A DNA stretch of 64,000 bases from Methylocella tundrae (GTDB lineage Bacteria > Pseudomonadota > Alphaproteobacteria > Rhizobiales > Beijerinckiaceae): NCBI RefSeq assembly GCF_038024855.1, contig NZ_CP139089.1, positions 2,948,501 to 3,012,500 of the forward strand. The letters run 5' to 3'. Position numbers and translations under genes: made by a program. Shown one piece after another: positions 1-64,000 of this stretch; within the stretch, counting starts at the first letter, position 1, and every line of letters starts with the position of its first letter. Under the pieces are notes generated by a model, which worked only from the letters and a program-made list of their open reading frames with translations, did not search any database and had not been told where the DNA came from.

Positions 1-751
1 GGTTGTGACAGGAGGTGTTATCCGACAGGCAAGCGTATAACGCTGCCAACGCTACGAAATGGGGTAGCTGGATACATAGGAGAGCAGTATCGTGATCGCC
101 GTATGGCGACGCGATTATTCACTGCAGCAGAAGCGCGAGATTCTTAGAGAGTGTGTATGCGCTATATGAGACATGGATAAAACAAGATGGACTTGATTTA
201 TCTGCGGCCGCACAGCGGAAAATAAGCAATTGACAGAAGCTCGTGGCTCGAACGCCCGCTTCCAGTGGCGACCTGTCGCCACCGCCCGCTTTTATACTCT
301 TGGATCGTCCCTCCAGACGTCTTGATTATGGTCCTGTTTAATTCGCCTCGGTGCATCGGCGCAATGGTGCCGATTGGCACTATCGAAGCCGGCAGATAGT
401 GATAGGCGCCGTCTCCTCCTCCTTCATCCTCCATCCCCGCGCGCAGACGGGATCGCGCCGATCGAGCGACGACAAGCGAGGGAGCCAGTCTGGAACTCGG
501 GCAGTCCGCACCGGGCATGCGCTTTGCTTGGCGACCGATCCGCTGGCTGATAGACGCGGACGGGGCAGACCGCCGTTGAAGACGCCGCCGTCGCGGCACG
601 GAGGCGAAGGAACGTCACAAAAGGCTTGTGTTTTTAGTGTCCCCGGCGCGGGTGACAAGCTTTGTAGGCTCAAGATCCGGACGCCGTTGCAAATCCTTTG
701 CGTTTTGGCTTTTGTCCCGGCAAGCTCTATCTCATTCTATGGATTGGACGC
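1..751. other. Region without a confident gene
   Basis: I see no convincing complete gene here. One plus frame is open from base 1 to a stop near 146, and a second plus frame is open from about 96 to a stop near 226. They could be the tail of one gene that entered from the left and has lost its frame, but I recognise neither product. Longer open stretches on both strands between 198 and 780 have the composition of chance frames. The promoter of the LuxR-type gene must lie in the last part of this stretch, but no clear box stands out. Confidence 0.4.
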
Positions 752-1834
752 ATGTCGCAATCGGCGGAATACGCGATGAGCAGTCATGTTGAGAAATCGC
801 CGTTGCTTCGCTTCGATGACGAAGAATGGTTTCGGCGGCTTGGCGGGGTCGCGAGATCGATCGGGACGGACGGATTTCATCGAGAACTGATAGATCTATT
901 TGGCGCCAGCATTCGACATGAATCGAGCTGGATCATCCGTTATTCACGAGTTGCGCCGCCTGATGTTATATATACCCATAATGTCTCCGATGAGACCGTC
1001 GATATCTATAATGAACAATGCTCGGGCGTCGATCCATTTTCACAGTATTGGAAAAGCAATGGCAGCCCTGGAGTTTTGACGCTCTCAGAACTGAAAAATT
1101 CAAGCGCGGAATCGATAATCTATAGCAGAATATTCCAGGCGGCGGCCAATGTGTCTGACGAGATGGGAATGTTCTTCTCGACTGTTGGACATTGCTGCTT
1201 TGGCCTTTTCCTTGAGCGCGAAAAGGGTCATTTTTCAAAGGCCGACGTGCAGCGCGCCCAGCTGATATTTCCGGCCCTCGAAGGATATCACCGGGCTCAT
1301 CTCGGATGGCTGTTCAACGATCTTCGGCACACGAACGATACCGAAATAAAGGGCTTCATAAAGCGGCCCACATTGATTCAGGATCGCTTCGGCGTCGAGG
1401 TGTATTCCAATGAATCCTGGAATCAGGCGGTTGCCTCGGACGCATCCATCATGTCGACGGTCGCCACGCTGTTCGCCGGGTCGAGCCCTCAGACGCGTCT
1501 CCTGAAGGACTTTGTTCTTAAGTCGGAAGTGTTCGACAGGGATTTCCCACTGGCGCCGGGAGGGAGAATGTTCGTCCTCGAACCGCAGTCATCGTCCCGC
1601 GACGAGCCCGACTATATCAGCCGGATCGCCAGTATTTTGCACATCTTCACGCCACGCGAGCGCGAGATTTTGACCTTGATCATGAGAGGCCAAAATACCG
1701 GCCAGATCGCTCAGAAACTGGAGATCAGCAAGGGAACGATCAAGAATTGCAGGCTTCGCATTTACCGGAAGGCGGATGTCGTCTCGGAACGCGCGCTCGT
1801 CAAGAAGTTCACGCCGATTTTCCAGTCGCTCTGA
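752..1834 (+). CDS. LuxR-type HTH transcriptional regulator
   Basis: The C-terminal 60 residues form a LuxR/FixJ-type helix-turn-helix (FTPREREILTLIMRG, then SKGTIKNCRLRIYRK), which binds DNA in this family. The N-terminal ~280 residues are a divergent sensor region and I cannot name its ligand. No response-regulator receiver motifs are visible and no luxI-type synthase is nearby, so it is an orphan regulator. I place the start at ATG 752. A TTG at 698 and an ATG at 776 (preceded by GGCGGAA) are alternatives. Several stretches are AT-rich compared with the following ilv genes, which may point to acquired DNA. Family call is firm; target genes are unknown. Confidence 0.8.
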   Translation: MSQSAEYAMSSHVEKSPLLRFDDEEWFRRLGGVARSIGTDGFHRELIDLFGASIRHESSWIIRYSRVAPPDVIYTHNVSDETVDIYNEQCSGVDPFSQYWKSNGSPGVLTLSELKNSSAESIIYSRIFQAAANVSDEMGMFFSTVGHCCFGLFLEREKGHFSKADVQRAQLIFPALEGYHRAHLGWLFNDLRHTNDTEIKGFIKRPTLIQDRFGVEVYSNESWNQAVASDASIMSTVATLFAGSSPQTRLLKDFVLKSEVFDRDFPLAPGGRMFVLEPQSSSRDEPDYISRIASILHIFTPREREILTLIMRGQNTGQIAQKLEISKGTIKNCRLRIYRKADVVSERALVKKFTPIFQSL

Positions 1835-2128
1835 CTTTCCCGCCGCAGATCAAGCGAACCTGCGTATTTTCAACCCAATCGCGGGAGCCACACGCCGGGC
1901 GCGCGATTCGGACAAATGCAATCGCCGATCCTCGGACGCCCGGATGACCAGCCGATCAGCGGACATCTCATTCGATCGCTGCCGCGCCCATGAGCCCCGC
2001 GGCGCCTTGACGGAACATCAAGGGCCATCAGCTCGGCGAAAGCCGCCCCCGCCCGGAGGCGGTGGATTCTTGCCGGCGCCGGCGGCGCGTGATCGACCAC
2101 GCCGCTTGCGCGCCTCAACGATATCGGC

Positions 2129-3241
<1,113 letters not shown>

Positions 3242-3254
3242 TCATTCCGAGCTT

Positions 3255-3818
3255 TCACATCGGCTGCGGGCCGCGCGAGATCGCGGCGACGCCGGTGCGG
3301 GACACTTCGACAAGACCGATCGGCCGCATCAGCTCGATGAACTGATTGATCTTGTCGACGGCGCCTGTCAGCTCGAACACAAAACTCTCGATCGAGGCGT
3401 CGACCACGCGGGCGCGGAACGCGTCGGCGAGGCGCAGCGCCTCCTCACGGTCGGCGCCCTTGCCGGCGACCTTGATCATCGCCAGCTCGCGCTCGACGGA
3501 GCCGCCGCGCAAGGTGAGGTCGGTGACCTTGTGGATCGGCACCAGCCGCTCCAGCTGATGGCCGATCTGCTCGATCGCAACCGGCGTTCCAGACGTCACG
3601 ATTGTGATGCGCGACAAATGCTCCGACTGCACCACCTCGGCGACGGTCAGACTCTCGATATTGTAGCCGCGGCCGGAGAAGAGGCCGACGACGCGGGCGA
3701 GCACGCCCGGCTCGTTGTCGACGAGCACGGAGAGCGTATGCGTCTCGATGTTCGATTTGCCGATCGCCGAGGAATAGGGCGAAAGAGGAGCGACTGGAGT
3801 GTTTGTCAAAGCATTCAT
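3255..3818 (-). CDS. ilvN: Acetolactate synthase, small regulatory subunit
   Basis: Regulatory subunit of acetohydroxyacid synthase. An N-terminal ACT domain (about residues 24-100, containing VDNEPGVLARVVGLFSGRGY) is the site at which valine feeds back on the catalytic subunit in this family, and the C-terminal domain follows. At 187 residues it is close to the usual alphaproteobacterial length. It starts 5 bp after the ilvB stop codon, so the two are almost certainly cotranscribed and translationally coupled, giving balanced subunits. Also known as ilvH in some genomes. Confidence 0.97.
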   Translation of the reverse strand: MNALTNTPVAPLSPYSSAIGKSNIETHTLSVLVDNEPGVLARVVGLFSGRGYNIESLTVAEVVQSEHLSRITIVTSGTPVAIEQIGHQLERLVPIHKVTDLTLRGGSVERELAMIKVAGKGADREEALRLADAFRARVVDASIESFVFELTGAVDKINQFIELMRPIGLVEVSRTGVAAISRGPQPM

Positions 3819-3823
3819 CGCCT

Positions 3824-5581
<1,758 letters not shown>

Positions 5582-5655
5582 AATTTGCTCCGGATACACT
5601 CGAATGGTTCGACTTGCGATCAGTCAGGCATGCGAGAGGTTAGGTTTGCGGACAA

Positions 5656-5678
5656 TAAAAAAGGCCCCTCAGGGCCTC
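5656..5678 (-). terminator. Attenuator-like intrinsic terminator upstream of ilvB
   Basis: Read on the minus strand, AGGCCC and GGGCCT pair around a TGAG loop and are followed directly by six T residues. The hairpin lies 75 bp before the ilvB start and just after a short leader reading frame. That is the layout of transcription attenuation of branched-chain amino-acid operons. An upstream segment of the leader can pair with sequence just before the stem, offering an alternative fold. Confidence 0.75.
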
Positions 5679-5706
5679 GGACGTGCGCCAGATAGGGATA
5701 ACGGAG

Positions 5707-5757
5707 TTATCTCCGTCCCATCTCCGACGCGCAAGATACGATGAGAAAAAATGTCAC
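5707..5757 (-). CDS. Putative ilv leader peptide
   Basis: A 16-residue frame with a GTG start (MTFFLIVSCASEMGRR) preceded by an AGAGG ribosome site about 8 nt upstream. It contains consecutive Leu-Ile-Val codons, the three end products of the pathway, which fits a control peptide whose ribosome stalls when these tRNAs are uncharged. Its stop codon lies inside a hairpin (ACGGAG, loop ATAA, CTCCGT), and the terminator follows about 30 nt later. Known precedent: branched-chain attenuators in proteobacteria. The peptide itself is inferred from position and codon content. Confidence 0.6.
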   Translation of the reverse strand: MTFFLIVSCASEMGRR

Positions 5758-5894
5758 AATGCATCCTCTAACAAGAGTGCCGCGTTCTATATCCGAGCGC
5801 GGCTTCAGCGTCAATATGCCTGTAATACCCAAAATCGCGCGCCGCGCAGAAAAGCGATTGGCGATGAAAAGCGATGAGTATAGGAATCGGGCGC

Positions 5895-6650
5895 ATGGCG
5901 CATAGCATAGGTTCGAGCCGGACGGCCCCCGGCTTTCTCGCTGTCAAAGCCCTGTTTTTCGACGTGTTCGGCACGCTGGTTGACTGGCGCGGCGGCGTCG
6001 CCTCGCAGGCGGAGGCCATCCTAACTCCTTTCGGCTACGCCCTGGACTGGCTGGCCTTCGCGGACGCCTGGCGCGGCGAATATCAAACCGGCATGGAGGA
6101 GGTCCGCTCGGGCCGCATCCCTTTCTCGAAGCTCGACGTGATCCACCGCCGCAACCTCGACCGCATCCTGCCGCGCTTCGGTCTCGAAGGCGCGCCGGAA
6201 GCCGCGCTGACCGCGCTGAACCTCGCCTGGCACAGGCTGCCCGCCTGGCCCGATGCGGCCCGCGGACTCGCGAAGCTGCGCGAAACATACATCCTCGCGC
6301 CGATGTCGAACGGCAATATTTCGCTGCTCGTCGATCTCGCGCGGCATAATGATTTCGTTTTCGACGCCATTTTCGGAGCCGAATTCGCCGGCGATTACAA
6401 GCCAAAGCCGGGGGTTTACCTGAAAGCGGCCGCAGCTCTCGACTTGCCGCCGAGCGCCTGTCTGATGGTGGCGACGCATAGTTCGGATCTTGCCGCCGCC
6501 GCGGCGTGTGGCCTTCGGACCGCGCATATCGCGCGCCCGGATGAGTTCGGAACGGGCGGCGCGGGAGAGGCGCGTCCGCTCGTTCCCGTTGATCTCGCCG
6601 CCGCAGGCATTGGCGATCTCGCCCGTCTTCTCGGGCTTGCCTCCCGCTGA
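5895..6650 (+). CDS. HAD-superfamily hydrolase, haloacid dehalogenase type II
   Basis: The motif FFDVFGTLVDW near the N-terminus carries the nucleophilic Asp of the HAD fold. A later MSNGN is motif II, and DYKPKPGVY carries the motif III lysine. Overall layout and length (251 residues) match type II 2-haloacid dehalogenases and related phosphatases. The substrate cannot be told; many such genes are annotated as L-2-haloacid dehalogenase without proof. Start ATG 5895 has AGGA about 10 nt upstream; ATG 5874 is an alternative. It is divergent from the ilv operon and stands alone. Confidence 0.88.
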   Translation: MAHSIGSSRTAPGFLAVKALFFDVFGTLVDWRGGVASQAEAILTPFGYALDWLAFADAWRGEYQTGMEEVRSGRIPFSKLDVIHRRNLDRILPRFGLEGAPEAALTALNLAWHRLPAWPDAARGLAKLRETYILAPMSNGNISLLVDLARHNDFVFDAIFGAEFAGDYKPKPGVYLKAAAALDLPPSACLMVATHSSDLAAAAACGLRTAHIARPDEFGTGGAGEARPLVPVDLAAAGIGDLARLLGLASR

Positions 6651-6773
6651 GCTTGATCCGGCGGTTCTAAAAGCGTCACATAATATGGAGATAGCTTTGG
6701 AGGCGTCGCGCCGCCGCCGTGCGGCGTCGGAGGGTTTCTTTCCAATCCGCCCCGGCTCAGCTAGGTTCCGACA

Positions 6774-7595
6774 ATGACCAGCATTCAAACGACGGCCCCG
6801 GCTTCAGCGCCGATCCGCCGCGTCACCGCGCGGGCGCTCCTCCTTGGCGACCGGATCGACCCCGCGGGGCTCGAACGATCGGATATGATCTCGGCCAATC
6901 CGCTCGCTTTCCATGTCGGCGGCAATGGCTTCGTCGCGCTGTACCGTTTCGGCGTCGCCGTGATGATCGGCCTGTCCCCGCTCGAGGAAGACGACGTCCT
7001 GAAACAGGTGAAACTGCGGGTTTCCGGTCCGCATGAGCATATCGACGACGAATCCGCCGTGCTCGAAATCTCCCCCGATTTCGATGACAAGATCCCGCCC
7101 GGCGGCGCCATAGCGATGAAGGACCTGTCGGAACAGCGTGTTCTCGTCGTGGCCGATGCGCTCGCGAAAACGGTTTCGCTCGGCCGCGACGAGCGTGAAG
7201 TCAACGCCGTCTTCGACATTATCGAGCCTTTCGCCGCCAGCCTCGCACGCAGCGGCCGGCCGCCCTGGAAACGGCGATCGATGCTGAAACTGATCGGCCA
7301 GACCCTTTTGGTGCAACACCGCGTCTCCGGCCGCGTCGCCGTCGAGGAAAAGCCGGACGTGTTATGGGATCGGCCAGACCTCGAGCGGCTCTACGCGCGT
7401 CTCGAAGATGAATATGAATTGAAGGAGCGCGCCGAAACATTGACGCGCAAGCTCGACATGATCGTCGAGACCGCGCGCATTCTGACGGACATTCTCGACG
7501 CCGATCGCGCGACGAGGCTGGAGGCGACGATCGTCATTCTGATCGTGGCGGAAATCTTCCTCAGCCTTGTCCAGATGGGTTTTTTGAAGCATTAG
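6774..7595 (+). CDS. RMD1/YagE-family (DUF155) membrane-anchored protein
   Basis: A 273-residue protein with the DUF155 layout: a mostly soluble body, a charged helical segment (LERLYARLEDEYELKERAE, coiled-coil-like) around residues 205-235, and a single C-terminal hydrophobic helix (VILIVAEIFLSLVQMGF). The family includes yeast RMD1/RMD8 and mitochondrial RMND1. Bacterial members have no established biochemical role, and none is claimed here. It is transcribed alone between the HAD gene and a repeat-bearing spacer. Confidence 0.8.
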   Translation: MTSIQTTAPASAPIRRVTARALLLGDRIDPAGLERSDMISANPLAFHVGGNGFVALYRFGVAVMIGLSPLEEDDVLKQVKLRVSGPHEHIDDESAVLEISPDFDDKIPPGGAIAMKDLSEQRVLVVADALAKTVSLGRDEREVNAVFDIIEPFAASLARSGRPPWKRRSMLKLIGQTLLVQHRVSGRVAVEEKPDVLWDRPDLERLYARLEDEYELKERAETLTRKLDMIVETARILTDILDADRATRLEATIVILIVAEIFLSLVQMGFLKH

Positions 7596-7695
7596 CGCGC
7601 TCATCGCCTGGCCGGCGCGTTCCTTTGAGAACTTTCTTCCTTCCATGACGCTTTTTTTTACAGCGTCGCGTCGTCCTGACGCTCACAACTTCTCA

Positions 7696-7819
7696 GGGCT
7701 ATGCTTTTCTGCGACGCATAGCCTTCGTCCGAAAAGTCTCCAACTTTTCGGGGCTATACTCTTTCCTCGGCGCATAGCCTTTCTCCAAAAAGTCTCCAAC
7801 TTTTCGGGGCTATGCTTTA
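7696..7819 (+). repeat. Tandem ~56-bp repeat with internal inverted repeats
   Basis: Two nearly complete units (7696-7749 and 7750-7805) and the start of a third (7806-7819). Each begins with GGGCTAT and ends with AAGTCTCCAACTTTTC. In unit 1, GGCTATGC pairs with GCATAGCC; in both units AAAAGT pairs with ACTTTT. The array lies 40 bp before yciB, so it could form RNA hairpins in that leader, or simply be an expanded chromosomal repeat. Confidence 0.7.
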
Positions 7820-7859
7820 GACCAGAGCGACGAGAAACCGAACACGGAACATCCGGCGC

Positions 7860-8561
7860 ATGAGCGAAATGTTGAAGCAAAACTCCGATCTGAAGGCGGC
7901 GGAAAAAGCCGGAGGCCGCGGAAAGCCGCAAAACGCCTGGGTCAAGCTCGCTCTGGAACTGGGTCCGCTGGCGCTCTTTTTCTTCGCCAATGCGCGGCCC
8001 AAGGTGTTTGAGCCGATCGTTGCGCCTTTTCTTCCAGCATCCGTCCTGTCGGGCGACAGCGCCGGCCTTTTCATCGCGACGCTGGTGCTGATGGCGGCGG
8101 TCGTAGTCGCCCTTATCGCTTCATTTTCCTTGACGCGCCGTATTCCGTTCGTGCCATTGATGACGGCTGTGCTCGCCGTCGCGTTCGGCGCGCTGACGCT
8201 CTATCTGCATGACGCCACTTTCATCAAGATGAAGCCGACTGTGCTTTACGTCTGCTTCAGCGCCGCGCTGTTTGGCGGCCTTGCCTTCAATCGGCCGGTG
8301 CTGCCGATCCTGTTTGATCATGCGATGGCCCTGACCGAAGACGGATGGCGCGTGCTGACTTTGCGCTGGGCGACGTTTTTTCTCGTGCTGGCCGCCATGA
8401 ACGAAATCGTTTGGCGAACCCAGGCGACCAACGTGTGGGTCGCCTTCAAGTTTCCCGGTCTCTTCATTCTGGTTTTTCTGTTCACGCTGGCTCAGTTGCC
8501 ATTCATCATGCGCAATAAATTGGATGAGGAAGAAGCGGAAAAGGCGCCCGAACATTTCTAG
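7860..8561 (+). CDS. yciB: Inner-membrane protein YciB/IspZ (septation protein A family)
   Basis: A 233-residue protein with five or six predicted membrane helices (for example FIATLVLMAAVVVALIASF and FPGLFILVFLFTLAQLPFI). It carries the family signature GPLALFFFAN at the start and KPTVLYVCFSAALFGGLAFNR in the middle. YciB affects cell-envelope integrity and division in enterobacteria; the molecular activity is unknown. The N-terminal 25 residues are a charged extension common in alphaproteobacterial members. Family assignment is firm. Confidence 0.92.
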   Translation: MSEMLKQNSDLKAAEKAGGRGKPQNAWVKLALELGPLALFFFANARPKVFEPIVAPFLPASVLSGDSAGLFIATLVLMAAVVVALIASFSLTRRIPFVPLMTAVLAVAFGALTLYLHDATFIKMKPTVLYVCFSAALFGGLAFNRPVLPILFDHAMALTEDGWRVLTLRWATFFLVLAAMNEIVWRTQATNVWVAFKFPGLFILVFLFTLAQLPFIMRNKLDEEEAEKAPEHF

Positions 8562-8630
8562 TCAGATGAAGATTACCGATCTAACGCTGGCCCGTTCAGC
8601 AGGCAGCGAGTATGGAACAATAACCGCAAA

Positions 8631-8669
8631 TAAAAAAGCATGATCACTCCGATTTGAAGCGATCATGCT
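8631..8669 (-). terminator. Intrinsic terminator of sciP
   Basis: On the minus strand AGCATGATC pairs perfectly with GATCATGCT across a 15-nt loop and is followed by TTTTTTATTT. The hairpin begins at the base after the sciP stop codon, so it ends sciP transcription. Read on the plus strand it lacks a T tract. Confidence 0.85.
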
Positions 8670-8945
8670 CTATAGTCGATACTGTTGAATCCGGGTTGTG
8701 CGCAGTCCAGCGAGGCCGTGCTGGTCGATCGACATTTGCCATGAGAGGAATTCATCGACTGTCAAAGTATAGCGATTGCAGGCTTCCTCTAAGGACAACA
8801 GGCCGCCGCGCACAGCGGCGACGACTTCAGCTTTGCGCCGGATCACCCATCGCTTCGTGCTAGGCGGCGGCAAATCGGCTACTGTCAAAGGGCTCCCGTC
8901 CGGGCCGATGACATATTTCGCGCGATGACGATTGGGTTCGGCCAT
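8670..8945 (-). CDS. sciP: CtrA inhibitor SciP (DUF1153)
   Basis: A 91-residue helix-turn-helix protein with the signature YVIGPDGSPLTVADLPPP followed by RWVIRRKAEVVAAVRGG and YTLTVDEFLSWQ. In Caulobacter SciP binds the cell-cycle master regulator CtrA and blocks activation of its targets in G1; its own gene is CtrA-controlled. Length and motifs are those of the alphaproteobacterial family. It is a single-gene unit with a strong terminator and a CtrA-like box about 55 bp upstream, consistent with the same feedback loop here. Confidence 0.95.
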   Translation of the reverse strand: MAEPNRHRAKYVIGPDGSPLTVADLPPPSTKRWVIRRKAEVVAAVRGGLLSLEEACNRYTLTVDEFLSWQMSIDQHGLAGLRTTRIQQYRL

Positions 8946-8999
8946 AATTAAAACTCACCGATCTGACTGCTTGATAGAGCTCAACATAGGACCTGTGTT

Positions 9000-9014
9000 T
9001 TAAGATTTGCCTAA
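9000..9014. promoter_or_regulatory. Candidate CtrA box upstream of sciP
   Basis: TTAA, seven bases, CTAA: seven of eight bases of the CtrA consensus TTAA-N7-TTAA. It lies 55-69 bp upstream of the sciP start in an AT-rich stretch, a position at which CtrA could activate. Short motifs occur by chance, so this is only supported by its context. Confidence 0.4.
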
Positions 9015-9394
9015 ACGCACATCGTTGTTTTGTTAACAATTCGTCATTACTCGACCGCGATTATTGTAGAATTTCTTGGAAAAGCATCGAATTTCGTGTC
9101 AACTTGAAACGTTCGCGGCGTTACGTTACGGAGAGCCGGGTGACGGGACTTGCGCGCTGGTTACTTCAGCCGCGCGGAAAACCTCGCTGGGGCGGCTCCT
9201 CTGCGACATTGCGCCGAGCGGTGAAGAGGCTATATGAGGTGGTAGACGCGCCTCGTCTTGGACGGGCGTTACGGGCGGCTCAGAACGGCCGGGGTCGGGT
9301 GTTGAATCGGTGAGTTGAACCAGGCGCGGCGGTCATTCGACGATTGCCGCTCAGCCATTGGCCCGGGGAGAATCGTCTGCGGCGGCAAGATCGA
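9015..9394. other. Intergenic region between sciP and mnmA
   Basis: No convincing gene. A 69-codon arginine-rich plus-strand frame (9104-9313) has no recognisable domain and looks accidental. The AT-rich left part probably holds the sciP promoter, and the right part the mnmA promoter. Confidence 0.4.
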
Positions 9395-10657
9395 ATGAGC
9401 GATGGCGACATGAATCTAAGTCCTCCGCCAGCGGCGAACGAGCGCGCCAATTCCAATGCGCTCAATTCGCTTGGCCTTGCGAAAACGCCCGCCGAGACCC
9501 GCGTCGTCGTTGCAATGTCGGGCGGGGTCGATTCATCCGTGGTCGCGGCGCTCCTTAAGGAGCAGGGCTATGACGTCATCGCCGTGACCATGCAGCTTTA
9601 CGATCACGGTGAGGCGGTTCACAGGAAGGGAGCTTGCTGCGCGGGTCAGGATATTCATGACGCGCGTCTCGTCGCGGCCCGCCTCGGCATTCCCCATTAC
9701 GTCCTGGATTATGAAGAGCGCTTTCGCGAAAAGGTCATTGATCCTTTCGCCCACAGCTACGCCACCGGCGAAACGCCAATTCCCTGCGTTTCCTGCAACA
9801 GCGAGCTGAAATTCGCTGATTTGTTCGAGACCGCGCTCGGTCTTGGCGCGGATGTGCTCGCGACCGGCCATTATGTCTCGACAAGAGGCGACGAGGCCGG
9901 CGAGCGGGCGCTGTATCGCGCCTTCGACAGCGCCCGCGATCAGAGCTATTTCCTGTTCGCGACGACAAAGCCGCAGCTCCAGCTCCTGCGTTTCCCCTTG
10001 GGGGATATGACGAAGACGCAGGTGCGGGCGCTGGCGCGGCGGTTCGGCCTGATTGTCGCCGACAAGGCCGACAGCCAGGACATCTGTTTCATCCCAAACG
10101 GCAAATATAGCGACCTCATCGAACGGCTGTCCCCGGGCGCCGCCGTTCCGGGCGATATCGTCCACGTCGATGGCCGCGTGCTCGGCCGCCATGCGGGCGT
10201 GATTCATTACACTATCGGTCAGAGACGCGGCCTTGGGCTCGGCGGAACGAACACCGGCGAGCCTTTGTTCGTCGTCAAGCTTGACGCCGCGCAGGCGCGT
10301 GTCGTCGTGGGGCCGCGCGAGGCGCTGGCCACGCGTCGGGCGCATTTGCGCGCGCTGAACTGGATCGGTGATGGCTCCCTGACCGATATTTCCGCCGCGG
10401 GCCGGCCTATTTTCGTGCAGGTGCGCTCGACGCGCCCCCCGGTATCGGGAATCCTTTACCTCCGCGGCGAAGACGCCTTCGTCGAATTCGCCAATGACGA
10501 AGATGGCGTGTCGCCGGGCCAGGCCTGTGTTTTTTATGCGTCCGACCAGCCGCAGGCGCGGGTTTTGGGCGGCGGCTTTATCAGCTCGACGGAAGCTGCG
10601 CCTCGCCTCCATCCTTGGGAATCTGCGGATATACAGGTCGAGCCGGCTCAGCTTTAA
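9395..10657 (+). CDS. mnmA: tRNA-specific 2-thiouridylase MnmA
   Basis: Installs the 2-thio group on U34 of Lys, Glu and Gln tRNAs, using ATP and a sulfur relay. The PP-loop motif SGGVDSS lies at about residues 42-48. The two redox cysteines are in [13 protein letters not shown] and [15 protein letters not shown], and the C-terminal beta-barrel includes IGQRRGLG. I choose ATG 9395 with GGCGG upstream; ATG 9410 and an upstream ATG at 9344 are possible. Members in this group carry such a 20-30 residue N-terminal extension. Essential housekeeping function; identity firm. Confidence 0.96.
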
Positions 10658-10752
10658 TGGCCGAGAGGTTCAGCGCGTGAACTTCAACACTGACTAACGT
10701 TGGGGCTGGGCTTCGGCTAGCATGGCTCCGGGCGCAGCTGGGGGATGGGCCT

Positions 10753-11457
10753 TTGACAGAGCAGAACCATTCGGGGCAGGCGAGCGCCCTCGAGGCCGTT
10801 TACGCGCCCGCTGCCGCGGATGCGGCCGTTCTCGACAATATTCACGTGAAATCATCTTATGCGCGCTGGGCGCCCATCTATGATCTCGTCTTCGCGCTCG
10901 TGCTGCGGCCGGGGCGCCAGGCGGCGGCGGCCGCGGCCGAACGTCCGGGCGGGCGCGTTCTCGACGTCGGCGTTGGCACCGGACTCGAACTGCCGATGTT
11001 CGACCGGCGCACCCATCTGATCGGCGTCGATCTCTCCGAACCCATGCTGCGGCGGGCGCAGCGGCGCGTCTCGGCGAAAGCGCTGGCCAATGTCGAAGGC
11101 CTCATCGTCATGGACGCGATGCGGCTTGCCTTTCCGGACGCGCATTTTGACGCCGTCGTCGCGCCCTATGTGCTGACTGTCGTGCCGGAGCCTCACGCAA
11201 CGCTCGACGAACTGGTCCGCGTGGTGAAGCGGGGCGGCGAAATCATCCTCGTCAATCACATTGGCGCCGCGAAAGGCCCAATGGCCTGGATCGAATCCTG
11301 GCTCAGCCTGCGCAGCGCGGACCTTGGCTGGCGCCCTGGATTTCAATGGTCGATTCTCGGTGACTGGATCGCTGCTAACCGGTCGGTCAGGCTGCTCGAA
11401 CGACGCCGGCTCGCGCCATTCGGCCTGTTTACGCTTGCGCGACTGCAGAAGCTTTGA
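10753..11457 (+). CDS. pmtA: SAM-dependent methyltransferase, PmtA-like (phosphatidylethanolamine N-methyltransferase)
   Basis: Class I Rossmann methyltransferase: motif I VLDVGVGTGLELPMF, then HLIGVDLSEPMLRRAQ and the post-II segment FDAVVAPYVLTVVPEP. This wording matches Rhodobacter-type PmtA, which methylates phosphatidylethanolamine towards phosphatidylcholine in alphaproteobacteria. The related UbiE-like quinone methyltransferases share the fold, so the substrate is inferred. The start appears to be TTG at 10753 with a G-rich ribosome site. Single-gene unit, 95 bp after mnmA. Confidence 0.72.
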   Translation: MTEQNHSGQASALEAVYAPAAADAAVLDNIHVKSSYARWAPIYDLVFALVLRPGRQAAAAAAERPGGRVLDVGVGTGLELPMFDRRTHLIGVDLSEPMLRRAQRRVSAKALANVEGLIVMDAMRLAFPDAHFDAVVAPYVLTVVPEPHATLDELVRVVKRGGEIILVNHIGAAKGPMAWIESWLSLRSADLGWRPGFQWSILGDWIAANRSVRLLERRRLAPFGLFTLARLQKL

Positions 11458-11476
11458 AGGTTTTAAGCGAGCAAGG

Positions 11477-11695
11477 TCAGGCGATAATGTCCGGCGTCAG
11501 CTGATCCTCGATAAAGAATAACCGGTCGCGCAGAATAAGCTTGCGTTTCTTGAGCCGCTGAATCTGAAGCTGATCGGCCGCGCCAAGATGGAGGAGAGCT
11601 TCGATCGCGACGTCAAGATCGCGATGTTCCTGACGCAAATGCTCGAGCTCAGCCTGCAACGACGCGCGGTCCGCCTCGCTCACCTTGTCCGTCAT
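11477..11695 (-). CDS. YdcH-family DUF465 protein
   Basis: A 72-residue charged helical protein (LQAELEHLRQEHRDLDVAIEAL, then LQIQRLKKRKLILRDRLFFIEDQL), typical of the DUF465/YdcH family, whose members form small coiled coils of unknown function. I start it at the ATG at 11695 with AAGGG upstream; the frame stays open 23 codons further. It is convergent with the methyltransferase and divergent from a paralogue 250 bp away. Confidence 0.85.
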   Translation of the reverse strand: MTDKVSEADRASLQAELEHLRQEHRDLDVAIEALLHLGAADQLQIQRLKKRKLILRDRLFFIEDQLTPDIIA

Positions 11696-11949
11696 GATTT
11701 CAGCACCCTTGGACTTCAACAGCTTTGATCGTGGAATCCCTCGAAAGGCGAAACCCAAAGCCAAGCTTCATCCGATGCGCGAAAATAGGGTGGCCGCCCG
11801 CCCGCGGCAAGCGCAATGGCGGAGGCCGTCGCGGAAAATGCGCCACGGCTTCTTCATGAAATTTACGCCAGGCTGTCACGAAACCCTTCGCGAAATGGAA
11901 ATCCTGTGGCACACTGTCCCTGTGCGAAGACTTCAACAAGGAGTTCTGC

Positions 11950-12138
11950 ATGTCACTCGAAAATCATTTGGTCGCGCTCGAGCAGCGCCATGAGGCTCTC
12001 GAGAAAGAAATCGAGAAGGCTCTGGTTCATCCTGCCACCGACGAGCTGAAATTGGCCGAATTGAAACGCCGGAAACTCCACCTCAAGGACGAAATCGTCA
12101 AACTCCGCGGCGAGTCCTCATTCCCAACTATACATTAG
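11950..12138 (+). CDS. YdcH-family DUF465 protein (second copy)
   Basis: A 62-residue coiled-coil protein (HLVALEQRHEALEKEIEKAL, LKLAELKRRKLHLKDEIVKL) with AAGGAG 7 nt before ATG, an excellent ribosome site. It is paralogous to the divergent DUF465 gene at 11477-11695, an arrangement common in alphaproteobacteria. Function unknown. Confidence 0.9.
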   Translation: MSLENHLVALEQRHEALEKEIEKALVHPATDELKLAELKRRKLHLKDEIVKLRGESSFPTIH

Positions 12139-12531
12139 CAGAACGACGGCATAATCATATCTGCCGCGCGAGAGCTGATTGCTGGACTGTACAATACGCG
12201 TGCAGGCGCTTTCTATGCCGTAAGCATGTGAGCCGGCGGCGCGGCAGGTCGTTGCTTGCCCGGGACTAGCGCGGGCGACACGCCGTTCGTTTCGTCATGG
12301 CTGTTTCGAGCGCGGCTTCGAAGCTGCGGATGCGCCGCGATCGCGCGGCCGCGACCACATTGCTTCCGTCAAGCGGGCGCGGGCCAGGGAGTGCAAGCCC
12401 GCGCCCGCTTTGACCATAATTTGCCTTTGCAGCGCCGATATGGCTTGGCGAAAGGCTGCGAAATCGGCTAAGGGTAGCGTCGCATTGCGCCGCTAAGGCG
12501 ACAATCAAGGCGCGAGCCTTCGATCTCTGAT
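12139..12531. other. Intergenic region before the tRNA remnant
   Basis: No supportable gene or strong signal. This is the last stretch that I assign to the ancestral chromosome; the promoter of the truncated tRNA-Arg gene should lie in its final 100 bp. Confidence 0.4.
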
Positions 12532-12573
<42 letters not shown>

Positions 12574-12813
12574 TGCTGTCAAGGGGGCAATGTTTTGAGT
12601 ATGAATAGGAAAGACGCGTAAAGTCAGATTGTTAGGTTAGCCTCAGCAGATCGCCCAAGTCCGATATTTTTCCGCGTAAGCACCGCGTAAGCAGCTTCCG
12701 GAAAGGCGCAGCGGATAAGGGCGTAGCAATCCAGCGAACTGGCTGGGGCTTTGTGAGTAGGATTGCCGAATCCGTTGACCTGTTAAGGTCGGTCGGACTA
12801 GGCAATGTGAGAT

Positions 12814-12890
12814 GCGCCCGTAGCTCAGCTGGATAGAGCGCCACCCTCCGAAGGTGGAGGCCACACGTTCGAATCGTGTCGGGCGCGCCA
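12814..12890 (+). tRNA. tRNA-Arg (anticodon CCG)
   Basis: Complete cloverleaf: acceptor GCGCCCG with CGGGCGC, D arm GCTC/GAGC, anticodon stem CCACC/GGTGG with loop CTCCGAA, T stem ACACG/CGTGT with loop TTCGAAT, discriminator G and encoded CCA. Decodes CGG. Its acceptor stem differs from the nearby remnant, so it is a separate gene rather than a duplicate. It may supply the function lost from the truncated copy. Confidence 0.97.
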
Positions 12891-13017
12891 TCTCTCTCAA
12901 GAGATCAGACGTTTGTTGCGCCCCATATTGCGCCGCGCCTCTCCGAGTTCCAGCGCCATCACGTGTGCAGAGAATGGTCATCGCGGTGGGGCTCGCTCGG
13001 CCTAGCCGGCCGCAGCG

Positions 13018-13338
13018 TTAGGCGCTTCCGTCGGACCCTTGCGGCAAATAGGCCGAGAATTCTCCCTGAGGAGGAATGGAATAGGAGTCGGCAAGCGCCT
13101 TGATCTGAAAACCGATCGATTTGCGCAGTGTTCGCAAAGCGGACTCGAACGCTAGCCAATCAGGGTCGCGGCTATCACATCGCAACGTCGTAAGATCGAA
13201 CTGCTCGACTGCATCGAAGAACCGGCGAATCGTCTGAGCTAAGGCAACGATGACGATATCGAGCGGGCTGCCAGGAGCGCAGTCACGCCGCAGGCGGGTT
13301 AGGTCATGGCGCAGGCCGCCATATATTCCCCCCAACAT
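13018..13338 (-). CDS. Hypothetical protein, possible remnant
   Basis: A 106-codon frame with protein-like composition (LVIVALAQTIRRFFDAVEQF-like helices, then ALRTLRKSIGFQIKALADSY). I recognise no family. It lies in the degraded left edge of the element, next to a traD-like gene and a hairpin, and could be a fragment. The ATG at 13386 would lengthen it by 16 codons across the hairpin. Confidence 0.35.
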   Translation of the reverse strand: MLGGIYGGLRHDLTRLRRDCAPGSPLDIVIVALAQTIRRFFDAVEQFDLTTLRCDSRDPDWLAFESALRTLRKSIGFQIKALADSYSIPPQGEFSAYLPQGSDGSA

Positions 13339-13443
13339 ATGTTGACCGGCTTCGCACAGGGGTGAGTTTTTACTCTGACCCCGCACTTACTCGCGCAATG
13401 CCTGATCGAAAGATTCTTCTTGCATCCATCGGGGCGTCCACAG

Positions 13444-13713
13444 ATGCGCACCTGGCAGGTCGAACGTCGCAAGCGGACGCGGCATCTGATCGAACTCGGT
13501 GGCCTTGTCGTCAAGTCCGGGGTCGCGGACCTGACGGGCGACGACCGCACCATGATCTACGGCGCGTTGCTCTGGGTGGCCGACAAGCTCCGAAGCGATC
13601 AGGCTGAACACGCGCTGGCGCTCTGGACCGCGAAGGGAAAGCAAGCGTTTGCTATGGAGAGGACGGCATATGCCTCCACGATCTCGCAGGAAACGCCGCA
13701 AGATCGGGCGTGA
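13444..13713 (+). CDS. TraD-like conjugal transfer protein, isolated
   Basis: MRTWQVERRKRTRHLIELGG, followed by LTGDDRTMIYGALLWVADKL, matches the small TraD proteins of rhizobial-type transfer regions, whose role in DNA processing is not well defined. At about 89 residues it is the normal size. It stands alone, 26 kb from traG and the relaxase, with no other tra gene adjacent. That suggests a remnant of an earlier element or a rearranged end of this one. No clear ribosome site is visible before 13444, and 13420 is an alternative. Confidence 0.65.
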   Translation: MRTWQVERRKRTRHLIELGGLVVKSGVADLTGDDRTMIYGALLWVADKLRSDQAEHALALWTAKGKQAFAMERTAYASTISQETPQDRA

Positions 13714-13884
13714 CTGATGGCGGGCGGCGCGGAGACCTCACATATCGCAGTGCCGCCCGCCATCGCCGCGCAAATGCTTGCCGCTTCATCGGTTCTAATC
13801 GAAGACTATGTTGCAGAAGGTCTCAATCTTGAAAATCTAAAACTGCAATGTAGTCTTGCGGTAGTCACCGGCTCGTTCACAGGA

Positions 13885-14364
13885 TCAGTCGGGGCATGGC
13901 CAGATGTAGGTTGCAACCTGCTGCCCGTGTACGGGGTGGACGCCCAAGTCCCGCAGCGCGAGCCCCGCCCCTTCGTAGAAATGTCGCGCCGTGACGTTGG
14001 CCGCATCCGTGCGCAGCCAGAATCCGTCCGGCATTTCCAGCTTGGCAAGGCGCAGGAGTGCTTTGCCCAAACCTCTGCCCTGATGCGAGGGTGAGACGAA
14101 CAACTGTCTTACCCAATCGGGGCGCTGAAAGGCCAGAAAACCTTCGATAGCGCCCTCCATAATGGCTACATGGATACTCCACGCCACCCCCTGAGAGGCT
14201 AACCTTTGCTGGTAGTCGCTGAGCGAACCCTCGCCGAGCCCTGTCGCGTTCCAACTATCCTGCCAGATCTGAGCCACTCTGGGCGCGTCCTCCGGTCGGT
14301 ACGGTCGGATGTGCGGATCTGGTTGGTGCAAGGCGGAGATGGTCTGGTCCTCGATAGCGAACAT
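13885..14364 (-). CDS. GNAT-family N-acetyltransferase
   Basis: Acetyl-CoA-dependent transferase: the pyrophosphate-binding motif V-S-P-S-H-Q-G-R-G-L-G-K-A is at about residues 105-118, followed by the C-terminal segment VTARHFYEGAGL. 159 residues, usual length. The acceptor cannot be predicted (antibiotics, polyamines or protein N-termini are all possible). It is the first of several accessory genes separated by a ~130-bp repeat, one copy of which lies 150 bp upstream. Confidence 0.88.
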   Translation of the reverse strand: MFAIEDQTISALHQPDPHIRPYRPEDAPRVAQIWQDSWNATGLGEGSLSDYQQRLASQGVAWSIHVAIMEGAIEGFLAFQRPDWVRQLFVSPSHQGRGLGKALLRLAKLEMPDGFWLRTDAANVTARHFYEGAGLALRDLGVHPVHGQQVATYIWPCPD

Positions 14365-14517
14365 ACTCGTTGTTCATCGTAGGCGTAAGCGTCTGTCGCA
14401 TAACTAAGGGATGAAAGTCTAGCTTTTGCGACACCTTGCAGCCGGGAGGCCCGGCCGCCGCGTTCCGGTCACGAGCCAAGATTTCCGCGATGGCTGCTTC
14501 ACGATGGTATCGCACCC

Positions 14518-14643
14518 GAGAGGGCTATGGCGTAGACGTAGTTATCATCGCTATCGGTCGTGGCCCGCCACCCCGCCAATTCTACGCCATGGCGCGATAT
14601 TCTGCGCGATGGCTACTCATTCACCGCCGATTTGCCGCATGGC
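14518..14643 (+). repeat. Dispersed ~130-bp repeat, copy 1
   Basis: Begins GAGAGGGCTATGGCGTA, contains GTGGCCCGCCACC and TTCTACGCCATGGCGCGATA, and ends CGATTTGCCGCATGG. It aligns over its length with copies at 15825-15960 and 17665-17800, all in the same direction. It is the most diverged copy at its left edge. It lies downstream of the MerR-TipAS gene and upstream of the GNAT gene. Confidence 0.8.
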
Positions 14644-14814
14644 CGACCAACAGCATTTCCAACAACACGCAGGCCTACTGTAAGGGCGGGAATCGCCCAT
14701 AAGCAGCCGTATCCACGAGCTTGGCGCGCTACCCAAAGCCGCCTTTCTGGTCCGAGGCTATGCGAACCGGTCGATCTCAAATCGGAATTTCATGCGGATC
14801 GACCGGCGCTCCTA

Positions 14815-15621
14815 TCAGGCTGCGTCGTCTGGTTTTGGCATGATACCCTCCGCGATGGCCGCGCCGTAAGCTTGTCCAACGAAGTCCATGATGTCATTTG
14901 ACGAGCTTGACGCAGCCGCAAAAGCAGGCTGCTCATGCGTCTCGCGCGCCACGGTCCTCATCTTGCGAGTCAGCGCAGGGTCACCTCCCGTTGCCTCGAA
15001 CACCTTGCCCATCCAGCGCCGGGCAAGGTCCATCGCTTCGGGCGAGGAAGGATCGCCGGACTTCATCAGCCGGGTGGCCTCGCCGTGCAATGCTTCCCAA
15101 TCGGCATCGGCCTTGTCCATGCCCCCATAGCCGTTGGCGGCGAGGGTCGCCTGGTCGCTCGGGGAAAAGTGTTTGGCGGCGACCGCCCGATAGGCGGCGG
15201 CCAGATCGTCGTTGCGCTTGTTGGTCATCGCGGTTTCCTTGGTAAGGTTCATCAAATCGTCCGAGGAAATGCTGCCGTGCTCGGCGAGCTTGGCTCGGGC
15301 CGCCGACAGCAGCCGGAGTGCCTGGTCGACTCGCTTCGCTTCCTGGCGCAACACCTGCTCGTGCAGCTCCAGGAAAGTCGCCAAGTCGGGAAGACCGCCG
15401 GACAGGAGTTCGGCGATCCGGCTGAGCGGAAAGCCGAAGTTCTTGAGGGCGATCACCTGGTGCAAACGCGCGATCTGATCGGGACCATAGACCCGCCAGC
15501 CGGCTGGTGTTCGCTCGGCTCGGAGCAAGCCGTGCGCCTCGTACAGCCGCAATGCCTTCCCGCTCACCCCTAACCGGCGAGCGACTTCAGCAGAGCGGAG
15601 ATAAGGTCCAGAGTTCGCCAA
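14815..15621 (-). CDS. MerR-family regulator with C-terminal TipAS domain
   Basis: N-terminal winged helix of the MerR type (YLRSAEVARRLGVSGKALRL, then GWRVYGPDQIARLHQVIALK), a coiled-coil linker, and a C-terminal ~140 residues resembling the TipAS antibiotic-binding domain (AAYRAVAAKHFSPSDQATL, MDLARRWMGKVFEATGGDP). TipA-type proteins sense thiopeptides and activate resistance genes; the ligand here is unknown. I favour a TTG start at 15621 preceded by AAAGGA; the frame is open to a GTG at 15693. No obvious target gene is adjacent, so it may control itself or the GNAT gene. Confidence 0.85.
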   Translation of the reverse strand: MANSGPYLRSAEVARRLGVSGKALRLYEAHGLLRAERTPAGWRVYGPDQIARLHQVIALKNFGFPLSRIAELLSGGLPDLATFLELHEQVLRQEAKRVDQALRLLSAARAKLAEHGSISSDDLMNLTKETAMTNKRNDDLAAAYRAVAAKHFSPSDQATLAANGYGGMDKADADWEALHGEATRLMKSGDPSSPEAMDLARRWMGKVFEATGGDPALTRKMRTVARETHEQPAFAAASSSSNDIMDFVGQAYGAAIAEGIMPKPDDAA

Positions 15622-15824
15622 ACGTACAGTCCTTTCTCGAACGAACCGCCTTATCCGGCCTGCCCCAAGGGCCGGTGCAAGTGAAATCGGCACCGAAGTC
15701 CGTGGGCGTCTTCATATCGGGGGTTCTTCGCCAAAAGCGGCCGGCTACAAACCACCAGACCCGGCCATTCAGAAAATAGCCAAAACCGCTGATGAACTGC
15801 GCCAACTAGCATTGAAGTCGCACC

Positions 15825-15960
15825 GTGCGGCGTTAGAGGGCTATAGCGTAGACGTAGTGCTCATCATCATCGGGCGTGGCCCGCCACCCCCGCCGATTGC
15901 ACGCTACAGCACGATATTCTGCGCGGCAGCACGATGACACTCCGATCACCGCATGGCCAT
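15825..15960 (+). repeat. Dispersed ~130-bp repeat, copy 2
   Basis: Shares its first 26 bases (15825-15850) exactly with copy 3 (17665-17690), and the central GCGTGGCCCGCCA motif with both other copies. It ends 12 bp beyond the VOC gene stop codon, so on the minus strand it directly follows that gene. Confidence 0.85.
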
Positions 15961-15971
15961 CACACGGCAGT

Positions 15972-16367
15972 CTACGATAGACAGTCCAGCATCCACTGGA
16001 CACCGAACCGATCAGTGAGTTTACCGTAATAACTCCCCCACGGCTGCACTGCGAGATGTGTGGTGATCTTGCCGCCATCGGCAAGCGCCATGAATAATCT
16101 GTCTGTAGACGCGCGGTCGTCCATGATGAGCATGTGAGCGGAGCCTCGCATCGGTTCGGCATCGTGATTGTCCGAGGCGAAGAACAGAAGACCAGGTCCC
16201 TCGAAGCGGGCGTGCATGACTTTGCCGCGCATGCCTTCGCTGGCGAGCGGCACTCCGTGGTCGCCATGACGCATGAGCGCCGTGACCCGACCAAGGCCAC
16301 ATTTGGTATAGAAGTCGAGCGCTGATTCACACTGGGTCGTGAAAAAGAGATAGTTGGCAAGCTGCAT
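15972..16367 (-). CDS. VOC-family protein (PhnB/glyoxalase-like)
   Basis: A 131-residue single-unit vicinal-oxygen-chelate protein: NYLFFTTQCESALDFYTKCG at the start, ASDNHDAEPMRGSAHMLIMD in the middle, and the family's C-terminal WGSYYGKLTDRFGVQWML. PhnB-like members have this pattern; their biochemical role is mostly undefined, and some give drug resistance by sequestration. It is flanked by a repeat downstream and a 12-bp perfect inverted repeat upstream. Confidence 0.85.
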   Translation of the reverse strand: MQLANYLFFTTQCESALDFYTKCGLGRVTALMRHGDHGVPLASEGMRGKVMHARFEGPGLLFFASDNHDAEPMRGSAHMLIMDDRASTDRLFMALADGGKITTHLAVQPWGSYYGKLTDRFGVQWMLDCLS

Positions 16368-16420
16368 GGCATGACCTCCAATAAGCTACCAGACCGCGAA
16401 ATCTTCGCGTCTCGCAGTCC

Positions 16421-16456
16421 AGAGCAACGTGCGCTCCGATGAATGCACGTTGCTCT
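16421..16456. repeat. Perfect 12-bp inverted repeat between VOC and tautomerase genes
   Basis: AGAGCAACGTGC at 16421-16432 pairs exactly with GCACGTTGCTCT at 16445-16456 over a 12-nt loop. Neither side has a T tract, so it is not a classic intrinsic terminator. It could be an operator in the VOC promoter (54 bp upstream of that gene) or a transcript-stabilising hairpin at the end of the tautomerase mRNA. Confidence 0.75.
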
Positions 16457-16479
16457 AGAGAATTCAGCGATGCGAAACG

Positions 16480-16908
16480 CTACGGGGCGATGCCGCCGCC
16501 CACTATGGCCTCGACCAAGCTGGCATTGTCGTAGCTGCGGCCGGCGATGCCCCAAGCTCCTTCGGGAGCGTAGACGATGTTCGACCAGATATGTTCACGC
16601 TTCAGCCGTCCTCCGGCTGCCTTTTCGACGATATCCGTTGCCTTCTCAATAAAAGCGCTTTTCGCCTCAGGCGTCGCCAGCGCGATCTCGGGGAGCTTGA
16701 GTTCGACAAAAGCTGCCGCCGCCACCTTGCCACCGGCAAGTATATGTTCCCTAGGCAACACGTTGATGGAGCCGACGATGTTGGCCGTCATGAAGGCATT
16801 CCCGGTCAGACCCGAAACTTCGAGAAGCGCGTCTGTCAGCCCGGAAAAGGCCTCGGCCTGGGCCTGTGGCGATAGCAGCCCTTCGGGCACGGTGAGCGTA
16901 ATGGGCAT
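16480..16908 (-). CDS. Tautomerase-family protein
   Basis: Mature sequence begins MPITLTVPEG, giving the N-terminal proline that acts as catalytic base in the tautomerase (4-oxalocrotonate tautomerase/MIF) superfamily. GAGGAG lies 6 nt before the ATG, which fixes this start. At 142 residues it is a fused or longer subfamily member. The substrate is unknown; neighbours give no pathway. It is divergent from tetR, and the intervening region carries a palindrome and related half-sites, so TetR probably represses it. Confidence 0.8.
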   Translation of the reverse strand: MPITLTVPEGLLSPQAQAEAFSGLTDALLEVSGLTGNAFMTANIVGSINVLPREHILAGGKVAAAAFVELKLPEIALATPEAKSAFIEKATDIVEKAAGGRLKREHIWSNIVYAPEGAWGIAGRSYDNASLVEAIVGGGIAP

Positions 16909-16998
16909 AGGGTTCTCCTCGTTTGAACGGGAACGGCATCTGATATATACCGAACACTCTCTATCCATAAACGTTGGTCACTCTCTATGCAAGAGATA

Positions 16999-17014
16999 AA
17001 GAGTGATCACTCTT
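16999..17014. promoter_or_regulatory. Probable TetR operator (16-bp perfect palindrome)
   Basis: AAGAGTGATCACTCTT reads the same on both strands and ends 13 bp before the tetR start. Related half-sites CACTCTCTAT occur twice more in 16952-16990, towards the tautomerase promoter. The position, overlapping the divergent promoters, is typical of TetR autoregulation. Confidence 0.7.
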
Positions 17015-17027
17015 AATGAGGACGGCT

Positions 17028-17660
17028 ATGCGTTACAGCCCGGAGCATAAACAGGAGACCAAATCCAAGATCGTGGCGGCGGCGGGCCGGGTTTTCCGGG
17101 AGGAGGGCTATGGCGGCGGCGGTATCGAAGCATTGACCAAGGCTGCTGGCGTCACCAACGGCGCCTTCTATGGGCACTTTAAATCCAAGAGCGAAGCCTT
17201 CCGCATCGCCGTGCTGTCGGGCTTGGAAGAGTTGCGGCAAGGAATTGCAGCGCTCAAAGGCAACGACCAGACGAACTGGCTGACGACCTTCGTGGGTTTC
17301 TATCTTGGTTACAAACGGACCTGCGATCTCGGCGAAAGCTGTGCCTTGCCGAGCCTGTCCACCGATGTGATGCGCGCCGATGACGATACGCGCGCTGCTT
17401 ATACGGCGGAGTTGATGCGCCTCGTCGACGAGGTCGCCGCAGGTTTGCCGGACAATGATGCCCCAGGCACGCCAGTCGGTTCGCAAAAAGATCAGGCGAT
17501 CGTGCTGCTCGCCATGCTGAGCGGAGGCGTTACACTTGCCCGAGCCGTATCGGACCGGGAGTTGTCGGACCGCATCGCCCGCCTCGTAGCGCAGGCAGCG
17601 TTACGCTTGACCGGTCAGAAAGCGTTGGACAGCGCGCATTCGAGTTCTGCCGATCATTAA
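17028..17660 (+). CDS. TetR-family transcriptional regulator
   Basis: The N-terminal TetR DNA-binding domain is clear: KIVAAAGRVFREEGYGGGGI, then ALTKAAGVTNGAFYGHFKSK. The C-terminal ligand domain is of the variable type seen in repressors of redox or detoxification genes. I start at ATG 17028 because GAGG is 7 nt upstream; ATG 17016 lies within the operator region. It probably represses the divergent tautomerase gene and itself. Confidence 0.9.
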   Translation: MRYSPEHKQETKSKIVAAAGRVFREEGYGGGGIEALTKAAGVTNGAFYGHFKSKSEAFRIAVLSGLEELRQGIAALKGNDQTNWLTTFVGFYLGYKRTCDLGESCALPSLSTDVMRADDDTRAAYTAELMRLVDEVAAGLPDNDAPGTPVGSQKDQAIVLLAMLSGGVTLARAVSDRELSDRIARLVAQAALRLTGQKALDSAHSSSADH

Positions 17661-17664
17661 AGTT

Positions 17665-17800
17665 GTGCGGCGTTAGAGGGCTATAGCGTACATATAGTGC
17701 TCATCTTCGTCGGGCGTGGCCCGCCAGCCCCGCCGATTCTACGCCATGGCGCGACATTCTACGCGGAAGCTACCAAACACCGCCGATTTCCGCATGGATG
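17665..17800 (+). repeat. Dispersed ~130-bp repeat, copy 3
   Basis: Same orientation and length as copies 1 and 2. It starts 5 bp after the tetR stop codon and ends about 60 bp beyond the MFS gene's 3' end, so on the minus strand it follows that gene as copy 2 follows the VOC gene. Confidence 0.85.
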
Positions 17801-17858
17801 ACGTGTGGTAAAGATGGCGACAACTCCAGACTACCCCGACCGTGTCACGCCGACGTTT

Positions 17859-19403
17859 TTACCGTCCGTTTGAGTCAAGACATCTGGTTTTCGGCAGAGC
17901 ATCGGCCTCACTGGTCGGCGCGCGGGCGAGAAGCCACAATATCGTTATGGCGCAGAGGATGGTGACAGCGGCGAGGATATTGGTGAGCGTTTGAAAGGCT
18001 GCTTCGTAGGCCCGGATCAAGCTGGGCGCATCCATGCCGGGGACGAGCGCGACCGCTCCCATCATATCGCCGACTGCGAGGCGCTGGCTCGCCTGCGGAA
18101 CTGATGGCATGGATGCGGCTTGCGACAAGGCCAGCGCCCGTCCGATCAGACCTGTCAGTGCTGCGCTGACGATCGCAAGCGCGACGCCTTCGCCGGCAAC
18201 ACGCACGGTGCCGAAGATGCCGGTCGCCATTCCGGCGCGCTCCCTTGGAACGATGCTGACGGACAGGGCGTCCATCAATCCCCAGGGCAGACCCGTACCG
18301 ATGCCGATCAGCAGCATCGGCGGCAGTACGGCGAGGCCGGCGTTGAGATCCACCGTACCCAACCAGACCAGCCCGACGGCCGCGATTATGAGACCCGCAC
18401 CGGAAATGACATGGGCCGAAAAGCGGTGCGTCAGCGCGGCAGCCGCCATCGGTACGACGAGCATCGGGCCTGCGAGCGCCATCATCATCAACCCGGCGCC
18501 GACCGCGCTCTGGCCTTCGATGCCAATGAAGCGCAAGGGCAGGATGACGAGCAGCACGACGAAACAGGCGCAGGTCGCGATCGGGAGAATCTGCACGCCG
18601 ACGAACTGCGGATAGCGGAACAGCGACAGGTCCAGCATCGGTCGCACCGCGTGGATCTCGATACACACGAACACCGCGAGCAGCACCGCCGCGCCGGCGA
18701 GAAGGCCCATGGTCGCACCATCCGTCCAACCGCGCGCCGGCGCCTCGATCACGCCGATGGTGAAAAGCGCCAGCATGCCGGTGAAGCTGAGCGTGCCCGG
18801 CCAGTCGAGCGTCGCGGCATCGGGATCGCGCGTCTCGCGCATACGCGGTACGCCGAAGAACAGCGCCAGCGCGCCGACCAAGCTGCTCGTCAGGAACACC
18901 GACCGCCATCCGGCGGTCTCGATCAGCAGCCCCGCCGTCAGGGGCCCGAAGGCCAGGCCAACACCGAAGGTCGTGCCGAGCAAGCTGAACGCGCGGGTCC
19001 GGTCATGCCCATCGAATTCCTGCGCGAGCGCAGCGGCCCCGCCCGCCAATGCTGCGGCTGCGCCGACGCCCTGTGCGGCGCGGAGGAGATCGACGACCCA
19101 GAGGGATGGCGCGACGCTCAACGCCAGCGAGAACAGTACGAATAGAGCGACGCCGATGGTGAAGATGCGCTTGCGTCCATAGCGGTCGGCCAGCGCACCG
19201 GCCGCCATCAGCAGGCTGCCGAAGGTCAACATGAAAGCGTTGGTGATCCAGGTCAGCGCCTCGGGACTGCCGTGGAGTTCACGGCCGATGGCGGGCGTCG
19301 CGGCGGCGCCGCCGGAGAAACTGAGCGGCAGGATGAGCGCCGCGAGACAGACTGCGCCAAGAATGACCGGGCTGCCGCCGTGTTGATGTGCCGGTATTTT
19401 CAA
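17859..19403 (-). CDS. MFS transporter, DHA2 (14-helix drug:H+ antiporter) family
   Basis: About 514 residues with the fourteen-helix pattern of EmrB/QacA-type exporters. The signature LADRYGRKRIFTIG between helices 2 and 3 is the MFS motif A, and LTWITNAFMLTFGSLLMAAG is the usual first-loop segment. It exports hydrophobic compounds by proton antiport; the substrate is unknown. I prefer a TTG start at 19403 with GAGGA upstream; the frame is open to a TTG at 19478. A LysR gene is divergent, 146 bp away, and likely regulates it. Confidence 0.85.
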   Translation of the reverse strand: MKIPAHQHGGSPVILGAVCLAALILPLSFSGGAAATPAIGRELHGSPEALTWITNAFMLTFGSLLMAAGALADRYGRKRIFTIGVALFVLFSLALSVAPSLWVVDLLRAAQGVGAAAALAGGAAALAQEFDGHDRTRAFSLLGTTFGVGLAFGPLTAGLLIETAGWRSVFLTSSLVGALALFFGVPRMRETRDPDAATLDWPGTLSFTGMLALFTIGVIEAPARGWTDGATMGLLAGAAVLLAVFVCIEIHAVRPMLDLSLFRYPQFVGVQILPIATCACFVVLLVILPLRFIGIEGQSAVGAGLMMMALAGPMLVVPMAAAALTHRFSAHVISGAGLIIAAVGLVWLGTVDLNAGLAVLPPMLLIGIGTGLPWGLMDALSVSIVPRERAGMATGIFGTVRVAGEGVALAIVSAALTGLIGRALALSQAASMPSVPQASQRLAVGDMMGAVALVPGMDAPSLIRAYEAAFQTLTNILAAVTILCAITILWLLARAPTSEADALPKTRCLDSNGR

Positions 19404-19549
19404 GCTTGTCCTCGCACCGGGGGAATGGGGCCAGGAACCGCTGCGGTTCCGATCCTCCCCTTCTTTTCCTCGATACAATGCGGATCATGAGGCGATAATC
19501 CCGCTCGTTGTCGTTTCATTAAAGCGCAAAACGCTCTAATATTCGACTC

Positions 19550-20437
19550 ATGGATGGGATGAACGGAATCGCGATTTTCGTACGGACGGCGGAACGGTTG
19601 AGTTTCGCCGAAGCGGGACGCGACCTCGGATTGTCACCGTCAGCGGTGGGCAAAAGTGTCGCCAGGCTCGAAGAGACGCTCGGCGTGAGATTGTTCCACC
19701 GCACGACGCGCCGCGTCTCGCTGACCGAAGAAGGTGCGCTGCTTCACGAGCGATACCGCCGCATCCTGGACGATCTGCGCGAGGCTGAAGACATGGTCGC
19801 GCGCGCCGCCACGGGACCGCGCGGTACGCTCCGCATCAGCCTGCCGACGATCGGCTACCGTTTCCTTCTGCCCGTCCTGCCGGAATTCCTCGATCTCTAC
19901 CCGGAGATCGATCTGGATCTCGACTTCAACGACCACCTCGTCGATCTCATCGATGCCGGACTCGACGCGGCGATCAGGAGCGGGACTCTCGTCGATTCCA
20001 GCCTGATGTCGCGTCGGCTGGGGGCATTTCGTTTCGTGCTCTGTGCCGCACCCGCCTATCTGGATCGCAAGGGCGTGCCCTTGCGGCCAGCCGATCTCAA
20101 GATGCACGACGCCCTCCGCTTTCGTTTCCCGACGACGGGCAAGCTGCAAGAATGGGTACTGTTAGACGATCAGACGCCGCTCTGCGGGCGCACGGCGCTC
20201 ACCTGCAACAACATGGAAGCGATGCGCGCCGCTGCGCTCGTCGCGCTCGGCATCGCCTACATGCCTGACTTCCTGGCGCACGAAGCGCTGAAGAATGGAA
20301 GCCTCATCACTGTGCTGGACGACTTCCTCGTCGATCCCGGCCAGTTCTCGATACTGTGGCCGTCGAACCGCCACCTCTCACCGCGATTGAAGGTCTTTGT
20401 TGATTTCGTTGGTCGAAAGCTTTTCCAAGGGCCTTGA
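19550..20437 (+). CDS. LysR-family transcriptional regulator
   Basis: The N-terminal winged helix (FVRTAERLSFAEAGRDLGLS, then VGKSVARLEETLGVRLFHRT) and the substrate-binding domain with RGTLRISLPTIGYRFLLPVL are complete; 295 residues. Of the CrgA-like subgroup that acts on single neighbours. Divergent from the MFS exporter, the likely target. ATG 19550 is used; ATG 19559, preceded by GGATGGG, is equally possible. Confidence 0.9.
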   Translation: MDGMNGIAIFVRTAERLSFAEAGRDLGLSPSAVGKSVARLEETLGVRLFHRTTRRVSLTEEGALLHERYRRILDDLREAEDMVARAATGPRGTLRISLPTIGYRFLLPVLPEFLDLYPEIDLDLDFNDHLVDLIDAGLDAAIRSGTLVDSSLMSRRLGAFRFVLCAAPAYLDRKGVPLRPADLKMHDALRFRFPTTGKLQEWVLLDDQTPLCGRTALTCNNMEAMRAAALVALGIAYMPDFLAHEALKNGSLITVLDDFLVDPGQFSILWPSNRHLSPRLKVFVDFVGRKLFQGP

Positions 20438-20629
20438 GCCGCGACGCGCGCGCTGTCTGTTGCCCGCAGTCGGCGATGGCTGCTTTCGCTCCCCGCACTC
20501 TTGAATCGCGACACCCGGTGTGAAACCAGAGCCCTTGTCGGACGGGCGTGTTGCGTTTCGAGGCGTCGAAAATCTCGCCTCAGCATCTGTGGCCGGACCC
20601 TACCTCGTGAGGACAGGCCGACCAACACG

Positions 20630-21574
20630 TCAGAGGTCGCGTGAGGCGATCACCGCATCGACAAACGCGTGGACCTTCGGTTGGTCGCGGCTTCCGGCGG
20701 GATAATAGAGATAGAGTGCGTCTTCAGGAGGCATAAAATCCACCAAGACCGTGTGAAGGCGCTTCTCGCGAAGCGCGTCCTCGGCGATGCGATCCGAAGT
20801 GTAGGCAAGGCCCATGCCTCGCTCCGCAAGAGCGCAGAGCGCGCCAGCGTCATTGACGATCAGGGTTGTTGGAGGGCGGACGCGCAGATCGCGATCTCGA
20901 TCGCGAAACTCCCATTGGTACGGCATGGGCTCGCTGCCGATGCGGTAGCCAATACATTCATGTTCGAGGAGATCGCCCGGTACCTTCGGCGTCCCTCGCT
21001 TGGCGAGATAGGCGGGAGAGGCGACGACAACCCAGTGGAAAGGCTTGCCGATCCGGACAGCAAACATGTCGGGTTCAAGAAATTCTCCAATCCGGATGCC
21101 GGCATCGAACCCTTCGGCAATGAGATCGATCGGCCCGTCGCGGACTTCGATATCGATTGCGACATTTGGATGCGCGCTCCGAAATCTCGGCAGGGCCTGT
21201 TCAACAATCGGTCCAAACGCCAGGCGTCGTATGCAAAGGCGCAGTGTTCCCACGGGTTCATCCTGCAAGCCCTCGACCTGGCGGATAGCGTCGGCAACCA
21301 CGGCGCGCACATCGCCGATGCGATCCGCAAGCACGCTGCCGACGTCCGTCAGCGCAACGTGGCGCGTGCTGCGGATGAAGAGCGGCGTTCCCAGCCGTCG
21401 CTCGAGCGACTTGATCGACTGGCTTATCGCACCTGGCGTGACGCCCAGCTCGCGCGCCGCCGCCCGGAAGCTGGCGTTGCGGGCGACCGCGAGGAATTGC
21501 GGGATGCCCTCGAATAGATTGATTTCCGAAGTTGGTGCCGACTGTTTAGCCATGCTAAACAGGTTATGCGCCAT
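20630..21574 (-). CDS. LysR-family transcriptional regulator
   Basis: Complete LysR protein: helix-turn-helix FLAVARNASFRAAARELGVT with AISQSIKSLERRLGTPLF, effector domain starting GTLRLCIRRLAFGPIVEQAL. Divergent from the carboxymuconolactone decarboxylase-like/MFS pair, which it probably controls. I use ATG 21574 (TAGG upstream); another ATG at 21553 sits at the centre of a palindrome, so the true start is unsettled. Confidence 0.88.
   Translation of the reverse strand: MAHNLFSMAKQSAPTSEINLFEGIPQFLAVARNASFRAAARELGVTPGAISQSIKSLERRLGTPLFIRSTRHVALTDVGSVLADRIGDVRAVVADAIRQVEGLQDEPVGTLRLCIRRLAFGPIVEQALPRFRSAHPNVAIDIEVRDGPIDLIAEGFDAGIRIGEFLEPDMFAVRIGKPFHWVVVASPAYLAKRGTPKVPGDLLEHECIGYRIGSEPMPYQWEFRDRDRDLRVRPPTTLIVNDAGALCALAERGMGLAYTSDRIAEDALREKRLHTVLVDFMPPEDALYLYYPAGSRDQPKVHAFVDAVIASRDL
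21542..21562. promoter_or_regulatory. Palindrome at the 5' end of the LysR gene
   Basis: CTGTTTAGC and GCTAAACAG flank a central CAT, giving a perfect 9-bp inverted repeat. It lies 79 bp before the divergent decarboxylase-like gene and overlaps a candidate LysR start codon. It is a plausible operator for the LysR protein or another regulator. Confidence 0.5.
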
Positions 21575-21640
21575 CGTGCCTATTTTCAAGCCAATGGTTA
21601 ATGTCTAAATCCCCTGCAACGACATGCTTGCGGGAGATAC

Positions 21641-21973
21641 ATGGCAGAACAACGACAGCAATTGCGTGAGCGGGTGCGGACAATCGTGCCGACGCTCGTC
21701 CACTACACCGACACCGTCTTGCTGGGCGAAGTATGGGAACGCGCGGAGCTATCGAAACGTGATCGGAGCCTGATTACGATCGCGGCGCTGGTCGCAACCT
21801 ACCGACCCGAAGCGCTGGCCGATCATCTCGTGCTGGGGCGCTCGAACGGTGTCACCTACGCAGAAATCAGCGAACTGATCACCCACGTCGCGTTCTACGC
21901 CGGCTGGCCTGCATCGATGGCGGCCGCACGCGTTGCGCTCGAAACCTTGGGCGAACCGGCGAAGCTGAAATAG
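21641..21973 (+). CDS. Carboxymuconolactone decarboxylase-family protein
   Basis: A 110-residue CMD/AhpD-fold protein: RDRSLITIAALVATYRPEAL and ITHVAFYAGWPASMAAARVA are the family's two characteristic helices. It lacks the CxxC of AhpD, so peroxidase activity is unlikely; a lyase or hydrolase role on a small cyclic acid is possible. GGGAG lies about 6 nt before ATG. It is followed after 75 bp by an MFS gene, probably one transcript. Confidence 0.85.
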   Translation: MAEQRQQLRERVRTIVPTLVHYTDTVLLGEVWERAELSKRDRSLITIAALVATYRPEALADHLVLGRSNGVTYAEISELITHVAFYAGWPASMAAARVALETLGEPAKLK

Positions 21974-22048
21974 GAGGGTGACGATGATCCGAATGCCCAC
22001 TGAGCGGACCACCGTGAAAGAAAGAGTGTGCTGCTCGATGGGAATAGT

Positions 22049-23437
22049 ATGATCGGCCTTGTCTCCACTGCGGTAAGACAACCCGCCCAGGATGGCGGGC
22101 GCCCCGGCTGGACGCTTATCGTCACCAGCATCGGCTTTGTCGTCGTGCAGCTCGACATCACCGTCGCCAACGTCGCTCTGCCGGAAATTGCCACGGAGTT
22201 CGGGGCGTCGACGTCCGGATTGCAGTGGATCATTGATGCCTACTCATTGGCGTTCGCGACACTGCTATTGACGGCGGGCGTGGCCGGTGACCGGTTCGGG
22301 AGTCGGCGCATTTTTCTGGCCGGACTCGTTGTTTTCGGAGTCGCGTCGCTTGCATGCGGGCTTGCGCCGTCGACATCGATCCTGATTGCTGCCCGAATTG
22401 CACAGGGCATCGGCGGAGCCCTGATACTCCCGACGTCACTGGCGCTGATTGCCCACGCGTGTGGCAATGACGAGGCGGCCCGGATCAGGATGATCAGTTG
22501 GTGGAGCGCGTCCGGCGCGCTGGCGGTCGCAGCTGGTCCGATGATCGGAGGTTTCATCATCTCCGGGCTTGGCTGGCGTCCAATCTTTCTCATCAACCTG
22601 CCGCTATGCGCGCTGGGCATCTGGTGGACGCGGACCAAAATCGCCGAGAGCGCGACCTATGTGGACGGCCGGTTCGACGTCGCGGGACTGATCACCGCCG
22701 CTCTGGCATTGTTCATGCTAACCGGAACTGTGATTGAGGCGGGGGCACGAGGATGGGCCGATCCGTGGGTCCTTGCGGGGTTCGCCGCCGCCGCGGTAGT
22801 CGGCATCGCCTTCTTCAAGATCGAGGCCATAACGGCCAAGCCCATGCTGCCACTGGGCTTGTTTCGATTGCCCGGATTTTCGACCGCGGCCTTTGTCGGC
22901 ACGGTGATCAGCCTGACCTTCTTCGGATTGGTCTTCGTTCTCAGTCTCTACTTCCAGCAGGTTCGGGGTTATTCACCGGCGATGGCGGGGCTGGCATTTC
23001 TGCCGCTTACCGCCGTCATCATGCTCGCCAATATCGTTGGTGGACAGCTTGGGGCACGGGTGGGTTTTTGGCCGCCTATGGCAGGGGGTATGCTGATAGC
23101 TGCGGCGGGCAATGGGCTGTTGTCGTTCCACAGGCTCGATAGCGCAGCTCCTTTCTTAACAATCGCACTTGGCCTGTTTCTGATCTCAATCGGGACCGGA
23201 GTGGCGGCGCCGGCCATGATGTCGGCCGCGCTTGCCAAGGTGGAGCGTACACGCTCCGGCACAGCATCGGCGGTGCTGACGACGGCAAGACAGGTCGGCG
23301 GTGCCGTTGGCATCGCGCTCTTTGGCGCATTCGTTGCCGGCGGCACACAAAATATTCCAAGCGGGGGCACGCTTGTCTTTATTGTCTCGGCGGTTCTTTT
23401 GTTGCTCGGTGCCGGTGGCGCATGGCTTGGCCGATAA
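22049..23437 (+). CDS. MFS transporter, DHA2 family (EmrB/QacA-like)
   Basis: About 462 residues with many hydrophobic helices. QLDITVANVALPEIATEF and LQWIIDAYSLAFATLLLTAG are hallmarks of DHA2 drug exporters, and AGDRFGSRRIFLAG is motif A. Export substrate unknown. ATG 22049 has GGGA 7 nt upstream; a GTG at 22028 is in frame. It lies downstream of the CMD-family gene and is probably under the divergent LysR regulator. Confidence 0.88.
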   Translation: MIGLVSTAVRQPAQDGGRPGWTLIVTSIGFVVVQLDITVANVALPEIATEFGASTSGLQWIIDAYSLAFATLLLTAGVAGDRFGSRRIFLAGLVVFGVASLACGLAPSTSILIAARIAQGIGGALILPTSLALIAHACGNDEAARIRMISWWSASGALAVAAGPMIGGFIISGLGWRPIFLINLPLCALGIWWTRTKIAESATYVDGRFDVAGLITAALALFMLTGTVIEAGARGWADPWVLAGFAAAAVVGIAFFKIEAITAKPMLPLGLFRLPGFSTAAFVGTVISLTFFGLVFVLSLYFQQVRGYSPAMAGLAFLPLTAVIMLANIVGGQLGARVGFWPPMAGGMLIAAAGNGLLSFHRLDSAAPFLTIALGLFLISIGTGVAAPAMMSAALAKVERTRSGTASAVLTTARQVGGAVGIALFGAFVAGGTQNIPSGGTLVFIVSAVLLLLGAGGAWLGR

Positions 23438-23544
23438 AACTGTGGGGCAACCATTTCCACCGCCGAAGGCGGGCCCACGACGGGAGGCACCGTGCGGTCC
23501 GCCGTCAATCAGGCCTTCGCGTTCGGCTAGTCGTGACGTGAGCC

Positions 23545-24462
23545 TTGTCGGTCGAACTCAGAGATCTGCGCTGGGCGCTTGTTGCGGCTCGACACCGAAG
23601 CCTAAGGCAGGCTGCGGAGACGCTGAACATCCGCCAATCGACACTCAGTCGATGCTTGCGGGATCTCGAACATAAACTGGACGCCACACTTTTTGAGCGC
23701 ACCAATGGTGGCACCCGGCCGACCATAGAAGGCCAGGAGTTCCTCGACGCCGCACGCCGCATCGTCGAGGAAACTGAAGCTATCACCACGCGCCTGAAGA
23801 CTCGATCCCGAGGCGAGAGTGGTCGCTTGACCATCGGCGTCCACGCCTCACTCTCAGCCGGTAATCTCCGGGCCACCCTCCTCGACCATCGGCACCGCTT
23901 CCCCGACGTCGATACTCATCTGGTTGACGGATCAAGCGACCATCTGATCTCCGATCTCGCCAATTCCGCCATCGACGTCGCCTTCGTGGCCGAGAACACT
24001 CCGACATGGAGCGACAGGTTGTTGTCGGTATGGAGCGAGCGAGTGGTCGTCGCTCTCCCCGAGAACCATCCGCTGACAGCTCGTGACGCGGTTCATTGGA
24101 GCGAGCTAAGGAGTGAGGCACTATTGCTACCACAGCGCGGCCCGGGACCGGAATTCCTGAAGCTTCTCATCAGCAAGGTGGGATCCTCCGACCCTTGCAG
24201 ATTGCTTCGTCACGATGTGGCGCTCGACCGGCTTCTCACCATGGTCGGTGCAGGCTGGGGCGTCTTGCTCGCGCTGGAAGGGGCGACCGGCGCCGCCTAT
24301 CCGGGCGTCACCTTTCGCGAGGTACATGATGCCGAGGGGTCGACGCGGCTGAATTTTCACGCCTACTGGCGCCAGGCGAATGGCAACCCCTCGCTGCGCC
24401 CTTTCCTCGACATGCTTCGCGAGCGTTATCCAGATATCACGGGCGCTCCCGCTCTGGATTGA
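23545..24462 (+). CDS. LysR-family transcriptional regulator at the trb border
   Basis: Complete LysR protein (LRQAAETLNIRQSTLSRCLR, then KLDATLFERTNGG; effector domain from GRLTIGVHASLSAGN). The start is TTG at 23545 or a nearby codon; no ATG fits. Its 3' end overlaps the convergent DUF2274 gene by 37 bp. LysR genes are often found at this position next to trbI in related ICEs, so it may belong to the backbone rather than the cargo, but its target is not evident. Confidence 0.85.
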   Translation: MSVELRDLRWALVAARHRSLRQAAETLNIRQSTLSRCLRDLEHKLDATLFERTNGGTRPTIEGQEFLDAARRIVEETEAITTRLKTRSRGESGRLTIGVHASLSAGNLRATLLDHRHRFPDVDTHLVDGSSDHLISDLANSAIDVAFVAENTPTWSDRLLSVWSERVVVALPENHPLTARDAVHWSELRSEALLLPQRGPGPEFLKLLISKVGSSDPCRLLRHDVALDRLLTMVGAGWGVLLALEGATGAAYPGVTFREVHDAEGSTRLNFHAYWRQANGNPSLRPFLDMLRERYPDITGAPALD

Positions 24463-24680
24463 ATGGAGTTCCGTCGCGCCTTCGCGAACGCCCGGTCGGT
24501 CGCCATGAAGCGCTCGATCATGGGCACGATGAGTTTGGCTGGGTCGGAGATCGCGTGGCCGGTTGTGCGGCTGGGCACCTCGGCATAAGCGACTAGGTCG
24601 CGATGGGCAGCCGCGGGTAATTCAATGGTGAGTTTCACGGGCTTCTCGTCGGCGATCGGTCCGAGCTTCAACTTGGTCAC
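24426..24680 (-). CDS. DUF2274 protein, last gene of the trb operon
   Basis: An 84-residue protein with KLKLGPIADEKPVKLTIELP at the start, a ribbon-helix-helix-like fold typical of DUF2274, which regularly follows trbI in ICEs. Its start overlaps the trbI stop by 4 bp. Role unknown; possibly DNA-binding. The 3' end overlaps the convergent LysR gene. Confidence 0.85.
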   Translation of the reverse strand: MTKLKLGPIADEKPVKLTIELPAAAHRDLVAYAEVPSRTTGHAISDPAKLIVPMIERFMATDRAFAKARRNSIQSRAGAPVISG

Positions 24681-25885
24681 GGCGTTCCTCCCTTTTCATA
24701 AGGCGCCAGGACAAGGTCGCGCGTGACGATCACGCGCACCGGGAATCCAGGTCGGATGGTGAGGGTCGGCTGGATATTGAGCTGGCGCTGGACGATCTGC
24801 TGGCCAGTCTGGCTGATGCTGTTGGAGGCGCCGCTGCGGATCGCCTGAACAAGGTTGTTCTCGTTCTGGCTGGTGCCGGCTTCGGCACCGACACTGAGCA
24901 GGGTCGAGAGGACGGCCGCCTTGAACAGCATGCCCCAATGGTTGTCGACCTCGTCCTCGAGACCAGCATAGCCGCCGGTATCGGCTCCTGGCTGGCGCTC
25001 CAGCACGATCGAAGTGCCGTCCGGCATGATGAGACGATTCCAGACCAGCAGCAAACGCGACTGCCCGAACGCGACAGAGCTGTCGTACTGGCCGATCAGC
25101 TTCGCCCCCTGCGGAATAAGCAAAAATCGGCCTGTCGGCGAATCATAAACCGCCTCCGTTACCTGGGCGGTGATCTGTCCCGGCAGATCCGATCGGATGC
25201 CGGTGATCAGGGCGGCGGGGATGACGGTGCCCGCTTGCACGACATAGGGCGAGGCCTTGGCCTGGAGCCGGTCGGGGCTCACGGTGCGCTTGTCCGTCGC
25301 CGCATTAAGAAACACGCTCTTGCGGTCCTGCATGTTCTGCGCCGAGCCGGCATCGACGGGGGATGTGGGATTCGCGGCCGTATCCGTTCCGGCGATAACC
25401 GGCTGCACCACGGAGGCGACGCCCTGGGGCTGCCGGCCGGCTTGAGCAAAGAGCCGGCTGACGCGCGCGGCTTCCTTCTCCTGCGCCAGGCGCTGGATTT
25501 CGGGATCGGGCGTCGTCGCCGGCACGACGGTGTTGGGCGCCGCTCCGGCGTTGAGGATCGGCCGGCCGAGATCGCCAGGCAGTGGCGGCCCCAGTGGCGG
25601 TGCCTGACGCGGCAAGCCGGTATAGTCCTTCGGCAGGCCAGCGAGGCCGTCGGCCGAAGGACGGTTCTGGGTCGATAGCAGCTCCTGCCCTGCCCCGGCC
25701 TTGTTCCGGGTCTGGAGCGCGTAGCCAAGCGCGCCTGCGATGGCGAGCGCCGAGACTCCGGCCAAAACGATCAAGACCCGGCGCGACAGGCGGGTCACGC
25801 GCGGCTTTTCAACCCGGAGCCGCAAGTCCGGCGGCACAACTGGCGTGGGCGCCTCATCCTTTTCCTGGTTGGGTTCCTCTGTCAT
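24677..25885 (-). CDS. trbI: Conjugal transfer protein TrbI (VirB10-like)
   Basis: Spans the envelope and links inner-membrane ATPases to the outer-membrane ring of the type IV secretion system. One N-terminal membrane helix at about residues 37-57, then a long proline-rich periplasmic linker (GLPRQAPPLGPPLPGDLGRP), then the conserved VirB10 beta-domain with VQAGTVIPAALITGIRSDLP and FLLIPQGAKLIGQYDSSVAF. 402 residues is usual. The start overlaps the trbG stop by 4 bp. Confidence 0.95.
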   Translation of the reverse strand: MTEEPNQEKDEAPTPVVPPDLRLRVEKPRVTRLSRRVLIVLAGVSALAIAGALGYALQTRNKAGAGQELLSTQNRPSADGLAGLPKDYTGLPRQAPPLGPPLPGDLGRPILNAGAAPNTVVPATTPDPEIQRLAQEKEAARVSRLFAQAGRQPQGVASVVQPVIAGTDTAANPTSPVDAGSAQNMQDRKSVFLNAATDKRTVSPDRLQAKASPYVVQAGTVIPAALITGIRSDLPGQITAQVTEAVYDSPTGRFLLIPQGAKLIGQYDSSVAFGQSRLLLVWNRLIMPDGTSIVLERQPGADTGGYAGLEDEVDNHWGMLFKAAVLSTLLSVGAEAGTSQNENNLVQAIRSGASNSISQTGQQIVQRQLNIQPTLTIRPGFPVRVIVTRDLVLAPYEKGGTP

Positions 25886-26955
25886 GACCGCGGCCTTCCA
25901 TCGGTGCGCACGACACGGACGCGCCGCTCGCTGTCCTTGTCGCCGAGCCGCAATTCGGCGGCACCGAACAGGCGATCGACGATGTAGTAGTTGCGGCTGA
26001 CCCGATAGTTCACCAGCTCGGAGCCGCCAGCGGGACCGATGACGAAGAGCGGCGGCATTTCGCCCTGACGGATACCGGACGGGAATTCAATGTATACCTT
26101 CGATCCGTCGTCGAACGCGCGCAGCGGCCGCCAGGCCGGATTGTCACCCTGGATCGCATAGCGGAAATTGATTGCGGCGAGATCGACGCCGGCGGCGATC
26201 GGAGCCGCCACCTGCGCTTCCTGGTTCTGCCGGCGCAACGCGATGAGCTGATCTTCCGGATATTGCCAGGAGACCGAAGCCATGTAGGTCTTCTCGGTGG
26301 AGCGCAGTTCGAGAAGATAGGTGCGGCGATCGGTGTTGATGATCAGGTTCGTCACCAGATCCGCCCGGGTTGGCTTGACCAGGATGTGGATCTTTTTCGT
26401 CGCCCCCGCCCCGCTCTCGGTATCGCCGATGATCCAGCGTACGGTGTCGCCCGCAGCGACAGGACCGGAGCCGACAAGCTGTTCGCCTTCCTGCAGGGCG
26501 ACATCGGTGATCTCGCCAGGTGCTGTATAGACCTGATAGAGCGCGCCACCGGAGAAGGGATAGACCTGTACCGCGTTGATGAAGCCGGCCCGGACTGGCT
26601 GTATGCGCGCGGCGGCATTGGCCTGGTCGACGCGGACATGTGGATCGGCAACCTCCGGCGACGGTTTGCCACTCGGCAGCGGCTTCAACTGGCCGGGTAG
26701 TGGCAGCGGTTTCGGCAGCTCGACGATCTTGACCGGTGCGGGCGGATCGACGGTAAGCGTCGCCGGCTCGACGGCGTCATAGTTGATGTCGGGTGGAATG
26801 AAATTATGGGCGCAGCCGCCGAGTGCGGTGACGGACATCAGCAGAACCGCCAATCCGCCTTTACGGAAAAGCACATGTCCGCCTTTGCGGGGTAGCCAGT
26901 TTACGAGAGTGCGCGAAGCCGAACCGCCGGCTTCGAAAGAAATCGGCGGGGTCAT
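25882..26955 (-). CDS. trbG: Conjugal transfer protein TrbG (VirB9-like)
   Basis: Outer-membrane core component of the conjugative type IV secretion system. An N-terminal signal ends in a lipobox-like LGGCAHN, suggesting a lipoprotein in this lineage. The VirB9 beta-domains follow (YQVYTAPGEITDVALQEGEQ, then RRTYLLELRST and SVSWQYPEDQ). I start at ATG 26955, which overlaps the trbF stop as ATGA; the frame extends 7 codons more. The N-terminal ~25 residues before the signal core are unusually long. Confidence 0.94.
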   Translation of the reverse strand: MTPPISFEAGGSASRTLVNWLPRKGGHVLFRKGGLAVLLMSVTALGGCAHNFIPPDINYDAVEPATLTVDPPAPVKIVELPKPLPLPGQLKPLPSGKPSPEVADPHVRVDQANAAARIQPVRAGFINAVQVYPFSGGALYQVYTAPGEITDVALQEGEQLVGSGPVAAGDTVRWIIGDTESGAGATKKIHILVKPTRADLVTNLIINTDRRTYLLELRSTEKTYMASVSWQYPEDQLIALRRQNQEAQVAAPIAAGVDLAAINFRYAIQGDNPAWRPLRAFDDGSKVYIEFPSGIRQGEMPPLFVIGPAGGSELVNYRVSRNYYIVDRLFGAAELRLGDKDSERRVRVVRTDGRPRS

Positions 26956-27635
26956 TGTCCCAACTCCTTCGACCAATTGATGGCGTTGACGTAGATGCCA
27001 AGCGGGTTCTTGCGCAGCCGGTCGGCATCGGTGGGCGGCTGGATCGCGACCGTGAGAATGGCGGTCCAGCGGGTGGTGTCGGCGAGCGCGCCGTCCTGAT
27101 ATCGCCGCTCGACCCAGGCGACGCGGAACGAATCCGGCGAGGCACGGATCACGCTGGAAACATCGAGGGCGATTTGCTGCTTGCCGAGCTTGCCGAACGG
27201 ATCGTTGGCACGGGCGTAGTCGTTCAGCGCCGCCGCTCCCGCCGTCGTCGTGAAGTCATAGGCTTGCAGCCAGTTCTGCCGGACGATGATGGGATCGGCC
27301 GGTAGCGAGCGGACCATTTCGATGAAGTGGGCGAGATACCAGGCAATCTGCGGATCTGAGGGCGTGTAGTCGGCCGTCGCGGGGGCGGCCGCCTGCGCCT
27401 CGCCCAGCTTGTCGACCTGCACCACCCACGGGACCACTGTGCCGTGCGTCGATTGCCAGACGAGGCCGCCGGCGAGCCCCATCGACAGCGCGAGCGAGCC
27501 GAACGCCATCAGCCGCCAATTCTTCGCCTGGACACGGGCCGAGCCGATGCGCTCATCCCAGGCTTGAGCGGCTTTTTGATAGGGTGTTTCGGGCTCGGGG
27601 GTGCGCCCGTAGCGCACCGTGGGTCGGCGGAACAT
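26952..27635 (-). CDS. trbF: Conjugal transfer protein TrbF (VirB8-like)
   Basis: Inner-membrane assembly factor of the type IV secretion system. Short cytoplasmic N-terminus with TPEPETPYQKAAQAWDERIG, one membrane helix (MAFGSLALSMGLAGGLVW) near residues 44-62, and a periplasmic VirB8 domain (WYLAHFIEMVRSLPADPIIV). 227 residues is the usual length. It lies 3 bp after trbL and overlaps trbG. Confidence 0.95.
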   Translation of the reverse strand: MFRRPTVRYGRTPEPETPYQKAAQAWDERIGSARVQAKNWRLMAFGSLALSMGLAGGLVWQSTHGTVVPWVVQVDKLGEAQAAAPATADYTPSDPQIAWYLAHFIEMVRSLPADPIIVRQNWLQAYDFTTTAGAAALNDYARANDPFGKLGKQQIALDVSSVIRASPDSFRVAWVERRYQDGALADTTRWTAILTVAIQPPTDADRLRKNPLGIYVNAINWSKELGQ

Positions 27636-27638
27636 GGG

Positions 27639-28952
27639 TTACTCCCCTTCGGATAGATCGACGGAATGGCCGCCGCCACGGGCGTCACCCGATTTGATGG
27701 CGTCGGCGGCGGTTGAAGCGCCGCGCTTCATGCGCTGCGCCCAGGCCGGCGGGGACGACGGATTGGCGTTGCCAGCAGGAGTCGTATTGGATGCGGTCGA
27801 TGCGTCCGCATCGCCGCCGGAAGCTTGCGCGCCTGATTGATAGCTTTCCCTCAAGCTGCTGGCCGCGCGCGATGCAGCACGTTTGAACGGCGCCGTCGCG
27901 GCTCCGCCAGCGGCACGGCCGACGCCACCAAGCCCGGAGGCGACGCCGGCCGCGCCCGATTGCCCGGCCGAGCCGAGGCTATAGGCGGAGGACGCCGCGC
28001 CGGCGCCAAAGGATGCTCCTCGCGCCGCTGCGGCCCCGCCGGACAGAGCCGCGGCTCCGCCCCTGGCGGCCATTCCAGCGCCGGCGGCGCCGGCCATGGC
28101 CACGCCGGCAACCGCGAAGCCGGTGCCGGCAGCGGCGCCCGCACCAAGTTGTGGAGCGCCCGAGACGAGACCTGTTGCAATACCGGGGCCGAAGATACCA
28201 AGGCCAAGCATGGCGAGCGCCGCGAGCACCACGGACAGCGCCTGCTCGATGGTCGGCTGACCGCCGGCATAGGTCTGCGTGAACTGCGAGAAGAGCCCAG
28301 TACCGATGCCGACGATGATGGCGAGCACCATTACCTTGATGCCGGACGCGACAATATTGCCGAGCACCTTCTCGGCCAGGAACGCTGTCTTGTTGAAGAG
28401 TGCGAAGGGAATAAGGATGAAGCCGGCGAGCGTCGTCAGCTTGAACTCGATCAGAGTGACGAAGAGCTGGACCGCCAAAATGAAGAAGGCGATCAACACC
28501 AGAATCCACGACACCATCAACACCGCGATCTGAATGGCGTTTGTGAAGATGGCGACCGGCCCGACCATCTGGTTCGCCGCATCGAGGAGCGGCTGCCCGG
28601 CATCGAGCCCGACCTGGGCGAGCCGGCCGGGCCGCAAGAAATCGGTGGTCGAGATCGAGGAACCGCCGGCTTTTAGACCGAGACCGGCGAAGCTGTTGAA
28701 GACGATGGCGGAGAGGTTGTTGAAGTTGGTGATGATGAAAGCGAAGAAGCCGATATAGAGCGTCTTCTTCACCAGGCGCTGGATGACATCCTCATCGGCG
28801 CCCCAAGCCCAGAACAGGCCAGCCAGGGTGATGTCGATGACGATCAGGGTCGAGGAAAGATAGGTGACATCGCCCTTGATCAGGCCGAAACCGGAATCGA
28901 TGTAGGTCGTGAAGGTGTTGAGGAAGGTATCGATGACGCCGACATTGTTCAT
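27639..28952 (-). CDS. trbL: P-type conjugative transfer protein TrbL (VirB6-like)
   Basis: Polytopic inner-membrane channel component. About six membrane helices in the first 300 residues (for example LIVIDITLAGLFWAWGADED and VLVAFFILAVQLFVTLIEF-like segments), then a Gly/Ala/Ser-rich C-terminal tail of about 140 residues, as usual for TrbL. I start at MNNVGVIDTF (28952), which overlaps the trbK stop by 4 bp. The frame stays open upstream inside trbK. Confidence 0.93.
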   Translation of the reverse strand: MNNVGVIDTFLNTFTTYIDSGFGLIKGDVTYLSSTLIVIDITLAGLFWAWGADEDVIQRLVKKTLYIGFFAFIITNFNNLSAIVFNSFAGLGLKAGGSSISTTDFLRPGRLAQVGLDAGQPLLDAANQMVGPVAIFTNAIQIAVLMVSWILVLIAFFILAVQLFVTLIEFKLTTLAGFILIPFALFNKTAFLAEKVLGNIVASGIKVMVLAIIVGIGTGLFSQFTQTYAGGQPTIEQALSVVLAALAMLGLGIFGPGIATGLVSGAPQLGAGAAAGTGFAVAGVAMAGAAGAGMAARGGAAALSGGAAAARGASFGAGAASSAYSLGSAGQSGAAGVASGLGGVGRAAGGAATAPFKRAASRAASSLRESYQSGAQASGGDADASTASNTTPAGNANPSSPPAWAQRMKRGASTAADAIKSGDARGGGHSVDLSEGE

Positions 28953-29269
28953 CGTCCGTCTCCCCCTACCGAATTTGTTGCTGCGGGGTTGGCCGGCGCG
29001 GCCATTGGCGGCAACGGCCGCGCCGGCCTGCCGAAGAACCGGCGGCGGTTCTCCTCCCAGACCGCCTGGCAATGCGGATCTTCGGCATCCTGTTGGCCGA
29101 GCGCGCTGCACCGGCGCAGCTCGGCCGAAAGATCGTCTGGAGCGGAGGCCAGCGGAGCTTCCGGCGCTGCCGACGGCGCGGGCCGCCGGTTGATCGCCGC
29201 GAGTGTCGCGATAAAGACACCGATCATGGCGACGATCGCCAATGCACGGAAAATGTCAGACCGCCACAT
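28949..29269 (-). CDS. trbK: Putative entry-exclusion protein TrbK (TrbK-alt)
   Basis: A 106-residue protein with one N-terminal membrane helix (IFRALAIVAMIGVFIATLAA) and a short domain RRCSALGQQDAEDPHCQAVW containing two cysteines, the signature of the TrbK-alt family. TrbK proteins block uptake of a second copy of the same element. Placed between trbJ and trbL, the canonical position. Confidence 0.88.
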   Translation of the reverse strand: MWRSDIFRALAIVAMIGVFIATLAAINRRPAPSAAPEAPLASAPDDLSAELRRCSALGQQDAEDPHCQAVWEENRRRFFGRPARPLPPMAAPANPAATNSVGGDGR

Positions 29270-29280
29270 CGTCCCAAGCC

Positions 29281-30015
29281 TCAGTTGCCGTGGAACATGG
29301 TGACGTTGCCGGGCTGATAGCCGGAGCGCGTCGAGAAGATCTTGTACTGCTGCTGGCCCTGCGATTCCGTTGCAGCATCGCGCGCCTGTTGCAGCGCGTC
29401 GGCCCGCCCCTTGGCGGCGAGTACAGCCACAAGGTCGGAAAGTTGCTGCGATTGCAGAGCCAGGAGCTGGTTGCCAGCCTGGGCGGCTTGTAGCGCACCG
29501 GTCGCCGACTGGCTCGCCGTCACCAGCGACGACATGGCGGAATTGTTCGTGCCGATATTGCCGACAACGCCGGCCTGCACCTTCAGGCTATCCTCGAACG
29601 CCCCCACGGAGTTCTGCCAGCGCGTCTGCGCCAGCGCGAACAGCGAGGCATTCGACCCCGAGGTCGGCGCGGCGCCATAGGCGCTCGAATAAGCTGTCTG
29701 AATCTGCTGGACGTTGAAGGAGATGTTCTGCGCCTGGCTGAGCAACGATTGCGTCTGGGCGATCGATGACTGAAGCTGGGTCAGCGTCGACATCGGCAGA
29801 TTGGCGAGGTTGCGCGCCTGGTTGACCAGCGAGGTCGCCTGGTTGGTCAACATCTGGATCTGATTGTTGATCTGTTGCAGTTCGCGCGCGGCAGTGAGCA
29901 CGTTCTGCACGTAGTTCGTTGGGTCGAATACAATGATGGCATGAGCCGGTGGAACAGCGATCGCGAGCGTCAGTGCGACGGTGCTCACCGCCGCGAGATG
30001 GCGGAGCTTGATCAT
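29281..30015 (-). CDS. trbJ: Conjugal transfer protein TrbJ (VirB5-like)
   Basis: Periplasmic minor pilus component. A clear signal peptide (AAVSTVALTLAIAVPPAHAI) is followed by FDPTNYVQNVLTAARELQQI, the family's start, and Gln-rich helices of the VirB5 type. 244 residues. The start overlaps the trbE stop (ATGA). Confidence 0.94.
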   Translation of the reverse strand: MIKLRHLAAVSTVALTLAIAVPPAHAIIVFDPTNYVQNVLTAARELQQINNQIQMLTNQATSLVNQARNLANLPMSTLTQLQSSIAQTQSLLSQAQNISFNVQQIQTAYSSAYGAAPTSGSNASLFALAQTRWQNSVGAFEDSLKVQAGVVGNIGTNNSAMSSLVTASQSATGALQAAQAGNQLLALQSQQLSDLVAVLAAKGRADALQQARDAATESQGQQQYKIFSTRSGYQPGNVTMFHGN

Positions 30016-32450
30016 GACGGTGTCTCCAGATTGGTGAGGTCGGGAATGAGATCGGCCGCCCAGAGCAACTCATGGTCGGCAAGCCAAGCGGGCGTGAAGG
30101 CGTCACGGCCGTGTTCGGCGAGAATACGCTCGATCGCGGCGTGGTCGGCCTTTGAGGACGCGGCGCAAAAGGCGAGCGCGACCGGGCCGAGTCCTAACTC
30201 GAACAGGCGATTGCCTCGGCGCGACTGGCAGTAATAGTCGCGCTTGGGCGCGGCTCGCGCGAGGATCTCGATCTGGCGGTCGTTCAAGCCGAAGCGGCGA
30301 TAGATGGCGGTGATCTGCGGCTCGATGGCCCGTTCGTTCGGCAGAAACACCCGTGTCGGGCAGCTCTCGACAATCGCCGGCGCGATGCTGCTGCCATCGA
30401 TGTCCGAGAGCGATTGCGTGGCGAAAACAACGGAGGCGTTTTTCTTACGCAACGTCTTCAACCACTCGCGAAGCTGCTGCGCGAAAGCCGGATCGTCGAG
30501 GACGAGCCAGCCCTCGTCGATGATCAGCAAGGTCGGGCGGCCGTCGAGCCGGCCTTCGATGCGGTGGAACAGGTAGGTGAGCACAGCGGGCGCCGCGCCA
30601 GCGCCGATTAGACCCTCGGTTTCAAAGGCTTGGACCGAGGCTGAGCCGAGATGCTCGGCCTCGGCGTCGAGTAACCGGCCGAAGGAACCGCCGACGCAAT
30701 AGGGTTGCAACGCCTGCTTCAACGCGGTCGACTGCAGAAGGACCGCGAGCCCGGTGATCGTCCGTTCCTGAACGGGCGACGAGGCGAGTGAGGTCAGCGC
30801 CGACCAGATATGCTCTTTGACGGTCGGGTCGATTGTGACGCCTTCCTTGGCGAGGATCGCCGTCACCCATTCGGCCGCCCAGGCGCGCTCGGCCGCGTCA
30901 TCGATGCGCGCCAGCGGCTGGAGGGAAACGCTGTCCTCCGATCCGGCTGACAGGCTACCGCCGAGATCATGCCAATCTCCTCCCATCGCGAGCGCCGCGG
31001 TGCGGATCGAGCCGCCGAAGTCAAAGGCGAAGATCTGGCTGCCCTGATAGCGACGGAACTGCATCGCCATCAGCGAGAGCAGCACCGACTTGCCAGCGCC
31101 GGTCGGGCCGACGATCAGCGTATGGCCGACATCCCCGACATGAAGAGAGAAGCGGAATGGCGTCGAGCCTTCGGTCTTGCCGAAGAAGAGTGGCGGCGCC
31201 TTGAAATGCTCGTCGCGCGCCGGGCCTGCCCAGACCGCCGAGAGCGGGATCATATGGGCCAGGTTCAGCGTCGAGACAGGCGACTGGCGGACGTTGGCAT
31301 AGGCGTGCCCCGGCAACGAGCCGAGCCACGCTTCCAGCGCGTTCACCCCTTCAGGCATGCAGGTGAAGTCGCGACCCTGAATGACTTTCTCGACCAACCG
31401 CAGCTTCTCGGCCGCGATGCCCGCATCCTCGTCCCAGACCGTGATGGTGGCGGTGACATAGGCCTGGCCGACGTCGTCGGAACCCAGCTCCTGCAGCGCC
31501 ATGTCTGCGTCGGCTGCTTTGTTGGCGGCGTCGGAATCCACGAGGGTCGAGGCCTCGTTGGTCATCACTTCCTTGACGATGGCACCGATCGACTTGCGCT
31601 TGGCGAACCACTGCCGTCGGATCTTGGTCAGCAGCTTCACGGCTTCGGTCTTGTCGAGCAGGATGGCGCGGGTCGACCAGCGGTAGGGAAAGGCGAGCCG
31701 GTTCAGCTCGTCGAGAATGCCGGGATGGGTCGTGGTCGGAAAACCGACGACGGTGAGCGTGCGCAGATGGGAACGTCCCAACCGCGGCTCCAGCCCGCCG
31801 GTCAGCGGCTCGTCGACAAGCAGCGCGTCGAGATGCATCGGCGTCTCGGGGACGCGGACACGCTGCTGGCGTGTCGAAATTGTGGAATGGAGGTAGGTCA
31901 ACGTCTCGCCATCATCGAGCCAGCCGACCTCGGGCATGAAACCCTCGACCAGTTGCAACACGCGGTCGGTGCGATCGACGAAGCCGCGCAGCAGCTCCCA
32001 CGGATCGACGCCGGTCTGCGCGCGGCCCTCATAGAGCCAGCCTTCGATGCGCGATGCGTCCTCGGCCGGCGGCAACCAGACGAAGGTGAGGAAATAGCGG
32101 CTCTCGAAATGCGCACCGGCTTCTTCGAACGCGTCCTGTCGTTCAAGGTCGACCAGCGCCGACGCCGCATCCGGGAAGATGCTATGCGGGTAGGTCTGGG
32201 CCGCGACGCGCTGCGCCTCGACAAAGATCGCCCATCCCGAACCGAGGCGGCGCAGTGCATTGTTGAGCCGCGCGGTGACGCCGACCAGTTCGGCCGGTGT
32301 AGCGCTGTCGAGGTCCGGTCCACGAAACCGCGCCGTACGCTGGAAGCTGCCGTCCTTATTGAGGACGACGCCCTCGGCGACCAAGGCGGCCCAGGGCAAG
32401 AATTCGGCGAGGCCGGCGGGACGGTTGCGATATTCGGCGAGGTTCAGCAT
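30012..32450 (-). CDS. trbE: Conjugal transfer ATPase TrbE (VirB4-like)
   Basis: Largest ATPase of the mating channel, energising pilus assembly and substrate passage. 812 residues from MLNLAEYRNRPAGLAEFLPW. Walker A GPTGAGKS at 448-455, Walker B TLLIIDEGW at about 650, and a following ATQSLSDIDGS motif are intact. The frame continues 33 codons upstream through trbD without homology. It starts 7 bp after trbD. Confidence 0.96.
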   Translation of the reverse strand: MLNLAEYRNRPAGLAEFLPWAALVAEGVVLNKDGSFQRTARFRGPDLDSATPAELVGVTARLNNALRRLGSGWAIFVEAQRVAAQTYPHSIFPDAASALVDLERQDAFEEAGAHFESRYFLTFVWLPPAEDASRIEGWLYEGRAQTGVDPWELLRGFVDRTDRVLQLVEGFMPEVGWLDDGETLTYLHSTISTRQQRVRVPETPMHLDALLVDEPLTGGLEPRLGRSHLRTLTVVGFPTTTHPGILDELNRLAFPYRWSTRAILLDKTEAVKLLTKIRRQWFAKRKSIGAIVKEVMTNEASTLVDSDAANKAADADMALQELGSDDVGQAYVTATITVWDEDAGIAAEKLRLVEKVIQGRDFTCMPEGVNALEAWLGSLPGHAYANVRQSPVSTLNLAHMIPLSAVWAGPARDEHFKAPPLFFGKTEGSTPFRFSLHVGDVGHTLIVGPTGAGKSVLLSLMAMQFRRYQGSQIFAFDFGGSIRTAALAMGGDWHDLGGSLSAGSEDSVSLQPLARIDDAAERAWAAEWVTAILAKEGVTIDPTVKEHIWSALTSLASSPVQERTITGLAVLLQSTALKQALQPYCVGGSFGRLLDAEAEHLGSASVQAFETEGLIGAGAAPAVLTYLFHRIEGRLDGRPTLLIIDEGWLVLDDPAFAQQLREWLKTLRKKNASVVFATQSLSDIDGSSIAPAIVESCPTRVFLPNERAIEPQITAIYRRFGLNDRQIEILARAAPKRDYYCQSRRGNRLFELGLGPVALAFCAASSKADHAAIERILAEHGRDAFTPAWLADHELLWAADLIPDLTNLETPS

Positions 32451-32457
32451 GGGAGCC

Positions 32458-32733
32458 TCACGCGCCGAGATAGGACGGGTAGCGCAGATGCCGGCGCACG
32501 ACGTCAACGAACTGCGGATCGCGCTTCGCCGCCCAGACGGCGGCGGCATGTCCCACCGCCCAGATCAGCGCGCCGGGAATCCAAAGGCGCAGGCCGAGCG
32601 CGATGGCGGCAGCGAGCGTTCCATTTGCGATTGCGACCGCCCGCGGTGCGCCGCCCATCAGGATCGGGTCTGTCAGCGCGCGGTGAACCGGCGCGAAGAA
32701 GCCCGGGACATCCGGATCGATGATCCCCGCCAT
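32458..32733 (-). CDS. trbD: Conjugal transfer protein TrbD (VirB3-like)
   Basis: A 91-residue inner-membrane protein beginning MAGIIDPDVPGFFAPVHRAL, with the VirB3 segment LTDPILMGGAPRAVAIANGT and two hydrophobic stretches. Its ATG overlaps the trbC stop as TGATG, so translation is coupled. Its location between trbC and trbE is canonical. Confidence 0.94.
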   Translation of the reverse strand: MAGIIDPDVPGFFAPVHRALTDPILMGGAPRAVAIANGTLAAAIALGLRLWIPGALIWAVGHAAAVWAAKRDPQFVDVVRRHLRYPSYLGA

Positions 32734-33065
32734 CACACCAGCGCCCCGCCCGAAAAGCTGAAGAAGGAAAGGAAGAAGCTCGATGCGGCAAAGGCGATCG
32801 AGAGGCCGAAAACGATCTGGATCAGGCGGCGGAAACCGCCCGACGTATCGCCGAAGGCGAGCGACAGGCCGGTCACAGTGATGATGATCACTGAGATGAT
32901 CTTGGCGACTGGCCCCTGCACCGATTCCAGGATGGTGTTGAGCGGCGTCTCCCAGGGCATCGATGAGCCCGAGGCGTAAACCGCCGGGGCCAGCGCCAGG
33001 CTGACGAAGGTGATGGTGGAAAGCGTCGCGATATGGCGACGGATGCGCAGCGCGAACCGGGTCAT
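32733..33065 (-). CDS. trbC: Conjugative pilin TrbC (VirB2-like)
   Basis: Pilin precursor of 110 residues: an N-terminal signal (LSTITFVSLALAPAVYA) then two hydrophobic helices (VAKIISVIIITVTGLSLAFG and LSIAFAASSFFLSFFSF). In this family the mature pilin is cleaved and sometimes cyclised by TraF-type peptidases; one is encoded at 45245-45790. The start overlaps the trbB stop. Confidence 0.94.
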   Translation of the reverse strand: MTRFALRIRRHIATLSTITFVSLALAPAVYASGSSMPWETPLNTILESVQGPVAKIISVIIITVTGLSLAFGDTSGGFRRLIQIVFGLSIAFAASSFFLSFFSFSGGALV

Positions 33066-34060
33066 GCTCTATCTCCTTGAGGGATGGTCTCGCCGCCCGC
33101 CGCGGCTGGGATGACGCGGTAGTCGCCAGTGGCGGGATCGAGCCCGGCGACAAGGGCGAGTTCGGCAAGGCGCCGCTCCGAACCGCGGCCGGAGAGCACG
33201 GCGATGCAATCGATGGTCTCGGCGATCAGCGCGCGCGGGGCCGTGATGACGGCCTCCTGGATGAGCTGCTCGAGGCGGCGGATGGCCCCAAGCGCGGTCC
33301 CCGCATGGATGGTGCCGATGCCGCCGGGATGGCCGGTGCCCCAGGCTTTGAGGAGATCGAGTGCTTCCGGCCCACGCACCTCGCCGATTGGAATGCGATC
33401 AGGACGGAGGCGCAGCGACGAGCGGACGAGATCGGACAGCGAGGCGACACCGTCCTTGGTGCGCAGCGCCACCAGGTTCGGCGCCCGGCATTGCAGCTCG
33501 CGCGTATCCTCGATCAGCACCACGCGGTCGGTGGTGCCGGCGATCTCGGCGAGCAGCGCATTGGTCAGCGTCGTCTTGCCCGTCGAGGTGCCGCCAGCGA
33601 CCAAGATGTTTTTGCGCGCGGCGACGGCACCGCGCAGCACGGCCGCCTGGCCGGCGGTCATGATGCCGGCGGCGACATAGTCGTCGAGCGTGAACACCGC
33701 GACGGCAGGCTTACGGATCGCAAAGGCCGGGGCCGCGACCACCGGCGGCAACAATCCCTCGAAGCGTTCCCCCGTCTCAGGCAGCTCGGCCGAGACACGC
33801 GGCGCGCCGGCGTGGACCTCGGCGCCGACGTGGTGAGCGACCAGGCGCACGATCCGCTCGCCATCGGCGGCCGACACGACGCGCCCGCTATCTTCCAGGC
33901 CGCCGGACAGCCGGTCGATCCACAACCGACCATCGGGGTTAAGCATCACTTCGACGATCGAGGGGTCTTCGAGGAAGGTCGCGATGGCTGGACCGAGCGC
34001 GGTGCGTAGCATGCGCGCGCCGCGAGAAAAGGCTTCGGAATGGAGTGGAGCAACCGCCAC
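33062..34060 (-). CDS. trbB: Conjugal transfer ATPase TrbB (VirB11-like)
   Basis: Hexameric secretion ATPase at the base of the channel. Walker A GGTSTGKT at about 156-163, [12 protein letters not shown] as Asp box, and the His box region [20 protein letters not shown] are intact. I place the start at a GTG (34060) with GGGGA 6 nt upstream; a TTG at 34102 would add 14 residues. First gene of the trb operon; its promoter must lie in 34061-34288, between it and the CBASS nuclease gene. Confidence 0.95.
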
Positions 34061-34288
34061 GATCGTCCCCGTCAACGGCCAATCGCGGCATGCGATTGGC
34101 AACGGGGATGATTAAAAGAGGCAATAAATGGGGCAGATCAACAAGGTTTTAGATGTCGTAGGGGGCGAGCGTAGAGCAGAGAAAAAAGACTTGCTGGGTG
34201 CGGAATCACAAAAAACTGAGAGCGCTACTTCAAGCTCCTGCGGCACCGAATCACATCGGGCCACACAATCCTCGTCCGCGTCAGAAGG

Positions 34289-35014
34289 CTACTTCGTCAA
34301 CCACTGTCCATACGCCTCAACGTCAATCATTGGAACGGTGCCACTGAATTGCAGTTGAGAGATCAGCTTGAACAGGAAAGCCGTCGCGGGCTTATTCTCG
34401 TTGATGAAACTATAGCCGTCAGCTTCCCTATCGAAGAAGAAATGACCGTGCGCGGCGACGCAGCCGATGTCGAGCTGCCCATCTCCAAGGTTTGCGACCA
34501 AAGCTTTCTCGAACGAAGGTCCAAGTGCGGGGCTCCACTCACTCTCGAACGTCAGCAGGCCTCCCAGAATCGGAATCAGCGGTTTTGCCGGATACACGCC
34601 CTTCGCATATGGGATAGGGAGGCTCGTGCGGTGCAGACGACGCACGCTTGCGACCTTTTCTTGCGCGTAGGCCACCAGACCGGCATCCGCGGTCTGCTTC
34701 GCCTCAAAGACGGCATAGACACTTTCCGCGGGGATGATGGTCTCGTTCTCGTAGGTGAAGATGAACGGCGAATACTGGCGGTCGAAAATCACGACGTCGA
34801 TTTGCTGACTGAAGTTTCCGAGGCTATCGACTACATGCGCTTTAGCCGCCTGATAACGCTTAGGCAGATACGTCTCCAACATGTTGATCCAAACGTTCTC
34901 GCTGGCATCGCCCTTCGTGCCTGGATGATTGAAGGACTTTCGGACCGTCGCGAGGCGCTGTTGAATATCTTCATGCAGCGACGACAGAAGCTGAGACAAG
35001 GACCATTCGGACAT
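34289..35014 (-). CDS. nucC: CBASS effector nuclease NucC
   Basis: Cyclic-trinucleotide-activated DNA endonuclease. The 241 residues begin MSEWSLSQLLSSLHEDIQQR, as in known NucC. Its restriction-enzyme-like core shows Asp73 (QQIDVVIFD) and Glu104-X-Lys106 (VYAVFEAK), the expected catalytic triad positions. When bound by cyclic tri-AMP, NucC trimers pair and destroy chromosomal DNA, causing abortive infection. It follows the CD-NTase by 34 bp on the same strand and is the last gene of the CBASS operon. Confidence 0.93.
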   Translation of the reverse strand: MSEWSLSQLLSSLHEDIQQRLATVRKSFNHPGTKGDASENVWINMLETYLPKRYQAAKAHVVDSLGNFSQQIDVVIFDRQYSPFIFTYENETIIPAESVYAVFEAKQTADAGLVAYAQEKVASVRRLHRTSLPIPYAKGVYPAKPLIPILGGLLTFESEWSPALGPSFEKALVANLGDGQLDIGCVAAHGHFFFDREADGYSFINENKPATAFLFKLISQLQFSGTVPMIDVEAYGQWLTK

Positions 35015-35048
35015 CAGGAAATCTCACTTTGGTTTTGGCGGCCGGCCA

Positions 35049-35945
35049 TCACGACAGCGGAAATTGGGGGCCAAACAGCTCGCGCCAGGCTCGCAATGCG
35101 TCACCGTTCCGGCCGCGACGCACATGGTCGATTGCCAGAGTTGCTTCGCGCTCCGCCGCACGCAGAAGGTCGCGCGCCCGCGTCTTGCGGGCAGTGTCCA
35201 TTCCACTGCTGATTGCGGGGCCAAGGCCGGCAGGGTCGGGCCACTCATCGAAAATCCGGGCCGCGAGCGTCGCAAAGAACCCCTGAATCTCCCGGTCAAA
35301 GCTGCCACCCCAGCCGCCATGAAGGCACTGAAGCGCCATGACCTCAATGAGGAACGAGGGCTTCACCGGCTTCTCGCCGTGCTTCGGGTTGTTGTTCCAG
35401 TATTTCACCATCCGCACGAGGCCCTTCCATTCGTTGGAATAAGCCTGATGCGCTGCGGTGGCCTCTGCGGCATGAGTTTGAGGGTTAGTCTCGATCCACT
35501 TGCCGAGTTCATTGTCGGGAATCTCGAAATCGTCGTCCTTATCGAATGCCGGAACGACATCGACGCTGATGACGCGATAGTCGGTATTGTCATCAGCATC
35601 GGCCTTCACGCCGAAATCGACGTTGATTGAGCGGTTCTGCTTCTTGGCCTTGTCACCATATTTTTCGATCAAGGCATTGTGAAAGTCGGTCAACACTACC
35701 GATGGCGTCTTCGAGCGGTAATGATCCTCCGATGACTTCAGAACGAAGAAGATATCGACGTCCTTCAAAGGCTTCGTTTTGGTCCAGCGCGCGTATGAGC
35801 CGGTCAGAAAGCTCCGATCGATCTTGAATTTGGTGTCGAGATAATCCCGCACTTCCTTCTGGCGCGCCGACGCGTTCGCCTGCTCCCTGTCGTTCAGCTC
35901 GAGACGGCTTTTGAATTTGCGGAACGCTTCATCGACCGTGAGCAT
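35049..35945 (-). CDS. CBASS CD-NTase (cyclic oligonucleotide synthase)
   Basis: Nucleotidyltransferase that makes the second messenger of the CBASS defence. [20 protein letters not shown] gives Gly49-Ser50 and the two metal-binding acids Asp62 and Asp64; a third acid is Asp129 in ISVDVVPAF. 298 residues is typical. With HORMA and TRIP13 partners and NucC as effector it should be a clade C/D enzyme producing cyclic tri-adenylate; the product is inferred from the neighbours, not from the sequence. Its start overlaps the HORMA stop by one base. Confidence 0.92.
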
Positions 35946-36445
35946 CAGGCTCTCCTCAGATATGATGTGCTGGCGCCAAGGCCGCTGTGCTCAACCGTGG
36001 TGCCGAGGCTTTGCCGCACCATCCCGTCGGTCGAGCGCCCGGTCGCCTTGCTCCACCCGATCACATCCGGTCGGCCAGGTTTCGTATGCAACAGGAACCG
36101 GTAGCGAGCCTCGCTCGGAGCCAAGCCGGCCTTCCTGATCGCGTATTTGAGCTGTTCGGTGTCGGTCCAGAAATTGCCGTCGTCACCCGACCAGCCGTAG
36201 GAGATATCGATGTCCCATCGGAAGATCAACGCATCGGTTTTCGGGTCGTAGATTTCGAGCTTTACGGTTTCGAGATCACCGGTGTTCAGCCAAGTCTGAA
36301 CGCCGCGCATGTGCGTTTCCCAGTCGCCGACGAACTCCGATGGATCGAGACCACTGAGGCGAATGATATCTTTCAGGCTCTTCAGGATATTGTCTGCGAC
36401 ATAGGTGACCGAATGCGTATAGGTGTTGACAGCGACGTTGGTCAT
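35945..36445 (-). CDS. cap7: CBASS bacterial HORMA-domain protein (Cap7)
   Basis: A 166-residue bacterial HORMA protein: [20 protein letters not shown] at the start and [20 protein letters not shown], then [19 protein letters not shown], are typical. In type III CBASS the HORMA protein, once closed around a peptide, binds and activates the CD-NTase. It therefore acts as infection sensor or relay. It overlaps the neighbouring cap8-like gene by 4 bp and the CD-NTase by one base. Confidence 0.88.
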
Positions 36446-36918
36446 GAGCCGAGAAACCCCTTCGGATCGAACACAAGGGTCTGGGATTTCGTGGTCGCCG
36501 CCTCGTCAGCACTCGACATAGCGGCATCGAGATCGCGCGCCGTAATGCGGGTGCTGTGCTTCTTGAGCGCGCCTTGAACCCAGGCGAGGTCATCGGCCAG
36601 GCAAGGAAGCGAAACCCGCCAATCCCCTTTCAGTGGATCAAAGCCAAGAGCATCCTCGTTGGCGTCAGAGCCCTCGACGGCATCATCGTCATAGAGGCAA
36701 TAGATCCGCGTCCGCGGGCCATCACAGGTCACTGTGATGGCGGCATCTTTCGGCGCCTGGTCCGCGATCACACTGGTGGCAACGCCCGCAATGGCAAGAA
36801 GCTCGGTCCGCGCATCGCTGGGCTTTCCCTCGGTCAACAGATCGACGATCGCCGTCCAGGTCCGTGAGGCGTCGCGGTCCGGCGTGCTTTTGAAGGTGCG
36901 GCTGGCAACGGTGCTCAT
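36442..36918 (-). CDS. Second HORMA-like CBASS accessory protein (Cap8-like)
   Basis: A 158-residue protein from [20 protein letters not shown], with an internal segment [20 protein letters not shown] and the C-terminal tail [15 protein letters not shown]. Its place between HORMA and the TRIP13 gene matches the second, divergent HORMA protein of the Pseudomonas type III CBASS, whose C-terminal peptide is clasped by the first HORMA. The assignment rests mainly on position and tail; sequence recognition is weak. The start overlaps the cap6 stop as TGATG. Confidence 0.7.
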
Positions 36919-37838
36919 CACACTTTGCCTCCCGACATACGTCCCGCCTTGGCGGCACGCGCCGCGGCAAACAAATCCTCGATCGTCACGCGTTCCGGAT
37001 TCATGGCCGTCTGCGGGCTGCTGGCCAAAGCGTTGGCCACCATCTTGCGGATAGCTCGTCCGTCGAGCCCGACACATTCGGCCGCGCAGCGGTCGAAACT
37101 CGGCGAGCTGGGCAACTTCGCGATGGCCGGATAGGTCTTACCGAGACCAGTCAGGCAATCTTTCAGGATAAGCCCGCACGCCTCACGATCCGGCAGAGGC
37201 ACATGGATGACTAGGTCACAGCGAGACGTGAACGCCGCATCGACCGCCTGGGGAAAGTTGCTGGTGGCAAGGAACAACAGGTTCGGATGCCGTTCGGCCA
37301 GCGCATCGAGCTGAACAAGCACGGCATCGGTCGCACGATGGATGTCGATCGGGTTGGCTTCCAGGCTCATTTTCGACCGGTCGGCGGCAAGCGTCTCCAC
37401 CTCATCGAGGAGGACAATGGTCGGTCCTGCGGCGGCGGCTTCGGCGATCGACTGGGAGAACAGCTCTGATACTGCACGCTGGGTTTTGCCCATCGCCGAA
37501 CTGGTAAGCGCGTGCGGCTCGACTTCGAGCAGGCGGAACCCGCCGCCCGGAAACGTCTCGGCGGTACGATGCGCCAACCCTCGGGCGAGAGAGGTCTTGC
37601 CGGTCCCAGGCGGTCCGACAAGCAGAATCACGCCGTGCAGCGGAATGACACTACGATCGACCTTGCCGCGCATCGTGAAGTTCAGCATCGCCTGAGATAG
37701 GAGCTGGGCCTTCAGGCGCTCATCTAAGATGATCGAATTCCACAGGGCTCCGAGCGCGGGATCCGGAAGCCGCCGCGCGCGCTGGATGCCCTTCGGTTGG
37801 TTGAAATCTTCGTTCTGCACCGCCGTCAGCTTCTGCAT
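36918..37838 (-). CDS. cap6: CBASS TRIP13/Pch2-like AAA+ ATPase (Cap6)
   Basis: Disassembles closed HORMA-peptide complexes and so restrains the CD-NTase until infection. A single AAA+ domain: Walker A GPPGTGKT at 75-82, Walker B LLDE at 143-146, sensor segment LLFLATSNFPQAVDAAF, and RKMVANALASSP in the lid. 306 residues is as expected. First gene of the CBASS operon; a terminator of the upstream DUF2188 gene lies 48 bp before it, so it needs its own promoter in that gap. Confidence 0.93.
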   Translation of the reverse strand: MQKLTAVQNEDFNQPKGIQRARRLPDPALGALWNSIILDERLKAQLLSQAMLNFTMRGKVDRSVIPLHGVILLVGPPGTGKTSLARGLAHRTAETFPGGGFRLLEVEPHALTSSAMGKTQRAVSELFSQSIAEAAAAGPTIVLLDEVETLAADRSKMSLEANPIDIHRATDAVLVQLDALAERHPNLLFLATSNFPQAVDAAFTSRCDLVIHVPLPDREACGLILKDCLTGLGKTYPAIAKLPSSPSFDRCAAECVGLDGRAIRKMVANALASSPQTAMNPERVTIEDLFAAARAAKAGRMSGGKV

Positions 37839-37885
37839 CTTCGTTTGCCTCGTGCCGCCGATGGCGGTGATTGAATGTGCCTCAT

Positions 37886-37912
37886 AAAAAGCCGCGCCCG
37901 GATAGGCGCGGC
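37886..37912 (-). terminator. Intrinsic terminator of the DUF2188 gene
   Basis: On the minus strand GCCGCGCC pairs with GGCGCGGC across a 6-nt loop and is followed by TTTTTA. It lies 10 bp after the DUF2188 stop codon and ahead of the CBASS operon, insulating the two. Confidence 0.9.
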
Positions 37913-37921
37913 GTTGGGCGG

Positions 37922-38161
37922 TCAGCCCTTCGGCGGATTGGGATCGTGCCCGTGGCTGTCGCTCTGGCCGATGCGGCCATCCTTGTTATGGATGCGCAGT
38001 TCTGTTTCCTGATTGCGGCTCACCTGCCTGCCGTAATCGATCGCGTCCTGCTTCCTATCGAAGTGTCCCGAGGCGCGCTCACCGCCGCCACGCTTAACAT
38101 CCCACCCACCATCATGGTTCGGCACCACATGATGGGTGTCAGGTCCACGCTTGTCCGCCAT
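37922..38161 (-). CDS. DUF2188 protein
   Basis: A 79-residue charged protein with HVVPNHDGGWDVKRGGGERA and a following HFDRKQDAIDYGRQVSRNQE, the DUF2188 pattern: a small beta-beta-alpha fold of unknown function, common on mobile elements next to defence genes. It ends at a strong terminator. Divergent from the XRE gene; the shared promoter region carries two direct repeats. Confidence 0.85.
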   Translation of the reverse strand: MADKRGPDTHHVVPNHDGGWDVKRGGGERASGHFDRKQDAIDYGRQVSRNQETELRIHNKDGRIGQSDSHGHDPNPPKG

Positions 38162-38195
38162 ATCTTGATCCTTCTCAGGGTTATAAAATAAAAAG

Positions 38196-38268
38196 TATCG
38201 CTACTCCGAACTTAATATGGGAGGTGAAATGCGCGTTGTCAAGGACCACATATATCGCTACTCTGAAC
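38196..38268. promoter_or_regulatory. Pair of direct repeats, probable XRE operator
   Basis: TATCGCTACTCCGAAC at 38196-38211 recurs as TATCGCTACTCTGAAC at 38253-38268 (15 of 16 bases), 57 bp apart. They flank the start region between the divergent DUF2188 and XRE genes, and the second ends 30 bp before the XRE start. Two sites for the XRE repressor would control both directions. Confidence 0.6.
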
Positions 38269-38298
38269 AGAGGTGATTTGGAATATGGAGTGCATGAC

Positions 38299-38622
38299 GT
38301 GTCGACGCCGCTAGGCGACAAGATCCGAGATCTGCGAAAGGCGAAGGGCTACACCCTCGACAAACTCGCTGAACTCGCTGAATCGAGTAAAAGTTACATT
38401 TGGGAGCTGGAGAACAAGAATCCGCCGCGCCCCTCGGCCGACAAAGTTGCCAAGATCGCGGCGGTCCTCGGTGTCACGGCTGATTACCTTATCGACACAA
38501 CCGAGAAGGTTGGCGTCGAAGACGCCACAGATAACGCCTTTTTCCGCAAATACAGGAAAATGGACGCGGCCACCAAAGACAAGATTCGACGCATGGCTGA
38601 CCTATTGGGCGACGACGAATGA
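38299..38622 (+). CDS. XRE-family repressor paired with ImmA/IrrE protease
   Basis: HTH_3 domain at residues 5-65 (IRDLRKAKGYTLDKLAELAE, then SYIWELENKNPPRPSADKVA). Start at GTG 38299 with GGAG 8 nt upstream; earlier GTG codons are in frame. The stop overlaps the start of the metallopeptidase gene (ATGA). In such pairs the protease cleaves the repressor upon stress and frees the element's genes, so this may be the switch for excision, transfer or the neighbouring defence genes. Confidence 0.9.
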   Translation: MSTPLGDKIRDLRKAKGYTLDKLAELAESSKSYIWELENKNPPRPSADKVAKIAAVLGVTADYLIDTTEKVGVEDATDNAFFRKYRKMDAATKDKIRRMADLLGDDE

Positions 38623-39521
38623 CGCGCGCGCCGTCACCCGAGCGCTGGGCTTTCGAGATCACTCATCTCCTGAACGCTGTGTTCGGGGCGGATCGTTTTC
38701 CGATCGATATCCCGGCGGTGGCCCGTGAATACACTGCGCAGCGGTTTCCAGATGACCCGATTGTCAGTGTCCAGGGTGACAATCTACCGGGTTTCGATGG
38801 CGCGCTATTCAAAGCGCCGGTTGGCCGCAAGGGCTGGGGAATCATCTACAACAACCGGATCAGTTCGAAAGGCCGGATCAATTTCACCCTGGCCCACGAA
38901 TTCGGCCACTTCCTTCTGCACCGGGCGGCGTACCCGAACGGCTTCCGCTGCGGTGAACAGGATGTGGTTCGCTGGGATTCCGAATATGGACAGGTAGAGC
39001 ACCAAGCCAACGTGTTCGCTGCCAACTTCCTGATGCCGCTCGATGACTTCCGCCGCCAGGTCCCAGAGAGGGACAAGGTCGATCTCGACATGATTGCCCA
39101 TTGCGCGGATCGGTATCGTGTTTCCCTCATTGCTGCGACATTGCGCTGGCTCAGTTATACACAAAAGAGAGCGGTCCTCGTCGTATCCCGCGATGGTTTC
39201 ATTCTTTGGGCCCGTTCGAGTCCATCAGCGTTGAAAACCGGGGCGTTCTTCCGCACGTCCGCGGGACCGATCGAGATTCCGGCAACATCGCTTCCCGTCA
39301 AACAGGATCTGCTCATTGATGGCAGGGCAACCATCGATCATGGGACCGGTGTCTGGTTCCGAGAACCGGTGCGGGAGATGACGGTGTTCGCCGAGCAGTA
39401 CGATTTCGCGATCTCGCTGCTTCTGCTCGATGACGCACGGCCGTTCACTTCGTTTGAATCTGAAGATGAACCCGATGTCTTCGACAAGATGATGCCCCAG
39501 ACTGACCGCCGCGAATGGTGA
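38619..39521 (+). CDS. ImmA/IrrE-family metallopeptidase
   Basis: Zinc protease with HEFGH at residues 93-97 and the following conserved segment EHQANVFAANFLMP, as in ImmA of ICEBs1 and IrrE of Deinococcus. The C-terminal ~130 residues are an additional domain of unknown role. 300 residues. Translationally coupled to the XRE repressor, its probable substrate. Confidence 0.9.
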   Translation: MTRAPSPERWAFEITHLLNAVFGADRFPIDIPAVAREYTAQRFPDDPIVSVQGDNLPGFDGALFKAPVGRKGWGIIYNNRISSKGRINFTLAHEFGHFLLHRAAYPNGFRCGEQDVVRWDSEYGQVEHQANVFAANFLMPLDDFRRQVPERDKVDLDMIAHCADRYRVSLIAATLRWLSYTQKRAVLVVSRDGFILWARSSPSALKTGAFFRTSAGPIEIPATSLPVKQDLLIDGRATIDHGTGVWFREPVREMTVFAEQYDFAISLLLLDDARPFTSFESEDEPDVFDKMMPQTDRREW

Positions 39522-39577
39522 CGCAATAATTGGAGACAGACGACAGAAGCCACCCACCGGTCTTGGCCAATTGGGGT

Positions 39578-40024
39578 TCATTCTGCGTCTCCGCGAGACC
39601 GAGCGAACTCCTCCCCCTCCTCAGGAATCTCCTGGCGCAACTTCGGCCCCTCATTAAGCCGGCGGCCAAGCGCCGCGACGAAATTGTCGTACCGCGCTCC
39701 GGCCTTGGCTCGCGCGGCCTGGGCGGCGGGCTCAGGCAGCGGCGGCGTGGTGGTGAGCCAGAAGCGGATAAACAGCGCCAGGGTCTCGACGGCGATGCCA
39801 ACATCGCGTTCGAGGCGCGCCAGACGCCGGTCCTGCTGGTCGAGCCGCTTGGCGATGGCAGCCTCGCGCCGCTCATCGGCATCAGGCGACAGGAAGGAGG
39901 CGATGGCGGCTTCCGCGATCAGCGACATCGATTGCTCGCGCCGGGCAGCATAGGCGGACAGCCGCTTCATGACATCAGGATCGAGATAAACCGAGACGGC
40001 CGATTTTTTCTTCGATGTGCTCAT
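39578..40024 (-). CDS. CopG/ribbon-helix-helix protein next to traG
   Basis: Residues 8-45 (SAVSVYLDPDVMKRLSAYAA, then SLIAEAAIASFLS) form a ribbon-helix-helix DNA-binding domain, followed by a helical, charged C-terminus. Such genes regularly follow traG in trb-type ICEs, and it may help form the relaxosome or regulate transfer. 7 bp after traG, same strand. In related elements trbB comes next; here 5.5 kb of CBASS and regulatory genes are inserted between. Confidence 0.85.
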   Translation of the reverse strand: MSTSKKKSAVSVYLDPDVMKRLSAYAARREQSMSLIAEAAIASFLSPDADERREAAIAKRLDQQDRRLARLERDVGIAVETLALFIRFWLTTTPPLPEPAAQAARAKAGARYDNFVAALGRRLNEGPKLRQEIPEEGEEFARSRGDAE

Positions 40025-40031
40025 CGTCGTC

Positions 40032-42017
40032 TCACAGCTCCATATCGTCGCCGGGGTCGAGCGAGACCTGCCGCGCGACGCCCTGCATGAGGCGGTTCAT
40101 ACGGCTGTTGCGAACAGCGTCGTCGTCCGCGTCATCGCCAGGATCGGGTGCGAATTCGTTGTCGATCGGCTCCTTCTTTTCGATCGGCTTCGCCCGGCTA
40201 AGTTCCGGCTGCCGACGGCGCTCGGAGTCCGTTGGATCGTCATCCTCCGCCTGTTCGGCCGGGGACAGTTCGGCGATCTGGGGACTCGCTGGAATCGGTC
40301 GGGTGCTCCAGTCGTCTGTCCGCGCGGTCGTGGGCCTGGTCAGCGCCGGCGGCTGCAATACCCGCTCCTGGAACCGCTCATCCTCGTAGTAGCGCGCCTT
40401 CTTCGCCCGGATCGGCGGAGTGCCCGCGACCATGACGATTTCGTCCGCGGGCGGGAGCTGCATGATCTCGCCGGGGGTGAGCAGCGGCCGGGCGGTCTCG
40501 GATCGCGAAACCATCAGATGGCCGAGCCAGGGCGAGAGCCGGTGCCCGGCATAGTTCTTCATCGCCTTCATCTCCGTCGCCGTGCCGAGTGCATCGGACA
40601 CGCGCTTGGCGGTGCGCTCATCATTGGTCGCGAAACTGACGCGCACATGGCAATTGTCGAGGATCGAGTTGTTCGGGCCATAGGCCTTCTCGATCTGGTT
40701 CAGGGACTGGGCGATCAGGAAGGCCTTCAGCCCATAGCCGGCCATGAAGGCGAGAGCGCTCTCGAAGAAATCCAATCTCCCGAGCGCCGGAAATTCGTCC
40801 AGCATCAGGAGCAGCCGATGGCGCCCGCCCCTCGCCTGCAGGTCCTCGGTCAGGCGCCGGCCGATCTGGTTGAGGATCAGGCGGATCAGCGGCTTGGTCC
40901 GATTGATGTCGGAGGGTGGAACCACGAGGTAGAGCGTCGCCGGCTGCTTACCGCCAACGATATCGCCGATGCGCCAGTCGCACCGCCGGGTGACTTCCGC
41001 CACCACGGGATCACGATAGAGTCCGAGGAACGACATGGCGGTCGAAAGAACCCCAGATCGCTCGTTATCGGATTTGTTCAGCAGTTCGCGGGCGGCGCTG
41101 GCGACAACGGGATGAACGCCGGCCTCGCCCAAATGCGCCGTCTTCATCATGGCGGCGAGCGTCGACTCGATCGGCCGCTTCGGATCGGAGAGGAAGGCGG
41201 CGACGCCGGCGAGCGTCTTGTCCGCCTCGGCATAGAGAACATGGAGGATGGCACCGACCAGCAGCGCGTGACTGGTCTTCTCCCAATGATTTCGCTTGTC
41301 CAAACTTCCTTCAGGATCGACCAGAATGTCGGCGATGTTCTGGACGTCGCGAACCTCCCATTCGCCGCGGCGGACCTCCAGCAGCGGATTGTAGGCGGAT
41401 GATTTCGGATTGGTCGGATCGAACAACAGCACGCGGCCGTGTTGCGCACGGAAGCCGGCGGTGAGCTGCCAATTCTCCCCTTTGATGTCATGCACGATGG
41501 CCGAACCCGGCCAAGTCAGCAGTGACGGCACGACGAGGCCGACGCCCTTGCCACTCCGCGTCGGGGCGAAGCACAACACATGCTCCGGGCCGTCATGGCG
41601 CAGATAGTCGCGCTCGAGCCGGCCGAGCACCACGCCGTCGGGGCCGAGCAGGCCGGCGGCCTTGACCTCCTGTGACTGCGCCCAGCGCGCCGATCCGTAG
41701 GTCTCGACATTGTTCGCCTCGCGCGCCCGCCAGACCGACATGCCGATCGCCACGACGACGGAGATCAGACCGCCAGAGGCAGCGATGTAACTGCCTTCGA
41801 TGAAAATATCCGGGGCATAGGCGTCGTAGCCGTACCACCAGGCAAAGAAAGCAGGCGGCAGATAGATTGGAAAATGGAAGATCTCGAACCAGGGATGCCC
41901 AAGCTGGGGCTGGAAGCCGAGACGCCAGGCCGTCCATTCGGTCGCAGTCCAGATCGTGATGAGCACGATCAGCAAGACGGTGATGACCTGGCCCCAGAGG
42001 ATTTTGGTGGCGGACAT
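40032..42017 (-). CDS. traG: Type IV coupling protein TraG (VirD4-like)
   Basis: Links the relaxosome to the mating channel. Two N-terminal membrane helices plus a third near residue 80, Walker A APTRSGKG at 151-158, Walker B LLLMLDEFPALGRL, and AFLIAQSLNQIEKAYG. A long acidic, proline-rich tail of about 90 residues follows. I start at MSATKILWGQV (42017, AAGGG upstream); a GTG at 42062 overlaps the relaxase stop. 661 residues. Confidence 0.95.
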   Translation of the reverse strand: MSATKILWGQVITVLLIVLITIWTATEWTAWRLGFQPQLGHPWFEIFHFPIYLPPAFFAWWYGYDAYAPDIFIEGSYIAASGGLISVVVAIGMSVWRAREANNVETYGSARWAQSQEVKAAGLLGPDGVVLGRLERDYLRHDGPEHVLCFAPTRSGKGVGLVVPSLLTWPGSAIVHDIKGENWQLTAGFRAQHGRVLLFDPTNPKSSAYNPLLEVRRGEWEVRDVQNIADILVDPEGSLDKRNHWEKTSHALLVGAILHVLYAEADKTLAGVAAFLSDPKRPIESTLAAMMKTAHLGEAGVHPVVASAARELLNKSDNERSGVLSTAMSFLGLYRDPVVAEVTRRCDWRIGDIVGGKQPATLYLVVPPSDINRTKPLIRLILNQIGRRLTEDLQARGGRHRLLLMLDEFPALGRLDFFESALAFMAGYGLKAFLIAQSLNQIEKAYGPNNSILDNCHVRVSFATNDERTAKRVSDALGTATEMKAMKNYAGHRLSPWLGHLMVSRSETARPLLTPGEIMQLPPADEIVMVAGTPPIRAKKARYYEDERFQERVLQPPALTRPTTARTDDWSTRPIPASPQIAELSPAEQAEDDDPTDSERRRQPELSRAKPIEKKEPIDNEFAPDPGDDADDDAVRNSRMNRLMQGVARQVSLDPGDDMEL

Positions 42018-42058
42018 GACAGGGCCCTTTCGGGATAGACGTGAAGGATCGGGGCGGG

Positions 42059-43798
42059 TCACAGGCCGAGCCCCCGCTTGCGGCCAAAGCTCCAGTCGAT
42101 GCCGCCGTCGTCGCGAGCGACACCGGAGACGTGACGGCCTAGCTGTTTTTCGAGCGAGGGCGACCAGGGCACGAGTTGGAAGCCCATCCCGTCGTCGATC
42201 ATGGCGAAGCGGCCAGATGCGAGCGTCATGCGTCGCTGGTAGGTGCCGGCGACATACTCGCCCGAGGCGGACGGGTTGAACGGACGCCCGGTCTCGATCG
42301 CAAGCTTCTCGCCGAGCGCCGCCACCTCACGGTCGCGCAACGTCGAAATGAGATTGCGCGCGAAGGTGACGCCACGGGCATGACGCTCGGCGAGACCCTG
42401 GCGAACGAGTTCTTCGCCGCGTCGATCCATCGCATCGCGCACCTCGGCGCCGAAGCCGCCCTGGCCGAGCGCTGCCGGTTCCCATGCGATCGCCTGCCGG
42501 TCGAGCCAGGTGGCGCCCGTCGCCGTGATCTGGGCGGTGATGTCGAGATCGGACCGGACGGCGAGCGCCACGCGCCGGCGCCCCTGTGCGTCGTCGAATT
42601 TGCGCAGTTCGACGATCGAACCCATCGCGCTGTCGGCGGCGGCCTTGAGATCGGGCAAGTTTATATGATGGGTGCGGCCGTCGACACCGTCGACCACGGC
42701 ATAGGCCGTACCCTTCAGTTCATCGTTGAGGCCGCGATCGACCAGCCTACCGATGACGGGGTCGTCGAGGCTCTCACCGGCAAGCACGTAGCTGGCCGCG
42801 CCACGCTCGATGCCGCGTTCCGTCAAGGCGCGGTGCATGCGCTTGATGATGTCGCCGCGTTCGCCAAGTTCGCGCAGCGTCGTCTCGGCTGCCTCGTCCA
42901 TCGCCCATTGGCCTGGCCCGAGCTGATGCGCGAGACCGAGCGATTCCAGCCGACGCAGCCGCCCAACCTTCAACGTGTGGAACTCATCCGGTTGTCGATC
43001 GCCACCAGGCGCCAGATCGATGACGCCGTGACGGTCGGCGTCGCGGACGAGCTGACGATCGAGCTGGGTCCAGCGTTCCTGCTCGACCTGATGTTCGAGC
43101 GCGAGACGGATGTCGAGATCGGTGCGTTGCCCCAGCTCCTGCGTGACCAGATCCTGGGCACGGGCCCGCATCCCTTCCTTGATATAATCGCGCGCGATGA
43201 CGAGGTCCTGGCGGTCCTCGGAGACGCCGCGGACGATGAGGTGGACGTGCGGATGCTGGGTATTCCAGTGACCGACGGCCACCCAGTCGAGTTTCGTCCC
43301 GAGGTCCTTCTCCATCTGCCCGGCGAGCTCGCGGGTGTAGCCCTTGAGATCGGTGAGTTCGGCGGCATCCTCGGGCGAGACGATGAAGCGGAAATGATGC
43401 CGGTCGTCCTGGCATCGCTCAGTGAATTCTTTGGGATCGACCTCCTCGGTCTCCGGACCGAACAGGCGGGCCTTCTCCCCGTCCCTTGTGACGCCCTCGC
43501 GGCGGAGATAACCGAGATGGGTGGCGAGCGGCGCCGAGCGCGCCGTGTGCCGGACGACGCGAGCCTTGATCGTCACCAGTCGCGAGCGGCCGGTCAGCAG
43601 GCGGTTGGCCTGCACGCTGGCGACCCGGCCGCGCCCGAATGTCGAGCGCGTCCCGCCTCTGAGCATGCCCTGTCGCGAGATGCCGCCGCCGGCCCGCTGG
43701 GCGGCGGCGAGCGCCTGGGCGACGAATGGTTTGGCTCGCTGCGCACGCGAGGAGCGGATGCGGCCAGGCCGGGCCTGGAAATCGTCGTCACGCGCCAT
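42059..43798 (-). CDS. Relaxase/mobilisation nuclease (DUF3363, VirD2-like)
   Basis: Nicks the transfer origin and pilots the strand into the recipient. The three-histidine metal site is HPHVH at 182-186, preceded by the helix FRFIVSPEDAAELTDLKGYT. The DUF3363 C-terminal region contains LDRQAIAWEPAALGQGGFGA and ALGEKLAIETGRPFNP. ATG 43798 has GGAGG 6 nt upstream; 579 residues. The nicking tyrosine is probably in the first 130 residues (for example HLGYLRREG). First of the relaxase-traG pair, with a likely oriT just upstream. Confidence 0.93.
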   Translation of the reverse strand: MARDDDFQARPGRIRSSRAQRAKPFVAQALAAAQRAGGGISRQGMLRGGTRSTFGRGRVASVQANRLLTGRSRLVTIKARVVRHTARSAPLATHLGYLRREGVTRDGEKARLFGPETEEVDPKEFTERCQDDRHHFRFIVSPEDAAELTDLKGYTRELAGQMEKDLGTKLDWVAVGHWNTQHPHVHLIVRGVSEDRQDLVIARDYIKEGMRARAQDLVTQELGQRTDLDIRLALEHQVEQERWTQLDRQLVRDADRHGVIDLAPGGDRQPDEFHTLKVGRLRRLESLGLAHQLGPGQWAMDEAAETTLRELGERGDIIKRMHRALTERGIERGAASYVLAGESLDDPVIGRLVDRGLNDELKGTAYAVVDGVDGRTHHINLPDLKAAADSAMGSIVELRKFDDAQGRRRVALAVRSDLDITAQITATGATWLDRQAIAWEPAALGQGGFGAEVRDAMDRRGEELVRQGLAERHARGVTFARNLISTLRDREVAALGEKLAIETGRPFNPSASGEYVAGTYQRRMTLASGRFAMIDDGMGFQLVPWSPSLEKQLGRHVSGVARDDGGIDWSFGRKRGLGL

Positions 43799-43804
43799 CG
43801 CCGC

Positions 43805-43890
43805 CTCCGGCAATGTTCACAAATCGCAGGACAAACAGGACCTTGAAGCAAACGCGCACATTGCGCCGAAGGCGCGCACCTTGCCGGAAC
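43805..43890 (-). other. Candidate origin of transfer (oriT)
   Basis: Just upstream of the relaxase start, on the minus strand, an inverted repeat GCGCC-TTC-GGCGC is followed about 20-25 nt later by TTTGTCCTGCGA. The TCCTGC core resembles the IncP-type nic site (ATCCTGC), and hairpin-then-nic next to the relaxase gene is the usual order. Motif similarity is modest; no nick position is claimed. Confidence 0.35.
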
Positions 43891-44152
43891 GGCGGAAAAA
43901 CCCAAGAAAAACAACCGCCCAACCGAGCCGCACAGTGCGGCCTTTTATCTGGCCCTCGGTCGGTTGGTTTCTGTGCTCCTCCCTTGCCCGCCCTTCCTTC
44001 TTCCCGGAAGAACACTGTGCCGCGCCTGCCTACGAAATCGCACTCGAGGGCAGTGATGCAGCCCCCAGGGACGTCGGAAGCCGCCAAGCCGATGGGGAAA
44101 GGGCGAGCTGACCGAGGCGACGTAGCGGCATGACGGTGGGAGAGCAGTGCAA
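43891..44152. other. Spacer with a short palindrome upstream of the relaxase
   Basis: GCCGCAC-A-GTGCGGC at 43927-43941 is followed on the plus strand by CTTTTAT, so it may end plus-strand transcripts or be part of the oriT region. A 122-codon minus-strand frame across this stretch lacks any recognisable domain, and I do not call it. Confidence 0.4.
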
Positions 44153-44869
44153 TCACGGTTTCGGCCCCGCTTGCGAAACGTGGACGAACAGGCCGTCGGA
44201 CTGTGGCGCGATTGCTGACACATCGCGCACCGCCAACGCAGCCGGACTGTTGCTTGGCGGCGTTTTGGACGTTGCTGGATCGATCGGCTCAGCGCTTGCC
44301 GACCGCACGATGAAGAGCGGCGCCTGTGTCCAGGACGACGGATCGGAGGCCGCCATAAGGACAGGCCCATCGGTCGCGCCGTCCCCGACAAAAGGGACAA
44401 GTGCAGCCACGTAAGCGACGGTCTCCGGCGGCAGCGGACGATGCCGATCGCGATAGTCTTCGTATCGCCCGGGCCCGGCATTGTACGCCGCAAGGAATCC
44501 GGGCGATCCGTAGCGGTCGTGCATCTCGCGCAGGAAAGCCGCGCCTGCCAGGATGTTGTCGTGTGGATCGAACGCGTCGCGCCCGAGGCCGTAGCGAGCG
44601 CGCAGCGCAGCCCAGGTCTCGGGCATGAGTTGCATCAACCCCATCGCACCTTTGGGTGAGATGGCACGGCGGTCGCCACGGCTCTCGATCCGCATGATCG
44701 CTCGAATCCATGCCGCTGGAATACCGAAGCGTTGCGCGGCTTCGGCAATGAGAGCGGCGTAGGAGTCGCGCGAAGCCTGCAGCGCGATGGGAGCCGCCTG
44801 GGCGTGGACGGCGACGGCGGGCATGCCGAGCGCCGTTACGCTGGCGAGCAGAAGAAGCGCGCGCCGCAT
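44153..44869 (-). CDS. Lytic transglycosylase (VirB1-like)
   Basis: Opens peptidoglycan locally for the mating channel. An N-terminal signal peptide (RALLLLASVTALGMPAVAVHA) precedes an SLT domain: catalytic Glu62 in AIMRIESRGD, then SPKGAMGLMQLMPETWAALR and FLAAYNAGPGRYEDYRD. The C-terminal ~70 residues are low in structure. I start at ATG 44869 (GGGAG upstream); ATG 44884 overlaps the DUF736 stop. Confidence 0.92.
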   Translation of the reverse strand: MRRALLLLASVTALGMPAVAVHAQAAPIALQASRDSYAALIAEAAQRFGIPAAWIRAIMRIESRGDRRAISPKGAMGLMQLMPETWAALRARYGLGRDAFDPHDNILAGAAFLREMHDRYGSPGFLAAYNAGPGRYEDYRDRHRPLPPETVAYVAALVPFVGDGATDGPVLMAASDPSSWTQAPLFIVRSASAEPIDPATSKTPPSNSPAALAVRDVSAIAPQSDGLFVHVSQAGPKP

Positions 44870-44873
44870 GCGG

Positions 44874-45209
44874 TCAGCTCCCATCGCCGCGCTTCGGCGG
44901 ACGGTTCCAGTTCAGCACCCAGGCGGACTTGTCTTCGCCCGACTGAAAGAGGTTGGCGCGGATCGGCTGCGCGAGTGCGGGATCGTCGATGACGAGTGAG
45001 ACGTACTCGCCGGCCTTCTCGCCGGTGCGCTTCCAGCCCGCGCCGATCTCCGGACCGTCGCCGTCGCCGAGATGGATGCGATAGTCGGGCGCATTCTCGG
45101 CATCGGAGGATTCGGCCGGAACGAGGGAAAGGTCTCGGTAGAAGAAGAGCGTCTGGATGCGCCCGGTGAAGCCGGACTTGTCGCGGGTGAACTGACCAAT
45201 CTGCGCCAT
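44874..45209 (-). CDS. DUF736 protein (first copy)
   Basis: A 111-residue protein from MAQIGQFTRDKSGFTGRI, with IGAGWKRTGEKAGEYVSLVI and AQPIRANLFQSGEDKSAWVL: the DUF736 pattern, an all-beta protein found almost only on ICEs of this kind, of unknown function. GGAGG lies 6 nt before ATG. A paralogue is at 50526-50852. Confidence 0.92.
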   Translation of the reverse strand: MAQIGQFTRDKSGFTGRIQTLFFYRDLSLVPAESSDAENAPDYRIHLGDGDGPEIGAGWKRTGEKAGEYVSLVIDDPALAQPIRANLFQSGEDKSAWVLNWNRPPKRGDGS

Positions 45210-45244
45210 GGGAAACCTCCGTTGTTGGCGGGTTGAGAAGCGTG

Positions 45245-45790
45245 TCACTCGGTGCGGGCGCGCCACACGAAGCGGCCGTCACCGGCCTCGTCGGTCCACA
45301 AGGGGACCGCGCGGGCGACAATCGCGGTGGTTGGAAGCGCGCCGAAATAGCGCCCGTCCAGGCTGTCCGGGACGGTCGGGTTCATGAGGAAGACTTCGCT
45401 GGGGCCGAGCGTGTGGCAGCCGCTCCAGCGCGGAAGCGGGCGGCCGAGGTGATCGCGTTCACGCGCCGCGCCGACGGGGACGCGATCGACGGTGATGGCG
45501 TCGCCTGCGCGGCACACGGTCTGTCCAGGCAGCGCCATCACATGCTTCAGCAGCGGCACGCCCTTGGGCAAGAAGCCGCCATCGGCGAGGTAGCTGGCGA
45601 TCGGTTCGGGCGCACGCACGGCGACCAGTTCGAGCGCGTGGAGCTGACCGGCCGGGCGGAGCGCATAGAGCCCGGTCGGTGTGCTCGCCGTGGCGTTCCA
45701 GACCAGGCGCGGCGCCGGATGGACGAAAGCCAAGCCGATGAAGACGAGCATGGCGAAGTACGTCATCATGACGTAGCCGAAGCGGGTCAT
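45245..45790 (-). CDS. traF: S26-family peptidase TraF
   Basis: Inner-membrane serine peptidase of the TraF/LepB type: one N-terminal helix (YVMMTYFAMLVFIGLAFVHP), catalytic Ser36 in TASTPTGLY and catalytic Lys82 in LLKHVMALPG. TraF processes, and in IncP cyclises, the TrbC pilin; a TrbC is encoded at 32733-33065. 181 residues. The start overlaps the DUF2840 stop by 4 bp. Confidence 0.9.
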   Translation of the reverse strand: MTRFGYVMMTYFAMLVFIGLAFVHPAPRLVWNATASTPTGLYALRPAGQLHALELVAVRAPEPIASYLADGGFLPKGVPLLKHVMALPGQTVCRAGDAITVDRVPVGAARERDHLGRPLPRWSGCHTLGPSEVFLMNPTVPDSLDGRYFGALPTTAIVARAVPLWTDEAGDGRFVWRARTE

Positions 45791-46305
45791 AGCGTGACGC
45801 TCCTGCGCTTGAGCCAGGCGGCGTGCTGATCGCGCGTGTAGGGGCGCGGCTCATGGCCGGCGGCGAGACGGTTGTGGAGGTGGCGCCAGTATTCCGGCGC
45901 GGCGTCGGCTGGATCGATGTCGAGCGCCTCGACGGCGTCGATCGCCTGCAGCACGCGCTCGACCTTCGGCCAGCTATCGACCCGCAGCAGAATCTCGCCG
46001 CCGGGGCGAACGAAGGGCAGCGTCTGGAAGCGTGCGCCAGGCTCGACCGCGCGCACGATATCCATGCGCGAGACGACGGTGCCGAAGTCGTTCGACGCCC
46101 AGCGCACGAACGCAAAGATGCTGCCTGGCTTGAAGCTCGAGATGCTGCGGCGGCGATCGAGGATCTTCTCCTCGGCGCGCCGGCCGAAGCGTAGCCAGTG
46201 CTCGATCTTCTTCTCGATCCAGGTCAGCTCGACATGGGTGAGTGCGACGGTGCGCCGATGCGATGGCGGCACGACACGCGGCGGCGACGGCTCGTTGTCG
46301 TTCAT
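45787..46305 (-). CDS. DUF2840 protein
   Basis: 172 residues from MNDNEPSPPRVVPPSHRRTV. THVELTWIEKKIEHWLRFGR and FAFVRWASNDFGTVVSRMDI are typical of DUF2840, a family confined to these ICEs and placed between the RHH/ParA genes and TraF. Function unknown. The ATG overlaps the preceding stop (ATGA); a longer open frame upstream is not supported. Confidence 0.9.
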   Translation of the reverse strand: MNDNEPSPPRVVPPSHRRTVALTHVELTWIEKKIEHWLRFGRRAEEKILDRRRSISSFKPGSIFAFVRWASNDFGTVVSRMDIVRAVEPGARFQTLPFVRPGGEILLRVDSWPKVERVLQAIDAVEALDIDPADAAPEYWRHLHNRLAAGHEPRPYTRDQHAAWLKRRSVTL

Positions 46306-46556
46306 GAGCTCTCTCCGGGATCGGCAGGGAATTCGCGCGCCAGGAGGTCGCGCAGCATGTCGGCGACGGTGATCCCGCGCCGGAAAGCGGTGACCTTGAT
46401 GCGGCCGCGCAGCGCCGGCGTGACGTCGATCGTCAGGCGCGCGGTGAAAGCGGATGGCTCGTCGCTGCGGCGGCTTGAGGCGTCGGGCGCCTTGATCCAG
46501 CTCTCGGCGCCGCCGGGCCGGGCGGCGAAGCCGCGTCGGGTGGCGCGCTCGCTCAT
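46302..46556 (-). CDS. Ribbon-helix-helix protein (ParB/CopG-like) after ParA
   Basis: 84 residues; the C-terminal half SAFTARLTIDVTPALRGRIK followed by ITVADMLRDLLAREF is a ribbon-helix-helix domain. Overlaps parA and DUF2840 by 4 bp each. Next to a ParA it probably acts as the centromere-binding partner or as operon repressor. Confidence 0.85.
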   Translation of the reverse strand: MSERATRRGFAARPGGAESWIKAPDASSRRSDEPSAFTARLTIDVTPALRGRIKVTAFRRGITVADMLRDLLAREFPADPGESS

Positions 46557-47191
46557 GGCGCGATCCTTGCGACTTCAACGGCGAGCGCTGCGATCTCGCG
46601 GGCCGCAGCGCTCTGCTCGGCAAGTTCGAAGACAAGCCGGCCGGACTGTGCGGCGTCGGCGAAGATGACGCGCTGGCCAATGGTGCTGGAGAGCACCGGC
46701 GGATCGTGATCGGCGAGCGTTTCCGCTGTTTCCCGTGCGATCACCGTGCGCGCGCCGCAGCGGTTCAACACGAAGCGCGCGGCGAGCTGCGGGCGATAGA
46801 TGCGGGCCTCGCGGAGCAGGCCGAGCATCTCAGCGGAGGCCCAGCCGTCGAACGGCGACGGCTGCACGGGGATCAGCACGAGATCGGCAGCGAGCAGCGC
46901 CGAGCGCATCAGGCCAGCGATCCGTGGCGGCCCGTCGATGACGACATGATCTGCGGTGCGCGCGATCTCCGGCGCCTCACGGTGGAGTGTGTCACGCGCG
47001 AGGCCAACGACGCCGAACAGCCGTGAGACGTTTTCTCGCGCCCGCTGCTGCGACCAATCGAGCGCCGAGCCCTGCGGGTCCGCATCGATCAGGGTGACGC
47101 GCTTGCCATGCAGCGCCAGCTCGCCGGCGAGGTGCAGCGCGAGCGTCGTCTTGCCGACGCCGCCTTTCTGGTTGAGCAGGGCGACGATCAT
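46553..47191 (-). CDS. parA: ParA-family partition ATPase
   Basis: Small Walker-type ATPase, 212 residues: deviant Walker A KGGVGKT at 9-15, LIDADPQGSALDW as A' motif, and HVVIDGPPRIAGLMRSALLA as Walker B region. Segregates plasmids or excised ICE circles. Overlaps repA (4 bp) and the RHH gene. Together with repA it indicates that the element can maintain itself as a plasmid for a time. Confidence 0.95.
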   Translation of the reverse strand: MIVALLNQKGGVGKTTLALHLAGELALHGKRVTLIDADPQGSALDWSQQRARENVSRLFGVVGLARDTLHREAPEIARTADHVVIDGPPRIAGLMRSALLAADLVLIPVQPSPFDGWASAEMLGLLREARIYRPQLAARFVLNRCGARTVIARETAETLADHDPPVLSSTIGQRVIFADAAQSGRLVFELAEQSAAAREIAALAVEVARIAP

Positions 47192-48300
47192 CTCTTCCCT
47201 CCCGGCTTGCGGTCGAAGGGCAGCGACGACTGTTGCGCTGATCGGTCAGAGGTTTGCGAAGGCGGGACTTGGTTATCCGCAGATCGCGCACGCCAACTAC
47301 AAGAGTTAGATTCTGAGTTAGACTCTAAGTTAAGGCCCTGAATCGCCGTTTCCGGCCAAAGCGTTAACTGCGGTTCATGCGTGCGAAGTCCCGATAGGGC
47401 TGCGTGCGAAATCCCGATACCGTTTGCGTGCGAAGTCCCGAGCGTTTCCACAGCGCCATCCACAGGGATTGTGGATAAGTGCGCCGGCAGAATGCGTAGC
47501 AGCTCGCGGCGGCCCTGCCACTCGATGCGCAAGCGATAGCCGGGCAGCGGCTGGCGCGCGGCGATGCGCCGGATCTGGAGCGCGAAATCCGAGACGCGCA
47601 CCAAGCTGCCGGACTTCTCGTGGAGATGGGCGATCTCGAATAGCCAACCCTTCGGCTGGCGGCCGGCATGCTTGCGGGCGACGCGGTAAAGCCAGCGCTC
47701 GATGCCGCCCGTCAGACGGAAGTAGGCGGGGTCGATGGCCAGGACGAGCGAGCGGTCGATGACGCCGCGGTAGAACCAGTCGGGAAGCACGAACTCCATG
47801 CCCTCGACGTGGCCGTCGCGCGTCGTGCATTCCTCCCACTCGTTGATCCAGGAGAACTGGTGACGGCGCCAATGTTCGCCGTTGCGGATGGTGGTGCGGA
47901 TGACGGTCGATTGCAGGCGGGCGAGCGCGCCCTTCAGGAGCTTGTAATCGCGTGCGCCTGTCTGCCGACCGATCGCGGTCAGGAGCTGGTAGGGCGTGAA
48001 GCGAAGGAAACGCGAGGTCTTAAAGCCGAGGTTCTCGGCCTCGACGATCTGGCTCGCCGCCCAGATCAAAACGTCTGCGTCCCAAATTGTCGCCATGCCG
48101 TGCTCGGGCACCGCGTAGACCTCGACGCGCACGCCGGCTGCCTCGTAATGAATCGGAGCGGTGCGCCTGGACTTCGCGAGGGAGAAGAACGGCCGCTCCA
48201 TCAGGTCGCGCTGGTCGCGCGGACTTGCGTCGCCGGTGGCGACGATGAACGGATCGAGCTTGCTCCGTTCGCTGGCTGTGATGAGGCGGCGCGATGACAT
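47188..48300 (-). CDS. repA: Replication initiator RepA
   Basis: Plasmid-type initiator of about 370 residues from MSSRRLITASERSKLDPFIV. Typical segments are SRFLRFTPYQLLTAIGRQTG, QFSWINEWEECTTRDGHVEG, FRLTGGIERWLYRVARKHAG and KGWLFEIAHLHEKSGSL, giving tandem winged helices that bind iterons. The last 60 residues overlay three iteron-like DNA repeats, so the origin may lie within the gene. The frame is open 73 codons further upstream through the AlpA gene; I set the start at ATG 48300. Confidence 0.9.
   Translation of the reverse strand: MSSRRLITASERSKLDPFIVATGDASPRDQRDLMERPFFSLAKSRRTAPIHYEAAGVRVEVYAVPEHGMATIWDADVLIWAASQIVEAENLGFKTSRFLRFTPYQLLTAIGRQTGARDYKLLKGALARLQSTVIRTTIRNGEHWRRHQFSWINEWEECTTRDGHVEGMEFVLPDWFYRGVIDRSLVLAIDPAYFRLTGGIERWLYRVARKHAGRQPKGWLFEIAHLHEKSGSLVRVSDFALQIRRIAARQPLPGYRLRIEWQGRRELLRILPAHLSTIPVDGAVETLGTSHANGIGISHAALSGLRTHEPQLTLWPETAIQGLNLESNSESNSCSWRARSADNQVPPSQTSDRSAQQSSLPFDRKPGGKR
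47379..47441. repeat. Three iteron-like direct repeats inside repA
   Basis: GCGTGCGAAGTCCCGA occurs at 47379-47394, 47402-47417 (one base different) and 47426-47441. The copies are 23 and 24 bp apart, about two helical turns, so they would face the same side of the DNA. This is the pattern of Rep-binding iterons. They lie in the low-complexity 3' part of repA. Confidence 0.75.
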
Positions 48301-48313
48301 CGACGAGCCCGCT

Positions 48314-48565
48314 TCAGCGATGCGCGTGGCCGGCGGCGCGGGCCTCGACGTATCGGGGATCGGACGTCGAGCTGCACGCGGCCTGGTCGGCCCAGGCCTC
48401 GAGGTCGTCGATCGCGTAGACGACGCGCCCGCCAAGCTTGCGAAAGGTCGGGCCGCTGCCGTGGCAGCGGTATTTCTCCAGCGTCCGCGGTGAGATGCCG
48501 AGCATGCGCGCCGCTTCATGGGTGCGGACGTAACGCGTGGCGAGCTGCGCGGACCTGTCGAGCAT
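48314..48565 (-). CDS. AlpA/MerR-like helix-turn-helix excisionase-type protein
   Basis: 83 residues with VRTHEAARMLGISPRTLEKY and GRVVYAIDDLEAWADQAA, the winged-helix fold of AlpA and excisionases. It lies 13 bp upstream of repA on the same strand and is standard in this ICE family, where it is thought to regulate the rep-par-tra operon or act in excision. Confidence 0.9.
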   Translation of the reverse strand: MLDRSAQLATRYVRTHEAARMLGISPRTLEKYRCHGSGPTFRKLGGRVVYAIDDLEAWADQAACSSTSDPRYVEARAAGHAHR

Positions 48566-48667
48566 GGGGAGCCTCCGTCTTGCCTCGAAGCGCCGCGGCC
48601 AAGTCGCGGCGTGTCGGGGTCACGGTGGCGGAGAGTTCAGGCGTTGGGGGTGGACAAAGATTTTCGA

Positions 48668-48683
48668 GGGGGTGTGTCCCCCC
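48668..48683 (-). other. GC hairpin between the DUF2285 and AlpA genes
   Basis: On the minus strand GGGGG, ACACA loop, CCCCC, then TCGAAAATC. It lies 98 bp after the DUF2285 stop and about 100 bp before the AlpA gene. The lack of a T tract argues against a simple terminator. A leader hairpin of the AlpA-repA operon is another possibility. Confidence 0.5.
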
Positions 48684-48780
48684 GGCGGTCGCGCCGCTGC
48701 GCTTGGGAGCGCAGCGCGCGGCGTGTGTAGCGCGAGCGGGCGTAGGACTGAGGTGTGTTCCGGAGGGATCGGTGCGTGTG

Positions 48781-49473
48781 TCAGCCGCCGCGCAGAAGTT
48801 TGAGGTAGCCGCGCTCGACCAGCGCAATCGAGTCGTGAATGAGACGGTTGGCGGTGCGGCGTGCGTGTGAATCCTTCCACTCGACTGATGGAAATCGTGC
48901 GTGTTCGGAGCGGAGGATTATTTCGGCGACGTCGCGGGGGCCACCCCCAAGTTCGTGGACGTCGAAGGCGTGCAGAAGCTGGACGAGCCGGCGCTTCTGC
49001 TGAGGCGTCAAGCGAAGGGCGGCAGGAAGAAGTTTGACGCGCTGGCCACGAAGACGGCGCACGAAGCGCAGTGCGACATCAAGCCGGAGTTCAAATGAGA
49101 TGTCGGGCGGCAGTAGAATGGCAGGCCGCGTGCTGATCTGATCGCCGGGCAAACGAACGTGGAGTTCGCCGGAGCCGTCGATGACAACAAGCTCACGGCC
49201 GTCATCGTCTACGTCATCGGCGACGACTGACCCTAGCTGCGCGGGATCGAGCGACGTGAGTTGGTCGAACCCGCCCGGCGCTGTTTCGAGGATCAGCGTA
49301 CCGGGCGATAGTTCGGGCAGCCAGGTAACCGGGGCGGGCCCAACGGGGAGGCTTGGGTCATGGGCGAAAACGCAACCCCCATCGCCGAGCGAGACCGACA
49401 CGGGCGGTTTCGGCATCGACGGAGGCGCGCGCGATCTGGCGCTGTGTGCGGACGAAGTCGCGGCGGTAATCAT
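48781..49473 (-). CDS. DUF2285 protein, 3' part of a frameshifted gene
   Basis: HDPSLPVGPAPVTWLPELSP onward matches the body of DUF2285 proteins, ending in IHDSIALVERGYLKLLRGG. These are DNA-binding-like proteins found next to rep/AlpA genes. The family's normal N-terminal part (DUF6499) is encoded just upstream in another frame (49358-49567). The first ~35 residues of this frame, upstream of the FAHDP segment, have no homology. The likely original protein ran through both frames; whether this half is made alone is uncertain. Confidence 0.7.
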   Translation of the reverse strand: MITAATSSAHSARSRAPPSMPKPPVSVSLGDGGCVFAHDPSLPVGPAPVTWLPELSPGTLILETAPGGFDQLTSLDPAQLGSVVADDVDDDGRELVVIDGSGELHVRLPGDQISTRPAILLPPDISFELRLDVALRFVRRLRGQRVKLLPAALRLTPQQKRRLVQLLHAFDVHELGGGPRDVAEIILRSEHARFPSVEWKDSHARRTANRLIHDSIALVERGYLKLLRGG

Positions 49474-49567
49474 GGTTGCGGCGCAGGAATTCGACGGCGA
49501 AGCCTGGGCGTTCGAGGCGGTTCAGGCGATCAATCGTCTCCGGCGAGCGCCAATACTCCGTGGGCAT
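49358..49567 (-). CDS. DUF6499 protein, 5' part of the frameshifted DUF2285 gene
   Basis: MPTEYWRSPETIDRLNRLER, then AVEFLRRNHDYRRDFVRTQR, is the N-terminal domain that normally precedes DUF2285. The frame ends with ARRWGLRFRP and a stop, exactly where homologues continue with a HDP-type segment. That segment is present here one base out of frame, after a run of four T residues on the coding strand. ATG 49567 is the natural start. Confidence 0.75.
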   Translation of the reverse strand: MPTEYWRSPETIDRLNRLERPGFAVEFLRRNHDYRRDFVRTQRQIARASVDAETARVGLARRWGLRFRP

Positions 49568-49686
49568 GGCGTTTCCTCTCGTTTTGTCCCTCCCGGGGGC
49601 TTCCACGATCCGGAAAACTCGTCGGCAAAAGTAGTCCTTAAGGTTGCATCGCGCGTGGCTGCGAGCGGTGCCAGTCGGGCATCTGT

Positions 49687-49950
49687 TTACTGCATCCTCG
49701 GCTCGAGCAGGTGCCGAAAACCCGTCTCGGTCATCCAGCGGGCCCGCGCCAGATGGCTGTCGTGAACCGTTTTGGCACGCGCCGGATCCCGCGCGGGATC
49801 GAGGCCGAAGATCACCCGGACGACCTCGCGCCAGTCAGCGCCTTCTTCCTCGGCCATCAGCAACCGAAGATAGATCGCCAGATGTTGCTCGTCATAGGCG
49901 TTCACGCGCTCGGTGTGCGGCGGCCGGTCCTGAAATGACGCTTCAGTCAT
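49687..49950 (-). CDS. Small DUF2285-like DNA-binding domain protein
   Basis: 87 residues: RVNAYDEQHLAIYLRLLMAE, WREVVRVIFGLDPARDPARA and HLARARWMTETGFRHLLEP. It is a stand-alone version of the C-terminal DUF2285-type domain and usual in this position. Divergent from the XRE gene, with a 29-bp palindrome between them; AlpA and repA follow downstream. Probably a regulator of the transfer/replication operon. Confidence 0.8.
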   Translation of the reverse strand: MTEASFQDRPPHTERVNAYDEQHLAIYLRLLMAEEEGADWREVVRVIFGLDPARDPARAKTVHDSHLARARWMTETGFRHLLEPRMQ

Positions 49951-50128
49951 TGCGATCTACCCCCAAGAGATCAAAGCAATGTGTTAGCCATTCATTTACC
50001 GCGAATTTTTGCAAGATTTGCGCCGCGCGACACTTATTCCGCGATGCTTGGGGCGCATCACGTTGCTCGGGAAAATGGCGAACTGGGGCCTCCCCAGCTT
50101 CGATGAATAGCACGGGCGTGTACGAATC

Positions 50129-50157
50129 GGAACTATCATTCCTGGAACGATAGTTCC
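50129..50157. promoter_or_regulatory. 29-bp operator-like palindrome upstream of the XRE gene
   Basis: GGAACTATC at the left end and GATAGTTCC at the right end pair perfectly; inside them TTCC and GGAA pair as well, leaving only the centre and two single positions unmatched. It ends 21 bp before the XRE start and probably overlaps its promoter, as expected for an autoregulatory repressor site that could also control the divergent DUF2285-like gene. Confidence 0.8.
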
Positions 50158-50178
50158 TATATCGGCTCCATCATCGCC

Positions 50179-50433
50179 ATGGATCTCAAGGAGGTCATGG
50201 CGGTCAATCTGCGTCGGTTGCGTCATGCGAAAAAGATGACGCAAGAGGAATTGGCCGAGAGGGCCGGGTTGAGCGCCCGGTACGTCGGAGGGATCGAACG
50301 CGCCGACGTTTCGGCCAGCGTCACCGTGCTCGGCCGGATCGCAGAGGCGCTTGAGGTGGAAGCGGCCGAACTCGTGCGTGCCGCGCCTTCGAAGTCTCGG
50401 AAAAGGGCGCCAGTCGAGCCTCAGGTCTCATGA
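50179..50433 (+). CDS. XRE-family transcriptional regulator
   Basis: 84 residues consisting of one HTH_3 domain (VNLRRLRHAKKMTQEELAER, then SARYVGGIERADVSASVTVL). Typical small ICE/restriction-controller type repressor. A 29-bp palindrome lies directly upstream and is its likely operator. The stop is followed after 90 bp by a convergent DUF736 gene. Confidence 0.9.
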   Translation: MDLKEVMAVNLRRLRHAKKMTQEELAERAGLSARYVGGIERADVSASVTVLGRIAEALEVEAAELVRAAPSKSRKRAPVEPQVS

Positions 50434-50525
50434 CCAGGGCGGTTCATCTCTCGGATCGGGCATTTGCCCTGGAGAATTAGGCGATGCCCCGCCCGGACCA
50501 GCCGGACGGGGCATTGGAGGCGTGG

Positions 50526-50852
50526 TCAGTCGCTCCGACGACCGTTGGGGCGGGACCAGATCAGGCTGTAGCCCTCGCCCTCTTCGTCGTCGAACAGGTT
50601 GGCGAAGATGGGGGCGGTGAAGCTCGGATCGTCGAGCTTGAGGCCCAGATAGTCGCGGCCCTCGTTGGAGCGCTTGGCCCAGGCGGCGCCGATTTCGACC
50701 CGGCCGACATAGACGCGGTGGCTGGGGCTGTTGTCGCTGGAGCGGTTGGTTTCGGGGACGATCCGGACGTTCTTGGCCTGGACCGAGAGGGTGACGATTT
50801 CGCCGGTGAATTCGTTCGAGCCGGTCTTCTTGAAGGTGCCGATGGTGGCCAT
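50526..50852 (-). CDS. DUF736 protein (second copy)
   Basis: 108 residues from MATIGTFKKTGSNEFTGEIV; VEIGAAWAKRSNEGRDYLGL and PIFANLFDDEEGEGYSLIW complete the DUF736 pattern. Paralogue of 44874-45209, clearly diverged. Function unknown. The frame extends 62 codons further upstream without homology; ATG 50852 follows AAGGAG. Confidence 0.9.
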   Translation of the reverse strand: MATIGTFKKTGSNEFTGEIVTLSVQAKNVRIVPETNRSSDNSPSHRVYVGRVEIGAAWAKRSNEGRDYLGLKLDDPSFTAPIFANLFDDEEGEGYSLIWSRPNGRRSD

Positions 50853-51443
50853 GGTAGTTCTCCTTGATCTCTGTTTCCGAGCCCGCACCGTTGCGGCCTC
50901 GATGGTGATCGAAGGGCCGGAGGTGATCGACGGCGCACCCCGAAGGGGCTCGACAGCAAAGGAGGGGCTTTCTTGTCTCGCGAGGAATGACGGCGCAGCC
51001 GGCAGGGGAAGAAAGTTTTGACGCCGCTGTTGCGCCATAGGCGGTCGAGGCTTTAGCCGGCCTTCGGCCAGATCAATCCATCGAAGAGGACGTTCGGTGC
51101 GCTCGGCCTGACAGAGCAGACATCAAGGGGAACGTGGCGACTTTCGAGTCACCACAGAGGCTGGCCAGTAAATTCGACGGTAGTATGGACCCTGTCCCCT
51201 CCACCAACGGGTCTCCTACCTCGGAACCAAGCTCCGGCTGCGCGCACCGTCACGCGCTTCGTTGGCCGTATGCATGAGACCTCGCCACCTCGGCCAAGCG
51301 CCTCAACGACCCGCCACGACTCCCAGTACTCTGCGATGATCCGATGAGCGTCGACGCCGGACCGCCCTCACTCCGCGTTCGACGACGAGGACGACGGACA
51401 TAGCGAATGCCTGATCCAGCCCCGCGCCGTCGACATGACGGTG
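50853..51443. other. Gene-poor spacer
   Basis: About 590 bp without a supportable gene. Open frames on both strands show compositional bias only. The DUF736 promoter should lie in its left part. No tRNA, clear repeat or terminator was seen. Confidence 0.4.
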
Positions 51444-51884
51444 TCAGCCCCGCGCCAAGCCCTGTCCGGCTGGTCCGGGCGCGGCCATTCCGGTGAAGCG
51501 GACGAACGCGGTGACGCTGACGGCGATCGCGCCGATGACGGCGAAGATGGTCTGCCAGGTGGGCGATGGCATCGCCAACTGGGCGATGCCATGCGTGGCG
51601 CTGTAACCGGCGACGGTCGCGGGCGCGACATAGAGCAGAATGATCAAGAGGCGAAGCCACGCCCATGGCACGAAGGCGAGCGCGAGCTGGCCGACGCCGA
51701 AGGTCACGCCGCCCGCCACGAAGCCCACGGTGATTCCACCGAGCGCACCGGCCCCGGTGTGGAGGGCCCATAGGCCGATCGTCAGACCGACGAAGAACGG
51801 CAGCGCGAAGACAGCAAGGGTGAACAGCAGCCAGCAGAAGAAGCCGATGCCGACGATGACAAGCAGAGGCCCAAAGATAACCAT
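51444..51884 (-). CDS. Predicted membrane protein, unknown function
   Basis: 146 residues with four hydrophobic helices (for example LLVIVGIGFFCWLLFTLAVF, then VGLTIGLWALHTGAGALGGI, then LRLLIILLYVAPATVAGYSA, and a last one near TIFAVIGAIAVSVTAF). No family recognised. Proteins of this sort occur on related ICEs near DUF736. Divergent from the HEPN/Toprim gene, 185 bp away. Confidence 0.75.
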   Translation of the reverse strand: MVIFGPLLVIVGIGFFCWLLFTLAVFALPFFVGLTIGLWALHTGAGALGGITVGFVAGGVTFGVGQLALAFVPWAWLRLLIILLYVAPATVAGYSATHGIAQLAMPSPTWQTIFAVIGAIAVSVTAFVRFTGMAAPGPAGQGLARG

Positions 51885-52069
51885 GGCGGTGTACTCCGTG
51901 AGATAAAGGTCTGACGGTCGCGCCTTCCACCACCACCACAGCGCACCATGAAATACAGCCTAATCTGCGCTCGGACGGGAGAGCAAATCGCCCGGCGGAA
52001 GTCGGGAACGGAATCGATCTCGTGAGCAAGTTGGCGCTATTCTGGGTGTTGGAGCGGAGGGAGCGATGG

Positions 52070-53338
52070 ATGGGAAGCTACTGCGAGATCTATTTCGACA
52101 AGACCGAAGTGTGTGGCGCAAAATCCGCGGTCCCCGATCATTTCTGCGCACTGTTCCAGGAAAGCGATCGGGTGGTCAGACCATCTGACGACGAAGATGA
52201 CGAAAGCCCTGACGTCGTCTACGAGGCATGCCGAGCGGTCGTCTTGTCGCGCCTGGATCTCTTAGGTTGCACGGCCAACGTGGCGCGCGAGCGGTTGATG
52301 GCTTGGCTCGCAGCGACGCGCGAGACCTGGGAGGAATATCGATCCGACGGCGCTTGGGCGGAAGAAACAGCCGTCGCGCTCCGCTCGTTCTCCGTCGACG
52401 AATGGTATCGCCGGGCACCTGAGGTGCTCGCGACGCTCTACAGCCGCGAGGATGCGACGGACGAGGTCGATCGGCATATGCGCGATCGAAACGGCGATGG
52501 CTGGCTTTGGTTCGATGGCTACGGCTCGCTGATGAGTCTGCGGGCGCTGCTCGATGCCTGTGCCGATGTGCGGTCCGTGACGCTCGACATCACCGCGTTG
52601 ATTGGCGGCGGCTGGATCGAGCCGGACGCCAGAGTCTGCGAGGACAGGCGGGCGTCGGCTCCGCTCGACCCTCGTCCGCTCGCGACGACGGTCATTCTCG
52701 CTGAGGGGAGTTCGGATATTCGGATATTGCAGCGCTCGCTCGTGGCGCTATTCCCCGAGCGGGCAGACTACTTCTCGTTCTTCAACCACGCGGAGCTGAG
52801 CGTGGATGGTGGTGCTGCCTATCTCGTGAAGTTCCTAAAGGCATTCGCGGCGGCGCGAGCGCCGCTGCGCTTGGTCGCGGTTTTCGACAACGATACGGCG
52901 GGGCGGCAAGCGCGCAAGCAAGCCGGCGCCTTGGGGCTGCCGGACAACATGATAGTGGTTGCACTGCCGGACACAGAACTTGCGCGTCGATATCCGACGA
53001 TCGGCCCTCAGGGTGAGCACGTCGTCGACGTCAACGGCAAAGCAGCGAGTATCGAGCTGTACCTAGGCCAGGTGGCCCTGACGAAAGACAGCGTGCTGCG
53101 ACGAGTTCGCTGGAGCGGCTACAATGCCGCTGCCGACGCCTATCAGGGCGAGGTCGAAGGAAAGGCCGAGGTAGAGGCTGCATTCCTTCGCGCCGTGGCG
53201 AACTGCTCGGACCCGGTCGAGGCGCGGAAGGCGTATCCCGAGCTGGCTGAAGTGTGGACCGCGATCTTTTACGCGGTCGAGAAGGCGGCCGAGGCGGCAG
53301 AACGGAAGCTACACGACCGCGTCGCCGACGTGGAGTGA
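52070..53338 (+). CDS. HEPN/Toprim-associated domain protein (candidate defence protein)
   Basis: The N-terminus MGSYCEIYFDKTEVCGAKSA is the HEPN/Toprim-associated domain. The C-terminal half holds a Toprim fold: Glu212 in VILAEGSSDIRILQRSL and Asp273-X-Asp275 in VAVFDNDTAG, as in OLD-type and RNase M5-like nucleases. Such proteins are predicted RNA- or DNA-cleaving abortive-infection factors; no activity is shown here. The HEPN catalytic R-X4-6-H is not evident. ATG 52070 has GGAGG 8 nt upstream; 422 residues, single gene. Confidence 0.75.
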   Translation: MGSYCEIYFDKTEVCGAKSAVPDHFCALFQESDRVVRPSDDEDDESPDVVYEACRAVVLSRLDLLGCTANVARERLMAWLAATRETWEEYRSDGAWAEETAVALRSFSVDEWYRRAPEVLATLYSREDATDEVDRHMRDRNGDGWLWFDGYGSLMSLRALLDACADVRSVTLDITALIGGGWIEPDARVCEDRRASAPLDPRPLATTVILAEGSSDIRILQRSLVALFPERADYFSFFNHAELSVDGGAAYLVKFLKAFAAARAPLRLVAVFDNDTAGRQARKQAGALGLPDNMIVVALPDTELARRYPTIGPQGEHVVDVNGKAASIELYLGQVALTKDSVLRRVRWSGYNAAADAYQGEVEGKAEVEAAFLRAVANCSDPVEARKAYPELAEVWTAIFYAVEKAAEAAERKLHDRVADVE

Positions 53339-53354
53339 TGGAAGACGGCGGCGC

Positions 53355-54284
53355 TCACGCGCCGCCGAACTTCCAGACCGGGATGCCGAGCTTCTTCGCC
53401 TTGTCGGCGAGGTTGTCCTGGATGCCGGTGCCCGGGAAGTGCAGGACGCCGATCGGCAGGGTCTCCACCATCGCATCGTTGCGCTTGAACGGCGCGGCCT
53501 TGGCGTGCTTCGTCCAGTCTGGTTTGAAGGCGATCTGCGGGACCTTGCGGTTGTCGGCCCATTTGGCGGCGATCAGCTCCGCGCCCTTGGGCGATCCGCC
53601 GTGCAGCAGCACCATGTCGGGGTGCTTGGCGTGAACCTGATCGAGCTTGGCCCAGATCAGCCGGTGATCGTTGAAATCGAGCCCGCCGGTGAGCGCCACC
53701 TTCGGCCCTGCGGGCAGGAGCACCTGGTTGTCGGCGCGCTTCTTGGCGCTGAGGAAATCGCGGCTGTCGATCATCGCGGAGGTCAGATTGCGGTGATTGA
53801 CCTTCGACCCGTTGCGCGGCCGCCAGGCTGAATGGGTGTGGTGCTCGAACTGGTCGGCGGCCTGGTCGCGCATCAGCTCGAAGGCGTTGCGGCGCTCGAT
53901 CAGCGTCTGGCCTTCCGCTGTCAATCGTTCCAGCTCGACGGATTTGACCTCGCTGCCATCCTGTTGCCGTTGCGAGCGCTGCTGGGCCAACTCGTTGTCG
54001 TCGAGTTCGCGCTCGATCCGGTCGATGGCGCGGTGGAAGACGTTCACCGTCGACCAGAGCAGGTCCTCAAGGTCGGGCTCGAGGCGCGTGTCTGAAAGCG
54101 CCACCACGAGGGCGTCGAAGATGTCGGAGATGCTGCCGGCGAGGATGTTCGCTTCGGGAAGCGGCCTGGGATCGGGCTCGTCGTTGAAGGGACGGTAGCC
54201 ATAGAGCTGGAGTTCGTGGAGGACCTGATCGGTCGAGGATGAACTGTGGTGCGGCTCGAAATCGTCGTCGTGGTCGGTGGTCAT
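53355..54284 (-). CDS. DUF2493 (SLOG-like) protein
   Basis: 309 residues. The C-terminal ~130 residues (KVALTGGLDFNDHRLIWAKL, VLLHGGSPKGAELIAAKWAD, KAAPFKRNDAMVETLPIGVL) form a DUF2493 nucleotide-binding, SLOG-type fold. The N-terminal half is helical with LEDLLWSTVNVFHRAIDRIE. It is a standard backbone gene of this ICE family, of unknown role. I start at MTTDHDDDFE; the frame is open 15 codons further. Confidence 0.85.
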   Translation of the reverse strand: MTTDHDDDFEPHHSSSSTDQVLHELQLYGYRPFNDEPDPRPLPEANILAGSISDIFDALVVALSDTRLEPDLEDLLWSTVNVFHRAIDRIERELDDNELAQQRSQRQQDGSEVKSVELERLTAEGQTLIERRNAFELMRDQAADQFEHHTHSAWRPRNGSKVNHRNLTSAMIDSRDFLSAKKRADNQVLLPAGPKVALTGGLDFNDHRLIWAKLDQVHAKHPDMVLLHGGSPKGAELIAAKWADNRKVPQIAFKPDWTKHAKAAPFKRNDAMVETLPIGVLHFPGTGIQDNLADKAKKLGIPVWKFGGA

Positions 54285-54408
54285 CGCGGCTTTCCTTGTC
54301 GGATCGACCGCGCCCATCGCGGCCTTCATGGCGACGAAGGCGGCGGGCGGAACGGACTTGCACCCGCAGCGCAGCGGAGGGCCGAAGCCTTAAGCGGAGG
54401 ACCGAAGG

Positions 54409-54471
54409 GGGCCCACTATTTTGTTTCGCGATGTAAAGGCGGCTCAGCCGCCGACGGAAAATAGTCGGCCC
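54409..54471. repeat. Nested inverted repeats between DUF2493 and Toprim genes
   Basis: Outer arms: GGGCC, one mismatch, ACTATTTT (left) against AAAATAGT, one mismatch, GGCCC (right). Inside the loop a second, perfect hairpin GGCGGCT-C-AGCCGCC lies at 54438-54452. The whole could extrude as a branched hairpin in single-stranded DNA or RNA. It lies about 140 bp after the stop of the Toprim gene on the minus strand, where a terminator or a single-strand replication origin would be possible. Confidence 0.75.
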
Positions 54472-54610
54472 ACAAGGTTGCTGGTCCGGGCCGCTTGCTG
54501 CCCGATCGCCCTCTCAGAAGGCCGTGGGTGCGATCCTCTCCGGCGCTGAGGAAAGAATGGCACCGCCCTACGGTGACGACGCTGGCGAAACGCCTCTCGT
54601 CCCATTCCGG

Positions 54611-55276
54611 CTATGCCGCCAGTTCCATAAAGCGGGCGACGTCCTGCGCCGCGATCTGCACCCGACTGGCCGCTCGAAGCGCGTCGATCCCAAGCAGGCG
54701 GAGATCCTCGTTGAAGTCGCCGAGCCGTGGCGAGATCACGATCGCTTCGATTCCGCCCTCCTGCGCCCGGTCGATCAAAGTCGCCATCGCGCCGTCGCCG
54801 GCGGGATCGTCGTCGCGGGCGATGTAGAGTCGCCGCAGCGTGTCCGGGAACAGGAGGGCGGAGAGATGCGCAGCCGAGAGGGCTGCGACCATCGGCATGG
54901 TCGGCAAGACGCATCGGAGCGACAGGATCGTCTCGATACCCTCGCCGGCCGCCATGACTTCGCCCGCCACGCCAAATCGAACGGCATGACCGAGAAGGTC
55001 GCCCATCGCCCGTCTCGGCGTGTCGATCGGCGCCTTGCCGAGCGTCGCCTCGGTGAAGCCGCCGGGATCGAGCCATGTGCGATGCGCGCCGGCCAGATGG
55101 CCGGCAAGATCGGTGACGGCAGCTATTATCGCTGGCCAGGTCTCGGTCGGGCTGTGCTCGTCCGGCCGATAGTAACAGCGCGGGTGGAAACGCAGGCTTC
55201 CTGTTCCGTGCAAAAACGTAATGCCGCGATTGCGGAGATACGCTTCTACGGGAGTGCGTTCGATCGGCTGCGACAT
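54611..55276 (-). CDS. Toprim/primase-like protein, 3' part of a frameshifted gene
   Basis: 221 residues from MSQPIERTPVEAYLRNRGIT: YLRNRGITFLHGTGSLRFHP is the primase-helicase-like DUF7146 linker, and a Toprim domain follows (GEGIETILSLRCVLPTMPMV with the catalytic Glu, and LYIARDDDPAGDGAMATL with the acidic triplet). Homologues are single proteins of about 350 residues. Here the N-terminal part is in another frame (55246-55662). Likely role: primase for element DNA. Confidence 0.8.
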   Translation of the reverse strand: MSQPIERTPVEAYLRNRGITFLHGTGSLRFHPRCYYRPDEHSPTETWPAIIAAVTDLAGHLAGAHRTWLDPGGFTEATLGKAPIDTPRRAMGDLLGHAVRFGVAGEVMAAGEGIETILSLRCVLPTMPMVAALSAAHLSALLFPDTLRRLYIARDDDPAGDGAMATLIDRAQEGGIEAIVISPRLGDFNEDLRLLGIDALRAASRVQIAAQDVARFMELAA

Positions 55277-55662
55277 GGTGAACAGTCGCCGTGCCGCCTC
55301 TGGCGATCCGGTTGGAGCGCTGGGCGTTCGCGATCGGGACGATCCGGCTCAGGCTCCGGGTGCGGCAGGCTGAGGAACGAACGTGCCTCATCGGCGACGT
55401 CCTTGAAGTCGGTCAGGCTGCAGCTTTCCCGGATCACGTCCAGCAGGTCGCCGTGCTCGCCGGTCGCGGCGTCGGTCCATTTGCCGGGCGGCCCTTTCGG
55501 CGACTCCTTGAGCCGCACGAACATCGAGCGGCCAGACGTGTTGCGGACGTCGCCCACGAGCCAATAGCCCCCTTCCCGTCGGCCGGACGAGAGGTAATGG
55601 CGGCACACGGCCTCGGCTTGCTGGCCAAGGCGTTGTGCGAGATCACGCACGGTATCGGTCAT
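55246..55662 (-). CDS. Primase-like protein, 5' part (DUF7146 N-terminal region)
   Basis: 138 residues from MTDTVRDLAQRLGQQAEAVC, with GGYWLVGDVRNTSGRSMFVR and TDAATGEHGDLLDVIRESCS, the N-terminal region of DUF7146/Toprim proteins. Homology ends after PEPEPDRPDRERPA; the remaining ~25 residues are out-of-frame. The correct continuation (TGSPEAARRLFTMSQPIERT) is present on the other side of a small insertion or deletion, so the gene seems broken once. Confidence 0.78.
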   Translation of the reverse strand: MTDTVRDLAQRLGQQAEAVCRHYLSSGRREGGYWLVGDVRNTSGRSMFVRLKESPKGPPGKWTDAATGEHGDLLDVIRESCSLTDFKDVADEARSFLSLPHPEPEPDRPDRERPALQPDRQRRHGDCSPCRSRSNALP

Positions 55663-55720
55663 GATGGTCCTCGAAAAGAAAAGGCCCGCCGTCGCCGGCG
55701 GGCCTCGTTGCGCAGGGCAG

Positions 55721-57805
55721 CTACTCGGCTGCGATCATCGGCTCGCCTGTGTCGTCATTCTGGGCGGCCGGCTCGTCCTCGTCCTCCGGCAGTTTTTCGC
55801 TGGACTGCTCTGGAGTTTCCTCGGTCGCAGATTCCGGCGCCTGCTCGTCGCCAGTGGCTCGGTCCGGCGTGCGAAGCGGCTCGGGCAGCCAGCCGGTATC
55901 GGCCAGGAGCGTTTCCGCCTCGGCTGCCATGTCGCCCTTCTTCAGGTGCTCGATCCGATCGGCAGCCCGCTGGTCTTTCGCCTGAGCCACGGCCTGCAGG
56001 ATGCGGGCCTTCGTCACCCGGCCGAGGAAGTTGTCCACAGTGGGCTTCCACCCGGCAGCCGCCATGTCGAGGTCGACCGCCTGCGCGATCTTATCGGCAT
56101 GGGCGAACGCCCGCGGACGCCGGTTCCAGGGCTCGTACACCACATTGACCGAGAGGCTGACGATGTGAGCGAAGAGGCCAGCCTGGCTATCGCCGTCCCA
56201 TTCCTGCAGCGCGTCCCAGACATCGGCCGACTCCTTCGGTAGCGCCTTCGCCCAGCTTTCATGCCGTGCGCGGATCGCCTCGGCCGAGGCGCTGTCGTTC
56301 AGTCCCGGCGCCTGCGCGCCGAAGCTGACGCTCTTCAAGTCGAGTTCGAGGCAGCTATCCGAGCCGTAGTGGTAGAAGGTCTTCAGCGTGAGGACATGCA
56401 ACGCCGCGATGAAGGCGACGTCCGGCCGCTCGCCGAGCGCGTGACGCAGGCCAAGCGTCCGGTGCGAGGTCAGCTCGGTCATCAGCCGGTCGGAGATGGG
56501 CGAAAGGCCCTCATCCTCCTCCCCCTCGGGCTCGGCCGCCACGGCGGGGTTGGCGCCTTCGTAGCTAGCGGCCATAGCGCGCTCGTCCTCACCGTCCGCG
56601 GACGGCTCGGGCTCCGGCTCGACCGGCAACTCGTCCTCGGGCCGGACGTACCCGCGCTCAACACGAAGCTGGCCGTCCGGGCCGATGCTGACGAAGGCGC
56701 CGGCACGGGCGATGTCGATCGGTTCGAACACGACAGGCCGGTTCTCGAAGCCCTCCAGCGCCGTTTCCAGCTCCGACAGGCGCTCATCCACCTCATCCGG
56801 CAGTTCGTCGGCGTCTTGGTATTCCTCGGACAGCCGGTCGAACTCGGCCTGGAGCGCGTCCCGGGTTGCTTCTTCCTCGGCCGTCAGCGCGACGGTCTCG
56901 CCACGAAGCTGGCGCAGACCGAAGGCATGGCCGTAAGCGAAATCGGGCGCAACTTCGATCCACTTCCAGCCTTCGGCGGAGACCGCATCCGATTCCGTCT
57001 TCAGCTTGTCGGCCACCATCTGGTCGACGAGCGGGACATCCTGCAGCCAACCGCCATCGTCGCCCTGGAACAGGTCGCGCAGGACCGTGCCGCCGGCCGC
57101 TACATAGGCGTCGAGGCCGATGAACTGCGCCCGCTTGTCGGAAGCGCGGACCGCGCCCTCGGTCAGCATGCGACGAACGGTGTAGGGCTGCTTGTCGTGG
57201 GAGGCCTTCAGGCGCTCGAACACCTGTTCCTGACGCTCGTGGTCGCCGGAGACGGTGAAGGCCATGAGCTGGTCGAGCGTCATGCCGTCCTCGGCATAGA
57301 CGTCGTGCAGCGTCGGCGACACCGACGCCAGCTTCAGGCGCTGCTTCACCACGTTGACCGAGACGAAGAAGGCGGCAGCGATCTCCTCCTCGGACTGGCC
57401 CCTCTCGCGCAATGCCAGGAACGCCCTGAACTGGTCGAGAGGGTGCAATGGCGCGCGCTGGACGTTCTCGGCGAGCGAGTCCTCCTCAGCGATGCCGCTG
57501 TCGCGCACTACGCAGGGCACCGGCGCGGTCTTGGCGAGGCGTTTCTGCTTCACGAGCAGTTCCAGCGCCCGGTAGCGCCGACCACCGGCCGGGATCTCGA
57601 ACATGCCAGTCTCGGCGCCGGCCTGGTCGGTTACGGGCCGGACGCTGAGGCCCTGCAACAGGCCGCGGCGGGCGATGTCCTCGGCCAGCTCCTCCACCGA
57701 GACGCCGGCCTTCACGCGCCGGACATTCGACTGGCTGAGCAAGAGCTTGTTGAAGGGGATGTCGCGCGAGGGCGAGAGGGTGATCTTCTGAACGGTAGTC
57801 GCCAT
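55721..57805 (-). CDS. ParB/RepB-like nuclease-domain protein
   Basis: 694 residues. N-terminal ParB/Sulfiredoxin-like domain (residues ~10-110: FNKLLLSQSNVRRVKAGVSV, EIPAGGRRYRALELLVKQKR, DSLAENVQRAPLHPLDQFRA) and a helix-turn-helix (FFVSVNVVKQRLKLASVSPT). Long acidic C-terminal part with EEDEGLSPISDRLMTELTSH. Large ParB-like proteins of this sort are ICE backbone genes; their role (partition, nicking or transcription control) is unknown. ATG 57805 gives the usual MATTVQKITL start. Confidence 0.88.
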   Translation of the reverse strand: MATTVQKITLSPSRDIPFNKLLLSQSNVRRVKAGVSVEELAEDIARRGLLQGLSVRPVTDQAGAETGMFEIPAGGRRYRALELLVKQKRLAKTAPVPCVVRDSGIAEEDSLAENVQRAPLHPLDQFRAFLALRERGQSEEEIAAAFFVSVNVVKQRLKLASVSPTLHDVYAEDGMTLDQLMAFTVSGDHERQEQVFERLKASHDKQPYTVRRMLTEGAVRASDKRAQFIGLDAYVAAGGTVLRDLFQGDDGGWLQDVPLVDQMVADKLKTESDAVSAEGWKWIEVAPDFAYGHAFGLRQLRGETVALTAEEEATRDALQAEFDRLSEEYQDADELPDEVDERLSELETALEGFENRPVVFEPIDIARAGAFVSIGPDGQLRVERGYVRPEDELPVEPEPEPSADGEDERAMAASYEGANPAVAAEPEGEEDEGLSPISDRLMTELTSHRTLGLRHALGERPDVAFIAALHVLTLKTFYHYGSDSCLELDLKSVSFGAQAPGLNDSASAEAIRARHESWAKALPKESADVWDALQEWDGDSQAGLFAHIVSLSVNVVYEPWNRRPRAFAHADKIAQAVDLDMAAAGWKPTVDNFLGRVTKARILQAVAQAKDQRAADRIEHLKKGDMAAEAETLLADTGWLPEPLRTPDRATGDEQAPESATEETPEQSSEKLPEDEDEPAAQNDDTGEPMIAAE

Positions 57806-58039
57806 GGGATGATACTCCGCGACGAGCGCCGGGAGCCTCTCTCTCGGCATCAACTCGTCACGAAGCGCAGCGCCGCCCTCTTCCTCTGAGAGCGGCGCCG
57901 CAGAACCGACGATCGAGAAAGGAGGAAGCGGTTAGTCGCTTCCAATCAGCGGGCCTTTGACTCCCAATTAGCCGGCGTCAGGCTGGCCCCGCGTCGAAAG
58001 CCGGAAACGCGCCGTTCCGCATATCCGGCTTTCCGGGAA

Positions 58040-59236
58040 TCAGGCTGCACGGTCGAGCAGCTTCTTCGCGCGTACCTCCAGATCGAGCCGGGCATCCTGG
58101 TGGGTCTTGTCGCGCGCGACGGCGGTGATGCCCTGGACGAAGTCGAAGACGCTCTCGGGTTTGCGCCCTTCCTCGGCAAGGACGGTCTCGATGATCTTCG
58201 CCGTCTCGGTCTTCGAGAAGCCGCGCTTGCGCAGGAACTCGCTGCGATCGTCGTCGGTACGGGCCACGATCTTCTCCCGCGCCGCCTTAATGCCGTTCAC
58301 GAAGGGCATTGGCGAAGAGTTGGCGAAGCGGGTCAACGCCGGCGCAGCCTCATACGCGAACCTCGAGGCGGCGTATTTCGAGTGACGGATGGTAATCTCC
58401 TCGAAATCCTCGACACCCCAGAGATTGCGGTTCTGGCAAACGGCGCGGAGATAGAAGCTCGCCATGCCGAGCGTTTTCGCCCCCACCTCGGAATTCCAGC
58501 AGTAGAAGCCACGGAAGTAGAGGTCGGGCGAGCCGTCGGGCAGCCGCCCGGCCTCGATCGGGTTGAGGTCGTCTACCAGGAAGAGGAAGACATCGCGATC
58601 GGAGGCGTAGAGCGTCGTCGTATCCTGCGTGATGTCGACGCGCGGGTTGTAGGCCCCGGTCGACCAGTCGAGCACGCCCGGCACCTTCCAGCGCGTATCG
58701 CCCGTTCCGTTGCCGGCAATGCGCTGCACGGCCGCCGCCAGCTCGTGATCGAAGATGCGCCCATAGTCGGGCCCTGTGACGGCGCGCAGCTCGACGCGTC
58801 CGTCTTCGATCTCAAGCGTCTTCACCTGGTCGGCGCGGTGTGAGGTCAGGCCGTATTGCAGGTTGATGCCGGCGAGTGGCGCGGGAAGCTGGCGCAGATA
58901 GGCCGCCGGAGCTCCCACCAGGCCGGCGAGCTGACCAAAGCTCCAATGGGTTGGCGCGATTGGCGCATCCGAGCCGGGCAGCAGCAGCGCCAGGCGTTCT
59001 GCATCGTCGCGGCTCGCCTCCACGCGGATCGCCGCACTCTCGACGGTTCGGGTGCGGCTACGCTCGGTCCGACCATGCACGGCGGCATAGAGGTCGGACA
59101 GGGAAAGGTAGCGCTCGTCAGCGGGCCTCGAAAACCATTCGGAGGACACGCGGCCGATCCGCTCGCCGCGGCTTACATCTACCTTGTAGCCGCCAGCGCG
59201 GTCGCGAGCGGCGTCCAGAATCTCCATATGGGTCAT
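58040..59236 (-). CDS. DUF932 protein
   Basis: 398 residues of the DUF932 phage/plasmid family: RYLSLSDLYAAVHGRTERSR, HWSFGQLAGLVGAPAAYLRQ, YASDRDVFLFLVDDLNPIEA and FYCWNSEVGAKTLGMASFYL. It is related to phage-encoded lambda-like anti-restriction or DNA-binding proteins; function unproved. A 234-bp spacer precedes the ParB-like gene on the same strand. Backbone gene. Confidence 0.9.
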   Translation of the reverse strand: MTHMEILDAARDRAGGYKVDVSRGERIGRVSSEWFSRPADERYLSLSDLYAAVHGRTERSRTRTVESAAIRVEASRDDAERLALLLPGSDAPIAPTHWSFGQLAGLVGAPAAYLRQLPAPLAGINLQYGLTSHRADQVKTLEIEDGRVELRAVTGPDYGRIFDHELAAAVQRIAGNGTGDTRWKVPGVLDWSTGAYNPRVDITQDTTTLYASDRDVFLFLVDDLNPIEAGRLPDGSPDLYFRGFYCWNSEVGAKTLGMASFYLRAVCQNRNLWGVEDFEEITIRHSKYAASRFAYEAAPALTRFANSSPMPFVNGIKAAREKIVARTDDDRSEFLRKRGFSKTETAKIIETVLAEEGRKPESVFDFVQGITAVARDKTHQDARLDLEVRAKKLLDRAA

Positions 59237-59445
59237 GGCTAGTCTCCATGACGGGCGCCGGAGGCCTCTCCTCCAACCCTCAACCCGTCACGGAAAACCG
59301 GTCCGCACTCTCACTCTTGGCGGGGCGTTGCGGGGCAGCAGGCCCCGCAGAAGGGGTCGGTCGAGACCGGCAGGGCTTGGGCGCAGGGGAAGGCCTTCCC
59401 CGCAAAACCGTAGATCGGGATTTCATGAGCGCCGCCGAGGCGTGT

Positions 59446-59517
59446 TGTCCGAAGTTTGTATACATATTTCAGACCGCGGTTGCCTCCTGTCCGAAAAAGA
59501 GCTACAAGTTTCGGACA
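59446..59517. promoter_or_regulatory. Repeated TGTCCGAA motif upstream of the AbiEi-like gene
   Basis: TGTCCGAAGTTTGTA at 59446-59460; TGTCCGAA at 59488-59495; and TACAAGTTTCGGACA at 59503-59517, which is the first motif in reverse orientation (13 of 15 bases). The last two make an inverted repeat whose end is the first base of the antitoxin ATG. AbiEi-type antitoxins bind inverted repeats at their own promoter, so this is the likely operator of the following operon. Confidence 0.7.
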
Positions 59518-60359
59518 TGAACGGCGACTCACCCGACCTGAAGACAGCTATGCTCAAGCGCATCCGTGCGGACGCGCCGCGGAAGGTCTGGACGCCCAGC
59601 GATTTCGTCGATCTCGCCTCGCGGGACGCCGTCGACAAGGCGTTGCAGCGGTTGGCAAAGGCCGAAACCCTTAGGCGGATCGACCGCGGGCTCTACGATC
59701 AACCTAGCTTCAACAAACTCACCCAAAAACCCAATCCGCCTGACCCGCGCTCGGTCATCGACGCCGTTGCGCGACGCGACCAAACCCGGATGCTGGTTGA
59801 TGGCATGACCGCAGCGAACGATCTGGGTCTGACCGACGCGGTTCCGGCCAAAATCGTGGTGCACACCGACGCACGCCGTCGCGCGATCAAGCTCGGCAAC
59901 GTGACGATCACCTTCCGTCCGACCGCGCCCAGCAAGCTGTTCTGGGCCGGGCGACCGGCGATGCGCGTCGTCCAAGCGCTTCACTGGCTCCGAGATCTCC
60001 TGGTTCGTGAAGGGGAGAGCGATCAGGTCAGGCGTAAGCTAGGCAAGCTTTTCGAAGATCCGATAGCCGGGCCGCCCCTCAAAGCCGACCTCACCGCCGG
60101 CATGACGGCGCTTCCGACATGGATGTGGGCGTTTCTCAAGCCGCTCATCGAACGCGATGCCGACGATCATCGTCGGTACATCCGCGATGACCGTGATGCT
60201 GATGCCGCTGATGCTAACGATCATGATCGTCATCAAAGAGGGAGGCAGGGGGATGATGATCAGCATCACACTGCCGGCGTTCGCCCGAGGCGCAAACCGG
60301 TCTCCACCCAGACGACACAAACCGCCAAGCGCGGTGCAACCCGGGCGGCGAAAACATGA
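59517..60359 (+). CDS. AbiEi-like antitoxin (DUF6088)
   Basis: 280 residues. N-terminal winged helix (VWTPSDFVDLASRDAVDKAL, then RRIDRGLYDQPSFNKLTQ) and the DUF6088 body (MLVDGMTAANDLGLTDAVPA, VVHTDARRRAIKLGNVTITF). Represses the operon and neutralises the partner nucleotidyltransferase in AbiE systems. The last ~60 residues are an Asp/His/Arg-rich low-complexity tail not seen in the usual family. ATG 59517 abuts the operator-like repeat. Overlaps the toxin gene by ATGA. Confidence 0.88.
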   Translation: MNGDSPDLKTAMLKRIRADAPRKVWTPSDFVDLASRDAVDKALQRLAKAETLRRIDRGLYDQPSFNKLTQKPNPPDPRSVIDAVARRDQTRMLVDGMTAANDLGLTDAVPAKIVVHTDARRRAIKLGNVTITFRPTAPSKLFWAGRPAMRVVQALHWLRDLLVREGESDQVRRKLGKLFEDPIAGPPLKADLTAGMTALPTWMWAFLKPLIERDADDHRRYIRDDRDADAADANDHDRHQRGRQGDDDQHHTAGVRPRRKPVSTQTTQTAKRGATRAAKT

Positions 60360-61435
60360 ATCCGGCGTTCGATGAGGTTCTCGCGGCCGGGCCGGGCGCG
60401 ATATTGGGCGCCTTCGATACGACGGCGCTGCGCCTCGGCACGGCATCCCAGAACGTCGAGAAAGACTTCTGGGTCTGCTGGACGCTGGATGCGCTGTTCC
60501 ATGGCCTGAAAGAAGGCGGACCGCGCCTCCTCTTCAAGGGCGGTACCTCCCTATCCAAGGGGTTCGGTCTGATCAACCGCTTCTCCGAAGACATCGATGT
60601 CACGGTTTTTCGAGACGACATTGGCGAGCCGGCGACCATCGAGGAGCTCGACGCGCTGAGCGGCAAGAAGCGCCGGGCGCGCCTCGATGCGATCAAGGAT
60701 GCCTGCCAAGTCTACATCAACGGCCCGCTGCGGGCTGAGTTGACGCAGATCCTGCAGGACCGGCTCCAGGCCGCCGGCCTCGATGCCAGCGCGGCCCGCG
60801 TGGAAGCCGACGACGCTGATCCCGACGGGCAGACGCTGCTGATCTGGTATCCCGCGGCGACGCCGCGATCGGACTATGTGCGGGCGGCGATCAAGATCGA
60901 GTCGGGCGCGAAATCCGCGCTCGATCCGAACAGCGAAGTGCCGATCAAACCCTATGTCGATGACGATCTGCCGGCACTCGACCTGACCGTGCCGGCCGTC
61001 CGCACGGTCGATCCAGCACGGACCTTCTGGGACAAGGTCGTCATCCTCCACGGGCTGCGGCGCTGGTTCGACAAGCGCGGCGAGCTGCGCGGCGGCGGCC
61101 AACGCGTGTCCCGTCACTATTATGATCTGCACCAGCTCACCGCGGCCCCCGTCGGCGCCGCCGCTATCGCTGATCCGGTGCTCGGCGCAGATTGCGTCGC
61201 GCACGCCCGGATGTTCTTCAATCGACCGGACTTCGATCTCGCGAGCGCTGCACCCGGTTCATTCGCACTCGCCCCGCATGACGCGATGATCGAGCAACTG
61301 CGCGTCGACTACAGGGCCATGCAGGGCATGATTTTCGGCGATCCACCGGATTTCGAGGCGGTGCTCGACAGCATCGGCTCGCTCGAGACGCGTCTGAACG
61401 AGAAGGGCGATACGGGAAGCGGGGCCGCGCGATGA
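60356..61435 (+). CDS. AbiEii-like nucleotidyltransferase toxin
   Basis: 359 residues of the AbiEii/MenA-type nucleotidyltransferase family: LLFKGGTSLSKGFGLINRFS with the GTS motif at 63-65, followed by SEDIDV with the two catalytic acids (Asp79, Asp81), and TFWDKVVILHGLRRW further on. Members block growth by modifying tRNA 3' ends or similar targets; the target here is unknown. Coupled to the antitoxin upstream and, unusually, to three further genes downstream. Confidence 0.9.
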   Translation: MNPAFDEVLAAGPGAILGAFDTTALRLGTASQNVEKDFWVCWTLDALFHGLKEGGPRLLFKGGTSLSKGFGLINRFSEDIDVTVFRDDIGEPATIEELDALSGKKRRARLDAIKDACQVYINGPLRAELTQILQDRLQAAGLDASAARVEADDADPDGQTLLIWYPAATPRSDYVRAAIKIESGAKSALDPNSEVPIKPYVDDDLPALDLTVPAVRTVDPARTFWDKVVILHGLRRWFDKRGELRGGGQRVSRHYYDLHQLTAAPVGAAAIADPVLGADCVAHARMFFNRPDFDLASAAPGSFALAPHDAMIEQLRVDYRAMQGMIFGDPPDFEAVLDSIGSLETRLNEKGDTGSGAAR

Positions 61436-62289
61436 ACCAGTTGGAGGGAGCTGTCGACACCGGGCAAGAGGCAGACGCGCGCCGCGCGGGTGAAGCGATC
61501 GTAACCCCGCTGCGCAAACGCCGCCTCAGCGGTGAACTCTACGAGCGCGACCCGAAGATAGAAGCGCTCATCGCCGAATTGGCGGCCCTGCCGCGTGACG
61601 GGTTGATCGCCAGGGCGGAAATCACGAAGCGCTCGGACCCGGGCTACGTTCCCAGCGAATGTCTCGTGTACTTCATTCGCGCGAGCCGTCGCGACAACAA
61701 CGAGGTGTGGTTCGAGCGCCTCTATCGGATCTTGACCGAACGGGTGCTGCGCAGTTTGCCCAGGGCGGAAAGCTCCGATGGCAAGACGGAATCGCTGACG
61801 CGCGGGATCGTGCGCGACAAGGTGTTCGGCCGGTTCGTCGAGCTCCTTTCGGCGGACCGCGCCGCCTATGACGAAAAGGTTGACTACTTCGAGGTGCGCT
61901 TCGACGGCGCGCTAGCGAGCCTGCGGCGCGATGCGCAGGAAAAGGCCTGGCGTGACGAAAATCGTTCCCAGCCCCTCGAATATGACGAGGAGAGTGGAGA
62001 GCTGGCACCGGAGGTCGAGGCGGCCGCAGGGACCCATGATCCCTTCGCCGCGTCGGATTTCGACGATCCGGCTTACCGGTCGCGCCTGGATGCAGCGATT
62101 GAGGCACTACCGAAGGAACAAAGCAGGATCATTCACATGCTGAGACAAGGCCTCCCCATCGACTCCAAGGAGCCGGACGTCATGACCATCGCCAAGGCCT
62201 TGGGTCGCTCCGAAAAGACCGTCCGAACCTACCGCGACAAGGCCTTCGCCGCCCTGCGAGCCGCTATGGCCGACGGAGACGAGCGGTGA
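61432..62289 (+). CDS. Sigma-70-region-4-like protein of unknown role
   Basis: 285 residues. The C-terminal part (IEALPKEQSRIIHMLRQGLP, then IAKALGRSEKTVRTYRDKAF) resembles sigma-70 region 4, the -35-binding helix-turn-helix. The N-terminal ~200 residues (IRASRRDNNEVWFERLYRIL, FGRFVELLSADRAAYDEKVD) resemble no sigma region 2 that I can recognise. It may be a regulator or a DNA-binding adaptor. Overlaps both neighbours by 4 bp, so it is an obligate member of this operon. Confidence 0.65.
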   Translation: MNQLEGAVDTGQEADARRAGEAIVTPLRKRRLSGELYERDPKIEALIAELAALPRDGLIARAEITKRSDPGYVPSECLVYFIRASRRDNNEVWFERLYRILTERVLRSLPRAESSDGKTESLTRGIVRDKVFGRFVELLSADRAAYDEKVDYFEVRFDGALASLRRDAQEKAWRDENRSQPLEYDEESGELAPEVEAAAGTHDPFAASDFDDPAYRSRLDAAIEALPKEQSRIIHMLRQGLPIDSKEPDVMTIAKALGRSEKTVRTYRDKAFAALRAAMADGDER

Positions 62290-62861
62290 GCCCCGCCGGC
62301 GAACGCCCATCCCGCGAGGCCGTGCTCGACGCGTTCGCAGTCGAGAGCGAGCCCGGCCCGTCGACCTTGGAGCGCTATCTGCGGCAATACCCGGAATATG
62401 CCGGGGAGCTCATCGACCTCTCGCGCGAACTCAGCCGCGAGGCTTATGAAGATGCCGCACCCCTCTCTGCTGCCGATCGGGCACTGATCGACGCCGCCTG
62501 GTCGCAACACGCGAAGGCTATGCCGGCGGCAGCAGCCGACCCTTTCGCGGCGCTGACGGTCGATGACTGGCGCGCCGTCGCCCAGCGTCTGGACGTGCCC
62601 CGGCAGGTCGTGACCGCGCTGCGCGAACGGCGGGTCTCTCTCGTCAGTATCCCGCGACGCTTCCTGGCGATGTTGGCGGAGGCGATGCGCAGCTCTGTCG
62701 CGCAGTTGGAGTCGTCCTGGGGCCCGGCCCAGTTGGTCGCGCGCAGTTATAAGGCCGACGCCAAGCCGGTGGCCGGCGAGCAGGTCACCCTCGAGCAAGT
62801 GCTGATCGATGCCGGCGTCCCGGCGGAGAAACGCGCCCGGCTGTTGGCGGAGGCGGACTGA
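62286..62861 (+). CDS. Unknown protein of the AbiE-UvrD operon
   Basis: 191 residues, GTG start overlapping the preceding stop (GTGA). ERYLRQYPEYAGELIDLSRE resembles a sequence found at the start of some kinase-associated or sigma-regulatory proteins, and WRAVAQRLDVPRQVVTALRE is helix-turn-helix-like. I recognise no family. One base separates it from the helicase fusion gene. Possibly a partner or anti-sigma-like factor for the sigma-like protein. Confidence 0.7.
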   Translation: MSPAGERPSREAVLDAFAVESEPGPSTLERYLRQYPEYAGELIDLSRELSREAYEDAAPLSAADRALIDAAWSQHAKAMPAAAADPFAALTVDDWRAVAQRLDVPRQVVTALRERRVSLVSIPRRFLAMLAEAMRSSVAQLESSWGPAQLVARSYKADAKPVAGEQVTLEQVLIDAGVPAEKRARLLAEAD

Positions 62862-62862
62862 C

Positions 62863-64000
62863 ATGGACAGCGTGGAGCTCGCCAGGCAAGTCGCCGCCGA
62901 GCTTCACGCTCGCCTCGTCGCATCCGGCGCCGATCCCTGGTCGCCCTATGATTTCGCTGTCGCCGAGGCCAAGCGGCGGGGGATTGACGTCGAACCGACC
63001 GCCGCCGGCGCAGCCGTCCTCAACGGCGGCCGCGCGACCTTTGTCGCCGCCGACGATCTGATCCTCCACGAGAACATCGGGTCTCGGTTTGAGCAAGCCT
63101 TCCTCGTGGCGCACGAGATCGGCCATGTCGAGCTTGGCGACGATCCTGATGGCGAACCGGCGCCGACGATTGATCCGGCCCGCGCGGCTGAGCCGTCGCC
63201 GGTAGGGATCGATCGGGTGATCGACTATGGGCGCAGGCAGCGTCGCGAGGTCCAGATGGATCTTTTCGCGCGCGAACTGCTGCTGCCGCGCAACGTGGTG
63301 CGGGCGCTTCATGTCGATGGAGCCTTTTCCGCTTCTGAGATCGCTGCGAAACTCGGCGCGCCGTTCGAGGTCGTGGCGCAGCAGTTGTTCGATGCCTTGC
63401 TGTTGCCGCCGGTGCCGCCTACGCTGGCGGCGACGCCCGTCGAACGGCCGCTCAATCCGCTGCAAGCGGCGGCGGCGGTGCATCGCGGCGAAGCCTATCT
63501 GCTCGAAGCGGGTCCTGGCACCGGCAAGACCCAGACACTGATCGCGCGTGTCGAAGGCCTTCTGGAAGAGGGCATCGATCCCAGGCGCATCTTGCTCCTG
63601 ACCTTCTCGAACAAGGCGGCGGGCGAGATGGCCGAAAGGATCGCGCGCAAGCGGCCAGGGGCGGCGGCCGCGATGTGGGTCGGCACGTTCCATGCCTTCG
63701 GCCTCGATATCATCCGTCGCTTCCATGCGGAGCTCGGCTTGCCGAAGGACCCGCGGATGATGGATCGAACTGAGGCGGTCGAGCTCCTCGAGGAGGAGTT
63801 CCCGCGGCTGAGGCTCGCGCATTACCGCAACCTCTATGATCCCACCCAGATCATCGCTGACATGCTGGCCGCCGTCTCTCGGGCGAAGGACGAGGTGGTC
63901 GACGCCGAAACCTACGCCGCGCTCGCCGACGCGAAGCTTGCCAAGGCGGAGGACTCTGCGGCGCGCGAGGCTGCCGAGCGCGCCGGCGAGGTGGCGCGCG
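62863..64000 (+). CDS. ImmA/IrrE metallopeptidase - UvrD helicase fusion (partial)
   Basis: Open to the window end (379 codons seen). Residues ~60-150 are an ImmA/IrrE-like zinc protease: VAHEIGHVELG with HEIGH at 84-88 and MDLFARELLLPR. From residue ~200 a UvrD/Rep-type helicase begins: PLNPLQAAAAV as Q motif, Walker A GPGTGKT at 217-223, motif Ia LTFSNKAAGEM and motif Ib GTFHAFGLDIIRRF. The rest lies outside the window. The fusion of a stress-protease fold with a DNA helicase is unusual. It is the last visible gene of the five-gene operon. Confidence 0.85.
   Translation, partial: MDSVELARQVAAELHARLVASGADPWSPYDFAVAEAKRRGIDVEPTAAGAAVLNGGRATFVAADDLILHENIGSRFEQAFLVAHEIGHVELGDDPDGEPAPTIDPARAAEPSPVGIDRVIDYGRRQRREVQMDLFARELLLPRNVVRALHVDGAFSASEIAAKLGAPFEVVAQQLFDALLLPPVPPTLAATPVERPLNPLQAAAAVHRGEAYLLEAGPGTGKTQTLIARVEGLLEEGIDPRRILLLTFSNKAAGEMAERIARKRPGAAAAMWVGTFHAFGLDIIRRFHAELGLPKDPRMMDRTEAVELLEEEFPRLRLAHYRNLYDPTQIIADMLAAVSRAKDEVVDAETYAALADAKLAKAEDSAAREAAERAGEVAR

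Follow-up and report, generated by a model that had tools for sequence, protein, structure and literature searches.

The metallopeptidase PprI is activated by single-stranded DNA and then cuts DdrO (PMC10904395), and CapH-CapP pairs an HTH repressor with a protease that is likewise activated by single-stranded DNA (PMC13373217, PMC10904395). According to the accessible sections of PMC13373217, CapH and CapP control immune operons as well as Bub operons, and by the same account protection against phage had yet to be demonstrated for Bub operons. Among the operons classified as type 6e most contain JAB, and an alternative E1 N-terminal domain, left unnamed, is also described in the accessible part of PMC1779556.

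The window (the whole 64,000-nucleotide stretch of DNA that was analysed) ends in five open reading frames that a preliminary description took for one composite defence system, in which an AbiE toxin-antitoxin was joined to a sigma-like protein, a protein of unknown function and a protease-helicase fusion. These frames (Table 1) and their junctions (overlaps of 4, 4 and 4 bp, then a 1-bp gap) are exactly as described, but the proposed system is wrongly delimited on both sides: the block consists of a variable toxin-antitoxin pair followed by the first half of a mobile operon that is itself conserved. The core of this operon comprises six genes, which encode a sigma4-like protein, the small protein X, an ImmA-UvrD-PD-(D/E)XK fusion, a Multi_ubiq protein, an E1 of DUF6791-ThiF type and a DUF6527 protein with a zinc site. 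That its first three genes act as a plug-in sensor and regulator of the ubiquitin-like cassette, in the manner set out below, is a reading we hold to be evenly balanced.

Table 1. Positions of the features in the window.
Feature	Position	Strand	Basis
Inverted repeat, operator-like	59485..59520	.	12-nt arms 59485-59496 / 59509-59520, 92% complementary, spaced by 12 nt
AbiEi-type antitoxin (DUF6088), optional accessory	59517..60359	+	Pfam DUF6088 8e-29; PADLOC AbiEi 5e-103
AbiEii nucleotidyltransferase toxin, optional accessory	60356..61435	+	Pfam AbiEii 5e-42; PADLOC 3e-100
Sigma region-4-like DNA-binding protein, first core gene	61432..62289	+	Sigma70_r4_2 in relatives; upstream of X 52/52
X, Xre-HTH-like, N-domain helical; candidate repressor/antirepressor and candidate substrate of the protease	62286..62861	+	Homologues, AlphaFold helices, weak profile match
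X linker RSYKADAKP, proposed cleavage/recognition site	62742..62768	+	Predicted disordered segment, conserved Lys...Pro
ImmA/IrrE-UvrD-PD-(D/E)XK fusion, first 379 codons	62863..64000	+	Pfam Peptidase_M78, UvrD, PDDEXK_1
HEIGH zinc-protease motif	63112..63126	+	H, E, H of HExxH invariant 30/30 rows
Walker A GPGTGKT	63511..63531	+	Invariant 30/30 rows

The AbiE pair at the upstream border

Pfam and PADLOC both recognise an AbiEi-AbiEii gene pair at 59517-61435, and the inverted repeat, which overlaps the AbiEi start, was assigned to this accessory pair as a putative operator. When gene order was compared across 52 loci in a scan anchored on X, the sigma-like and ImmA matches accompanied X in every locus and UvrD in 50, with near-fixed spacing, whereas an AbiE pair of the window type was adjacent in only 22 loci; of the 35 X clusters, 9 have it (L047 and L052, which have no called X protein, fall outside these clusters). 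The 30 loci that carry the downstream trio with no such pair adjacent include L010, which retains a remnant of 24 AbiEii codons; L020, L023 and L026, with a distant AbiE pair (∼32% identical) 4.5 kb upstream, were counted as lacking an adjacent one. In L021, L028 and L039 a caspase-DEAD helicase relative occupies the AbiE slot.

The tree, restricted to rows with a near-full-length fusion (AbiE-bearing L032, L033, L038, L047 and L052 of the 22 lie outside it), places all 19 AbiE rows within one clade, and the pair is missing from all 22 rows beyond that clade. Parsimony requires 8 changes in AbiE presence, 6 of them forced by well-supported branches. AbiEii at least 80% identical to that of the window occurs on 20 plasmid records, 7 of which are not among the 60 listed of 77 sigma records.

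Since 30 of 52 loci and 22 tree rows lack an adjacent pair, AbiE is not a constant partner; it is an add-on in an upstream slot and not part of the core, and on the co-occurrence counts we reject a composite AbiE system. The 4-bp AbiEii-sigma overlap recurs in most AbiE-bearing loci, where shared transcription is likely, and would suit a protease-helicase that controls the AbiE nucleotidyltransferase, yet the adjacency counts, the state changes on the tree, the reuse of the slot and the L010 remnant largely refute such control, which we regard as extremely improbable. The wider suggestion of a protease-helicase that senses DNA and cuts a regulator has gained support and is plausible, if unproven; the central suggestion, a composite with the AbiE pair that releases or uses the nucleotidyltransferase, does not survive the check that the preliminary description set for itself.

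Ubiquitin-like genes beyond the window

Continuation of the same genome past position 64,000 closes the fusion gene at L003:7765, giving a protein of 1133 residues, and completes the operon with three genes of a ubiquitin-like cassette: a triple ubiquitin-like protein, the E1 and the DUF6527 protein. These genes and the C-terminal PD-(D/E)XK domain of the fusion were invisible to the preliminary description. All three ubiquitin genes lie downstream in 46 of the 49 loci that reach 6 kb past X, and the constant partners of the front trio are ubiquitin-like genes outside the window.

The triple ubiquitin-like protein contains three Multi_ubiq stretches (PF14452, 4.6e-59), the tandem ubiquitin-like arrangement of type 6e; against solved structures it matches multi-ubiquitin proteins (3.7e-60) and, weakly, BubA (0.005). 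The window E1 combines DUF6791 with ThiF, as expected of a type 6e E1 with an alternative N-terminal domain, and DUF6791 may correspond to the unnamed domain of PMC1779556. Compared with a ubiquitin E2 (UBC fold and active-site cysteine), its N-domain bears an H65-x9-C75 motif preceded by a helix and four strands, with C75 present in 28 of 30 rows; the best solved match of the E1 is BubCD (2e-9 by sequence; 8e-13 and a TM of 0.45 by Foldseek), the best 50 Foldseek rows all being E1-type matches. A C...C...C-x2-H pattern is found in 63 of 64 DUF6527 proteins. Set against C-x3-C-x(35-38)-H-x2-C, the published signature of the small metal-binding protein of type 6e, it has another order of the last pair and another spacing (34 for the window operon). 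Pfam detects neither an E2-type nor a JAB domain in the window operon, which thus falls short of the Bub component set of BubA, BubB and BubCD, and no peptidase other than ImmA among the six genes.

The same front module precedes three kinds of cassette, namely DUF6791-E1, JAB-E1 and Bil. The JAB-E1 kind is represented by L112 and L147 (Pfam Prok-JAB) and by L127 and L134 (JAB motif only), and the Bil kind by four loci, with BilA-D in L138, BilA, C and D in L184 and L186, and BilC and D by PADLOC in L187. In L185 the sigma-like gene and X precede Bil genes with no helicase, and in L153 Bil genes occur without the front module. A BilD search of 249 genomes matched 37, two of them above 500 bits and both of these carrying the helicase; three weaker matches (L188-L190) show no module in the available DNA, which in L189 and L190 ends at contig ends, and the other 32 genomes lie outside the locus inspection.

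The absence of JAB raises the idea that ImmA replaces it as a deubiquitinase or maturase, trimming or removing the ubiquitin-like protein while the helicase brings conjugates or targets; DUF6791 in the position of JAB and the lack of another Pfam-detectable peptidase would agree with this. The same ImmA-helicase, on the other hand, stands beside JAB-E1 in all four loci of that kind and beside BilC in Bil loci, so ImmA is not a simple JAB substitute, and the triple ubiquitin protein ends in serine in 61 of 62 loci, leaving no obvious tail to trim. In addition, the stand-alone ImmA-motif genes of sister operons pair with an HTH gene. With ImmA retained in JAB- and BilC-bearing relatives, a replacement deubiquitinase is disfavoured and, in our estimation, quite unlikely.

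A census of PF14452 in 25 loci other than the window's own (3 below the Pfam cut-off) found the module in 7 and no module in 18, and in 7 other census loci a small HTH gene adjoins a stand-alone ImmA-motif gene, from which it follows that ImmA-type control recurs. Together with L153 and L185, the 18 loci show that some cassettes do without the module. The stand-alone pairs are divergent from the cassette, whereas X and the protease of the window are co-directional with it. The front module is not described in the titles and abstract openings of the open-licence literature searched.

Many loci sit on plasmids, and Bub operons may serve stress responses instead of immunity, according to the accessible sections of PMC13373217. 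The AbiE pair might then be a plasmid or island maintenance module that drives cassette transcription, while the front module would regulate DNA repair or stress and play no part in immunity; as the module is shared by four Bil loci, and Bil is a known anti-phage pathway in the same sections, we consider this very unlikely.

The protease-helicase fusion and its putative substrate

Pfam assigns Peptidase_M78 (7e-15), UvrD (1e-64) and PDDEXK_1 (5e-10) to the fusion. Conservation was scored over representatives below 90% identity with near-full-length frames, a set free of broken copies; L125 is outside alignment A2, and L110, which has no module, is outside the helicase count. The helicase DEYQD is invariant in 30 of 30 rows. 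In the nuclease domain, where the D-x-K motif was located by eye against the consensus, the catalytic Asp is gone from all 30 rows, the Lys is present in 5 (L050, L058, L060, L125 and L131), and C908, C1111, C1114 and C1120 are invariant. On this loss we reject an active PD-(D/E)XK nuclease; the domain, its Asp lost and four cysteines kept, would hold on to DNA and leave it uncut. A search of the C-terminal domain sequence against solved structures returned nothing useful.

PADLOC matches the fusion to DRT and GajB, and UvrD-type helicases do occur in defence systems; with the helicase conserved across all cassette kinds, the fusion could be a GajB-like effector or DNA-processing partner that is modified by the ubiquitin-like genes, X and the sigma-like protein having no more than a regulatory part. 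The missing catalytic Asp speaks against an effector, as does the company of X and the sigma-like protein over three cassette kinds, which better fits a regulator set, and we consider an effector unlikely.

The sigma region-4 match of the window protein (5e-4) is below the Pfam cut-off; within the family, 25 of 28 proteins reach Sigma70_r4_2 at E ≤ 0.1, the best of them at 3e-5, and solved structures give a weak FliA match (0.005). Its match lies within 0.6 kb upstream of that of X throughout the scan, and the family occurs in 2 of 198 relatives, the window's own genome included.

X is a real gene, judging by its 470 homologues, and among those listed, 120 share 78-100% identity with it across 94-100% of its length. 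Few genomes have the family: 3 of 385 in the class, the window's own included. Phage carriage was considered and rejected: a scan of viral contigs gave 5 partial X matches, and tblastn found no ImmA or UvrD in the available DNA. Window X matches no Pfam family, and a sequence search of solved structures was uninformative; Xre-like-HTH is matched by 2 of 35 members, comparison of profiles by hhalign links it only weakly to Xre HTH partners (probability 29, E 6e-4), and the AlphaFold model, of moderate quality (pLDDT 77, pTM 0.48), has HTH-like helices. Residues 148-162 have a pLDDT below 50, and within the linker K156 and P161 are invariant in 35 of 35 rows while other positions vary. The linker motif is retained in most Bil- and JAB-linked X proteins, degenerate in L187 and absent in L185, the one relative without the protease.

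The protease-helicase front is probably a DNA-sensing switch for the ubiquitin-like genes, with the induction step modelled on CapH-CapP. X together with the sigma4-like protein would hold the promoter off or poised until ends or single strands of DNA are laid bare by phage infection or damage; the helicase would then engage DNA, gripped by the degenerate nuclease domain, and in its bound or translocating state activate the fused ImmA protease to cut X in the Lys...Pro linker. Once X is cut, either the promoter or its sigma4-like partner would be set free and the ubiquitin-like genes induced, whereupon the E1 may activate the modifier and attach it to phage or host proteins, possibly in defence. 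That the fusion is a dedicated device by which contact with DNA leads to cleavage of an HTH regulator bound to it, one switch on at least three ubiquitin-like cassettes that couples a motor on invading DNA to the induction of tagging, is a more tentative proposal, to which we give slightly less than an even chance. If true, the module would be a further class of controller, common to multi-ubiquitin operons and Bil, and would tie induction by proteolysis to a DNA motor driven by ATP. It offers a proposed substrate and cleavage motif that can be tested directly, and corrects the boundaries of the proposed AbiE system.

Relation to described systems

The window cassette resembles Bub and the type 6e polyUbl operons (accessible part of PMC1779556), its triple ubiquitin and E1 matching multi-ubiquitin/BubA and BubCD and a module-bearing JAB-type relative matching BubB (1.4e-13; component names are those of the PDB entries). 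It differs in having DUF6791 for JAB, no separate E2, and the sigma4-like protein, X and the fusion in front; the terms 'ImmA' and 'helicase' do not appear in the accessible text of PMC13373217, nor 'sigma' in that of PMC1779556. The AbiE pair is a standard type IV toxin-antitoxin, yet accessory.

Bil (BilABCD) shares the front module in its four loci, but the window cassette is multi-ubiquitin. PprI (IrrE)-DdrO of Deinococcus provides the precedent of a metallopeptidase cutting a DNA-binding repressor with single-stranded DNA (PMC10904395, accessible part), but it has no helicase fusion and serves a DNA damage regulon. CapH-CapP is paralleled by the HTH-like X next to an ImmA-type protease whose HEXXH is intact in 30 of 30 rows, and by the small HTH and ImmA-motif gene pairs of sister multi-ubiquitin operons; in contrast, the window protease forms one protein with a helicase and a degenerate nuclease, X itself is divergent, there is an extra sigma4-like gene, and X and the protease are co-directional with the cassette.

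Completion of the operon and its gene associations

Re-reading of the window sequence confirmed the five open reading frames (ORFs) and their junctions at the positions of the preliminary description, and the sequence past 64,000, to which that description had pointed, completes the operon in the window's own genome (locus L003), adding a cassette of a triple ubiquitin-like protein, an E1 and a DUF6527 protein. ParB-like and DUF932-like genes, named by eye, adjoin the operon on the minus strand (window 55721-59236) and, with the integrase on the other side, suggest an integrative element.

Features of the operon and its 3' flank (window base = L003 position + 58,499)
Feature	Position	Matches and remarks
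AbiEi	window 59517-60359	
AbiEii	window 60356-61435	
Sigma4-like protein	window 61432-62289	
X	window 62286-62861	no Pfam match; possibly Xre-HTH-like
Protease-helicase fusion	from window 62863; ends L003:7765	1133 aa; Peptidase_M78, UvrD N- and C-domains, PD-(D/E)XK (5e-10)
Triple ubiquitin-like protein	L003:7848-8594	PF14452, three stretches, 4.6e-59
E1	L003:8569-9741	DUF6791 (6.6e-61) + ThiF
DUF6527 protein	L003:9738-10178	
Caspase domain fused to Hel308-like DEAD helicase	L003:10734-13838	directly 3' of operon
Integrase	L003:13875-15335	opposite strand, beyond operon

Scanning the genome collection with two peptide patterns taken from X alone gave 52 loci, in which tblastn with the window's proteins detected sigma and the ImmA domain beside X in all 52, UvrD in 50, PD-(D/E)XK in 48, and the genes for multi-ubiquitin, E1 and DUF6527 in 46. 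All three ubiquitin genes are present in 46 of the 49 loci that extend 6 kb past X, and in the three exceptions (L033, L038 and L045) the match to the fusion gene stops short. The operon copies in L033 and L038 are broken within the fusion gene, the contigs running on. Spacing is tight, with 0-4 bp from X to the fusion in most loci, usually 80-99 bp from the fusion to multi-ubiquitin (outliers 30-74 and 398), and mostly a 4-bp overlap of E1 and DUF6527. The final 26 bp of the multi-ubiquitin gene (L003:8569-8594) form, in a different frame, the opening of the E1 gene, an overlap of identical length in all 62 measurable loci, down to ∼33% E1 identity, with starts chosen by alignment. Among the hosts are Alpha-, Beta- and Gammaproteobacteria and Myxococcus, together with Leptolyngbya, where the locus is plasmid-borne. 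Eight operons assigned to Bradyrhizobium, Sphingomonas, Xanthobacter and other bins (L013-L019, L022) are near-identical, seven fusion proteins being identical and the eighth nearly so, which reflects either a recent transfer or, for copies derived from metagenomes, an artefact of binning.

The AbiE pair as an accessory

The preliminary description had proposed that the AbiE pair and the genes downstream form one composite defence system, with the protease-helicase releasing or using the AbiE nucleotidyltransferase. Gene order does not bear this out: with at least 2.5 kb of sequence before sigma in 51 of the 52 loci, a window-type pair adjoins that gene, at least in part, in 22 of the 52; counted by X clusters at 95% identity, the figure is 9 of 35. 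The pair is an accessory of the operon. In a 57-row fusion-protein tree, built by a quick method and containing long branches, all 19 rows with AbiE, namely the window, L006 and 17 loci of the scan, fall within one 35-row clade, none lie among the 22 rows outside it, and AbiE requires eight parsimony changes, six forced by well-supported branches. AbiEii is reduced to its last 24 codons in L010, where all later genes are detectable and no intact fusion frame was called; an AbiE pair that is only distantly related lies 4.5 kb upstream in L020, L023 and L026. A relative of the caspase-DEAD helicase that directly follows the operon in L003 occupies the AbiE slot upstream of it in L021, L028 and L039. 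Among plasmids, AbiEii occurs at at least 80% identity in 20 records, 13 also carrying the sigma gene and seven being absent from the listed sigma records (60 of 77). Three of 14 plasmid sigma matches at at least 77% (Cereibacter and two A. pusense) have no AbiEii match at at least 80%, and in two of these, both viewed, none was found within 9 kb.

The front module before other cassettes

The front module, comprising sigma, X and the fusion, is modular. Two PF14452 draws were positive in 12 of 385 and 15 of 398 genomes, both including the window's genome, and all 25 other loci were taken (L111, L124 and L125 lying below the Pfam cut-off). Seven carry sigma-X-fusion (L112, L115, L125, L127, L129, L131, L134), another seven a stand-alone ImmA-motif gene with a small HTH-like gene as its neighbour (Pfam confirming ImmA in two of two tested, HTH in one of one), and 11, some on short contigs, neither arrangement by these tests. 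The module accompanies JAB-E1 in L112 and plasmid locus L147 (Pfam) and in L127 and L134 (motif only); in L147 a Prok-E2 domain matching BubB is fused to the multi-ubiquitin protein.

The module also precedes Bil genes. On Bradyrhizobium japonicum plasmid NZ_CP066352 (L138) it is followed by BilA (1.6e-47), BilB (4.5e-44), BilC (1.3e-60) and BilD (4e-146); in L184 and L186 by BilA, C and D by PADLOC, with BilB a weak tblastn match; and in L187 by BilC and D by PADLOC, sigma and X there being assigned from ORFs by eye. In a 249-genome sample, BilD matched above 500 bits in two genomes, both with the helicase. L153 has Bil genes without the module, and L185 (Cupriavidus plasmid, 6225-8692) has sigma and X before Bil genes and lacks the helicase, a reverse-strand gene of unknown family standing where the protease-helicase would be.

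Conserved motifs, a putative mechanism and known systems

In 30 representative fusions both His and the Glu of HExxH, E129, Walker A, DEYQD and C908, C1111, C1114 and C1120 are invariant, the cysteines forming a pattern known from Fe-S members of the PD-(D/E)XK family; none of the 30 has the Asp of the nuclease D-x-K motif in its place, and five have the Lys. HExxH, Walker A and the last three cysteines are also present in the Bil- and JAB-linked fusions inspected (L138, L184, L186, L187, L147).

X gives a weak profile match to Xre partners, and its AlphaFold model (pLDDT 77) has an N-terminal helical region, HTH-like helices (92-144) and a C-terminal helix pair. Residues 148-162, predicted to be disordered, contain RSYKADAKP, in which all 35 rows share K156 and P161 and the intervening residues vary. 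X proteins that precede JAB cassettes keep this linker motif, as do those of three of the four fusion-bearing Bil loci; in L187 it is degenerate, and L185 lacks it, its loss there alongside that of the protease being a single case and suggestive only.

The evidence for a possible mechanism is the association of the genes, the conservation of their motifs and the loss that occurred naturally in L185. If the system works like PprI-DdrO and CapH-CapP, the ImmA domain would most likely cut X, and the fused helicase with its probably non-cutting clamp would most likely supply the DNA signal. Either recruitment or blocking of RNA polymerase could be the part of the sigma4-like protein. Once induced, the cassette would carry out conjugation of the ubiquitin-like protein, whose C-terminal residue is Ser, not Gly, in 61 of 62 loci. 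The E1 N-domain motif H65-x9-C75 (C75 in 28 of 30) is compatible with a putative E2-like active site. On viral contigs L142 (8998-9611) and L145 (16-860) a short sigma4-like ORF overlaps a short ORF matching the N-terminal part of X only, possible decoys or regulators; a terminase-like ORF was recognised by eye on L145 as well.

We found no description of the sigma-X-protease-helicase module, or of its Bil link, among the papers listed in literature searches that covered few subscription papers and preprints. COG2856/DUF955 (ImmA-type) genes are reported to be associated with 70% of PF14452 proteins in PMC4963859, which interprets the association as toxin-antitoxin. The window cassette is a relative of the Iyer type 6e operons and of Bub.
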